Below are positions 1-41,181 of a stretch of 41,181 bases of DNA, in pieces; within the stretch, counting starts at the first letter, position 1; each line of letters starts with the position of its first letter. The position numbers and the translations under genes were made by a program. Under the pieces are notes generated by a model. It saw only the letters and a list, made by a program, of their open reading frames with translations. It had not been told where the DNA came from and made no database searches. This stretch comes from Candidatus Eiseniibacteriota bacterium (lineage in GTDB: Bacteria > Eisenbacteria > RBG-16-71-46 > CAIMUX01 > WJJG01): NCBI GenBank assembly GCA_030601305.1, contig JAUVTV010000003.1, positions 1 to 41,181 on the forward strand, in the 5' to 3' direction.

Positions 1-2
1 AT

Positions 3-1025
3 GTCGCGGATACCTACCCGCCGACCGTGGCCATCCTCTACCCGGAGGGTGGCGGCCAGGCGACCCCCGCCGACACGGTGCGCGTCGCGGCGACCGATCC
101 GGGCGGCGTGGCCTGGGTGATTCTCCTGGTCGACGGGGAGACGGCCGCGATCGACAGCTTGATGCCGTTCCAGTTCGTCTGGAGCCTCTTGCCATGGGCC
201 GATGACGGCACCCACACGCTGACGGCGCAGGCCGGCGATCCTTCGGACAACGTGGGCACATCGTCTCCGGTGACGGTCTCGATCTTGCGCCCGCAATCCG
301 TCCCGCTGACTGCAGCGCTCGAGATCGCCGGGTCGGGGACCCACAACGATCACGAGTTCGAGCGTCTGGCGGAGCTCGATCCGCTGATCGTCTACGAGGT
401 GCCGAACGCGTTGCGCATCACGGTGGATACCTGCATTCGCGGCAACGGGGCGACGGTGGACCTCGTGCACAGCGGCCAGATCATGGTGGCGCGCCCGCCG
501 GAAGGCGTCATCCGCTTCGACATCGACCACTGCATCATCCAGAACGGGAGGATGGCCGCGGCCGCCCCGCTCGTCACCTTCGGCGGCGCCCTCGAGTACC
601 GCAAGGACACCGAGGGGTGGATCGTCAACAACACGTTCTACAGCAACGATTCCTGGTCCGCGCTCTACCTGCACCAGACCAATTCGCTGCGCAATTTCCG
701 CATCGTCAACAACATCTTCTTCCACAACTCGAGCGGTCTGATTCGCTACGACGGCCAGTCGTTCCTCGACATCACCCACAACGACGCGGTGGGCAACGGC
801 TTCGTCGACTTCGGAGAACATTGCGCGTGCCCCAATTCGCCGCCGGTCCCCATCTACCCGGACGGCATCGTCCTCAGCTACACGAACTTCTCGGATGACC
901 CGCGGTTCGTGCGGATTCCCACGAAGCCGGGCCAGACGGCGGACCTCCACCTGCAGGCAACGAGCCCGTGCCGCGGGGTCGGAGAGAACGGCGAGGACTT
1001 GGGGGCGCTGCCCTACGTGCCGTAG
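3..1025 (+). CDS. Secreted beta-helix protein with Ig-like domain (5' end outside window)
   Basis: The frame is open from the first bases of the window, so the gene starts upstream and only its C-terminal ~340 residues are visible. The first ~95 residues look like a bacterial Ig-like (Big_7-type) domain: 'PPTVAILYP' opening, 'VRVAATDPGGV', 'VDG', and an end at 'VTVSIL'. The rest resembles a right-handed parallel beta-helix: repeated Asn-rich turns such as 'IVNNTFYSND', 'IVNNIFFHNSS' and 'ITHNDAVGNG', followed by the typical closing module 'DDPRFV', 'DLHLQATSPC', 'GEDLGAL'. Such proteins are normally exported or surface bound; no catalytic function can be assigned. The stop TAG overlaps the convergent tsaC gene by 13 bases. 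Confidence 0.8.
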   Translation, partial: VADTYPPTVAILYPEGGGQATPADTVRVAATDPGGVAWVILLVDGETAAIDSLMPFQFVWSLLPWADDGTHTLTAQAGDPSDNVGTSSPVTVSILRPQSVPLTAALEIAGSGTHNDHEFERLAELDPLIVYEVPNALRITVDTCIRGNGATVDLVHSGQIMVARPPEGVIRFDIDHCIIQNGRMAAAAPLVTFGGALEYRKDTEGWIVNNTFYSNDSWSALYLHQTNSLRNFRIVNNIFFHNSSGLIRYDGQSFLDITHNDAVGNGFVDFGEHCACPNSPPVPIYPDGIVLSYTNFSDDPRFVRIPTKPGQTADLHLQATSPCRGVGENGEDLGALPYVP

Positions 1026-1633
1026 TCCGGGGTCCACAACCCCTCGCGGAGCACGGTGAGGGATCCGTCCGCCTCCGGCCGCGCGAGGGTCGAGCCGACC
1101 CCGCAAAGCGCACCCCCATCGACCGCAAAGTCGCAGGCTTCGAGTATCTCGGGAGCCACCGCGCTCAGATCCGCCGGGGGCGGCTGACCCGAGCGATTCG
1201 CGCTCGTCGAGAGCAGCCCCCCTGCAGCGGAGGCGAGCGCGCGCAGGAAGCGCGTGCCGGGACACCGGACGGCGATCTCGCCTGAGCGAACGAGATCCCG
1301 AGGGGCGTCCGGCGCGGCGGGCAGCACGAGGGTGAGCGGGCCGGGCCACGCATTGCCGATCTGGCGGCGAGCGGCCGCGGAGACCTCTCTCACCCATGGG
1401 CCGACCTCGTCGCCACTCCCTACCAGGACGATGTACGGCCTGCCGGATGGATCCCCCTTGATGCGACGCAGCCGTTCGCGCGCCGGCCCAAGCCGCGCAA
1501 CGACGTGGAGCCCGTAGAGCCCCTCGGCGGGTAGGAGCACCAGGCCGCCGGACTCGAGAACCGGGATCACGCGGCCAACTGCGGCGGCCAGATCCCGTTC
1601 TTCGCTCTCCTTCAGGGAACAGATGTGTGGCAC
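1013..1633 (-). CDS. tsaC: L-threonylcarbamoyladenylate synthase (Sua5/YciO/YrdC family)
   Basis: Predicted to make threonylcarbamoyl-AMP from threonine, bicarbonate and ATP, the first step of the t6A37 modification of ANN-decoding tRNAs. Family marks are the N-terminal 'LPAEGLYGL' (usual form PTET.YGL), 'RIKGDPSGRPYIVLV' (usual IKGRP...PL) and 'LLSTSANRSG'. About 206 residues, the normal size of the single-domain TsaC form; the extra Sua5 domain is absent. I chose GTG at 1633 because GGAGG lies 8 bases before it. An upstream in-frame ATG at 1654 (MELEV...) would add seven residues, but it sits in a purine-rich repeat. The gene overlaps the convergent secreted-protein gene by 13 bases. Cytoplasmic. 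Confidence 0.88.
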   Translation of the reverse strand: MPHICSLKESEERDLAAAVGRVIPVLESGGLVLLPAEGLYGLHVVARLGPARERLRRIKGDPSGRPYIVLVGSGDEVGPWVREVSAAARRQIGNAWPGPLTLVLPAAPDAPRDLVRSGEIAVRCPGTRFLRALASAAGGLLSTSANRSGQPPPADLSAVAPEILEACDFAVDGGALCGVGSTLARPEADGSLTVLREGLWTPDYGT

Positions 1634-1640
1634 GAGCGCA

Positions 1641-1694
1641 ACCTCCAGCTCCATCGCTCCAGCTCCACCTCCAGCCCGACCTCCAGCTCCACCG
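1641..1694 (-). repeat. Purine-rich GGAGCT/GGAGGT low-complexity repeat in tsaC leader
   Basis: On the minus strand the sequence is an irregular repetition of GGAGGT, GGAGCT and GGTGGA blocks (plus strand: CTCCAG/CTCCAC blocks). It gives several Shine-Dalgarno-like sites in a row before tsaC and ends just short of the divergent promoter of the downstream plus-strand gene. Whether it regulates tsaC translation or is a simple expansion cannot be told from the sequence. Confidence 0.5.
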
Positions 1695-1695
1695 C

Positions 1696-1724
1696 TTGCG
1701 CGCGGGATCGCGAGTCCCTAGCAT
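1696..1724 (+). promoter_or_regulatory. Predicted sigma70-type promoter of the DHS-like gene
   Basis: TTGCGC at 1696-1701, a 17-base spacer and TAGCAT at 1719-1724. Transcription would start near 1731, leaving a leader of about 30 bases before the ATG at 1760. The same TTGnnn-17-TAGnnT layout recurs before other genes in this window. Confidence 0.5.
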
Positions 1725-1759
1725 TGCGCCAGGATCGTCACGTGACGGGGGGCGTACCG

Positions 1760-2878
1760 ATGACCGAACAACCATTCCCGGAGGAGAGCGGGCGCGTCAA
1801 GCCCAAGCCCATCGAGATGGGCATGAGCGTCTCGGCCTTGATGGACACCACCTTCCTCGGATCGACCGCCGGCGTGTTGGCGAAGGGCGCGCGACTTCTG
1901 ACCGAGCAGGTCTACCGGCACCCGGGATCCGTGGTGGGACTCAGCGTGGACGCCACCCTGACCCCGGGCGGCGCGGCCGTCGCCGCGCTCGCGCCGCTGC
2001 TCCGTGGCGGCTTCGTCGACTGGCTGGCCGTGACCGGCATCAACCTCTACTACGACGCCCTCCACTCGCTCGACCAGCCCCTGCTGCGCACCGTTCCCCC
2101 GGATGATCCGGATGTCGCCGAGTGCGGCGGGGGGGGCATCTACATACGGACGCGGGATCGCGAGGCAGCCGAAGCAACCTTGCGCGAGATCCTCTCCGGT
2201 CCCGACTTCCAGCAACCCATGGGATCGGCCAAGGTGCACGACCTCCTCGGCCGACAGCTTCGTGTGCGCGAGAAGGCCGCGGGCGTGGAATTCCCGGGTC
2301 TCCTCTCGACGGCGCACGAACTCGGCGTGCCGGTCTACAATGCGTCGCCCGCCGACAGCCCGTTGGGTTCGCTTATCGCCGATCTCGCGCGGGTGGGCAA
2401 CCGGTTGTTGCCGGATACCAACGCGGATCTCAATCACGCCGCCGCGATCTTGAACGCGACCTGCAAGGACGGGGAGCCGGCCGTCGCATGGTGCGTGGGA
2501 CGCGGCTCGGCATCCAACTTCGTGCTCGGGATTCCGCAACACCTGCGGCGAATCCTGGGCCCCAGCGTGCGCGCGACCTACGCGCTCCGGCTGCGCATGG
2601 CCGGGTGCGGGCACGCCCTGCCGGTGGCGCCCTGCGAGTCGGTGCGGGAAGCGGGGTCGGGATCGCCGCCCATGCACAGCGAGGGCGCGGGAACGCGGGA
2701 GGAAACCGTCGATCTGATGCTCTCGACCGACCTCAGCATCGCCGTGCCGCTCTTGGTTGCCTATCTCGTGGATCGCACGTCACCCCGGCCGCCCAAACGG
2801 CTGGGTCACCGCCGCGACGATCACCTCGACCGCCTGCGGCAGGATCACCTGCAGGCGACGCTGAAGAAGCCACACTAG
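1760..2878 (+). CDS. Deoxyhypusine synthase-like protein
   Basis: 372 residues with the plan of the deoxyhypusine synthase (DHS) NAD-binding fold: 'GLSVDATLTPGG' and 'VDWLAVTGINLYYD' (usual STGANLYHD) at residues ~60-100, 'GVPVYNASPADSPLGSL' (usual GVPIFCPALTDSSIG) at 189-205, and 'NFVLGIPQH' at 253-261 (usual LGVPKHH). Bacteria lack the eIF5A substrate in most cases; bacterial members are often homospermidine synthases or of unknown role, so the substrate is open. At the site of the catalytic lysine (usual SGA..DEAVSWGK) the sequence reads 'EGAGTREETVDLML', so the lysine appears absent. A polar Arg/His/Lys-rich tail follows residue 339. The start ATG at 1760 has only a weak G-rich ribosome site; the frame is open further upstream without family similarity. 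Confidence 0.75.
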   Translation: MTEQPFPEESGRVKPKPIEMGMSVSALMDTTFLGSTAGVLAKGARLLTEQVYRHPGSVVGLSVDATLTPGGAAVAALAPLLRGGFVDWLAVTGINLYYDALHSLDQPLLRTVPPDDPDVAECGGGGIYIRTRDREAAEATLREILSGPDFQQPMGSAKVHDLLGRQLRVREKAAGVEFPGLLSTAHELGVPVYNASPADSPLGSLIADLARVGNRLLPDTNADLNHAAAILNATCKDGEPAVAWCVGRGSASNFVLGIPQHLRRILGPSVRATYALRLRMAGCGHALPVAPCESVREAGSGSPPMHSEGAGTREETVDLMLSTDLSIAVPLLVAYLVDRTSPRPPKRLGHRRDDHLDRLRQDHLQATLKKPH

Positions 2879-2904
2879 AGGCCCGTGGCCGAAATGCTCC
2901 GGGC
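2879..2904 (+). repeat. REP-like hairpin repeat, copy 1 (after TAG stop)
   Basis: Begins directly after the TAG stop at 2876-2878. The hairpin at 2881-2904 pairs GCCCG with CGGGC around an inner stem and a GAAA loop. It lies between two convergent genes and could act as a transcript end. One inner pair present in other copies is lost here (GGCC/TGCT). Confidence 0.65.
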
Positions 2905-2925
2905 GGCTTGAGCTGAGGCGGGCGC

Positions 2926-3492
2926 TCACACCTTCTCGCCGCGCTCCATGCGGTGCTTGAAATCGTCGAGCCTGCGCACCAGCGAGGCGTCCGAGAGCGC
3001 CAGGATCTGCGCCGCCAGGATGGCCGCGTTCTTCGCGCCGGCCTTCCCCACGGCCAGCGTCGGCACCGGCACGCCGGCGGGCATCTGGACCATGGAGAGG
3101 AGCGCGTCCTGGCCCTCGAGGGGCGAACCGCACAAGGGCACCCCGATCACCGGCAACGTGGTGAGCGAGGCGAGAACCCCCGGGAGGTGTGCGGCCATAC
3201 CCGCCCCGGCGATGAGGACCTTGAGACCTCGCTTGCGAGCGTTGCGGGCGTAGGTCTCCGTCGTCTCGGGCTGCCTGTGGGCGGAGAACATGTGCGTCTC
3301 GAACGGGATGCCGAAGCGCTCCAAGGGGAGCGCGCACTCCGCCCTCACTGACTCGTCCGGGGTGCTCGCGTAGATGGCGCCCACCTGCGGCTTGCCGCTC
3401 TTCCGATCCCCGATCGCCTTGACCGCTCGCTTCGCGGAGCGGGACGCCTTGCGGGCATCCTTCTTTCCCCGCGCCTTCGATACTCTGGGCAT
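2926..3492 (-). CDS. purE: 5-(carboxyamino)imidazole ribonucleotide mutase
   Basis: Converts N5-CAIR to CAIR in de novo purine synthesis. The PurE core runs from about residue 38 to the end: 'ASTPDE' matches the usual GSxSD phosphate loop with the Ser and Asp kept, 'FSAHRQPE' and 'AGAGMAAHLPG' keep the active-site histidines, and 'VQMPAGVPVPTLAVG' and 'NAAILAAQIL' are standard. The gene follows purD by 62 bases on the same strand, so the two are probably one transcript. Start: ATG at 3492 has AGGGGGA six bases upstream; an ATG-like start at 3558 would overlap purD. Before the core the protein has a ~36-residue Lys/Arg-rich extension (SKARGKKDARKASRSAKR), which is not usual for PurE. No purK is seen in the window. 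Confidence 0.92.
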   Translation of the reverse strand: MPRVSKARGKKDARKASRSAKRAVKAIGDRKSGKPQVGAIYASTPDESVRAECALPLERFGIPFETHMFSAHRQPETTETYARNARKRGLKVLIAGAGMAAHLPGVLASLTTLPVIGVPLCGSPLEGQDALLSMVQMPAGVPVPTLAVGKAGAKNAAILAAQILALSDASLVRRLDDFKHRMERGEKV

Positions 3493-3554
3493 ACTCGTTC
3501 CCCCTGGTCCTGGGCCTCGTTCCGGCTCCGCCGTCGACTTCGCCGCGCGCGACC

Positions 3555-4847
3555 TCACCGATTCTCAAGCGTCTGCAACCCGCGCCACGCGATGTCGTGC
3601 CTGAAGAACGCCGTCTCGAACTCGATCACCGATACCGCCTCGTAGCCGCGGCGCAAGGCGGCCGGGAGCGACGCACCCACGCCAACGACATTCAGCACGC
3701 GCCCCCCGGCAGTGACAACCTGTTCGTCCTTCCGCCGCGTGCCGGCGTGGAACACGTGCGCACCGGGCAGTTCCCGTGCCTTGTCCACGCCGCGGATGAC
3801 AAACCCCTTCCGATAGGAACCTGGATAGCCGCCCGCGGCGACGACGATGCAGACCGCGGTACGCCCATCGTGGGCGAGGTCGGGCAGGGCGCGATCCCGG
3901 GGCAGAGGGTCGGCCGCCTCCCACAGCGACTCCAGCAGGTCCCCATCCAGGATCGGCACGACCGCCTGGGTCTCCGGGTCGCCGAAGCGGCAGTTGAACT
4001 CGACCACCTTGGGGCGGCCGTCGTGGATCATCAACCCCGCATACAGGAGCCCGGTGTACGGGCGATCCTCGCGCGCCATCGCGAGCAGCGTGGGCTCGAT
4101 GACTTCGCGCCGCACGCGCTCGGCAAGCGCCTCGTTCCAGGTCGCCACGGGGGCGTAGGCGCCCATGCCGCCCGTGTTCGGTCCCCGGTCACCATCCTGC
4201 ACCCGCTTGTAGTCCTGCGACGGCGGCAGCAACGCGTAGCGTTCTCCCGAGGCAATCGCAAACACGCTCATCTCCTCGCCCTCGAGATACTCCTCGAAGA
4301 CGACGCGATTGCCGGCGTCCCCGAAGCGCTTGTCCACCATGATTGCCTCGACCGCCGCCGTTGCCTCCTCGCGGCTCTGCACGATGAGAGCCCCCTTCCC
4401 GGCGGCCAGGCCGTCGGCCTTGATGACGTGTGGGTAGCTGATCTGGCCCGCGAGCTCGCGCGCGCGCGCGGCGCTGCCGACGACCTCGAAGCCGGCCGTG
4501 GGAATGCCATGGCGACGCATCAGGTCCTTGGCGAAGACCTTGCTTCCCTCGAGGGCCGCCGCCTTGGCGGAAGGGCCGAAGACGCGCACCCCGGCCTCGC
4601 GCAGCGCGTCGGCCAGCCCATCGACGAGCGGCGCCTCCGGGCCGACGACCACGAGGTCGACGCCCTCGCGGCGCGCGAAATCGATCACCATTCCGTGATC
4701 GCCGGCGTCTCCCTCCACGACCTCGCCCAGCTCGGAGAGTCCCGGGTTTCCGGGGAGGCCGATAAGCGCGATGGATGCCTGTGCCCTCTGGAGCGCCCAG
4801 GCGAGAGCGTGCTCTCTGCCACCGGAGCCGATGATGAGAACCTTCAT
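3555..4847 (-). CDS. purD: Phosphoribosylamine--glycine ligase (GAR synthetase)
   Basis: Joins glycine to 5-phosphoribosylamine with ATP, step two of purine synthesis. 430 residues, the normal length. N-terminal '[17 protein letters not shown]' is the PurD signature; the ATP-grasp domain shows '[12 protein letters not shown]', '[14 protein letters not shown]', '[19 protein letters not shown]' and the metal-binding '[13 protein letters not shown]'. ATG at 4847 is preceded by GGGAGG at a spacing of eight. It is followed by purE on the same strand, while upstream the 236-base gap to gatB holds a hairpin repeat and a palindromic element, so purD may have its own promoter there; none was clear enough to call. 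Confidence 0.96.
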
Positions 4848-4877
4848 GCCGATTGCCTCCCCGCGTTCGGGCTCTCA

Positions 4878-4899
4878 GCCCGTGGCAGAAGTCATCCGG
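4878..4899 (+). repeat. REP-like hairpin repeat, copy 2
   Basis: GCCCGTGGCAGAAGTCATCCGG, a variant of the core repeat with GTGC changed to GTCAT. It overlaps a second small perfect hairpin, CGGGCT-ctc-AGCCCG at 4868-4882, close to the purD ribosome site, and abuts the palindromic element starting at 4904. This is the copy without an adjacent stop codon in the current arrangement. Confidence 0.55.
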
Positions 4900-4903
4900 A
4901 CTG

Positions 4904-5087
4904 CTAGCCCGAACTATTCATGAGCGACCTGCTCGGGGGACGGATAGGCCCCTGTCTCCTGCGTTGCGCTGGCCCTCACTCCTCGACGTAGTGTCTACTA
5001 CGCCTGCGTCGTTCGGGCTGCGCGCGCCTTGTATCCACGGGCCTCTCCGCCTCCTCACGACGGCCGCTCATGAATAGTCCGGTCTAG
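4904..5087. mobile_element. 184-bp palindromic MITE-like element between purD and gatB
   Basis: The ends are inverted repeats of about 26 bases (4904-4929 and 5062-5087) that agree except at three places, with a perfect 14-base core ACTATTCATGAGCG / CGCTCATGAATAGT at 4913-4926 and 5065-5078. Both ends carry CTAG. Inside, GGGGCCTATCCG (complement of 4939-4952 region) pairs imperfectly with GGGCCTCTCCG near 5039, and the centre is CGTAGT-gtct-ACTACG (about 4986-5001). The whole segment can therefore fold as one long imperfect hairpin. It has no coding capacity. The gatB stop codon TAG (5086-5084) lies inside the right terminal repeat. No transposase is present, so mobility is an inference from structure. 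Confidence 0.65.
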
Positions 5088-6526
5088 GGTTTCGCGCCGA
5101 GGAGTTCCTCGAGCAGCGCTCTGGCTATCTCCGGGTGCGCCCGGCCCTGAGAGCGCTTCATCAGCTGCCCCATGAGGAACTCCAGCACCGCGGTCTTCCC
5201 CTTCCGGTAGTCTGCAACCTCTTGGGGATGCGTCTCAAGCAGCGCGATCACCCAAGCTCGCAGCTGGGTGTCATCCTCGACCTGCACCCAGCCGCGCGAA
5301 CGGATGATCGCCTCCGGCGCCTCCCCGCTGGCAAGCATCTCCGCGAGCACCTGCTTGATCAGCTTGCTGCTCAGCGTTCCCTTCGCACGCAACCCGGCGA
5401 GATCGGCCAGCGCCTGTGGCCGGATCGGGCACGCGGTCACCTCCAGCTTGTGTTCGTGCAGCAGACCCAGGAGTTCCGATCCAACCAGATTGGCTGCGAT
5501 CTGCGCATCCGGGGCCCGCGCGGCCACCGCCTCGAAATAGTCTGCCAGCTCACGCGTCGCCGTCAACAGACGTGCATCGTACGGGCGGATGCCGTACTGG
5601 GTCACGAGGCGTGCCCGCCGCCGGTCGGGCATCTCGGGCAAGCTCCTTTCGATCGCGGCGATCCAGTCCGGATCCAGGATGAGCGGTGGCAGGTCGGGCT
5701 CGGGGAAGTAGCGGTAGTCGTGCTCCGCCTCCTTGTCGCGCATCGCGTGCGTCCGCCCGCCGGCCGGATCCCACCGGCGCGTCTCGCGGGAGACGGTCTC
5801 GCCCCGTCGCAGCCGAGCCACCTGCCGTGTGATCTCGGCTGCCAGGGCGCGCTCGACGTGACGGAAGGAGTTGAGATTCTTCAGCTCCGCCGGTGTACCG
5901 AGCCGCTCCTCGCCGGCCGGCCGCACGGAGATGTTCACGTCGCAGCGCAGCCCGCCCTTCTCCATGTCGGCGTCACTGACCGCGCAGTACTGCAGAATCT
6001 GCTTGAGGCGAACAAGGTAAGCACGTGCCTCTCCAGGGGTTCTCAGATCCGGAACCGAGACGATCTCGAGAAGCGGCGTACCGCAGCGGTTGAAATCCAC
6101 CCGCGTCGTGCGCTCACCGGACCGCTCGGGATGCTGCGAACGGCCGGCATCCTCCTCGAGGTGCATGCGCACCAGGCGGATCGACCGGCTGCCTTCGGTC
6201 GTCTCGATCTCGAGCGCACCGCCGGTCACGATCGGCTCGGCGTACTGCGTGATCTGGTAGCCCTTGGGAAGATCGGGATAGAAGTAGCTCTTCCGCGCCC
6301 AGGAGGAGTGCGCCCGAACGGTTGCGCCCACCGCGAGTCCCAGGCGCACCGCCAGCTCCGCTGCGCGGCGGTTGGCGACGGGAAGGGCGCCGGGGTGACC
6401 CAGGCAAACCGGGCAGACACAGCTGTTGGGCGGAGCCTCGAACGCCGCGGGGCACGCGCAGAACATCTTCGTCGCCGTCTTCAGCTGCGCGTGGACCTCG
6501 AGTCCGATGACTGCCTCGTAGGTCAC
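5084..6526 (-). CDS. gatB: Asp-tRNA(Asn)/Glu-tRNA(Gln) amidotransferase subunit B
   Basis: Binds mischarged Glu-tRNA(Gln) or Asp-tRNA(Asn) and carries out the kinase and transamidation steps with GatA and GatC. 480 residues from GTG at 6526, the usual length. The N-terminus 'YEAVIGLEVHAQL' is the family signature; a zinc-site pattern follows (C-A-C ... 'CVCPVCLGHPGALP'), then 'SYFYPDLPKGYQITQY', 'EEDAGRS' and 'VDFNRCGTPLLEIVS'. The C-terminal YqeY/GatB tail domain ends the protein. GTG at 6526 is supported by AGGAG eight bases upstream; a longer open frame runs into gatA without similarity. The gene is 32 bases after gatA in the order gatC-gatA-gatB. The TAG stop lies within the palindromic element. 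Confidence 0.96.
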   Translation of the reverse strand: MTYEAVIGLEVHAQLKTATKMFCACPAAFEAPPNSCVCPVCLGHPGALPVANRRAAELAVRLGLAVGATVRAHSSWARKSYFYPDLPKGYQITQYAEPIVTGGALEIETTEGSRSIRLVRMHLEEDAGRSQHPERSGERTTRVDFNRCGTPLLEIVSVPDLRTPGEARAYLVRLKQILQYCAVSDADMEKGGLRCDVNISVRPAGEERLGTPAELKNLNSFRHVERALAAEITRQVARLRRGETVSRETRRWDPAGGRTHAMRDKEAEHDYRYFPEPDLPPLILDPDWIAAIERSLPEMPDRRRARLVTQYGIRPYDARLLTATRELADYFEAVAARAPDAQIAANLVGSELLGLLHEHKLEVTACPIRPQALADLAGLRAKGTLSSKLIKQVLAEMLASGEAPEAIIRSRGWVQVEDDTQLRAWVIALLETHPQEVADYRKGKTAVLEFLMGQLMKRSQGRAHPEIARALLEELLGAKP

Positions 6527-6558
6527 GTCTGCTTCTCCTCTCAGACCGGCAGGCACGG

Positions 6559-8013
6559 TCACCCCTCCGGCAACGGCAGCGGCTCGCCGCCATCGAAGCG
6601 ATGCACCAGACCGAGCAACAGGTCCTCCCCACCGAGCGGTCCGCAAAGCTGGGCCCCCAGCGGCAGTCCGGCGGGATTGCGGCCCACGGGAAATGCGACC
6701 GCCGGCCATCCGGTGAGATTGGCGCCGATCGTGAAGACGTCGCATAGGTACATGGCGAGCGGATCGCCAAGCTTCTCACCCAGGCGGAAGGCGGGCGTCG
6801 GGGTGGTGGGCATGAGGAGCGCATCGACGCATTGAAGCACCTCCGCGTACGCCGCGCGCAGCGCCAGGCGGGCGCGCGCGGCGCGCGCGTAGTAGGCCGC
6901 GCGATAGCCGGCGCTGAGGACGTAGGTCCCCAGCAGGATGCGGCGCTTGACCTCGGGACCGAAGCCCGCTCCCCGTGTGGCGGCGTAGAGGACATCGACG
7001 CTCGCGACGCCTGCCGCGCGCGGTCCGTAGCGCACCCCGTCGTAGCGGGCGAGGTTGGTGGATGCCTCTGCATTCGCCAGGATGTGGTAGGTGGCAACGG
7101 CCCAGCTCGGATCGGGCAGCGCAACGTCGACCAAACGCGCGCCCAGCTTCGCGAAGCGCGCGCAACAGCGATCGAAACCCGCGCGCACATCCGCATCGAG
7201 CCCGGCGGCGAGCCAGGACCGGGGCACGCCCAGGCGCACGTCACGCGGCGGTTGGCTCCACGCCTCGACGTCGACCGGGGCGCCATCTTCCCGACTCGTT
7301 GCATCGTGCGGGTCGACGCCACGGATCGCGTTGTAGAGGGCCGCGCAGTCGCGGGCCGTGCGGGCCATCGGTGCGATCTGGTCGAGCGAGGAGCCGAAAG
7401 CGATCAGTCCGTAGCGGGAGACGCTGCCGTACTGCGGCTTGAGTGCGACGAGGCCGCAGAAGGCCGCCGGCTGCCGCACCGACCCCCCCGTGTCGCTTCC
7501 CAACGCGCCGAGCGCCAGGCCGCCGGCGATCGCGGCGGCACAGCCGCCGCTCGAGCCACCGGGGACGCGGCCGGTGTCGTAGGGGTTCCGCGCGGCGCCG
7601 TAGGCGCTGTACTCGTTGGATGAGCCCATGGCGAACTCGTCCAGGTTGGCCTTCCCGATCACGATGGCTCCCGACGCTTCGAGGCGCTCCACGGCCGTCG
7701 CGGTGTAGACCGGGCGGAAGCCCTTGAGGATGCGGCTCCCGGCGGTCGTGGGATGCCCGGCCAGGGAGATGTTGTCCTTGACGGCGACGGGGACGCCGGT
7801 CAGGGGTCCCGGCCAGTCGCCGGCATCCAGGCGCCTCTGGAGCTCCCGCGCCCGGCTGCGCGCGCCTTCATCGAAGACGTGAAGCAAAGCGCCTAACTCA
7901 TCGTTTCGTTTCCGGATACGATCGAGATACGGTTCGATCACCTCCGGCAGGCGAAGCGCGCCGTTCCGCAGCGCGGCGGTCAGCGCGCTCACGGTGCCCG
8001 GCGCACCCCTCAT
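6559..8013 (-). CDS. gatA: Asp-tRNA(Asn)/Glu-tRNA(Gln) amidotransferase subunit A
   Basis: Glutaminase subunit of GatCAB: releases ammonia from glutamine for the GatB site. 484 residues. The amidase-signature triad is visible as Lys79 ('VAVKDN'), Ser154 ('PGGSSGGCAAA') and Ser178 ('SDTGGSVRQPA'). Other family marks are 'MGSSNEYSAYG' and 'KPQYGSVSRYGLIAF'. ATG at 8013 overlaps the gatC stop in an ATGA, so translation is probably coupled. With GatB and GatC present, the organism likely makes Gln-tRNA and/or Asn-tRNA by the indirect route. Confidence 0.97.
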   Translation of the reverse strand: MRGAPGTVSALTAALRNGALRLPEVIEPYLDRIRKRNDELGALLHVFDEGARSRARELQRRLDAGDWPGPLTGVPVAVKDNISLAGHPTTAGSRILKGFRPVYTATAVERLEASGAIVIGKANLDEFAMGSSNEYSAYGAARNPYDTGRVPGGSSGGCAAAIAGGLALGALGSDTGGSVRQPAAFCGLVALKPQYGSVSRYGLIAFGSSLDQIAPMARTARDCAALYNAIRGVDPHDATSREDGAPVDVEAWSQPPRDVRLGVPRSWLAAGLDADVRAGFDRCCARFAKLGARLVDVALPDPSWAVATYHILANAEASTNLARYDGVRYGPRAAGVASVDVLYAATRGAGFGPEVKRRILLGTYVLSAGYRAAYYARAARARLALRAAYAEVLQCVDALLMPTTPTPAFRLGEKLGDPLAMYLCDVFTIGANLTGWPAVAFPVGRNPAGLPLGAQLCGPLGGEDLLLGLVHRFDGGEPLPLPEG

Positions 8014-8342
8014 GTCCCCTCCCCACGCTTGAGCGGACGTCTCACGACCGCGGGCACACAGAAATGTTTGCCGTCGTGTGCGGGAGCGTTTCGCAGGGCG
8101 TCTTCGCGGGAGATGCCCGCGCGGGGCTCATCTTCGCGGAGGCGGGAGGGTGGCGGCGGGGGGTCGGGGGGCGCGATCTCCGTCTCCACTTCGTCCAGGC
8201 ACGCCATGTACGCCAGGATGCACCCGATGTCGCACCGCAGCGCGGCCCGCTCCTCGGGCGTCACGTCCAGGCGGGCGAGCCGGCAGAGATGACCGATCTC
8301 CTCGGCCGACAGCGGCGCATCCTCGGATCGTTCTCGGCTCAT
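8010..8342 (-). CDS. gatC: Asp-tRNA(Asn)/Glu-tRNA(Gln) amidotransferase subunit C
   Basis: Small subunit that wraps and stabilises the GatA-GatB interface. 110 residues. 'LSAEEIGHLCRLARLDVTPEE' is the N-terminal helix signature and 'NAPAHDGKHFCVPAVV' the C-terminal one. Between them lies a proline-rich linker (PPDPPPPP). The ATG at 8342 has AGGTGG a few bases upstream, and the stop overlaps the gatA start by four bases. It starts 24 bases after the pcrA stop, so gatCAB appears to be the distal part of the long operon. Confidence 0.95.
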   Translation of the reverse strand: MSRERSEDAPLSAEEIGHLCRLARLDVTPEERAALRCDIGCILAYMACLDEVETEIAPPDPPPPPSRLREDEPRAGISREDALRNAPAHDGKHFCVPAVVRRPLKRGEGT

Positions 8343-8366
8343 GCACCACCTTCTGCGCTGCCTCGC

Positions 8367-10586
8367 CTAGTCCTCCCACTCGAGGTAGGCACTCACCACC
8401 TTGCGCGTCTGACCCGCGTGAAACCGGACCGTCACGCGCGCGGTCTGCCCCTGTCCATCGGCGGCCACGACGAGGCCGGGCCCGAACGTCGCGTGGAAGA
8501 CGCGGCGGCCGACCATCGGGTGATCAAGCGAATCGGTCTCGCCCCACGAGTGCGCGGCGCCAGCACCCGACACGCGCGAAGCCCCTGCCCCGGATCGCCC
8601 GGTCCGGGATGCCGAAGGCCGTCGCGGGGCCACCGCCCAGCGATTCGATTGCAGCTCGGTCTCCTCGTAGAGCTGTGGATCGACCTCGCCCACGAAACGA
8701 CTCACCCCACCGGCAGCGGCATTCACGCGCCGCCGCATGAGGCAGCCCGAGAGCGTGAGCTGGTCACGCGCGCGCGTGCAGGCCACGTAGAACAGACGGC
8801 GCTCCTCCTCCATCCCCTCCCGACCGTCGAGCGCCGAGACGTGCGGAAAGAGCCCCTCCTCCAGCCCGGCCACGAACACCATAGGAAACTCGAGACCCTT
8901 GGCATTGTGCGCGGTCATGAGCGTCACGCGTTCGGTCTGCTCGTCGAGGTTGTCGAGGCTCGTCAGGAGACTGACCTGGTCGAGGTACTCAGGTAAGCCC
9001 CCGCCGTGCGAGCTGCTGAAGAGACGCGCCCCCTCGAGAAGCTCATCCAGGTTGGCCCGCCGATCCTCCCAGTCGCCGCCCTGCGCCTCGAGATACGCGT
9101 GGTAACCCGACCACTCGATGATCTCGTGGAGGAGGACCTCCGGCGGCTCACCCAGCCGCTTGCCCCACGCCAACATGGCCTGGCCGAACGCCTCGAGGTT
9201 TTGACGCGCCTTGCCCCGGGCCTTGGCCAGTCCGTCGGCCGCCACCGCGAGCGGCGTCGCCCCCCGCTCCCGCGCCGCTTCCAGCAGCGCGGCCACCGTT
9301 GTGTCCCCGATTCCCCGCCGCGGCACGGACAGGGCCCGGCGCAGGCTCACCCCATCCGCGGGGTTGTTCAGGACGCGCAGGTAGCTGAGCAGGTCCTTCA
9401 CCTCGCGCCGCTGGTAGAAGTAGACCCCGCCGACGAGAACATACGGAACGCCGCTGCGCAGGAAGGCCTCCTCCAGGGCGCGCGACTGCGCGTGCGTGCG
9501 GTAGAAGATCGAGATGTGGCCGTAGGCGCGTCGCCCCCCGTCAACCGCGCGCGCGATGCGGCGCACGATCTCCTCGGCTTCCTCGTCCTCATCGGTGGCC
9601 AGGAAGAATTCCGGCAACGGGCCGCCTTCGCGCTCGGTCCACAACTCCTTGGACCAGCGCGATTCGTTGTTGCGAATGACCGCGTTCGCGAAGGCGAGAA
9701 TCGATTTCGTCGAGCGGTAGTTCTGCTCCATGCGCAGCACGGTCGCGTCGGGGAAGTGCCGCCGGAAGTCGATGATGTTGGTCACGTCCGCGCCGCGCCA
9801 GCCGTAGATCGACTGATCGTCGTCGCCGACGACGAAGATGTTGCGGTTCGCGCGGGCGAGGCGTTCGACGATCCGGAATTGCACGTGGTTCGTGTCCTGG
9901 TACTCGTCCACGAGGACGTGACGAAAGCGCCGTCCATAGGCGTCCGCGATCGCGGGGTGCGCGGTGAGCAGCTTGTGCGCCCCGAGGAGCAGATCGTCGA
10001 AGTCGACCGCATTCTGGCGCCGGAGCGCCTCCTCATAGGCCGCGTAAATCTTGGCGGCGACCTTCTGCGCCGGCGTGCGCGCCTCGCTCGCCGCCTGGGC
10101 GGCATCCAACCCGCGGCCCTTGGTCCGGCTGATGATGCCCAGCACATCGCGCGCGCGCCGCGGCTGCTCCTCGAAGCCCTCCCCCTTGAGTAGACGGCGC
10201 ACGAGAGAGACCTGGTCATCCGCATCGAACACGCTCAGCCCCGGGCGGTAGCCGGCCTCGCGTGCGTGACGCCGCAACATGCGCAAGCAGATCGAGTGAA
10301 AGGTCCCGATCCACAGACCGTGCACCTCGCGGGCGAGCAGGCGCCCTATGCGAGAGGCCATCTCGCCGGCCGCCTTGTTGGTGAACGTGAGCGCGAGGAT
10401 CTCTTCGGGCGCGACGCCGCAGTGGTGCACCAGGTGCGTGATGCGGCGGGTGAGCACGCGCGTCTTCCCGCTCCCGGCCCCGGCAAGGAGCAGGAGGGGA
10501 CCTCCCGTGTGCACCACCGCCTCCTGCTGCACGGGGTTCAGGTCACGCAGAGCGGCGTTCCCGGTGACGTGGGCATCCTCGATCAT
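8367..10586 (-). CDS. pcrA: ATP-dependent 3'-5' DNA helicase, UvrD/PcrA type
   Basis: Superfamily 1 helicase for nucleotide excision repair, mismatch repair and clearing of replication conflicts. 739 residues. Motif I 'AGAGSGKT' (35-42), Ia 'LTFTNKAAGEM', II 'VDEYQDTN', III 'GDDDQSIYGWRGA', IV 'MEQNYRST', V 'TAHNAKGLEF', VI 'YVACTRA'. The C-terminus has the small beta-barrel seen in PcrA ('VGRRVFHATFGPGLV ... VRFHAG'), which contacts RNA polymerase. The ATG at 10586 has little ribosome-site complementarity but starts seven bases after the tamB stop, so it may depend on coupled translation. UvrD and PcrA cannot be told apart with certainty by sequence reading. Confidence 0.94.
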   Translation of the reverse strand: MIEDAHVTGNAALRDLNPVQQEAVVHTGGPLLLLAGAGSGKTRVLTRRITHLVHHCGVAPEEILALTFTNKAAGEMASRIGRLLAREVHGLWIGTFHSICLRMLRRHAREAGYRPGLSVFDADDQVSLVRRLLKGEGFEEQPRRARDVLGIISRTKGRGLDAAQAASEARTPAQKVAAKIYAAYEEALRRQNAVDFDDLLLGAHKLLTAHPAIADAYGRRFRHVLVDEYQDTNHVQFRIVERLARANRNIFVVGDDDQSIYGWRGADVTNIIDFRRHFPDATVLRMEQNYRSTKSILAFANAVIRNNESRWSKELWTEREGGPLPEFFLATDEDEEAEEIVRRIARAVDGGRRAYGHISIFYRTHAQSRALEEAFLRSGVPYVLVGGVYFYQRREVKDLLSYLRVLNNPADGVSLRRALSVPRRGIGDTTVAALLEAARERGATPLAVAADGLAKARGKARQNLEAFGQAMLAWGKRLGEPPEVLLHEIIEWSGYHAYLEAQGGDWEDRRANLDELLEGARLFSSSHGGGLPEYLDQVSLLTSLDNLDEQTERVTLMTAHNAKGLEFPMVFVAGLEEGLFPHVSALDGREGMEEERRLFYVACTRARDQLTLSGCLMRRRVNAAAGGVSRFVGEVDPQLYEETELQSNRWAVAPRRPSASRTGRSGAGASRVSGAGAAHSWGETDSLDHPMVGRRVFHATFGPGLVVAADGQGQTARVTVRFHAGQTRKVVSAYLEWED

Positions 10587-10592
10587 GATGAG

Positions 10593-13500
10593 CTATTCAT
10601 ACTCGAAGTAGCAGCGAAGATCGAGGCTGTAGATGTCGTTGTATCCGGGCCGCGACTCGCGGTCGCGGACCATGCCGGCCCGCAGGTAGAGTATGCGGCT
10701 CAGGCGATACTGCAGGGAGAGCTCCCAGTTGGTCCCCTCGTAGACGCCCAGCGTGTAGTTGCCGGTGAGCTGCGGCGTGATCATCTGCTGGAGGCGGACG
10801 CGGCGCGGGCGCCACAGGTCGTCGCCGGTCCCCGTCTCGATGGCGACACTCGTCCGCATGGGGATCTGATCGTTGACGCTCAATTCGATGCGGCGAAAGA
10901 TCTCGTTGAAGAGCACGCCCTGCGTCTCCTGACCCAGGCGCTGTGTCTGGAAGTGGCCGGTCTCGGTGAGGAAGCGGCCGTAGCTGAGAAGCGTGGCGAT
11001 CTCCTCCGGGCTGTAAGGAGGATCCGAGGTGAGCGTGATCTGGAGTTCGTCGGGCTTCCCCTCCACGCGCACCTCGACGCGCACGTTCCCGGCGGCCCCA
11101 CTGGCAGTCGTGTCCGCCAGCATCACGTAGGTCTCCCCGTCGATCAGCACGGTCACCTCGGGTCCCGTCACCGACTCGCGGAGATCGACGGTCCCGTCGC
11201 GGATGGTGAAGTTGTTGTTGAAGAGCCGGTACGTGCCCCCGAGGATCTTGAGATTGCCGCTCGCGTTCCAGCGGGGTGCGCGGTAGGTGACGTGCATCTG
11301 CCCCTCGCCCAGGTCGACCTGCGCGTTGGTCTGGCTCACGCGGATGCGGTCGGGAATCACCACGTCGAGGTCCACCTCCCAAGGGAGTTCGCGCTCCGCC
11401 CCCCCACCACCACCGCCTCCGAGGTCCGGGGTCATCGTTCCGGCAAGCACTTCCACCCGGCCGATCAGGCGTCCCGTGAATCCCGGGTCGTCCTCGCTGC
11501 GCCGCGTGGAGATGCGGATGTCGTCGGCGGTCGCGATGAACTCGTACTGACCGTGCTCGAAGATACGGATGTTGTGGGCCCGGGCCTGCAGATCGATCTC
11601 GCGATCACGGTTGATGCTGCCCGTGGCGGTGATCGTCCCCTTGGGACCCGAGCGCGCCTCGAAAGCGCGCAGCTCGAGACCTGCCGAGCTGAGCACGGCG
11701 TCAGCGCGGGCCTCGTAGACCCGCTCGCTGCGCCCGGGGACGCGGAACCCTCCGTCCGTGAGTTGCAGGCGACCGCTGATGTCCGGCCGCGTGCCATCGC
11801 CGAAGAGGCGCAAGTCGCCGCTCACCCGGCCGGTGGCGTCGGGAACCCAGCGGGTGCAACCGGCGAGGGGTGCCACGCCGAGATTGCGGATCTGCGAGGT
11901 GATCGCCACCGGTCGCGTGAGCGGCTCGGCCCGGAACGGCAGGAGGCGCAGGGCAAACGGGTAGGTCCCTTCCACCCAACTCCGGTCGTCTCCCACGGTC
12001 ACACCCAGCCAGTCGATCCCGATCTGCTCACCCGCGTAACGCAGATCCAAGGTGAGCTCGCCCGCGTGAACCCCCGCGACGCTTAGCGAGTCGACGCTCC
12101 CTTCGAACGCCAGGATCGGCTCTCCCGGCGTGCCCTCCACCTCGAGGACCGCGGCCAGCTCTCCGCCCAATCCCCCGGCACCGGCCGTGGCGGGCCCCAG
12201 ATCCCACGGGGCCACGATGCGAATGGGCACCGGCCGGCCGCCGACCTCGCGCCAGAGAGCCACCGCGCGCCTTTCATTCCCTCCCCTTCCGAGACCGAAC
12301 ACGGCCCCCCAGCGGGCCAGATCGAGTCGTTCGACCTCAATGCGACCGCTCCACGAACTCGTGCTCAGGCGATCGATGAGCGAGGTCCCGTCGTCGCCGG
12401 CGCCGAGCAGGGAGAGCAGCGAGCGATCGGGCACGAAGCGCAGGTAGGGCAGATTCACTTCGTGCTGCGCACTCTGCAGCGTGACCGGCCCCACGGTGAG
12501 CACGCTGTCGACCCACCCCGCCTGGAGGCTGACCCGCCCCAGATCGAAGCGCCCCGCGACCAGGCTGTCCGCCTCGAACCGCAGGGTCATGTACGGATCG
12601 GGCAGCGCTCCGTTGATCCGGAGGCGGAGGCTGGAGGTCCCCCCCCAATGCCGATTGGGTCCCAGAATGCCGGCGAAATCCGCGGTCCGCAAGCTGTCCA
12701 CCGTGAGACTGGCTTCGATGGCGCCGGTGGAGCGCACCCAGATGCCCCCCGCGCGGAGCCGCGCCCCGTTGCTCGCGAGATGCAGCGAGTCGGCCCGCAG
12801 TGTGTCGGGAGACCACGCGAAGCGAAACGGCTTCTCCAGCCGCCAGTCCCCTACGCGTGGCGACAGCAGGCTGCCGCGATCGACAACCAGGCGGCCCGCG
12901 GGATCGAGACGTGCCTCCAGGTGCACGTCCTCCTCCTTCACACGCAGATCCGACGTGAACGAGAGCCACTCGTTCCAGCGCGAGATGCGCGCGCTCACCC
13001 GCGCTGTCTCGCCGCCCTCCCGGCGCAGGCCCCAGAGGTCGGCCGTCGCCGATCCGCGCAGATCGCGCGGCCAGAAGAGCAGCGAACCCACCGTGAGGAG
13101 ATCGGCACGCCAGGCCCCGCGCGACATCCCTTCCGCGCGCAGGGCGCCCTCGAGCACCGGATCCGTGCGCGGCCCTCCGAGGTGCACCTGGCCGGAAACG
13201 CGGCCGCTCAGGCCCGCCCGCCAGCGTTCGGGCAGCACGTCTACGGAAACCGAATCGAGTTCGGCGATCCCATCCGCCTGCCCGTCTCCCAGCGGCCAGA
13301 TCCCGCGGGCGCGCAGCTCGCCCGAGCCGGCGCTGACGTGGAGGCTGTCGACCTCGATCGATTCGTCAAAGCGCACCGTGCCGCGGAAGTCGATCTCGCC
13401 TAGCCCTAAATCCCACGGCCGGGCCCCGCGCAGCCGCACACGTCCCGTCACGCTCGGAGACCCACGCTCGGGCAGATGGACCGTGGCACTGCCGGCACCC

Positions 13501-14675
13501 TCGATGGGGGCGCGCACGGGGAGCGGTGACAACCAGGGCAGCCACGCGCTGTGGAGATCCAATCCCACCCAATCCGCGGACAGGCTGAGTTCGCGGGCGC
13601 CCGACATGTAGGCCCCCTCCCCGCGCACGCGCCCGGCGTCGGCGCGGATCACCACGGTGTCGAACCTGAGGCTTCCGGGAGCGATGGTGAGCAGCGCCGA
13701 ACACTCGCTGCACGCCTCGCCCAGCAGCCTCCCGGCCAGGACGAAGTCGATGTCCACCGCATCGGGGCGCCACGTGAGTTGGACACCGCCGGACAGCGAA
13801 TCGCCCGGTTCAATGACCAGAGCGGGGAGCAGGTGCCGGCTGATGAGCAAGGGATCGAGCCGCTCGAGGGCCGCATCGACGCGCAGCGGCTGAGCGGTCT
13901 CCGCAGGGTCGTAGGTGGCGTGAAAGACACCCCGCACGCGATCGCCGGAAACGGTGAGCCCGTGGAGCTCACCCTTCCCCGCGCGCCAGTGCAGGCGCGC
14001 GTCGCTGAAGTGGGCGAGGATCCGCTCGCCCGGGATCGAGACGGATGCCTCGCGAATCAGGAAGATGAGCTCCTGCCGCACAAGGGTGAGTTCGGAGCGG
14101 AGCAGTCCCCCGTGGGCCACGACGCCGGCGCTGTCCACGATTGCCACCGGAGCCAGCCTGAGCTGCCGCACGGTGATGCGGGGAAGCCCCCATGGCAGCC
14201 GGAGACCGGGGAGCGTGCTCGGCGCGTCGTGTTCTTCGCGCTCTCCTTCCTTGTCCTGGCCGCGCAGGCCACGGAGACCGGGCAGGAAGATGGAGAGGGG
14301 GGTCGCCTCGAGCCGGTAGATGCGGATCTCGCCGGTCAGCGCGGCTATCGGTGACCAGGTGGCGGAGAGATGGTCGGCGCGTCCCACCCGATGCCAAACG
14401 CCGCCGGTATCGCGCGCCTCGAGTTCCACCCCGACCAGGATGAAGCCGCCGACGTCGAGGCGCCTGACGTCCTCGACGCCGAGGCGATACCCCTCGCCGA
14501 GCAGCTCACGCACCTGCACGTCCAGCACCCACGCGCGGATGGGGGGCACCTTGAAGAGTAGATAGGGACCGAACAGGACGAGGGCAAAGAGCAGGCCGAC
14601 GCTGGCCACGGAGACCGCCCACGGCGTCCAGCGCCACCGCCTCGTCGGCTCGGCTTTCGCGTCACGTGCGTCCAT
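10593..14675 (-). CDS. tamB: TamB-type outer-membrane assembly / lipid-transport protein
   Basis: About 1360 residues: a short cytoplasmic basic start, one membrane segment at residues ~13-35 ('AVSVASVGLLFALVLFGPYLLF'), then a very long periplasmic beta-rich body of the AsmA/TamB kind. The C-terminal DUF490 region is clear: 'LDVVIPDRIRV', 'GNLKILGGTYRLFNNNFTIRDGTVDL', 'LTSDPPYSPEEIATLLSYG', and a final barrel-like segment ending in aromatic 'YFEYE'. Family members bridge inner and outer membranes and act with TamA in outer-membrane protein assembly or phospholipid movement. It follows the Omp85 gene directly, which fits. ATG at 14675 follows AGGTGAGG; a GTG at 14684 is also possible. A run of seven Gly precedes the DUF490 core. 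Confidence 0.9.
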   Translation of the reverse strand: MDARDAKAEPTRRWRWTPWAVSVASVGLLFALVLFGPYLLFKVPPIRAWVLDVQVRELLGEGYRLGVEDVRRLDVGGFILVGVELEARDTGGVWHRVGRADHLSATWSPIAALTGEIRIYRLEATPLSIFLPGLRGLRGQDKEGEREEHDAPSTLPGLRLPWGLPRITVRQLRLAPVAIVDSAGVVAHGGLLRSELTLVRQELIFLIREASVSIPGERILAHFSDARLHWRAGKGELHGLTVSGDRVRGVFHATYDPAETAQPLRVDAALERLDPLLISRHLLPALVIEPGDSLSGGVQLTWRPDAVDIDFVLAGRLLGEACSECSALLTIAPGSLRFDTVVIRADAGRVRGEGAYMSGARELSLSADWVGLDLHSAWLPWLSPLPVRAPIEGAGSATVHLPERGSPSVTGRVRLRGARPWDLGLGEIDFRGTVRFDESIEVDSLHVSAGSGELRARGIWPLGDGQADGIAELDSVSVDVLPERWRAGLSGRVSGQVHLGGPRTDPVLEGALRAEGMSRGAWRADLLTVGSLLFWPRDLRGSATADLWGLRREGGETARVSARISRWNEWLSFTSDLRVKEEDVHLEARLDPAGRLVVDRGSLLSPRVGDWRLEKPFRFAWSPDTLRADSLHLASNGARLRAGGIWVRSTGAIEASLTVDSLRTADFAGILGPNRHWGGTSSLRLRINGALPDPYMTLRFEADSLVAGRFDLGRVSLQAGWVDSVLTVGPVTLQSAQHEVNLPYLRFVPDRSLLSLLGAGDDGTSLIDRLSTSSWSGRIEVERLDLARWGAVFGLGRGGNERRAVALWREVGGRPVPIRIVAPWDLGPATAGAGGLGGELAAVLEVEGTPGEPILAFEGSVDSLSVAGVHAGELTLDLRYAGEQIGIDWLGVTVGDDRSWVEGTYPFALRLLPFRAEPLTRPVAITSQIRNLGVAPLAGCTRWVPDATGRVSGDLRLFGDGTRPDISGRLQLTDGGFRVPGRSERVYEARADAVLSSAGLELRAFEARSGPKGTITATGSINRDREIDLQARAHNIRIFEHGQYEFIATADDIRISTRRSEDDPGFTGRLIGRVEVLAGTMTPDLGGGGGGGAERELPWEVDLDVVIPDRIRVSQTNAQVDLGEGQMHVTYRAPRWNASGNLKILGGTYRLFNNNFTIRDGTVDLRESVTGPEVTVLIDGETYVMLADTTASGAAGNVRVEVRVEGKPDELQITLTSDPPYSPEEIATLLSYGRFLTETGHFQTQRLGQETQGVLFNEIFRRIELSVNDQIPMRTSVAIETGTGDDLWRPRRVRLQQMITPQLTGNYTLGVYEGTNWELSLQYRLSRILYLRAGMVRDRESRPGYNDIYSLDLRCYFEYE

Positions 14676-14684
14676 GGACCTCAC

Positions 14685-16628
14685 CTAGAACGCCTGACCC
14701 AGGCTGAAGTGCAGTTCCGAATCCCGTTTGTAGTGGTCGCGCGCCCCGCGACCCATCTTCCGGCCGTAGTCGAGGCGCACCGGCCCCACCGGCGTAGCAA
14801 AGCGCACGCCAAACCCCAGGGTGTGCGCGGCATCCAGCTCGGAGTAGGTCGATCGCGTCCACCCCTCGATCCAGTGGGCCCAGGACAGGTCGCGGATATC
14901 GGCCCAGACGTTCCCCGCATCGTAGAAGATCGCCCCGCCGAACTTCCAGAAGAGCAAGAAGCGCAACTCGATGTTGAGGAGCAGCGAGGTCGTCCCCCCC
15001 GTCGTTCCGCCCTCGGTCTGCGGCCCCAGGCTCCTTTCAGCATAGCCCCTCACCGTGGTCGCGCCACCGGCGAAGAAGCGATCGTCGTAGGGGATGCGAT
15101 CGAGGCGCGAGGTGCCCGGCGGCTGTCCGTTGTCGCCGATGGGGTGCACGTACCCGCCGCGGAGGCGGTAGGCCCACGTGAACCCCTCGCCCACGGGCAC
15201 GTAGCGCGAGTAGCTGGCGGTCCAGCGCACGAAAGAGACTTGACCTCCGAGGAGACCACCGGCGTGCTCGCTCTTGAACTGCGCGAAGTGCCCTTTGTGC
15301 GGGTCGAGGATGAAGTCGCGGCGATCCTCGAGGAGCGAGACCGAGATCCGCCGTGTAACGTACGCCTTGGAGTCGATGCCGGTCGAATCCTCCTTGGTCC
15401 ATCGATTCTCCAGCGACCCGATGAGCCTGAGGTAGCGCGACAGCTCCCACCCGGCGAACATGCCGATTTCGAAGATGTACTCGTCGGGGGTCGGAGCGGT
15501 GAGCGACCAGCGCTTGAAGCTGTAGCGGGACCGGAGCTGCCAGCGCGTGGGAGTGTTCAGAAGCCAAGGTGCGCCGTAGATGAAGATCAGGTTCCACTCC
15601 TCGGGCTGGCGAAAGCGTTGGTCGGGCGGATCGCGGAACGAGTACGAGATGTCCGCCTGCGCGCGCAACAGACGCGCGAGGCCCCCCAGGTTGTTGTACT
15701 GCCAGTCCCCCGATAGACGGATGCGATCGTTCGAGGTATATCCCAGACCGAAGCCGTACGAGCCGGGAGGTCGCTCGACCACGTCGAGCGTGAGGTCGAC
15801 CTCGACCTCGCGCGGCGGCTCCGTGAGACGGCGCCGCTCCTGATAGGTCGGCTCGATGCGCACGCTGCGGAAGAGGCCCAGGTCGTAGAGCCGCTCCTGG
15901 GTTCGCGCGGCGCGGGAGATGCGGAAGATCTCGCCCGTCTTGAGCACGAGCTCGCGCCGCACGATGGGCTCTCGCGTGCGCGTGAGCCCGGCGATTTCGA
16001 TCTCACCGAGGCGCACCAGGGGGCCCATCGTCACGTGGTAGCGAACCCGCGCGGAGTCCTCACGAACCCTCGTCTCGCGCGTCATCTCCGCCAGCGCGTG
16101 GCCCATCTCGTGACACGCTTCCAGCAGACGGTTCTCGTCGCGCGCGAGCTGGTGCTCCATGAGCGGCTCGCCGGGCCGGACCTTGATCTTCTCGCGGAGT
16201 CTGGCGGCATCCTCCCCACCCGGTCCCACCAGCTCCGCACCGGCGACGTAGACGTGCGCGCCCTCCGTGACTTGGATCTCGATGTCCACCCAGTCGCGTG
16301 ATCGGTAGCGGACGGTGGCCTCATCGATGCGCGCGAAGATGAAGCCCTCGTTGTGGTAGAGGGTCAGAACGCGGGCGAGATCGGATTCGAGATGGTCGGG
16401 CCCGTAGAAGTAGTTCTTCTGGAACGGCTTCCACCAGACCTTCTGCCGCAGCCGCATTTCCCTGCGGACCTTGCTCGGCGAGATCTGCTCGGCCCCCTGG
16501 ACGAAGATGCGCCGCACGCGGGGAGGCTCCGTCTGCGCTGCGCTTGTCGCGGCCCCGACCGCCAAGAGGAACAGGCCGACCGCGAGGGTCCTGGAGATGC
16601 GCCCCGAAACTCGCGCTCTGCAGTTCAC
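14685..16628 (-). CDS. tamA: Omp85-family outer-membrane protein, TamA-like
   Basis: 647 residues. A signal peptide (residues 1 to ~33, cut near 'TSAAQ') leads into three POTRA domains: 'VRRIFVQGAEQISPSKVRREM', 'VYVAGAELVG' and 'RLGEIEIAGLTRTREPIVRREL'. A C-terminal 16-strand-type barrel follows, with the conserved lid motif 'ATTVRGYAERSLGP' and a terminal Phe ('HFSLGQAF'). Three POTRAs and the neighbouring tamB favour TamA; the position after frr-cdsA-dxr is the usual place of bamA, so it could be a short BamA. The start is GTG at 16628, five bases after GGAGG, overlapping the dxr stop as GTGA, so translation is probably coupled. Located in the outer membrane. Confidence 0.87.
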   Translation of the reverse strand: MNCRARVSGRISRTLAVGLFLLAVGAATSAAQTEPPRVRRIFVQGAEQISPSKVRREMRLRQKVWWKPFQKNYFYGPDHLESDLARVLTLYHNEGFIFARIDEATVRYRSRDWVDIEIQVTEGAHVYVAGAELVGPGGEDAARLREKIKVRPGEPLMEHQLARDENRLLEACHEMGHALAEMTRETRVREDSARVRYHVTMGPLVRLGEIEIAGLTRTREPIVRRELVLKTGEIFRISRAARTQERLYDLGLFRSVRIEPTYQERRRLTEPPREVEVDLTLDVVERPPGSYGFGLGYTSNDRIRLSGDWQYNNLGGLARLLRAQADISYSFRDPPDQRFRQPEEWNLIFIYGAPWLLNTPTRWQLRSRYSFKRWSLTAPTPDEYIFEIGMFAGWELSRYLRLIGSLENRWTKEDSTGIDSKAYVTRRISVSLLEDRRDFILDPHKGHFAQFKSEHAGGLLGGQVSFVRWTASYSRYVPVGEGFTWAYRLRGGYVHPIGDNGQPPGTSRLDRIPYDDRFFAGGATTVRGYAERSLGPQTEGGTTGGTTSLLLNIELRFLLFWKFGGAIFYDAGNVWADIRDLSWAHWIEGWTRSTYSELDAAHTLGFGVRFATPVGPVRLDYGRKMGRGARDHYKRDSELHFSLGQAF

Positions 16629-17830
16629 CCGCTCCTCCGGGGGTGCCGGGATCCGGCGCGCCGAACGTACTGCTCGGCCGCTGGCCGTGCCGTGGCGTCC
16701 GCGGCGAGAATCTCCTCCAGTGTGGGATCGGCCGTGGGCGTGTGGTCTGAGAGCACGTCCGTGAGCCCCATGGGGATGTCGGGGAACGAGATGCGGCCGG
16801 CGAGGAATGCCGCCACCAGGACCTCGTCGGCGGCGTTGAGCACTGCCGGCGCCGTGCCGCCGGCACGCGCCGCCTGCCTGGCGAGGGACAGGCAGGGGAA
16901 GCGCTCGACGTCTGGCGCATGGAACGTGAGTGGATCCAGTGACGTCAGATCGCAGCGCGGAACGGCCGGCTCCCAGCGTTCGGGATGCGAAATAGCAAGC
17001 TGGATGGGCAAGCGCATGTCCGGACAGGAGAGTTGTGCCAGCAGCGAGCCGTCGCGCATCTCGATGAGCCCGTGGACGATCGACTCCGGGTGAATCCACA
17101 CGGCGAGGCGCTCCATCGGCAGACCGAAGAGCCAGTGGGCCTCGATGAGCTCCATCCCCTTGTTGAGCATCGTGGCCGAATCGACGGTGATGCGCGGGCC
17201 CATGTTCCAGGTGGGATGTGCCAGCGCCTCCTCGGGCGTCACCTTCGAGAGCGCTTCCGCGTCGAGCGTTCGGAAGGGACCGCCCGAAGCGGTCAGGATG
17301 ATGCGTTCCAGCTCACCGGGAGCGCGTCCGGCGAGACACTGGTGAATCGCGCTGTGCTCGCTGTCCACGGGGATCAGCTCCCCGCCGTGCGCATCGCGCG
17401 TGGCGATGAGGAGTTCGCCGGCCATGACCAGCGACTCCTTGTTGGCCAGCGCCAGACGGCGCCCCGCGGCGAGCGTCGCCAGGCTGGGCGATAGGCCCGC
17501 CGCGCCGACGATACCGTTGACGACGACGGCGGCGCCCGGCCAGGTCGCGGCCCTCGTGAGTGCGTCCGGGCCGGTGAGGATCTCGCCGCCCCAGCGGGCG
17601 CCCACCGCGCTGCGGAACCCGCGCAGCGGCTCTCCGTCCGGGAGGGCGACGACCTCGGGGTGGTGCTCGGTGGCCTGACGCGCCAAGCGGGATCCCTGGC
17701 GGTGAGCGCTCAGGCCAACGACGCGGATGCGCTCCGGGTGCCGCTTGGCCACCTCGAGGGTCAGCCGCCCGATGGTCCCGGTTGATCCGAGCACCACGAG
17801 CCCGATTCGTCCGCGCCTTGCCTTCGCCAC
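16625..17830 (-). CDS. dxr: 1-deoxy-D-xylulose 5-phosphate reductoisomerase
   Basis: Converts DXP to 2-C-methyl-D-erythritol 4-phosphate with NADPH in the MEP isoprenoid pathway. 401 residues. NADPH loop 'GSTGTIG' (15-21), 'ANKESLVMAGE', the metal and substrate motifs 'PVDSEHSAI' and 'TASGGPFR', 'HPTWNMGPRITVDSATMLNKGMEL' region, and 'NAADEVLVAAFL' near the end. The start is GTG at 17830 after GAGGG at a spacing of six. It follows cdsA by 54 bases and its stop overlaps the start of the Omp85 gene. The usual neighbours uppS and rseP of this cluster are not here. Confidence 0.96.
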   Translation of the reverse strand: MAKARRGRIGLVVLGSTGTIGRLTLEVAKRHPERIRVVGLSAHRQGSRLARQATEHHPEVVALPDGEPLRGFRSAVGARWGGEILTGPDALTRAATWPGAAVVVNGIVGAAGLSPSLATLAAGRRLALANKESLVMAGELLIATRDAHGGELIPVDSEHSAIHQCLAGRAPGELERIILTASGGPFRTLDAEALSKVTPEEALAHPTWNMGPRITVDSATMLNKGMELIEAHWLFGLPMERLAVWIHPESIVHGLIEMRDGSLLAQLSCPDMRLPIQLAISHPERWEPAVPRCDLTSLDPLTFHAPDVERFPCLSLARQAARAGGTAPAVLNAADEVLVAAFLAGRISFPDIPMGLTDVLSDHTPTADPTLEEILAADATARPAAEQYVRRAGSRHPRRSG

Positions 17831-17884
17831 GCCGCACCCTCTCGTCGCCGCCCACCGGCCCCCGTTCGGGACGGCGGGTTCGCG

Positions 17885-18682
17885 CTATGCGAACAGAACG
17901 AGGTAAGTGTAGAGAACAGGCGCCACAAAGTGAAGGTTATCGAATCGGTCGAGGGCTCCGCCGTGCCCCGGGATGAGGGCGGAGGAGTCCTTGATCTGAG
18001 ACTCCCGCTTCCAAAGCGACTCGACCAGGTCGCCGGCCTGCCCCAGCGTGCCGGCGATTGCCCCGAATCCGATGGCGGCCGGCAGATCGAGGAAGTCGGC
18101 GAACCAGGCCCGGCACACGATCGCGGCCAGCAAGGCGCCTAGCAAGCCGCCGAAGAACCCCTCCCACGTTTTCTTAGGGCTGATCCGCGGCCACAGCGGA
18201 CGGCGCCCGAACGCGCGCCCGAAGGCGTAGGCGCACGTGTCACACAGGAAGACGACCGCGTACGTCATGTAGACCGCCTCGGCACCGTGCGGCAGGCTGC
18301 GCATGCGGATGAGGAAGGCGGGCAGGAGTCCCACGTAGAGCATGCCCAGGACCAGATGGCCGGCGCGCAGGAGGGCCCGGCCGTCCGCGTGGCGCAGGAG
18401 GACCGGTAAGCTCAGCACGAGGAACAGGGTCAGAAAGAGCGCCAGACGTTCGGGGCGATCCTCCAGGCCGCCCTGAAGGGTCCCCAGAACGCCGGCCATG
18501 ACCAGCACCAGGTCCGCCCCGCCGGTCAGCGACTTGCCGAGACGCCACCATTCCCACGCACCGACCGCAGCGATCAAGAAGATCAGCGCCGTGAACGGCC
18601 ACCCGCCGGTGCGAATCAGGAAAAAGAGGACCGGGAGGAACACCGCCCCGGTCAGTAGACGCAGCTCCAGATCCCGCTTCAC
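17885..18682 (-). CDS. cdsA: Phosphatidate cytidylyltransferase
   Basis: Makes CDP-diacylglycerol from phosphatidic acid and CTP, the precursor of all phospholipids here. 265 residues with about eight hydrophobic membrane segments. Signature at the C-terminal half: 'SPKKTWEGFFGG', 'QIKDSSALIPGHGGALDRFD' (the CDP-alcohol metal-binding S-x-x-K-R/D-x4-K...GG-x-D-R-x-D class). The start is GTG at 18682, only three bases after the frr stop, with GAGGT inside the end of frr as ribosome site. Inner membrane. Confidence 0.95.
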   Translation of the reverse strand: MKRDLELRLLTGAVFLPVLFFLIRTGGWPFTALIFLIAAVGAWEWWRLGKSLTGGADLVLVMAGVLGTLQGGLEDRPERLALFLTLFLVLSLPVLLRHADGRALLRAGHLVLGMLYVGLLPAFLIRMRSLPHGAEAVYMTYAVVFLCDTCAYAFGRAFGRRPLWPRISPKKTWEGFFGGLLGALLAAIVCRAWFADFLDLPAAIGFGAIAGTLGQAGDLVESLWKRESQIKDSSALIPGHGGALDRFDNLHFVAPVLYTYLVLFA

Positions 18683-18685
18683 GAC

Positions 18686-19243
18686 TCAGACCTCGAGGAT
18701 CTCTTTCTCCTTCGCCTTGAAGGTTTCGTCCACCTGCCGGATGTGCTCATCGGTCAGCTTCTGAATCTCCTTCTGCGCACGATGCATGTCGTCCTCGGAG
18801 ATCTCCTTGTCCTTCTCTTTCTTCTGCAGCGTCTCCTTGGCGTCGCGGCGGATGTTGCGGATGGAGACCTTGACCTCCTCGGCAACCTTGCTACACCGCT
18901 TGACGATCTCGTGGCGCCGCTCTTCGGTGAGCGGCGGGATGGGCACGCGGATCAGCTCGCCGTCCTCCGCGGGATTGAGTCCCAGATCCGCCGCCTGGAC
19001 GGCCTTGACGATGGCCTGCACCGCGCCCTTGTCCCACGCCTGGACGACCAGGAGCCGCGGTTGCGGGGCCGAGACCGACGCGACCTGCGACAGCGGAACA
19101 CGGGAACCGTAATACTCGACGTTCAGGTTCTCCAGGATCGATGGGCTGGCCTTGCCGGTCCGCGTGTTGAGCAGATCCGCGCGAAACTTCTCCACGCTCT
19201 TGGCCATGCGCTGCTCGGCGTCGTTCCTGATCTCTGTCGTGAT
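18686..19243 (-). CDS. frr: Ribosome recycling factor (AUC at expected start)
   Basis: Splits post-termination ribosomes with EF-G. The frame from 19243 gives 185 residues, the standard RRF length, and aligns from the first residue: 'TTEIRNDAEQRMAKSVEKF...NTRTGKASP', 'VPIPPLTEERRHEIVK', and the coiled C-terminal helix ending 'KEKEILEV'. The expected start codon at 19243-19241 is ATC rather than ATG; GGAGG lies exactly six bases before it. No ATG, GTG, TTG or CTG lies in frame close upstream; the first downstream ATG (19207) would remove 12 conserved residues and has no ribosome site. Changing the C at 19241 (minus strand) to G would restore both this ATG and a TGA stop for pyrH. The gene is certain; the start is either AUC or a sequence error. 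Confidence 0.9.
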   Translation of the reverse strand: MTTEIRNDAEQRMAKSVEKFRADLLNTRTGKASPSILENLNVEYYGSRVPLSQVASVSAPQPRLLVVQAWDKGAVQAIVKAVQAADLGLNPAEDGELIRVPIPPLTEERRHEIVKRCSKVAEEVKVSIRNIRRDAKETLQKKEKDKEISEDDMHRAQKEIQKLTDEHIRQVDETFKAKEKEILEV

Positions 19244-20031
19244 GGTCGACCTCCGCGCTTGGCGCCGGCCCCCTGGTCGGAAGGACCCGCCGGCGCATCT
19301 TCGGGCACGACCAGCGTGCCCAGCGTCTCTCCCTCCAGGAACCGCTTCACCGATCCGCGATCCCGGGCATTCAATACCACAATGGGGAGCCGGTTTTCCA
19401 TACAAAGCGTGACCGCGGTCAAGTCCATCACCGCCAGCTTGCGCGTGAGAACCTCCTCGTAGGTCACGCGGGAGAAGAGGCGTGCGTCCGGATCTGTGTT
19501 GGGATCCGCGGTGAAGACGCCATCGGCCAGGGTGGCCTTGATCAGGAGATCGCACCCCGTCTCGAGGGCCCGCAGCGCGGCGGCCGTGTCGGTCGTGAAG
19601 TAGGGGTTTCCGGTGCCGCCGGCGAAGATCACCACCTCGCCGGCCGCGAAGGCCTGGCGCGCCCTGCGCGGCGTGTGCAGTTCGGCGGCGCGCGGAACGT
19701 CGAAGGAGCAGAGAACGCGAGATGGGACCTCGCGAACCGTCAGCTCTGCCCGCAGGACCAGTGCGTTGATCAGCGTGCCGACCATGCCGATCTCGTCGGC
19801 ATCGACGCGCGGGAAGCTCTTGCCCAGGCTGCGCGAGCCGCGCAGGAGGTTGCCGCCACCGAGGACGACGCCGATCTGCGTGCCGCTGCCCGCGGCGGCG
19901 GTCACCTGGTCGGCCACCAGGGCCAGACCGTCCGGAGCGAACGGCGCTCCCTGGGGTCCCGACAGCAGTTCGCCGCTCAGCTTGAGCAGCACGCGACGGG
20001 GCGAGCCTGACGGAGGGCGACCGTGCGGCAT
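19123..20031 (-). CDS. pyrH: UMP kinase (stop apparently lost; frame runs into frr)
   Basis: Phosphorylates UMP to UDP; amino-acid-kinase fold, hexameric in the family. Motifs: 'VLLKLSGELLSG', 'GVVLGGGNLLRG', 'DEIGMVGTLINALVL', 'GGTGNPYFTTDTAAALRA', 'LIKATLADGVFTADP'. ATG at 20031 follows AGGAG by six bases. As read the frame ends at 19123 (302 residues), with a 39-residue Arg/Ser-rich tail that is only frr read in another frame. If the base at 19241 were changed so that TCA became TGA, pyrH would end at 19240 with 263 residues in an ATGA overlap with frr. Even then the tail after 'GTLVVPE' is longer than usual. The gene lies 58 bases after tsf. Confidence 0.9.
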   Translation of the reverse strand: MPHGRPPSGSPRRVLLKLSGELLSGPQGAPFAPDGLALVADQVTAAAGSGTQIGVVLGGGNLLRGSRSLGKSFPRVDADEIGMVGTLINALVLRAELTVREVPSRVLCSFDVPRAAELHTPRRARQAFAAGEVVIFAGGTGNPYFTTDTAAALRALETGCDLLIKATLADGVFTADPNTDPDARLFSRVTYEEVLTRKLAVMDLTAVTLCMENRLPIVVLNARDRGSVKRFLEGETLGTLVVPEDAPAGPSDQGAGAKRGGRPSRQRSGTTPSSAWPRAWRSFARICSTRGPARPAHRSWRT

Positions 20032-20050
20032 GACCCTCTCCTCGCCCGCT

Positions 20051-20069
20051 GCCCTCCGGCCCGGAGGGC
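20051..20069. terminator. Perfect 9-bp hairpin between tsf and pyrH
   Basis: GCCCTCCGG-c-CCGGAGGGC, a perfect inverted repeat with a very tight loop in the 58-base gap. No T-run follows on the minus strand, so it may be an attenuator or RNA processing site rather than a full terminator. Confidence 0.4.
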
Positions 20070-20089
20070 ATTGCGCGGGCGTGCCGAGT

Positions 20090-20683
20090 CTACTGGCCGA
20101 TCTGGAAGACAGCGAAGCGGCGAACGATGATGTTCTCGCCCAGCTTGCCGGAGAGCTCCTTGCGCAGATCCCCGATGGTGCGCTTCGGTTCACGCACCCA
20201 GGGCTGCTCCAGCAGGCACACCTCCGAGAAGAACTTCTGCACGCGGCCGTCAACGATCTTGTCCCAGATCTTCTCCGGCTTGCCCGAGTTCTTCACCTGA
20301 TCGAGGAGAATCTCGCGTTCCTTCTCGACGACGGCGGCATCGAGATCCTCACGGCCCACGGCGACCGGCTTGGCCGCGGCGATGTGCATGGCGACCTCGT
20401 GGCAGAACTCCTTGAACTCGTCCGTCCGCGCCACGAAGTCGGTCTCCGAGTTCACCTCCAGGAGCACACCCACCTGTTCCCCGGGGTGCACGTAGGATTC
20501 TATGCGACCCTGCGCAGCCTCACGATGGGCGCGCTTCGAAGCTGCCGCCATGCCCATCTTGCGGAGGTACTCGACCGCCTTGTCCGTGTCGCCGCCGGCT
20601 TCCTGAAGCGCCTTCTTGCAGTCCATCATGCCGGCACCGCTACGCATGCGCAGGGCCTTCACATCCGCCGCCGAAATCGCCAT
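20090..20683 (-). CDS. tsf: Elongation factor Ts (short form)
   Basis: Nucleotide exchange factor for EF-Tu. 197 residues, the short form known from Thermus-like proteins rather than the ~280-residue E. coli form. UBA-like N-terminus 'ISAADVKALRMRSGAGMMDCKKAL', then 'GDTDKAVEYLRKMGMAAASKRAHREAAQG', and the EF-Tu contact motif 'NSETDFVART'. The C-terminal lobe 'CLLEQPWVREPKRTIGDL' and 'IIVRRFAVFQIGQ' is complete. ATG at 20683 follows GGAGGAG. It lies 157 bases after rpsB, with a hairpin repeat in the gap. Confidence 0.96.
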   Translation of the reverse strand: MAISAADVKALRMRSGAGMMDCKKALQEAGGDTDKAVEYLRKMGMAAASKRAHREAAQGRIESYVHPGEQVGVLLEVNSETDFVARTDEFKEFCHEVAMHIAAAKPVAVGREDLDAAVVEKEREILLDQVKNSGKPEKIWDKIVDGRVQKFFSEVCLLEQPWVREPKRTIGDLRKELSGKLGENIIVRRFAVFQIGQ

Positions 20684-20817
20684 GCTCTCCTCCTCAGTCG
20701 ATCCGCGTGGTTCTGCCTCGGTGGTCTCGCCCGGTCGGTTTGGCTCCGCAGCGGTTGGGCGTGTGCCGCCGCCCGGCCAGCTCACATGAGTCCCGGGGGT
20801 CGACGAACGTCGCGCGA

Positions 20818-20838
20818 CGGAGCACTTCTGCCACGGGC
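20818..20838 (-). repeat. REP-like hairpin repeat, copy 3 (after rpsB TAG stop)
   Basis: On the minus strand the rpsB stop TAG is followed by CA and then the exact core GCCCGTGGCAGAAGTGCTCCG. The inner stem GGCA-gaag-TGCT is intact; the outer arm is partly lost on the 3' side. It sits between rpsB and tsf and may lower or punctuate downstream expression. The rest of this 157-base gap shows nothing else clear. Confidence 0.65.
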
Positions 20839-20840
20839 TG

Positions 20841-21632
20841 CTAGTAGCGCCCCTTGCTCCGGGGATCGCTCTCGGCGGACCAGGCTCCGCGACCGCCCGA
20901 CGCAGCGGCCCCGGACACGGACGCGGTCTCCAGCTCGGGAGCCTGCGGCGCCATGGCCCGCGCCTCCAGCACCGCGTCACTGACGAAGCGCGCGTACGTC
21001 TTGATCGCGCGAACCGCGTCGTCGTTGCCGGGAATCGGGTGGGTCACATCATCGGGGTCCGCATTGGTGTCCACGATGCCGACCGCCGGGATGCCCAGGC
21101 GCATGGACTCGCGCACCGCGATCTGCTCCTTCCTCGTGTCGATGATGAAGATCAGACCGGGGAGACGGTGCATGTCCTTGATACCCGAGAACGTGTTCTC
21201 GAGCTTGGCGCGCGCCTTGTTCTTGCGCGAGGCTTCCTTCTTGGACAGCTTCGCCAGGGTCCCGTCTTCCTCCATCCGCTCGAGATTGTGCAGGTAGCGA
21301 ATGCTCTGACGAATGGTTTGGAAGTTGGTCAGCATCCCGCCCAGCCAGCGCTCGGTCACGTAGAACATGCCGCAACGCTTGGCCTCTTCGACCATCACGC
21401 CCTTGGCCTGCTTCTTCGTGGCCACGAAGAGCACCGTACCGCCCCCGCCCACGATCCGTCGGATCGCTTCCCGAGCCGCCTCGAGCGCCTCCATGGTCTT
21501 CTCGAGGTCGATGATGTAGATGCCGTTGCGCTCCATGAAGATGAAGGGCTTCATCTTCGGATTCCACCGGCGGGTCTGGTGGCCAAAGTGGACGCCGGCA
21601 TCCAGCAGGTCCTTGATGGTGGTGTTCTGCAT
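20841..21632 (-). CDS. rpsB: 30S ribosomal protein S2
   Basis: Small-subunit protein S2, 263 residues. 'LLDAGVHFGHQTRRWNPKMKPFIF', 'GTVLFVATKKQA', 'ERWLGGMLTNFQTIRQSI', 'LPGLIFIIDTRKEQIAVRE' and 'GIPAVGIVDTNADPDDVTHPIPGNDDAVRAI' regions are all standard. After residue ~235 the tail is low complexity (SGAAASGGRGAWSAES). ATG at 21632 has GGAGG five bases upstream; an in-frame extension to 21665 lacks similarity. It follows rpsI by 144 bases with a foldable leader. Confidence 0.98.
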   Translation of the reverse strand: MQNTTIKDLLDAGVHFGHQTRRWNPKMKPFIFMERNGIYIIDLEKTMEALEAAREAIRRIVGGGGTVLFVATKKQAKGVMVEEAKRCGMFYVTERWLGGMLTNFQTIRQSIRYLHNLERMEEDGTLAKLSKKEASRKNKARAKLENTFSGIKDMHRLPGLIFIIDTRKEQIAVRESMRLGIPAVGIVDTNADPDDVTHPIPGNDDAVRAIKTYARFVSDAVLEARAMAPQAPELETASVSGAAASGGRGAWSAESDPRSKGRY

Positions 21633-21658
21633 GGGGTCCTCCCGCGTTGGAAGTTTGG

Positions 21659-21717
21659 CCTCCACCCCCGACTCTTCCCCGTGGGGAAAAGAACTCCCAT
21701 ATGGAGGTGTGCGTATT
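21659..21717 (-). promoter_or_regulatory. Foldable leader upstream of rpsB
   Basis: On the minus strand an outer stem CCTCCA/TGGAGG (21717-21712 with 21664-21659) encloses a stronger inner hairpin TTCCCC-ac-GGGGAA (21688-21683 with 21680-21675). It ends about 25 bases before the rpsB start. Leaders of rpsB are sites of S2 autoregulation in other bacteria; the link here is inferred from position and folding only. Confidence 0.3.
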
Positions 21718-21776
21718 TGGACAGGGTCCCCGCCGGAAGACGCAACTGAGCGCGCCGGCCGGGCCCTTGGGATCCA

Positions 21777-22166
21777 CTAACGCTTCGAGAACTGGAACCG
21801 CTTGCGAGCGCCGGGCTGCCCGTACTTCTTGCGCTCCTTCATGCGCGAGTCACGCGTGAGAAGCCCATCGCGGCTCAGGGCGGCCTTGGTTTCGGGATCC
21901 GCGATCTTGAGCGCGCGGGCCAGGCCGAGGCTCAAGGCGCCGGCTTGTCCGGTGAGGCCGCCACCGCTCACGTTGGCCCAAACGTCGTACTTCCCCACGG
22001 TCTCGGTAACTTGCAGGGGTCGCACGGCGATGCGCCGAATGGTCTCGCGGGGGAAATAATCCTCGAACGTTCGGCCGTTGATCTGCAGGGTCCCGGCCCC
22101 GGGGCGGATGCGCACACGGGCGACAGAGCTCTTGCGTCGTCCGGTCGAGGCGGTCTGCGTCTCCAT
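21777..22166 (-). CDS. rpsI: 30S ribosomal protein S9
   Basis: 129 residues, normal size. '[16 protein letters not shown]' at the start, '[13 protein letters not shown]', '[21 protein letters not shown]' and the basic tail '[24 protein letters not shown]' ending in the conserved KR that reaches the P-site tRNA. It starts two bases after the rplM stop; GAGGAGG at the end of rplM serves as ribosome site. Confidence 0.98.
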
Positions 22167-22168
22167 GT

Positions 22169-22681
22169 CTATGCCTCCTCAGATGCCGCCGGCGGCGGCG
22201 CTGCCCCAGTCTCCGCTTGGGGATCCTGCCCGGGGAAACCCTTACCGTGAAGTCCGAGCTTGTAAGGGATCGGCTGCTGCGCCTCATGAGGATGATCCGC
22301 GTCCGCATAGACCTTCAGCTTGCGGATCATCTGGCGCCCCAAACGCGTGTGGGGAATCATCCCCCACACCGCATCGCGGATCACCTCCCCGGGATGTTTC
22401 TCCATGCGGTCCCGCAACGGGATGTGGCGTTCGCTACCGACGTAGCCGCTGTGGCGGAAGTACGTCTTCTTCCAAAGCTTCTTGCCGGTGGTGCGAACCT
22501 TGGAAGCGTTCACGACGACCACGTGGTCCCCGGTATCGAGATGGGCACAAGTGTACGCTTTCCACTTCCCCTTCAGGAGAGCCGCCACCTCGCTCGCCAT
22601 CCGGCCCAGCACCTGCCCTTCGGCATCGACCAGGTACCAACGGCGCACGATTTCGCTCGCTTTTGTCGTATACGTATCCAT
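22169..22681 (-). CDS. rplM: 50S ribosomal protein L13
   Basis: 170 residues. '[27 protein letters not shown]', '[19 protein letters not shown]', 'RHSGYVGS' and '[22 protein letters not shown]' are the L13 marks. After residue ~145 comes an Ala/Pro/Glu-rich tail ([15 protein letters not shown]) that is longer than usual. First gene behind the promoter at 22728-22756, so it heads the long ribosomal and envelope operon. ATG at 22681 follows AAGGGG at a spacing of seven. Confidence 0.98.
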
Positions 22682-22727
22682 GCAGGAACCCCTTCTGGTC
22701 ATTCCCGAGACAATTGGCAAAGTGCAG

Positions 22728-22756
22728 AGTCTACTCTTCCGCCCGATCGCTGTCAA
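22728..22756 (-). promoter_or_regulatory. Strong sigma70-type promoter of the rplM operon
   Basis: On the minus strand: perfect TTGACA (22756-22751), exactly 17 bases, then TAGACT (22733-22728). Transcription would start near 22721, giving a leader of about 40 bases before rplM. This is the best promoter in the long minus-strand gene series and probably drives rplM through gatB. Confidence 0.75.
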
Positions 22757-22782
22757 GGTCCCCAAGAACGTCTCTGGGGACC
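22757..22782 (-). terminator. 8-bp inverted repeat abutting the rplM promoter
   Basis: GGTCCCCA-10-TGGGGACC, perfect arms, ending exactly at the -35 hexamer; TT follows on the minus strand. It could terminate the preceding dtd-maf transcript, act as an operator, or both. The 81-base stretch 22757-22837 holds nothing else clear. Confidence 0.45.
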
Positions 22783-22837
22783 CCGAGGAGGGGGGCGCGC
22801 CACCTCGCATGGCCATCGGCGCGCCGAGGCGACATCC

Positions 22838-23920
22838 TTATCGAGCCGTCGATTCCGCGGCTAGCAGGAGGGCCCGCAACCGCGCGAGCGGCAAGCCCAT
22901 CACATTGAAATAGCAGCCGGAGATGCCGGCGACCAGCATGCCGCCGATGCCCTGGATGCCGTAGGCCCCGGCCTTGTCGAGCGGCTCCCCGGTCCTCACG
23001 TACGCCTGGAGGCTCTCCTCGTCCAACGCCGACATGCGCACCCGCGAGAGCTCGTGGCCCGAGACCAGCCGCTTCCCGCCGGCGCCGGCGAGACACAGGC
23101 CGGTGATGACCTCGTGTTCGCGGCCCGTAAGGCGCCGCAAGTGCGAGAGCGCCTCCTCGGGCCCGGACGGCTTCTCCAGCACCTCGCCCTCCAGGACGAC
23201 GACCGTGTCGGCCCCCAGGATCAAGCCGCGCCTTTCCTTGCGGGCGACAGAGAGGGCCTTCGTCTCCGCCTGACGCTCCACGTAACGAGCTGGATCCTCG
23301 CCCGGCTGCCGGCCGCAGCCGTCCTCGTCCGGCACGCGCGTCTCGAAGCGAACCCCCAGCATCTCGAGAAGGCGTGCCCGCCGGGGCGAACGCGAGGCGA
23401 GAAGCAGGGGACCGCGCCGGAGGCCCAGGAGCGTCTCGACCTGCTGCGGCTTGCCGCTGTGGCTCTTGCGTCCCTTCCACTCCCGCGAATCGATCAGCAG
23501 GGTCACCGGCCCGTCGTTGACGCTGTCCACCTCCATCTTCGCCTGGAAGACCCCGGTCGCCACGCGGTGGGGCGCGCGCCGCAGCTCCGCAACGAAGTGC
23601 TCATAGAGGCGGTCGGCTTCGCCGGGATCGGCCGCCTTGCTCCAGCTCGGGCGGCGCCCCTTGATGCAGTCCCCGAGAAGCGTGAACTGCGAGACCACGA
23701 GGAGTTCCCCGCCGACGTCGCCCAGCGATCGGTTCATGCGCCCCTCATCGTCGCTGAAGATACGCAAGCTGAGGCACTTGCGTGCTAGCCACTCGGCCTC
23801 CACGTCCATGTCGCCCCGCGCGACGCCGAGGAGGATCAGCAGCCCGCGGCCGATGCGCGCCGGCTCCCTTCCGGCAATGCGCACCTCGGCGCGCTGGACG
23901 CGTTGAACGACAGCCATCAT
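22838..23920 (-). CDS. Fused D-aminoacyl-tRNA deacylase and Maf-type nucleotide pyrophosphatase
   Basis: One 360-residue frame with two enzymes. Residues 1-145 are Dtd, which removes D-amino acids from tRNA: 'VVQRVQRAEV', the 'SQFTLL' motif at 77-82 and 'NDGPVT' at 135-140, both forming the chiral-proofreading site. After a ~25-residue basic linker, residues 171-360 are Maf, a pyrophosphatase acting on (modified) NTPs: 'LLASRSPRRARLLEMLG', 'AETKA', 'LGADTVVVLEGEVLEKP', 'HEVITGLCL' and 'DKAGAYGIQG'. Both halves seem complete, with no frameshift. ATG at 23920 lies 20 bases after the barrel gene; AAAGG is a weak ribosome site. Both parts are house-cleaning enzymes, so the joining makes functional sense. 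Confidence 0.92.
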   Translation of the reverse strand: MMAVVQRVQRAEVRIAGREPARIGRGLLILLGVARGDMDVEAEWLARKCLSLRIFSDDEGRMNRSLGDVGGELLVVSQFTLLGDCIKGRRPSWSKAADPGEADRLYEHFVAELRRAPHRVATGVFQAKMEVDSVNDGPVTLLIDSREWKGRKSHSGKPQQVETLLGLRRGPLLLASRSPRRARLLEMLGVRFETRVPDEDGCGRQPGEDPARYVERQAETKALSVARKERRGLILGADTVVVLEGEVLEKPSGPEEALSHLRRLTGREHEVITGLCLAGAGGKRLVSGHELSRVRMSALDEESLQAYVRTGEPLDKAGAYGIQGIGGMLVAGISGCYFNVMGLPLARLRALLLAAESTAR

Positions 23921-23940
23921 GCGACTCGGGCCTTTCGCGA

Positions 23941-24636
23941 TCAGAGGTCGATGGATCCGCCCAGGTAGACCGAGTTGTGATTCAGGGCCCGGTCCTCGAA
24001 CGTGCGCATCACGCGACCCTCGATGAAGAAGGAAAGCGGCGCCTTCGGCACGCGGAGCTTGGCCCCCCCGACCACGTGCCACCCCGCCTCGCTGCTCTCC
24101 CCGGCCACGTCCTCGATAGCCTTCTCGAGATCCCCGGGATCAATCTGTGCTGCAGGTGTCGAGCGCCTGCCCGCCGGCGTCCCCTCGCCGTTCACGATAC
24201 GGGCTTCCTTGATCTCCGTCCTGATGAAATGGACGTTGAGCCCACCCCCCACGTAGAAGCTGAGCGGGAAGGCGGGAAGCGCAAACAGCTTCAGCTTCCC
24301 CGTGAGGTAGAAGGTCAGGTCCTCGTAGTCCCCGGTACCTGCGGCCTTGAACGTATCGATGATGCCCTCGGAGAACTCGAACTCCTGCGTGACGTACTCC
24401 CCCGCGGCCTCGATTTCGAAGATCGGCGTGCCGGCACCCAGGTGGATCCCGATCAGATCGGTCCCCCCCAGCTTGCCGGCATCCTCGAGAACCTCCGTGT
24501 CCACCTCGGCCCAGCCGATCCGCAGACCGACATCCGCACCCGCCCGCGCGGCGGTCGGCGCCGCCGTCAGGGCCATCAGCGCGAGGCCCCCCCGCAGAGC
24601 GAAACCCATGACGCTCTTGACGAGCATCCTGCTCAT
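23941..24636 (-). CDS. Predicted outer-membrane beta-barrel protein
   Basis: 231 residues. A clear signal peptide ('LVKSVMGFALRGGLALMALTAAPTAARA', cut before GADVG) and then alternating hydrophobic/polar strands rich in Gly and aromatic residues: 'VGLRIGWAEV', 'LIGIHLGAGTPIFEIEAAGEYV', 'LSFYVGGGLNVHFI', 'WHVVGGAKLRVP', 'LSFFIEGRVMR', ending 'VYLGGSIDL'. This is the pattern of an eight-stranded porin-like or OmpW/OmpA-like barrel; no specific family is recognised. ATG at 24636 has GGAGG five bases upstream; a TTG at 24651 is less likely. Located between rel and dtd-maf, 30 bases after rel. Confidence 0.7.
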   Translation of the reverse strand: MSRMLVKSVMGFALRGGLALMALTAAPTAARAGADVGLRIGWAEVDTEVLEDAGKLGGTDLIGIHLGAGTPIFEIEAAGEYVTQEFEFSEGIIDTFKAAGTGDYEDLTFYLTGKLKLFALPAFPLSFYVGGGLNVHFIRTEIKEARIVNGEGTPAGRRSTPAAQIDPGDLEKAIEDVAGESSEAGWHVVGGAKLRVPKAPLSFFIEGRVMRTFEDRALNHNSVYLGGSIDL

Positions 24637-24666
24637 CCGCACCTCCCTCAAGCCGCGTCTTGCGCC

Positions 24667-26886
24667 TCACTTCCGATCGGCTTCGGGGTCAACCAGCGTG
24701 CCGCTGCGTTCCACGGACGACACCCCCCGCACCTTGCGGAGGGCCTCCATCACGCGGCCCAGATGCGCCACGTTCTTCAGCTCCAGGACGAAGTCGCCGC
24801 GCGCCTCACCGTCACCCACCGAGGACATGGCGCCGTGACGCATCTCGGTCCCGAGACGCGAAATCGCCGAGGCGACATCGACGAGCAGATTGGTGCGATC
24901 GTAGCCGGTGACGATCAGGCGCACCAGGAAGCGCTGGTCGCGCTCGACGTCCCATTCGACCTCGATGCGGCGTTCGGGCTCGATGCGATCCGAAAACGTG
25001 TTCGGGCAGTCGACGCGGTGGACCGAGATGCCGCGTCCGCGGGTGATGATGCCGATCACCTTCTCGCCGGGGATCGGCTGACAGCACTGCGCGACGCGAA
25101 TGAGCAGGCTGTCGACGCCGCCGATGTGCAGCCCCTTGACCGGGCGGCGCGCCAGGCGGCGGATCCGGTCGAGCGCCGAGCCGGCGCGGCCCTCTTTCTC
25201 CCGCTTGCGCTCCTCCGGATAGAGCCGCTCGACGACGCTCTGCGCCGAGAGATCCCCCTGTCCCACCTTGGCGTAGAGCAGCGGCACGTCGGGCAGGCCG
25301 AAGCTCTGCGAGATGTCCTCGAGCTCCTTGTCGGAAGGAACCTTCAGGCGCCGGCGTTTCAGCTCACGGACCAGCATCTCGCGGCCCAGCCGCACGGAGA
25401 CGTCCTGGCGCTGCTGCGTGAGCCAGCGGCGGATCTTCGCCTTCGCGCGACTGCTGGCGACGATCTTGAGCCAGTCCTCACTGGGCTGGCCGTGGGGTGA
25501 GGTCACGATCTCGACGACCTCGCCGCTCTTCAGATGGTACCGCAGCGGAACGATCTTCCCGTTGACCTTGGCGCCGACGCAACGGGCACCGACATCGCTG
25601 TGAATCGCGTAGGCGAAGTCGATCGGCGTCGCCCCGCGCGGCAGGCGGATCAACCCGCCTCGCGGTGTAAAGACGAACACCTCGTCCTGGTAGAGCGATG
25701 TGCGCAAGTAGTCCATGAACTCGCCGGGATCGTCGGCGTCATTGCGCCACTCCGTGGCGCCCTGGACGATGAAATCGCCGAGCTTGTCTTGGATCTCGGT
25801 CTCCGGGGTCCGCTGGCCCTCCTTGTAGCTGTAGTGCGCGGCGATGCCGATCTCCGCGACGCGGTGCATCTCGTGCGTGCGGATCTGGACCTCGACCATA
25901 CGCATCTCTTCGGGGATCGTGACCGTGGTGTGCAGCGACTGATACATGTTGCTCTTCGGCGTCGCGATGTAGTCGCGCAGACGATCGGCGACCGGCGTGA
26001 ACATGTCGTGGATGACGCCCAGAACACGATAGCAGTCGTCGCGCGATTCGGTCAGCACGCGCACGCCGAGCAAGTCGTAGATCTCCTCGAACGGCGCCCC
26101 GAGGCGCTGCATCTTCTGCCAGATGCTGAGCAGGTGTTTGGCGCGGCCGGTGACCTCGGCCGGAATGCCTTCCCGGCCGAGACGCTCGCGCAGCGGCACC
26201 ATGGCCTCGGTGATGGCCTCCTCCCGGGCCCCGCGTTTCTCGGCGATGTCCTTGACAACCGTGCGGAAGTTCTCCGGTTCGATGTACTTGAACGCGAGGT
26301 CCTCTAGCTCCCACTTGAAGCGCGCGATCCCGAGGCGATGCGCGATCGGCGCGTAGATGTCGCGCGTCTCCTTGGCGATGCGCAACCGGCGTTCCTTCTC
26401 GAGGGCGCCCAGCGTGCGCATGTTGTGAAGCCGATCGGCGAGCTTGATCAGGATGACGCGGATGTCGCGCGCCATCGAGAGAAGCATCTTGCGATAGTTC
26501 TCGGACTGGGCGATCTCGGGCGTGCGGAAGGGCAGATCGCTGATCTTGGTCACGCCGTCGACAAGCGCGGCCACCTCGGGCCCAAAGCGCTTTTCCAGAT
26601 CGTCGACCGTCACGTCGCGGTTGTCCTCGACCGTGTCGTGGAGCAGGGCCGCGGCCAGGATGGTGAGATCCGATCGGCGGCGGAGGAGGTCGAGCAGGAT
26701 GCGGGTGACCCGCACGGGGTGGAGCACGTACAGCTCTCCGGTGCGCCGGAGCTGGCCGGCGTGCGCTTGGGACGCGGTTTCGTAAGCCTCCCGCAAGACG
26801 CTCAGATCGACATCCGGCCAGTAGCTGAGCAGCTCGGCCAGAATGCCTTCGAAGAGCACGTCGATCTTCTGCGTCTCCGCTCCCAC
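24667..26886 (-). CDS. rel: Bifunctional (p)ppGpp synthetase/hydrolase, RelA/SpoT family
   Basis: Stringent-response enzyme, 739 residues from GTG at 26886. The hydrolase HD motif is present ('LLHDTVED', residues 82-88) together with 'KLADRLHNMRT', so ppGpp hydrolysis should be active. In the synthetase, 'GRAKHLLSIWQKM' and 'YIATPKSNMYQSLHTTV' are present, and the regulatory loop reads RLRD, a basic RxKD-like form rather than the acidic ExDD of monofunctional RelA. TGS domain at ~385-445 ('VFVFTPRGGLIRLPRGATPIDFAYAIHSDVG' region) and a C-terminal zinc-finger and ACT domain ('AQCCQPIPG', 'DRTNLLVDVASAIS'). It starts four bases after the foldase stop. Confidence 0.95.
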   Translation of the reverse strand: MGAETQKIDVLFEGILAELLSYWPDVDLSVLREAYETASQAHAGQLRRTGELYVLHPVRVTRILLDLLRRRSDLTILAAALLHDTVEDNRDVTVDDLEKRFGPEVAALVDGVTKISDLPFRTPEIAQSENYRKMLLSMARDIRVILIKLADRLHNMRTLGALEKERRLRIAKETRDIYAPIAHRLGIARFKWELEDLAFKYIEPENFRTVVKDIAEKRGAREEAITEAMVPLRERLGREGIPAEVTGRAKHLLSIWQKMQRLGAPFEEIYDLLGVRVLTESRDDCYRVLGVIHDMFTPVADRLRDYIATPKSNMYQSLHTTVTIPEEMRMVEVQIRTHEMHRVAEIGIAAHYSYKEGQRTPETEIQDKLGDFIVQGATEWRNDADDPGEFMDYLRTSLYQDEVFVFTPRGGLIRLPRGATPIDFAYAIHSDVGARCVGAKVNGKIVPLRYHLKSGEVVEIVTSPHGQPSEDWLKIVASSRAKAKIRRWLTQQRQDVSVRLGREMLVRELKRRRLKVPSDKELEDISQSFGLPDVPLLYAKVGQGDLSAQSVVERLYPEERKREKEGRAGSALDRIRRLARRPVKGLHIGGVDSLLIRVAQCCQPIPGEKVIGIITRGRGISVHRVDCPNTFSDRIEPERRIEVEWDVERDQRFLVRLIVTGYDRTNLLVDVASAISRLGTEMRHGAMSSVGDGEARGDFVLELKNVAHLGRVMEALRKVRGVSSVERSGTLVDPEADRK

Positions 26887-26890
26887 GGAC

Positions 26891-27907
26891 TTACGTCCCC
26901 TCGCCGACGCGCAGCTCGATCTGCGCGCGCATGCGCAGCTCGCCCGCCAACGCATCCACGGCCGCCTGCACCCTCTCGCGGACGACCATGCCGCGAACCC
27001 ATTCCCTCGCCCGCGCGTCGAGCTCGTACACCTCCCCCCCGTGGCGCTCGGTCACCGTGACGATATGGAACCCGTACTGCGTTTGGAACACCTCCCTGAT
27101 CTCACCAACCTCGAGAGCGAAGGCCACATCCGAGAGCGGCTTGACCCAAAAGCCGCGGCGCGCGGCGCCGAGATCGCCCCCCGCGCTCGCCGTCCGGCAA
27201 TCCGAAACCTCGCGGGCCAGCTCCGCGAAGTCCTCGCCGGCGCGGGCGCGAGACAGCCAGGCCTCCGCTCGCTGTCTCGCCGCCGCCAGGCTCTCGGGCA
27301 GCGCGCTGCGCGACGTGGCCACCAGGATGTGGCTCGCGCGCACGCGCGTGGTGTCGAACGATTCGGGATGGGCCGCGTAGTAGGCGCCGATCTGTTCGTC
27401 GCTGACGGTGATCGTGTCGCGGATCTCCGCGGTGACGAAGCGCTGCACGAGCTCATCCATGAGCAGGCTGCCCTGCACCCTCTCGGGGGTCAGGTGGCCC
27501 GCGGCCAGCTTGGCTTCGCGGTCCTCTCGGCCGGCGAAGTTCGATTCCCACGCCGCGATGATCGCATCCGAGACGCTGTCGGGCACCGTGATGCCGCGGC
27601 GGCGCGCCTCCCGACTGAGAAGGTGCTGGTCGATGATCTGATCGAGGGCCTTCAGCTGGAGTTCCTTCGTCGTCGCCGCCACCTCACCCTTGGCCGCGCC
27701 GGACTGGACCCAGTAGCGCGAGACCAGATCCAGCTCCGCAAGGAGGATTTCTTCGCCCTCGACGACCGCCACGACCGCCCCGGGATCCCCGACGATCTCA
27801 CTACCCGTATCGTGAAAGGTGCCGCCCTCCCGTTCCCCGCCACAGGACAGCAAGGCGAGGAGCAGTCCCAGCGATGCGCACCTCCATGCGTGCCAGCCTC
27901 TGAGCAT
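26891..27907 (-). CDS. Parvulin-type peptidyl-prolyl isomerase lipoprotein (SurA/PrsA-like)
   Basis: 338 residues. A lipoprotein signal peptide with lipobox 'LLSC' (Cys22) indicates anchoring to a membrane facing the periplasm. Residues ~45-185 form a SurA N-like helical chaperone domain; residues ~190-288 are the parvulin domain: 'RASHILVAT', 'FAELAREVSDC', 'GGDLGAARRGFWVKPLSDVAFAL', 'FQTQYGFHIVTV'. It is predicted to help fold exported or outer-membrane proteins, in line with the TamA/TamB genes downstream. ATG at 27907 follows AGGAGG by seven bases. First gene of the ppiC-rel-barrel-dtd/maf group. Confidence 0.9.
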   Translation of the reverse strand: MLRGWHAWRCASLGLLLALLSCGGEREGGTFHDTGSEIVGDPGAVVAVVEGEEILLAELDLVSRYWVQSGAAKGEVAATTKELQLKALDQIIDQHLLSREARRRGITVPDSVSDAIIAAWESNFAGREDREAKLAAGHLTPERVQGSLLMDELVQRFVTAEIRDTITVSDEQIGAYYAAHPESFDTTRVRASHILVATSRSALPESLAAARQRAEAWLSRARAGEDFAELAREVSDCRTASAGGDLGAARRGFWVKPLSDVAFALEVGEIREVFQTQYGFHIVTVTERHGGEVYELDARAREWVRGMVVRERVQAAVDALAGELRMRAQIELRVGEGT

Positions 27908-27971
27908 CTTGAAGCCTCCTTTGCCTGCCCGGGCTCGGGCGCCGAACTGCCCCGGCCCGCGCGGCAGGCGC

Positions 27972-27977
27972 ATTATA
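27972..27977 (-). promoter_or_regulatory. Perfect -10 box of the foldase-rel operon
   Basis: TATAAT on the minus strand, about 65 bases before the ATG at 27907. The -35 region 17 bases upstream (TAGAGC) is poor, so the promoter may need an activator or use another sigma-factor contact. The 238-base gap to rlmD also holds a hairpin repeat and the rlmD promoter. Confidence 0.45.
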
Positions 27978-28003
27978 GTCCCTGACTCCCCCGGGCTCTA
28001 GAG

Positions 28004-28024
28004 GCCCGTGGCAGAAGTGCTCCG
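28004..28024 (+). repeat. REP-like hairpin repeat, copy 4
   Basis: Exact core GCCCGTGGCAGAAGTGCTCCG preceded by CTCTAGAG. It lies in the divergent region between the foldase and rlmD, with no gene ending there, but the TAG before it is retained (27999-28001). Confidence 0.65.
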
Positions 28025-28091
28025 TAGGCGAGCGCCGCGGGCAGATGCCGTACGAATCGGCACCCTTCGCGCCCACCCTGACCTGCGCGGC

Positions 28092-28120
28092 TTGGTGCGG
28101 CGGGCAAGTTGGTCTAGGGT
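28092..28120 (+). promoter_or_regulatory. Possible promoter of rlmD
   Basis: TTGGTG (28092-28097), 17 bases, TAGGGT (28115-28120). Start near 28127 would give a ~20-base leader. Moderate match only, but it has the same form as other promoters of the window. Confidence 0.4.
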
Positions 28121-28145
28121 GTCAGCGTTGCGCGGAGAGGAGCCC

Positions 28146-29579
28146 ATGCCGGAGAGCGCGGATCAGACAGCCAAACCCAAGGTCGGCCAGTTGATCGAAG
28201 GGCCGATCGAGGATCTCGCCTACGGGGGGGCCGGGGTCCTGCGTGCATCCGGCTGGGTCGTCATGGTGCGCGGCGCCTTCCCCGGCGACCGGGTCCGGGT
28301 GCGCCTCACCCGTCGCCGAAAAGGGCTTCTCGAGGGGAAGCTCGAGGAGCTGCTCGCACCCTCGCCCGAGCGGGTCCCCCTGCAGTGCCCGCACGTTTCC
28401 CTCTGCGGCGGCTGCGCCCTGCAGGGCCTCGATCCCGCGGCGCAGACCCGCTACAAGGCTCGCCAGGCGGGCGAGCTGCTGCGGCGGATCGGGAAGGTGG
28501 TGCCGGAAGAGACCGCCGCGCCGTGGCGCAGCCCGGAGGCCTACTTCTACCGAAACAAGATGGAGTTCACCTTCGGCGCGCGGCCCTGGGTGAGCCGCGC
28601 GGTGTTGGATTCCGGCGCGCCGTTGCCGGCGGGCCCTGCGCTGGGGCTTCACCCGCGGGGCGTCTTCCAGGGTGTCTTCGACGTCGAAGACTGCCAGCTG
28701 CAGTCGCCCGTCTCGAACGAGATCGTGGCGCAGGTGCGGGCGATCGCGCGGCGCCGCAGCCTGCCGATCTACAACTCGCACCGCGACGAGGGCCTCCTGC
28801 GCCATCTGGTCATCCGCCAGGCTCGATCGTGCAGCGATCTGCTCGTGATGATCGTCGCCCGCACCGAGGATCCCCGGCTCGCCGAGCTGGCCGCGGATCT
28901 CGCATCCGCAATCCCCCAGGTCACGGGTGTGGTTGCGGCCATCAATCTCAGACGGGCCACGGTGGCGCAGGGCGACTACGAGCGCCCCCTCCTCGGCACG
29001 CCCCATTGGCACGAGCGGATCTGTGGCCTCACCTTTCGCATCGGGGCCTCCTCTTTCTTCCAGACCCAGACCCGCGGCGGGGAGGCGCTGATCGAGGAGG
29101 TGCTGGCCGTCGGTGACTTCCGCTCCCATGAGCGGGTGCTCGATCTCTACTGCGGCATCGGGACCTTCAGTCTGCCCATCGCGCAGCGGGCGCGCGAGGT
29201 GCTCGGCGTGGAAATGCTTGAGAGCGCAGTTCGCGAAGCGGCGCACAACGCACGGGAGAACGGTGTGGGCAACGTATCGTTCCTGGCGGGTCCCGTGGAA
29301 TCGAATGAGCGGCAACCGTGGGAGGAGCCGGGCTCCTGGGACGCCGTCCTCCTCGACCCCCCGCGCAGCGGCCTGCACCCCAAGGCGCTGGCGAAGCTGA
29401 TCGGTCTTGCGCCCCCGCGCATCGTCTACGTCTCATGCAATCCGTCCACCCTGGCGCGCGATGCGGGAGTGCTGGTCCAGGAAGCCGGCTACCGCGCCCG
29501 CCGGCTGCGCGTCTTCGACCTCTTCCCCCAGACGCCGCACCTCGAATCCGTCCTCCTCCTCGAGCGCGCGAGCTCCTAG
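28146..29579 (+). CDS. 23S rRNA (uracil-C5)-methyltransferase, RlmD/TrmA family
   Basis: Methylates C5 of a uridine (U1939 of 23S rRNA in RlmD) with S-adenosylmethionine. 477 residues: N-terminal TRAM domain (~10-72, 'EDLAYGGAGVL'), an iron-sulfur cluster site with Cys81, Cys87, Cys90 ('CPHVSLCGGC') and Cys183, then the Rossmann methyltransferase: 'VLDLYCGIGTFSLP' (332-344), 'LLDPPRSG' (402-409), nucleophile Cys431 in 'VSCNPSTLARD' and Glu467 in 'HLES'. The cluster favours RlmD/RlmC over TrmA; the exact target cannot be read. ATG at 28146 follows AGAGGAG closely. Monocistronic or with the PDZ gene 114 bases on. Confidence 0.92.
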   Translation: MPESADQTAKPKVGQLIEGPIEDLAYGGAGVLRASGWVVMVRGAFPGDRVRVRLTRRRKGLLEGKLEELLAPSPERVPLQCPHVSLCGGCALQGLDPAAQTRYKARQAGELLRRIGKVVPEETAAPWRSPEAYFYRNKMEFTFGARPWVSRAVLDSGAPLPAGPALGLHPRGVFQGVFDVEDCQLQSPVSNEIVAQVRAIARRRSLPIYNSHRDEGLLRHLVIRQARSCSDLLVMIVARTEDPRLAELAADLASAIPQVTGVVAAINLRRATVAQGDYERPLLGTPHWHERICGLTFRIGASSFFQTQTRGGEALIEEVLAVGDFRSHERVLDLYCGIGTFSLPIAQRAREVLGVEMLESAVREAAHNARENGVGNVSFLAGPVESNERQPWEEPGSWDAVLLDPPRSGLHPKALAKLIGLAPPRIVYVSCNPSTLARDAGVLVQEAGYRARRLRVFDLFPQTPHLESVLLLERASS

Positions 29580-29601
29580 CCCCGTGGCAGGTGGGCGCCG
29601 G
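29580..29601 (+). repeat. REP-like repeat, decayed copy 5 (after rlmD TAG stop)
   Basis: Follows the TAG stop at 29577-29579: CCCCGTGGCAG, then GTGGGCGCCGG instead of AAGTGCTCCGG. The 5' half is intact and the 3' half diverged. The remaining ~90 bases before the next gene show no convincing promoter. Confidence 0.45.
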
Positions 29602-29693
29602 AACCGCCCCGTCTGCAGTGTGTTGGAGTTGGCAGCGGGAATGCATGTGAGTCGGGCTCTTGCTCCGGGACCCTGCCAAGGGAGGAACTTGCC

Positions 29694-30770
29694 ATGCGCG
29701 ATGTACCTATCGATTTCGGGCGCCCGGGCGCGCGGATGCGAATCGTAGGCCTCCTAGCACTCGCCGGTCTGTCCTGCATGCTGACGACGCCGGTGAGCCG
29801 GGCCGAGTCGGCGATCGAGATCCTCTCCGACGAGGACTCCTCCGGGCGTTCGGGCGGTTGGCTCGGTGTCCACATCCAGGATCTCGACGCCTCGCTTGCC
29901 GAGGTGCTGGACCTCGACCGCAGCAAGGGCGCGTTGGTCAGTGACGTCATGGACGATTCACCCGCCGACGACGCCGGACTGCGCGCCCAGGACGTGATCC
30001 TCGCCGTCGGCCGCGACGCGGTGGTCGACGCCCGGCAGCTCACGCACTTGCTTCGCGAGCATCAGTCCGGCGACGAGGTGTACCTCACCGTCTGGCGCGA
30101 CGGTGAGCAGCTCGACCTGCGCGTGGAGCTCGGGGACGCCCCCGCACATCCGATGCGCCCCGAGCCGCGGGGACCGGCCTTCCGCTTCTACGCCCCGCCC
30201 CCTCCCGACACCCTGACCGCGGCCCCCCCGGAACCACCCAAGCTCAATGCGCCCGGGCGCGTCCGCGTCCGCTTCCGCGCGGAGCAGCCGCGTCTGGGTG
30301 TCACCGTGCTTTCCCCGAACGAGAGTCTGGCGGGGTACTTCGAGGTTCGGCCGGGCCAGGGCGTTCTCGTGACGGGGGTCCAGGGCGGCAGTGCGGCCGA
30401 GGCGGCGGGCCTCGAGGCAGGCGATGTCATCCTGTCGGTGGACGACCGCGAGATCGGATCGCCCGAAGAGCTCCGCGAGGCGATCCGGAAGCGCGCGGGT
30501 GACGCGCTCAGGATCGAGATCTTGCGAGGCGGCAGGCCCGAGCGCGTCGTCGCCCATCTCGCGCCAGAACGTACGATGCGCAAGCCCCGCGATGTGGATC
30601 CCGCCGAGATTCTCAAGCGTGATTGGCGCCGCCTGAGGCGCGACCTCCAGCGCCACGCGCCCGAGGTGGCCCGGCGCGAGCTGCGCAACCTGAAGCTCGA
30701 AATCGACGAGTTGCGAAAAGAACTCGAGGAGCTGCGCGACGAAATTCGCGAGGAGATCGAGGAGCGGTAG
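29694..30770 (+). CDS. Exported double-PDZ protein with C-terminal coiled coil
   Basis: 358 residues. A hydrophobic signal at ~16-37 ('MRIVGLLALAGLSCML...VSRA') predicts export. PDZ1 spans ~55-146 ('GWLGVHIQDL', 'GALVSDVMDDSPADDAGLRAQDVILAVG') and PDZ2 ~199-289 ('PRLGVTVLSPN', 'GVLVTGVQGGSAAEAAGLEAGDVILSVDD'). Between them is a Pro-rich linker; the end (~305-358) is a highly charged helix likely to form a coiled coil. No trypsin-like domain is present, so this is not a DegP/HtrA protease but looks like its PDZ part alone: an adaptor or scaffold, perhaps in envelope quality control. ATG at 29694 follows GGGAGG by eight bases; ATG at 29736 would also keep the signal. Confidence 0.85.
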   Translation: MRDVPIDFGRPGARMRIVGLLALAGLSCMLTTPVSRAESAIEILSDEDSSGRSGGWLGVHIQDLDASLAEVLDLDRSKGALVSDVMDDSPADDAGLRAQDVILAVGRDAVVDARQLTHLLREHQSGDEVYLTVWRDGEQLDLRVELGDAPAHPMRPEPRGPAFRFYAPPPPDTLTAAPPEPPKLNAPGRVRVRFRAEQPRLGVTVLSPNESLAGYFEVRPGQGVLVTGVQGGSAAEAAGLEAGDVILSVDDREIGSPEELREAIRKRAGDALRIEILRGGRPERVVAHLAPERTMRKPRDVDPAEILKRDWRRLRRDLQRHAPEVARRELRNLKLEIDELRKELEELRDEIREEIEER

Positions 30771-30816
30771 CGCATCTGCCGGCGCTGGCTGCGTCATGCT
30801 CGATCGGCGCGTCCTC

Positions 30817-30836
30817 GCCGTACCTACGGGTACGGC
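30817..30836. terminator. Hairpin with UACG loop between convergent genes
   Basis: GCCGTACC-TACG-GGTACGGC: perfect 8-bp stem closed by a C(UACG)G tetraloop, an unusually stable RNA loop class. It lies in the 145-base gap between two convergent genes and can work on both strands. No T-run follows. Confidence 0.5.
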
Positions 30837-30915
30837 TGCAGCGCGCCTCGGTCGCATTCCTTGCCATCACCGACATCCGCAGTGCCTCGCGACGAGCCGT
30901 GGCGAGAATCTCGGG

Positions 30916-32037
30916 CTAGGCGTACCGGAAGATCGGCGCGCCCGGCGCGACTCGAATCGCCCGCGCCACATGCTCATCTTTGACGACTGCCGCGCGAAAC
31001 ACGGGACAGCGGAAACGCGTGGTCCAGTTCGTCTCGACACCGCGCCCCTGCCCCACGAACAGGATCCAGCGAGCCCCGGCTCCCGCCGCGTCCAGCTCCT
31101 CCCCGACGTGGCGCAGGTCGATGCCCGGTGAGCCGGTGCCGCTGCCGACGAGCGCGACCCTCCCGGCGCGTAGCGCGGGTTCCAGCGGACTCCCCGGGAA
31201 CGCTGCCAGCACCGCCAGGTGCGCCCCCGCCTCGTCGAGCGTCACGTCGCTCGATGCGGGAAGCGAATTGACCACCACGATCACCTCCCACCGGGATGCC
31301 CAGTAGAGCGCGGCGGGGATGACGCCGAGCAGGAAGTCGGGGCCCGCGTTGTCCGCGAAGACGAGTACGCGACCCTCCGCCTTCTCACCCAGCCGGCGGT
31401 ACGCCGGCCGAAGCAGCGCGCGCGCATCCCCTCCCAGGCGAGCGAGCAGTGCCTCCGCCGGGGCGCGGAAGCGTGTCGCCGCCGCACCGATGTCCAGCTC
31501 GCCGCGGCGAAAGGCCTCTTGCGTGGCACGCGAGCCGAGGTCGAAGAGGTTCCCGGCCAGCATCGACGCCAGGATCCCGGTCAACGCACCTTCGTCATCC
31601 TTCGTGCCCATCTCCCACGCGGCGCAGCACGCGGTATGCGCGGGTCTTAGCAAGTCCTGCGCCAAACGCGCCTTGATTCCCTGATACGGATCGTACAGCC
31701 CGTGCCCCCGCAGGAGCGCCTCCCGGATCTGCGTGATCTCGTGAACCGTGCGCACCTCGCGGGCGGCATCGCCTTCTTCGAGTTCGCGGAAAAGCTCTCC
31801 CAGGATTTGGATGACCCGCTCGCAGCCGTCCCGCTGTTCGCGGCTGCCCTCGGCCGCAACGATCTCGCGAACATACCGCGCGTTTGCGCGCAGGATGGCA
31901 ACCCAATGGCGGATCATCTCGGGTTCCCGGGCGAGATCCCACAGACCCGGCAAGGGCGGGAAGCGCTCCACCAGACCGAAGGGCACGCCCTCCGGCGGGG
32001 GAATCCACGCTCTCCACTCCGCGGTTGTGTGCGTCAT
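30916..32037 (-). CDS. DUF89/ARMT1-like metal-dependent phosphatase
   Basis: 373 residues. The DUF89 marks are in the C-terminal half: 'VLVFADNAGPDFLLGVIPAALY' (usual DNAGE, metal ligands), 'VVVNSLPASSDVT' (usual N..P..nDvT), 'GSGTGSPGIDL' and 'AAVVKDEHVAR'. Family members are damage-control phosphatases acting on sugar phosphates or phosphorylated cofactor by-products; substrate unknown here. An N-terminal helical domain (1-190) has 'GLYDPYQGIKARLAQDLL'. The usual DNAGE has GPD here. ATG at 32037 has only a weak GGTGGG site. Divergent from the next gene, convergent with the PDZ gene. Confidence 0.75.
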   Translation of the reverse strand: MTHTTAEWRAWIPPPEGVPFGLVERFPPLPGLWDLAREPEMIRHWVAILRANARYVREIVAAEGSREQRDGCERVIQILGELFRELEEGDAAREVRTVHEITQIREALLRGHGLYDPYQGIKARLAQDLLRPAHTACCAAWEMGTKDDEGALTGILASMLAGNLFDLGSRATQEAFRRGELDIGAAATRFRAPAEALLARLGGDARALLRPAYRRLGEKAEGRVLVFADNAGPDFLLGVIPAALYWASRWEVIVVVNSLPASSDVTLDEAGAHLAVLAAFPGSPLEPALRAGRVALVGSGTGSPGIDLRHVGEELDAAGAGARWILFVGQGRGVETNWTTRFRCPVFRAAVVKDEHVARAIRVAPGAPIFRYA

Positions 32038-32065
32038 CTGCCCACCCGTGTCGGGGGTGCCCGCG

Positions 32066-32094
32066 TTGACACCCGGTGCCCGAGCTTCTAGCCT
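32066..32094 (+). promoter_or_regulatory. Sigma70-type promoter of the 116-residue gene
   Basis: Perfect TTGACA (32066-32071), 17 bases, TAGCCT (32089-32094). Start near 32101, leader about 55 bases. Confidence 0.65.
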
Positions 32095-32156
32095 GAACCC
32101 ACATTCAATCAGAAGCGCGCGGACCGTGGCAAGCGGGGTGCGAGGAGATCCGAAGG

Positions 32157-32507
32157 ATGCCTCACGTTCAGATTGTGGGAGCGCGGCCGGTGGCGGAGCT
32201 GGCGGAACTCCTCGCCGGGGTGACGGAGGCGAACCCGCCGCTCGTCCTCAAGGTGCAGGACAGCTACCTGAGTTGCGATGCGCGGCGCCTGCTGCTCGAG
32301 GTACTGGTCGTGGAAGGCTACCTGCGGCAGAGCTTCTTCCTGCTCGCCTACGAGGAAGACGAGGGAATCCTCATCCGCTGCCATCCCGCGACACCGGTGC
32401 AGAAGACCGACGGCGTCAAGAAGCTGATCGCCTTCGTGGGCCGCAAGTGCGCCGAGCTCTCACCCGGAGCGCGCATCGGAAACACCAATCTCGAAGCCTT
32501 CCTTTAG
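32157..32507 (+). CDS. Conserved-looking small protein of unknown function
   Basis: 116 residues, not recognised. No signal peptide or membrane segment. The sequence shows alternating strand/helix character: 'MPHVQIVGARPVAELAELLAG', 'LVLKVQDSYLS', 'LLLEVLVVEGYLRQSFFLLAYE', then a basic stretch 'TPVQKTDGVKKLIAFVGRK' and the end 'GNTNLEAFL'. Two Cys residues (in 'LSCDARR' and 'IRCHPATP') and a third in 'RKCAEL' could bind metal, but no motif is complete. ATG at 32157 has GAGGAG nine bases upstream and a strong promoter precedes it, so the gene is probably real and well expressed. It stands alone between DUF89 and slipin. Confidence 0.75.
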   Translation: MPHVQIVGARPVAELAELLAGVTEANPPLVLKVQDSYLSCDARRLLLEVLVVEGYLRQSFFLLAYEEDEGILIRCHPATPVQKTDGVKKLIAFVGRKCAELSPGARIGNTNLEAFL

Positions 32508-32561
32508 CCCGGAGCACTTCTGCCACGGGCGGCTAGGTCGGCTGACTTCTGCCACCGGCGG
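32507..32561 (-). repeat. Tandem pair of REP-like repeats between two TAG stops (copies 6 and 7)
   Basis: On the minus strand the slipin stop TAG is followed by CCGCCGGTGGCAGAAGTC, then GACCTAG again and CCGCCCGTGGCAGAAGTGCTCCGGGC. The period is 29 bases, so one unit including its TAG has been duplicated. The distal copy (32507-32530) is the best hairpin of all: GCCCG/CGGGC outer arm and GGCA-gaag-TGCT inner stem. It fills the whole gap between two convergent genes. Confidence 0.7.
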
Positions 32562-33347
32562 CTAGGTCGCCGGCGGACCGTCCGTCCGTCCGCCCTTGCC
32601 CCCGGCCAGCGCCTTGAACGGCTCGAAGAGGTCGATCGGCACCGGGAAGAGCGTCGTCGAGTTGTTCTCCGCGGCGACCTCGACGAGCGTCTGCAGATAG
32701 CGCAGCTGTATGGCCACCGGATAGGGCTGGATGATCGCGGCGGCCTGCGACAGCTTCTCCGAAGCCTGGAATTCACCCATGGCGGCGATGACCCTGGCGC
32801 GGCGCTCGCGCTCGGCTTCCGCCTGCCGCGCCATGGCGCGCTTCATCTCGGCGGGCAGGTCGACGTCCTTGACCTCCACGGAGGCAACCTTGATCCCCCA
32901 CGGATCGGTCTGACGGTCGATGATCGACTGCAGCTCGTGGTTGATCTTCTCGCGCTCGGCGAGCAGCTCGTCCAGCTCGGCCTGTCCGAGCACGCTACGC
33001 AGCGTGGTCTGCGCGAGCTGCGAGGTGGCGAAGAGGAAGTTCTCCACCTCGATCACCGACTTCGACGGCTCTATCACGCGGAAATAGATCACCGCGTTCA
33101 CCTTCACCGACACGTTGTCCCGTGTGATCACGTCCTGTGGCGGGACGTCCATGACCACGGTGCGCAAGCTCACCTTGACCATGCGGTCCAAGACCGGGAT
33201 GAGGAGGATGAGCCCGGGCCCCTTGACGCCGATCACGCGGCCCAGGCGGAAGACGACGGCGCGCTCGTACTCGCGCAGCACGCGAATGGCGTTCGCGAGG
33301 ATCATGACCACCAGAATGACGATGACGACCAACGCAGTGAATTGCAT
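32562..33347 (-). CDS. Slipin (SPFH/band 7/stomatin-like membrane protein)
   Basis: 261 residues. N-terminal membrane segment ('[17 protein letters not shown]'), then the SPFH domain: '[34 protein letters not shown]', '[24 protein letters not shown]', '[20 protein letters not shown]', and the typical '[16 protein letters not shown]' before a charged coiled-coil helix. Slipins form membrane microdomains and are partners, and in archaea substrates, of NfeD proteases; the nfeD gene is 29 bases upstream in the same operon. ATG at 33347 follows AAGGAGG by seven bases. Confidence 0.93.
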
Positions 33348-33376
33348 CGAACAACCTCCTTGTGTGCAGGCGCGCG

Positions 33377-34759
33377 CTACCGCGGGTCGCCTGGATCTTC
33401 CTTTGCGAGACCGGCGATTTCGTCGCTGGTCGACTCGACGATCAACTGCATCCCGTGTACGCGACACACCCTCACGGGCGCGCCTTTCGCGACCGGTGTG
33501 TTACTGATCGCGTTCCAGATCTCGCCGTGCACGAAGACACGACCCTTGGGCGCGAGATCGCTGCGCGCCTCGCCCACCTCCCCCACGAGCCCCTCGCGGC
33601 CGGTCAGCGTGCTTCGCGTCTGGGCGCGGATGGCCATGACGATGCCGAAGATGAACAGGCTCGCCACGATCACGATGCTGGGCAGCATCACGCCCCAGGC
33701 CAGCCGTATGCCGGTGCCGTTCGTCTCGTACAGCATGAGCGAGCCGAACACCAGCGCCGCCACGCCGCCTATGGTCAGGGCTCCGTAACTGGTCACCTTG
33801 ATCTCCAGTATGAAGAGGATGATCGAGAGCGCGATCAGCGCCACCCCGGCCCCGCGCACCGGCAGCATTTGCAGGGCGAAGAAGGCCAGGAATAGGCAGA
33901 TCGCGCCGACGATTCCAGGGAAGAGCGTGCCCGGATGGGACAGCTCGAAGAAAATGCCCAACCCACCGAGCAGCAGCAGCAGATAGGCAATGTTGGGATT
34001 GGCGATCGCGCCGAGGATCTGATCGCGCAGGTTCATCTGTCGCTCGACGATCGGCGCGCCGGCGGTGTTCAGCCGCTGCATGCGGCCGGCGACGTCGACC
34101 TCGCGCCCGTCCACAGCCTTCAGCAGTTCGACCCGGTTCGCCACCACCATATCGATCACGCCCAATTCCAGCGCTTCGTTCGCCGAGGCCGAGACGCTCT
34201 CCCGCACCGCCCGCTCCGCCCAGTCGGCGTTGCGCCCGCGGTTCTCGGCCAGCGCGCGCACGTAGGCCACTGCATCGTTGGTGACCTTGGCGATCATCGT
34301 CGTGTCGGGCTGTTGGTCGCCGCCCCCCAAGCCGCCGCCGATCGAGACCGGATGCGCGGCACCCAGATTGGTGCCCGGGGCCATCGCGGCGACATGCGCG
34401 GCCATCATCAGAAAGACGCCGGCCGATGCGGCTCGTGAGCCTGCCGGCGACACATAGACGATGACCGGCACACTCGACGCCAGCATCGCCTTGATCATCC
34501 GCCGCATCGAACTGTCCAGACCGCCCGGCGTATCCAGCTCGATGACGAGACAACCCAGCCCCTCGTCGGCGGCCCAGCGCAGGGAGCGTACGACGAAGTT
34601 CGCGCTCGCGGGCTGGACCGCGTCGTGGAGCTCGATCCAACCGACCGCGCCCAAGTTGCGCGGCACATCCATGGTCACCGCACTCGAGTCCTGCGCGCTG
34701 ACCGTTGGCACCAAGAGGAGGTACCCGAGCAGAAGCGGCAGCCACCTGATTGCGTGCAT
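33377..34759 (-). CDS. nfeD: NfeD-family membrane serine protease
   Basis: 460 residues. Signal peptide (1-22), a ClpP-like protease domain with the Ser motif '[19 protein letters not shown]' and '[13 protein letters not shown]', then '[18 protein letters not shown]', four to five membrane segments ('[17 protein letters not shown]' onward) and a C-terminal NfeD OB domain ('[25 protein letters not shown]'). This is the long NfeD-1b type that pairs with a slipin, as here. ATG at 34759 follows GGGAGG by six bases. The 134-base stretch before it holds terminator-like hairpins of the proline dehydrogenase gene and no convincing promoter. Confidence 0.93.
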
Positions 34760-34857
34760 GGAACGCCTCCCGTATGAAGTGCCTCCGCGGGGCACGGGGG
34801 GGGGTGCAGCCCTCCACTCCGTCTACACTGGCTTCGTCTGCAAACTGCGTTCGAGGT

Positions 34858-34892
34858 GTCCGCGAAGCGGGACCCATCCCCCGGAAGGGGAT
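34858..34892 (-). terminator. Two hairpins just after the proline dehydrogenase stop
   Basis: On the minus strand ATCCCC-ttccg-GGGGAT (34892-34876) starts two bases after the TAG stop, followed at once by GTCCCGC/GCGGAC (34873-34858, one bulge). No T-run, but the paired hairpins at this position suggest a transcript end or a 3' stabiliser. Confidence 0.4.
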
Positions 34893-34893
34893 C

Positions 34894-35811
34894 CTACCGC
34901 CTCTTGCGGTCGGAGGAAAGTCCGAGAATGTCCTTGGCAATGGCGCTCGCCATGCTGGGGTTCTCCTTGAGGCGCCGTGTCGAGTAGGCGTACCACTGGC
35001 GGCCGAACGGGACATAGACGCGCATGCGATGTCCGCCCGCGATGACGACCTCGCGAAGTCGCTCGGTGACCCCCAGGAGCATCTGGAACTCGTAATCCTC
35101 CGGCCCGAGCCCCAGTCCGTACACGAGGTTCATGCTTTCGAAGACGAGCACCTCATCGTGGGTGGCGATGCCGACGTAACAGCCGGCCCGCAGCAGGACC
35201 TCGAGGACGTGCACGAAGTTGCGACTGATGATCTCCTTGTCGCGCCAGGAGATCCGGTACGGCTCGATGTAGATCCCCTTGCACAGGCGGACGTTGGCCT
35301 TCAGCTCTCCCAGCGCCCGCGCATCCGCCAGCGTGCGCCGCAGGCAGGATTGCAGCACGACGCCGACGTTGTCGTACTCCCCGCGCAGACGGCGGTAGAT
35401 CTCGAGGGTCGCATCGGTCGTCGGAGAATCCTCCATGTCGATGCGTACGAAGTTGCCCAGCTCTTTCGCGCGGGCCACAATGGCCGCGATGTTCTCATAC
35501 GCGAGTTCGGGGTCCAAGGTGAGCCCCAGCTGGGTGGGCTTGAGAGAGACGTTCCCATCCACGCCACCCTCCGCGATGGCGGGGAGCAGCTCCAGATAGG
35601 CGTCGCGCGCTTCGAGGGCTTCCTCACGGCCACGCACCGCCTCGCCGAGGACGTCCAGCGTCACCATGCAGCCGGCACTGTTGAGATCGCGACTCGCGCC
35701 AATCGCCGCCTTCGTGGACTCGCCGGCGATGTAGCGTCGCGAGAAGAAGCCGACGACCGGCTTGGGAACCACCGGAAGCACGCCTACAACGAGCCAATCA
35801 AAGAGCCCCAC
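34894..35811 (-). CDS. Proline dehydrogenase (monofunctional, PutA N-terminal-like)
   Basis: FAD enzyme oxidising proline to pyrroline-5-carboxylate. 305 residues, the size of the monofunctional form. TIM-barrel marks: 'VSLKPTQLGL', 'VRIDMEDSP', 'VRLCKGIYIEP' (usual RLVKGAY.E), 'GIATHDE' (usual ATHN), 'YEFQMLLGV' and 'RVYVPFGRQWYAYSTRRLKENP'. I chose GTG at 35811 because GGGGAGG lies six bases before it; the ATG at 35826 just upstream contains that site and has none of its own. A promoter lies at 35869-35898. The P5C dehydrogenase partner is not in the window. Confidence 0.92.
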   Translation of the reverse strand: MGLFDWLVVGVLPVVPKPVVGFFSRRYIAGESTKAAIGASRDLNSAGCMVTLDVLGEAVRGREEALEARDAYLELLPAIAEGGVDGNVSLKPTQLGLTLDPELAYENIAAIVARAKELGNFVRIDMEDSPTTDATLEIYRRLRGEYDNVGVVLQSCLRRTLADARALGELKANVRLCKGIYIEPYRISWRDKEIISRNFVHVLEVLLRAGCYVGIATHDEVLVFESMNLVYGLGLGPEDYEFQMLLGVTERLREVVIAGGHRMRVYVPFGRQWYAYSTRRLKENPSMASAIAKDILGLSSDRKRR

Positions 35812-35868
35812 GCACAACCTCCCCATATGCGTTGAAGACTTGTGCCGCACGTAACCGCAGAGCCGGGT

Positions 35869-35898
35869 ATCATAGTCCTGCGACCAGCCACGTGTAAA
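35869..35898 (-). promoter_or_regulatory. Promoter of the proline dehydrogenase gene
   Basis: On the minus strand TTTACA (35898-35893), 18 bases, TATGAT (35874-35869). Start near 35862, leader about 50 bases. Confidence 0.6.
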
Positions 35899-35936
35899 GC
35901 GCCGCCCGTCCCCGCGCCCCATCCGCGGAGAACCCC

Positions 35937-35978
35937 ACCCCGCGCGGGGTATCCAGAGAGTGGAAAAGGCACTAGACT
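35937..35978 (+). promoter_or_regulatory. 14-bp perfect palindrome and -10-like box before the metalloprotease gene
   Basis: ACCCCGCGCGGGGT at 35937-35950 is a perfect palindrome, and TAGACT at 35973-35978 matches the -10 box of the rplM promoter exactly. No good -35 hexamer stands 16-18 bases before it, so the palindrome, 22 bases upstream of the -10, may be an activator or repressor site. Start would be near 35985, about 40 bases before the ATG. Confidence 0.4.
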
Positions 35979-36023
35979 CGGGACAGCTCCGGCAACGCCG
36001 AGGAGTCGGATTGGAGAGCTGCG

Positions 36024-39000
36024 ATGCGAGTCAGATACGCCACGGTCATGGGCACGCTGGCCTGTGTGGCGTTCCTGGTGCCTCCTGCCGTTTCCGCGTT
36101 CAGCGCCCCACGGGACCCGCATTGGGATCCGCAGTCGCTGCGCGCGGAGCGTGTCGGCGCGAGCGCCGCCCTGGAGGGCTGGCAGCTCTTCCGCACCGGC
36201 GGCGCGATGCCCACGCTGAGCGGCAGCGGTCGCCTGCCGGCGGGACCGGCTGAGCGCGCATTTGTCTCGGCGTTCGTCACCCAACACAGCGACGTTCTGG
36301 GCCTCGCGCCGGGCGATCTCGTCATCACCGCGACACGTAGCGCGGGCACGCTGCACCACATCTTCGGCCACCAGAACTACGAGGGGCTGCCCGTCATCGG
36401 CACGCACCTCGCGTTCGCCTTCTCGCGCGATGGCCACCTGCTCCACTTCACCGCTCGAACCGCGCCGGAGGTTCACCTGGCAAGCACGGTGCCCGCACTG
36501 GACGTCGAAGCGTGCCGCCGCCGCGCGGAAGCGGACCTGGATGAGCCGGGAACGGTCGTGTGGCACGCGGGGGAGCTCGCCGTCTTCCCGGCTCGGCTGT
36601 CCGGTCTCGAAACCGATCGCCTCGTCTGGCGCTTGCGCTGCAGTACCCACCATCCGCTCGGCGCATGGCGGATCCTGGTCGATGCCCACGGCGGCGAGGT
36701 CCTCGCCCGAGAGTCGCTCGTCCTGGATGCCGCGGGCGGGGACGGCCGGGGCGCGGGCGGGGACGGCCGGGGCGCGGGCGGGGACGGCCGGGGCGCGGGC
36801 GAGCCGGTCGCCGGCACGGTGGAGGGCAGCGTCGCCTTTCCCTCTCCCTGGGGCACGGACTACGTGCTCGGGTTTCCGAACCTCACCGTTCGTGCACTGG
36901 ACGGCGCAACGCTCCTCGCCACGGGAATCACCGACGGCGCCGGCGCCTTCGACCTCGGTGTCCTGGAAGCGGACACGCTGGTGCTCGAGGCCGAGATCAG
37001 CGGGCCGTATGCCGACATCCGCTCGGGCACCGAGGCGACCGCCCCTCCCCTGGTGACCGTGCGCGAGCCGCCTCTTCCGGCGCGGGTTGGGCTCGATGAC
37101 GCATCCACGGCGGCCGCGCGGGCGGCGTTCTTTCACACTGCCACGGCACACGCCCGCCTGAAGCAGATCGACCCGGGCTTCACCCACCTCGATCGGCAGG
37201 TCTATGTGCTGGTTGATGACTCCAGCCGCACGTGCAATGCGATGGCCTACATCAATCCCGAGCTGCCCGCCATGCGATTTCTAATCGGAGGCGAGACTCC
37301 CAGCGGCGAGACGTGCGCCAACTCCGCCGAGATCCCCAGCGTCGTCTACCACGAGTACGGCCACCTGATCACCATGTGGGCCTACTATCCTGAGGGACCC
37401 TCGGATGCCTTTCACGAGGCGTTCGCCGACTTCTTCGCATGCTCGCTCGACGATACGAGTTCGGTGGGCGCGCACTTCTACGGGCCGGGCACTGAGGTCC
37501 GTACCCTGGATCGCGAGCTGAGCTGGCCGGTGAGCGAAGACTGTGAGGCCAATCCCTACTGCTTCGGCGCACTCCTCAGCTGCGCCCTTTGGGACCTGCG
37601 CAAGCGGCTGATCGAGGAGACACCCGACCGCCAGGAGGCCATCGATCTGACCGACCGTCTCTTCCACTTCATGCGCGCGGGGAAGCCGCGGGATTTTCAG
37701 AGCTGTCTCACGCAGCTCCTGCTCCAGGACGACGACGACGGCAATCTGGGCAACGGCACACCGCACCTCGAGGCAATCGCCGACGGCTTCGACGATCGCA
37801 ATATCGCCGACTTCGCGCCCGCGATCGTCCATCGAGCGTTGTCCGACACCGAGTCCGACATCGCCGGGAGGGATGTCGTCGCGGAGATCCTCTCCATCTA
37901 CCCGCCGGACCCCGCAGGAGTGAAGCTGTTCTACAGCCTGGACGGCGGCGCCTACGAGGAAGTCCCGATGAGCGGCACCGGGCGCGAATTCAGCGCCACG
38001 ATCCCGCCGCTCAGCATGGGTACCACGGTGCGCTACTACTTGACCGCCAGCGACACGCGGGGACACGGGACCTCTCTGCCGCCGGCGGCGCCGGCCGAGA
38101 CCTTCACCTACGACGTGGATCTCGACGAGGAGCCCCCGGTCATCCTGCACACCCCGATCCGCGACCTGGCCGCAGATCAGGATACCTTCTGGGTTTCCGC
38201 CGAGATCCGCGACAACCTGGGCGTGCGCGCGTGGCCGCGCGCGACCGTGACCATCACGCGGCCCGATACGACGTGGAGTGATGAGCGCGCCATGGTCCCG
38301 AGCGACCCCGTGCTCTTCCCCGATCTGTACCAGACGTTCCTTCGGGCGGACGTCCAGTCCGAGGACGCGGTGATGACCTACTCCCTGTCGGCCACGGACG
38401 ATTCGCACCGCGAGAATCAGACGCGCTTCCCGGCCGTGGGGGATATCGAGCTTCACGTCCTGCGCGGACGCCACTGGGACTTCGAATCGCCGAGCGATCT
38501 CCAGCCGGATGGAGACTGGGCGCGCGGGATGCCCGCCGCTGCGGCGAGCGGTGCCCCCTATCCCGCGCCGTCGGGAAGTCACGTGATCGGCACCGGGCTC
38601 GGCGGGCCGCCGACCGCGGACCAGGTTTCCGTCCTGGTCACCCCGGAGCTGGATCTCTCGGGCTGGGGGACGGCCCAGCTGTCCTTCCGGACCTGGTATC
38701 AGATGGAGGAGCATCAGAGCGGCGGTTGGATCCAGGCGAGTCGCAATCACGGGGCGAGTTGGAACGGCTTGGTGCCTTCGGGCGGCTACCCGAACTGGTT
38801 CGACGCAAGCGAGGGGACGGTCGACGGGCATGCGCTGCCCAAATCGGCCTTCACCGGCGAGAGCGACGGATGGCAGGAGATCTTGGTCGCCCTGGACCAC
38901 TACCGCGACGGTCCCCTCAGGCTGCGCTTCCTCTGCCTCAGCCGCCCGCTGCGAAGTGAGACCGGCTGGTTCATCGACGATCTCAGGATCGTCGAGTCCC

Positions 39001-40748
39001 AGCGCATCAGTGCGCCCGCCAAGTTGTACGCGAGCGAGGGCACCGATCGGCGCGTGGATCTCGCCTGGTCACCACCCACCGGGATCGACACCTCGGTGCC
39101 GACCTTCCTGGGCTATCAGCTCTATCGCGGAACGAGCTCCGGCGACTACGGCAGCGAGCCGATCCACCCGGCTCCGCTGCGCAAGACCTGGTGGATCGAC
39201 GGCGACGTCACCAACGGCCAACGCTACTACTATGCGGTGACCTCGCTCTTCGAGAGCGCCGAGAGTCGCCCGTCGGTGGAACGGGTCGGCTATCCCTACC
39301 GGGCTGCGCTTGCCGTTGACGACTCGCTGGACACCTCCTTTCACGGCACCTCACGGGGCGAGGAGATCCTCACCCTCGAGAACGCGGGAAGCGGAGACCT
39401 GAAGGTCGAGATCTACCACGGCGATTCCGGCGACACCCTCGCGGACATCCTCCCGCAGGCCGTGCTGGATGGAGTCTACGACATCGAGTTCTCCCTCTTG
39501 GCCGAAGACCCCGCGGAGGGCCTGACTCCCGATTTGGGGCGTCTCCAGACGCGTGAGGTGAGTGGACACCTCCAGGTGCGCTTGGGCCTTCACGATCCGC
39601 TTCCCGACCCGCGCAGCGCCTTCACGCTGTACCTCTACTTGGACACCGACCTCTCGCGGTCCACCGGGATGCCGACGACCAACCTGGGTGCGGACTACCT
39701 GGTGAAACTGGGCGCGGAGGTCTTTCGCGAGAACCACGAGCTCGCGCAGATCGTGGATGCCGAGGGGAAGTACCTGGGACGTCCGTCCGGGGTCATTCTG
39801 CAGCAAGGTCTCGACTCGATCGAGGTGGCCGTGCCGCTGACGATGATTGGATCGCCGCAACGGATCGCCCTGGCGGTGCAAGTCGTGCTGGAGCCCGACA
39901 CCCTGCATTCGTCGTTCGAGTCCGAGCAGGTGATTGCCGATCGCCTGCCGGATCCACCGCGGTCTTCCTGGCTCGAGACGACGCCCACCTACGCGACCGT
40001 CCTCGCCGGGGCCCCGTTTCCGGTCACCCTGTCCCTGGACCTCACGGGGTACATGGAGGACGACTACGCGGCTCAGCTCTTCCTCAGCACGAACGATCCC
40101 GACCGGCCGCTGGTCTCGTTTCCGGTGGGCGTCCACCTGCACGACCTGGCGCCCCAGGGGCTGACGTATTGGGCCACCACCTCCCGCACCGACGGGCTCC
40201 TGATCGAGTGGTCGCCCGCGGACCCGGAGGCGTACGATCGGTTTCGGCTCTTCCGCTGGATGGGATCCTTGGAGGACGAGTCGAGCGGCACGCCGCTGGC
40301 GGGAGGGGCGCCGATCGGGAACGAGACGGCAGGCGTCTACAGCTATCTGGATCGCGGTGTGGAGAGCGGACAGCGGTATTTCTACCGACTGGCTGCAGTC
40401 GTCGGGGAGGCCGACACACTGCGCTTCTCCCCGGCTGCCCATCCGATCTACGATCCCCCGGCCGCCTCGCGGCTCGTGCTCGAAGCTCCGCGCCCCAATC
40501 CGGCCCGCGAGAGCACCGCTCTGCGGTTCCACGTGCCGCCCGGGGTCGAGTGGGACCTGGCTGTGGTCGACGTGACCGGCCGTCTCGTGCGCCGCTTCTC
40601 CTCGGGGGCTTCCGAGTCGTCCGGGACGCACCTGATCCAGTGGAATGGAACGACGCAGCGCGGCTTGCGAGCTCCGCTGGGCGTCTATTACGCGATTCTG
40701 CGGGGCGGCGGCCAGACCGTGAGCCGTTCGCTCGTCCTCATCAGGTAG
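36024..40748 (+). CDS. Large secreted zinc metalloprotease with C-terminal FlgD/sorting-like domain
   Basis: 1574 residues. Signal peptide 1-25; propeptide with an FTP-like part ('YEGLPVIGTHLAFAF', ~115-150) and PepSY-like part ('GAWRILVDAHGGEVL', ~215-230); a GGDGRGA x3 linker (237-257); a carboxypeptidase-regulatory-like domain (~265-340). The catalytic domain has HEYGH at 443-447 and the third zinc ligand Glu465 in 'EAFADFFA', as in thermolysin/fungalysin-like gluzincins. Then Ig-like domains, a jelly-roll/MAM-like domain (~820-990, 'GWFIDDLRIVES'), Fn3-like domains ('VDLAWSPP', 'GQRYYYAVTS'; 'LLIEWSPADPE', 'GQRYFYRLAAV'), and an ~89-residue end domain starting 'LEAPRPNPARESTALRFHVP' and closing 'GVYYAILRGGGQTVSRSLVLI', like FlgD-type/type IX sorting domains. 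ATG at 36024 follows GGAG by seven bases. Confidence 0.9.
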   Translation: MRVRYATVMGTLACVAFLVPPAVSAFSAPRDPHWDPQSLRAERVGASAALEGWQLFRTGGAMPTLSGSGRLPAGPAERAFVSAFVTQHSDVLGLAPGDLVITATRSAGTLHHIFGHQNYEGLPVIGTHLAFAFSRDGHLLHFTARTAPEVHLASTVPALDVEACRRRAEADLDEPGTVVWHAGELAVFPARLSGLETDRLVWRLRCSTHHPLGAWRILVDAHGGEVLARESLVLDAAGGDGRGAGGDGRGAGGDGRGAGEPVAGTVEGSVAFPSPWGTDYVLGFPNLTVRALDGATLLATGITDGAGAFDLGVLEADTLVLEAEISGPYADIRSGTEATAPPLVTVREPPLPARVGLDDASTAAARAAFFHTATAHARLKQIDPGFTHLDRQVYVLVDDSSRTCNAMAYINPELPAMRFLIGGETPSGETCANSAEIPSVVYHEYGHLITMWAYYPEGPSDAFHEAFADFFACSLDDTSSVGAHFYGPGTEVRTLDRELSWPVSEDCEANPYCFGALLSCALWDLRKRLIEETPDRQEAIDLTDRLFHFMRAGKPRDFQSCLTQLLLQDDDDGNLGNGTPHLEAIADGFDDRNIADFAPAIVHRALSDTESDIAGRDVVAEILSIYPPDPAGVKLFYSLDGGAYEEVPMSGTGREFSATIPPLSMGTTVRYYLTASDTRGHGTSLPPAAPAETFTYDVDLDEEPPVILHTPIRDLAADQDTFWVSAEIRDNLGVRAWPRATVTITRPDTTWSDERAMVPSDPVLFPDLYQTFLRADVQSEDAVMTYSLSATDDSHRENQTRFPAVGDIELHVLRGRHWDFESPSDLQPDGDWARGMPAAAASGAPYPAPSGSHVIGTGLGGPPTADQVSVLVTPELDLSGWGTAQLSFRTWYQMEEHQSGGWIQASRNHGASWNGLVPSGGYPNWFDASEGTVDGHALPKSAFTGESDGWQEILVALDHYRDGPLRLRFLCLSRPLRSETGWFIDDLRIVESQRISAPAKLYASEGTDRRVDLAWSPPTGIDTSVPTFLGYQLYRGTSSGDYGSEPIHPAPLRKTWWIDGDVTNGQRYYYAVTSLFESAESRPSVERVGYPYRAALAVDDSLDTSFHGTSRGEEILTLENAGSGDLKVEIYHGDSGDTLADILPQAVLDGVYDIEFSLLAEDPAEGLTPDLGRLQTREVSGHLQVRLGLHDPLPDPRSAFTLYLYLDTDLSRSTGMPTTNLGADYLVKLGAEVFRENHELAQIVDAEGKYLGRPSGVILQQGLDSIEVAVPLTMIGSPQRIALAVQVVLEPDTLHSSFESEQVIADRLPDPPRSSWLETTPTYATVLAGAPFPVTLSLDLTGYMEDDYAAQLFLSTNDPDRPLVSFPVGVHLHDLAPQGLTYWATTSRTDGLLIEWSPADPEAYDRFRLFRWMGSLEDESSGTPLAGGAPIGNETAGVYSYLDRGVESGQRYFYRLAAVVGEADTLRFSPAAHPIYDPPAASRLVLEAPRPNPARESTALRFHVPPGVEWDLAVVDVTGRLVRRFSSGASESSGTHLIQWNGTTQRGLRAPLGVYYAILRGGGQTVSRSLVLIR
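36732..36794 (+). repeat. Three perfect 21-bp tandem repeats inside the metalloprotease gene
   Basis: Units at 36732-36752, 36753-36773 and 36774-36794, followed by a partial fourth (36795-36800). Each adds seven residues, AGGDGRG, so the reading frame is kept. They form a flexible Gly-rich linker between propeptide and the next domain. Identical copies suggest recent slippage. Confidence 0.9.
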
Positions 40749-40765
40749 ACAAAAGGAGGCACGTT

Positions 40766-41170
40766 GTGAGACTTCCGATACCCGATCGCCCCTGGGCACT
40801 GCTGGCGCTCCTGATCCTGGTCGCCGGTGGCGTCCTTCTCTTCGCGTCTCGTGGGGGGCGGCTGGAGCCTGAACCCGCGTGGGCTCAGAACCCTCCAGCT
40901 AACACCGTCGTCATAACTTACGGTGTTGGTGGGGTGCTGACCGCCGACGGCACGCTGTGGCAGTACCGCCCGGACCTGGCGCGTTGGATGACGATCGACG
41001 AGGCGTTCAAGGAGGAGGGTCGCGCGACGAAGGTCCTGCCGCTCCCCGTTCCGGTCGACCAAATCGTGGAACTCGAGACCTGGGGGTTCTTCCGGACGAA
41101 ATCCGGCGACCTCTGGCTGTACGAGATCAGCATCGACACGTGGAAAAAGCTGAGTCCACCCGGCCGCTAG
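40766..41170 (+). CDS. Small membrane-anchored or exported protein of unknown function
   Basis: 134 residues from GTG at 40766, with AGGAGG six bases before it; 17 bases after the metalloprotease stop, so probably co-transcribed. One N-terminal hydrophobic segment ('ALLALLILVAGGVLLFAS') acts as anchor or signal. The rest holds two similar blocks, 'GVLTADGTLWQYRPDLARWM' and 'GFFRTKSGDLWLYEISIDTW', each with a D/S-G-x-LW-x-Y core as in beta-propeller blades. Two blades cannot make a propeller alone. Function not recognised. Confidence 0.8.
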   Translation: MRLPIPDRPWALLALLILVAGGVLLFASRGGRLEPEPAWAQNPPANTVVITYGVGGVLTADGTLWQYRPDLARWMTIDEAFKEEGRATKVLPLPVPVDQIVELETWGFFRTKSGDLWLYEISIDTWKKLSPPGR

Positions 41171-41181
41171 AGGCCCGGATG
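41168..41181 (+). repeat. Probable start of another REP-like repeat at the window edge
   Basis: TAGAGGCCCG, then GATG where the window ends. The first ten bases equal copy 1 at 2876-2885 (stop codon plus AGGCCCG). Too short to be sure. Confidence 0.3.

Follow-up and report, generated by a model that had tools for sequence, protein, structure and literature searches.

The window analysed here, a 41,181-nucleotide stretch of a Candidatus Eiseniibacteriota genome (assembly GCA_030601305.1, contig JAUVTV010000003.1, positions 1 to 41,181), carries a single gene in which a D-aminoacyl-tRNA deacylase (Dtd) is joined in frame to a Maf nucleotide pyrophosphatase. We regard with good confidence the reading that the gene is a genuine fusion belonging to one Candidatus Eisenbacteria family, that its product is most likely a bifunctional enzyme with a dimeric Dtd half, and that it arose from an overlapping dtd-maf gene pair through a frame-changing indel. 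The fusion is a small step from the overlapping-neighbour state, and represents a clean natural case of the passage from overlapping gene pair to fusion protein, which has taken place twice.

The reading frame runs on the minus strand from an ATG at position 23920 to a stop codon at 22838-22840 and encodes 360 residues without an internal stop (Table 1). The Dtd half scores 182.8 bits against Pfam Tyr_Deacylase (PF02580, cut-off 25) and 161.1 bits against NCBIfam TIGR00256 (cut-off 101.5) and is matched along the whole family length; the Maf half scores 189.1 bits against Pfam Maf (PF02545, cut-off 27) and 175.1 bits against TIGR00172 (cut-off 117.15) and is matched along nearly the whole family length. 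The sequence-only reading had announced a complete Dtd and a complete Maf in one frame and had proposed a search for PF02580 and PF02545 in one protein: the coordinates are exact, the curated profile cut-offs are passed by both halves, and all four motifs that it had named (SQFTLL, NDGPVT, GADTVV and SRSPRR) are present in the window protein. Both the SQFTL and the NXGP(V/F)T motif are found in each of the six fused proteins described below.

Table 1. Coordinates of the fused gene, its parts and its neighbours in the window.
Feature	Position	Strand	Evidence or remark
Fused dtd-maf gene	22838..23920	-	Single open frame, 360 aa; both profiles above cut-off
Dtd half, residues 1-145	23486..23920	-	TIGR00256 at 1-145, PF02580 at 3-144; structural Z 24.9 to 2dbo, 24.5 to 1jke
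SQFTL motif, residues 77-81 (SQFTLL, 77-82)	23678..23692	-	Sequence; motif as defined in PMC3845328
NDGPVT, residues 135-140 (NXGP(V/F)T, Gly-cisPro motif)	23501..23518	-	Sequence; motif as defined in PMC3845328
Linker, residues 146-170	23411..23485	-	Length and sequence vary among fused proteins; pLDDT about 56 in 151-160
Maf half, residues 171-352, YhdE-type (R180, T239, Q323)	22865..23410	-	TIGR00172 at 171-352, PF02545 at 172-352; Z 26.5 to YhdE 4p0e
SRSPRR loop, residues 176-181 (S178, R180, R181)	23378..23395	-	Sequence, alignment
GADTVV, residues 236-241 (D238, T239)	23198..23215	-	Sequence, alignment
Displaced Maf Glu site, residues 200-201	23318..23323	-	Asp-Gly in fused family members; corresponding region of L114-L117, L121 and f10 loci
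relA/spoT, upstream, same direction	24667..26955	-	Pfam HD_4, RelA_SpoT, TGS, ACT_4
Probable outer-membrane beta-barrel protein, between relA and dtd	23941..24651	-	OMP_b-brl, E 0.00015, under the Pfam cut-off
rplM (L13), downstream	22169..22816	-	PF00572; L13 domain from residue 58, true start probably further in
rpsI (S9), downstream	21777..22166	-	PF00380
rpsB (S2), downstream	20841..21665	-	PF00318

The predicted fold agrees with this domain organization. An AlphaFold2 model built from 72 aligned sequences (the alignment took 71 of 123 computed reference sequences) has a mean pLDDT of 92.8 and features two confident domains on either side of the weak linker; its pTM of 0.62 is too low to fix how the halves are arranged, and their packing was left out of consideration. 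In a structural comparison covering the chains ranked by Foldseek, the Dtd half is close to bacterial Dtd, and the Maf half superposes on YhdE (4p0e) with an rmsd of 1.6 over 187 aligned residues. According to PMC3845328, the SQFTL and NXGP(V/F)T motifs build one DTD active site across two subunits, so the fused protein should need dimerization through its Dtd half; Maf proteins are described as forming dimers too (PMC3899018). Judging from family membership, the Dtd half most likely dimerizes and would hydrolyse D-aminoacyl-tRNA and Gly-tRNA-Ala, the latter a reported Dtd substrate (PMC5409826), the Maf half would cleave dTTP, UTP and modified pyrimidine triphosphates as a pyrophosphatase of the YhdE type, and both are probably active.

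The two genes had been described as normally separate, which holds for the relatives of the window but misses that across these phyla they adjoin, often with a 4-base overlap. Both genes are present in 45 of 47 Eisenbacteria genomes, fused in 6 and separate neighbours in the same order and direction in 39, and the unfused pairs lie within about 110 bases of each other except in G033, where an unreadable stretch falls in the Maf start region; in the remainder, neither gene was found in G030, and G031 has Maf only, at a contig end. In the phylum of G047 and G048, mostly labelled Krumholzibacteriota, 72 of 80 genomes have both genes: 67 as neighbours, 2 with a gap of about 3 kb and 3 with the genes split between contigs. 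Of the 61 genomes in the phylum of G134, Gemmatimonadota-labelled and including a Glassbacteria record, 53 have both, side by side in 46 and separated by 0.3-1.6 kb on one strand in the other 7. The phylum of G049 (Fermentibacter; Fermentibacterota) has 35 such genomes among 40; the genes adjoin in 34 of them and lie on different contigs in one. No fusion was found among these 72, 53 and 35 genomes with both genes. For the four phyla combined, the genes are adjacent in 186 of the 205 genomes that have both and fused in 6 more, as opposed to 0 of 55 adjacent in a Bacteroidota sample (the phylum of G052; both genes in 55 of 61). These adjacency counts were read by eye from tables, and the survey comprises the four linked phyla and the Bacteroidota sample, with Pseudomonadota, Bacillota, KSB1 and other phyla represented by at most single genomes. 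Five genomes (G049, L162; G077, L163; G096, L164; G142; G191) hold near-fusions, with dtd and maf in one frame and a single stop between them. In G016, two Dtd-encoding stretches lie on different contigs, C14 and C98 (L129, L161).

The junctions of the unfused pairs point to the likely origin of the fusion. Among 36 scorable Eisenbacteria pairs, 20 share 4 bases between the dtd stop and a maf start and 3 share a single base; in the remaining 13 the overlap is longer or a short gap separates the genes (-20 to +37 bases, measured at the start codon nearest the overlap arrangement). The 4-base overlap is found in five of the six unfused pairs from the window's own order and in 24 of the 33 unfused loci with both genes among the best 80 of 392 relatives in a species scan (two of these loci, L011 and L053, are also in the phylum set, as G006 and G017). 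Since the unfused genes adjoin, most often with 4 bases shared at the junction, the fusion appears to be a covalent form of a translationally coupled pair. The ancestor would have had adjacent, often overlapping and translationally coupled dtd and maf genes, and, as the gene arrangement suggests, a frame-changing indel in the overlap would have removed the dtd stop. Such an indel suffices for fusion, and the linker would then be the leftover Dtd tail followed by the old Maf leader. Covalent joining would fix a 1:1 dosage that was presumably set earlier by the overlapping start and stop, and may carry whatever benefit tethering brings.

The fusion stands in six genomes in all, the window's included. 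All five genomes of the window's family f1 (G000, G007-G010) carry it in an unbroken frame, and the sixth, G013, belongs to another Eisenbacteria family (f6); identity to the window protein is 64-72% in the other four family members and 50% in G013. The species scan, which covered one genome per species with six peptide patterns of the window protein and which distant fusions could escape, returned, among the best 80 of 392 relatives, five Candidatus Eisenbacteria records besides the window's with this fusion (L004-L008), which are the five other fused genomes already counted here. In a tree built from the Dtd and Maf domains joined end to end (66 rows, taken from 23 of the 80 species-scan loci, the phylum genomes and three others), the five f1 fusions form one clade (100/97) and G013 groups with its unfused f6 relatives (100/99). 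A single origin, with all six fused proteins in one clade, is rejected at p-AU 1.9e-7, a value to be taken as indicative, the group having been named after the fusion distribution was seen. The deep branches of the tree are weak. On this tree, the fusion arose at least twice, once in f1 and separately in G013. Domain shuffling from elsewhere is not needed and was set aside: the joined domains of the fused family, taken together in this tree, group with those of unfused genomes of the same order (100/97), and the neighbourhood is kept. The suggested use of the fusion as a lineage marker is borne out by the five of five family genomes, but its independent recurrence in G013 would mislead if the fusion were used alone.

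Codon comparisons of the window gene with each of the four other family members give dN 0.15-0.24 and dS 0.87-2.06 for Dtd, dN 0.22-0.33 and dS 0.81-1.24 for Maf, and dN 0.5-1.5 on 22-25 codons for the linker, with dS partly saturated and the dN/dS figures accordingly rough. By these codon comparisons, amino-acid change is held down in the Dtd and Maf domains and not in the linker. Cut for a comparison of all six proteins, the window linker has 27 residues and a net charge of +5; within the window's family the length runs from 27 to 47 residues, and in G013 it is 52, with the frame kept throughout. The description of a basic linker of about 25 residues thus fits the window, but the basic character is not conserved among the fused proteins (net charge -3 in G008 and +1 in G013), and on these charges we rejected the basic linker as a functional element. 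No in-frame ATG, GTG or TTG falls within residues 141-176 of the window gene, leaving no usual Maf start codon there; in the five other fused genes the linker always includes one or more such codons. A separate Maf could be made in those five genomes, as these codons suggest, and our confidence in the reading of a bifunctional enzyme derived from the overlapping pair is slightly lower because of these possible starts.

Downstream of the fused gene, the window continues with rplM, rpsI, rpsB, tsf, a UMP-kinase-like gene and frr. Upstream and on the same strand as dtd, relA/spoT is present in all 35 Eisenbacteria loci whose upstream sequence exceeds 1.5 kb. Among the best 80 of 392 relatives in the species scan, 33 loci have enough upstream sequence and 22 of these carry it; the 11 loci without it are labelled Gemmatimonadota/Gemmatimonadales, Fermentibacteraceae/Sabulitectum, Glassbacteria and KSB1. 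The association of dtd with maf therefore extends further than that with relA. In the window, in the 10 f1-f4 loci retrieved (L114-L123) and in G015 (L128), the gene between relA and dtd is a weakly recognised outer-membrane barrel. About 7 kb from the fused gene, on the same strand, positions 30916-32037 of the window encode an ARMT1-like damage-control phosphatase domain, a predicted house-cleaning enzyme.

What the joining means for the two activities admits several readings. It stands at close to an even chance, if somewhat under it, that the fusion is neutral, the two genes being merely expression-coupled neighbours for which loss of the stop was tolerated and whose activities have no biochemical link. 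The linker is long, variable and free of visible constraint, the halves match stand-alone enzymes, and fused genes are infrequent (in 6 of the 205 genomes that hold both genes, over the four phyla with the linked pair), all of which agrees with neutrality; against it, the fusion occurred on two separate occasions, and dtd and maf remain neighbours in four phyla even though the relA gene beside them is not always kept, which suggests selection on the pair itself. The coupling of dtd and maf may indeed be expression-level or neutral, and if the link is only of that kind, the gene is a domain fusion of the ordinary kind that can serve to mark the family.

A functional module, in which Dtd and a YhdE-type Maf cooperate and the fusion reveals, in Rosetta-stone fashion, a complex of unfused relatives, we hold to be possible but distinctly less probable. 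As one example of such a module, the two enzymes would, during RelA activity, remove mischarged tRNA and the modified pyrimidine NTPs released by stable-RNA turnover. The contrast between adjacency in the four phyla and its absence from the Bacteroidota sample speaks for a module, as does the relA gene upstream in every Eisenbacteria locus with enough sequence. PMC10666635 reports that very short-distance gene pairs are enriched for heteromeric complexes (30.4% vs 6.8% in E. coli), so that a Dtd-Maf complex is a reasonable hypothesis for the unfused relatives; by the same figures, 69.6% of the short-distance E. coli pairs form no complex. A complex, a co-regulation or a joint phenotype of Dtd and Maf was not found, and the open-access literature searched, by title and abstract start, gave no link between the two and no paper on a Dtd-Maf fusion or a conserved dtd-maf pair. 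The widest form of the idea is more tentative still: a long-standing physical and functional proofreading module of Dtd and YhdE-type Maf in Eisenbacteria, Krumholzibacteriota, Gemmatimonadota and Fermentibacterota, translated through a stop-start overlap, partly located behind relA and twice fused into a bifunctional enzyme. If true, it would constitute an unrecognised link between translation homochirality and the cleaning of pyrimidine-nucleotide pools. The coupled quality control that the sequence-only reading had suggested for the two activities is plausible, being consistent with the conserved linkage and the two fusions. Two house-cleaning enzymes usually studied apart are now tied together, and a Dtd-Maf complex in whole phyla becomes a testable hypothesis.

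The catalytic residues of the Maf half bear on a further reading. PMC3899018 gives S-R-E-K-D-K as the Maf signature residues and distinguishes a YhdE subfamily with R-T-Q, acting on dTTP, UTP, CTP and modified pyrimidines, from a YceF subfamily with W-Q-E, acting on m7GTP. The fused Maf carries R-T-Q (R180, T239, Q323) in all five family members and in G013, and not the W (or aromatic)-Q-E of YceF, and it retains S178, R181, K221, D238 and K250 of the signature. At the site of the signature Glu (the metal ligand E33 of YhdE), all five family members have Gly, with an Asp one place earlier, an arrangement compatible in the alignment with a one-residue shift of the acid or with its loss, and one that counts against the bifunctional reading. 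Asp followed by Pro stands at this site in G004, the nearest unfused relative, and Asp followed by Arg in 14 of the 15 readable f10 rows; because these unfused proteins are displaced as well, the displacement is not tied to the fusion. A separate second Maf is present in 9 of the 11 genomes of the window's order (L165-L172 and, in the window genome, G000:C136, L173) and was not found in G003 and G007, and the same search reported none in the other families of the phylum; the residues in all nine copies read are Y/F-Q-E, which is YceF-like. That the Maf half is catalytically weak or repurposed, for instance as a nucleotide sensor tuning Dtd, with its metal-binding Glu displaced, is in our judgement unlikely. 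The Gly at the usual Glu position and the low activity reported for the YhdE E33A mutant (PMC3899018) would fit such a loss of function, but the other signature residues and R-T-Q are all kept, the Asp one place earlier is constant, the Maf half is under purifying constraint, and the unfused Maf of G017 likewise has an acid one place earlier.

Finally, an assembly or sequencing artefact, that is a missed stop or frameshift between two genes, has practically no chance of being right and was rejected: the window does come from a 69% complete metagenome-assembled genome, and G035 of the same phylum has a broken maf reading frame, but the same fusion stands in frame in all five family genomes and in G013, in separately named assembly records, and codons are constrained on both sides of the junction. 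Two loci that could be taken for fused, L144 (G033) and L146 (G035), were rejected as such, having only a partial Maf match and differing frames, and were left out of the junction scoring; the Maf start region of L144 contains a run of N.

Overall, each half of the protein belongs to a known family, and a Maf fused to another enzyme is already known from human ASMTL. The Dtd half shares with DTD/Dtd (PF02580, TIGR00256; E. coli 1jke) the full-length profile match, both motifs and the fold, and differs from the matched PDB chains, single-domain by their length of 144-168 residues, in carrying a second enzyme at its C-terminus. The Maf half resembles YhdE-subfamily Maf (PF02545, TIGR00172; 4p0e, 1ex2) in its full-length match, S-R-K-D-K and R-T-Q residues and fold, and differs in its fusion behind Dtd and in the Gly that replaces the signature Glu, with Asp one place earlier. 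As described in PMC3899018, ASMTL likewise joins a YhdE-like Maf covalently to a second domain, but there Maf is N-terminal and its partner a predicted methyltransferase domain, whereas in the window Maf is C-terminal and its partner is Dtd. Closest to the fusion is the adjacent dtd-maf pair of Eisenbacteria, Krumholzibacteriota, Gemmatimonadota and Fermentibacterota, which has the same domains in the same order and orientation and makes two proteins, from separate frames or with a stop between them, where the window gene makes one.
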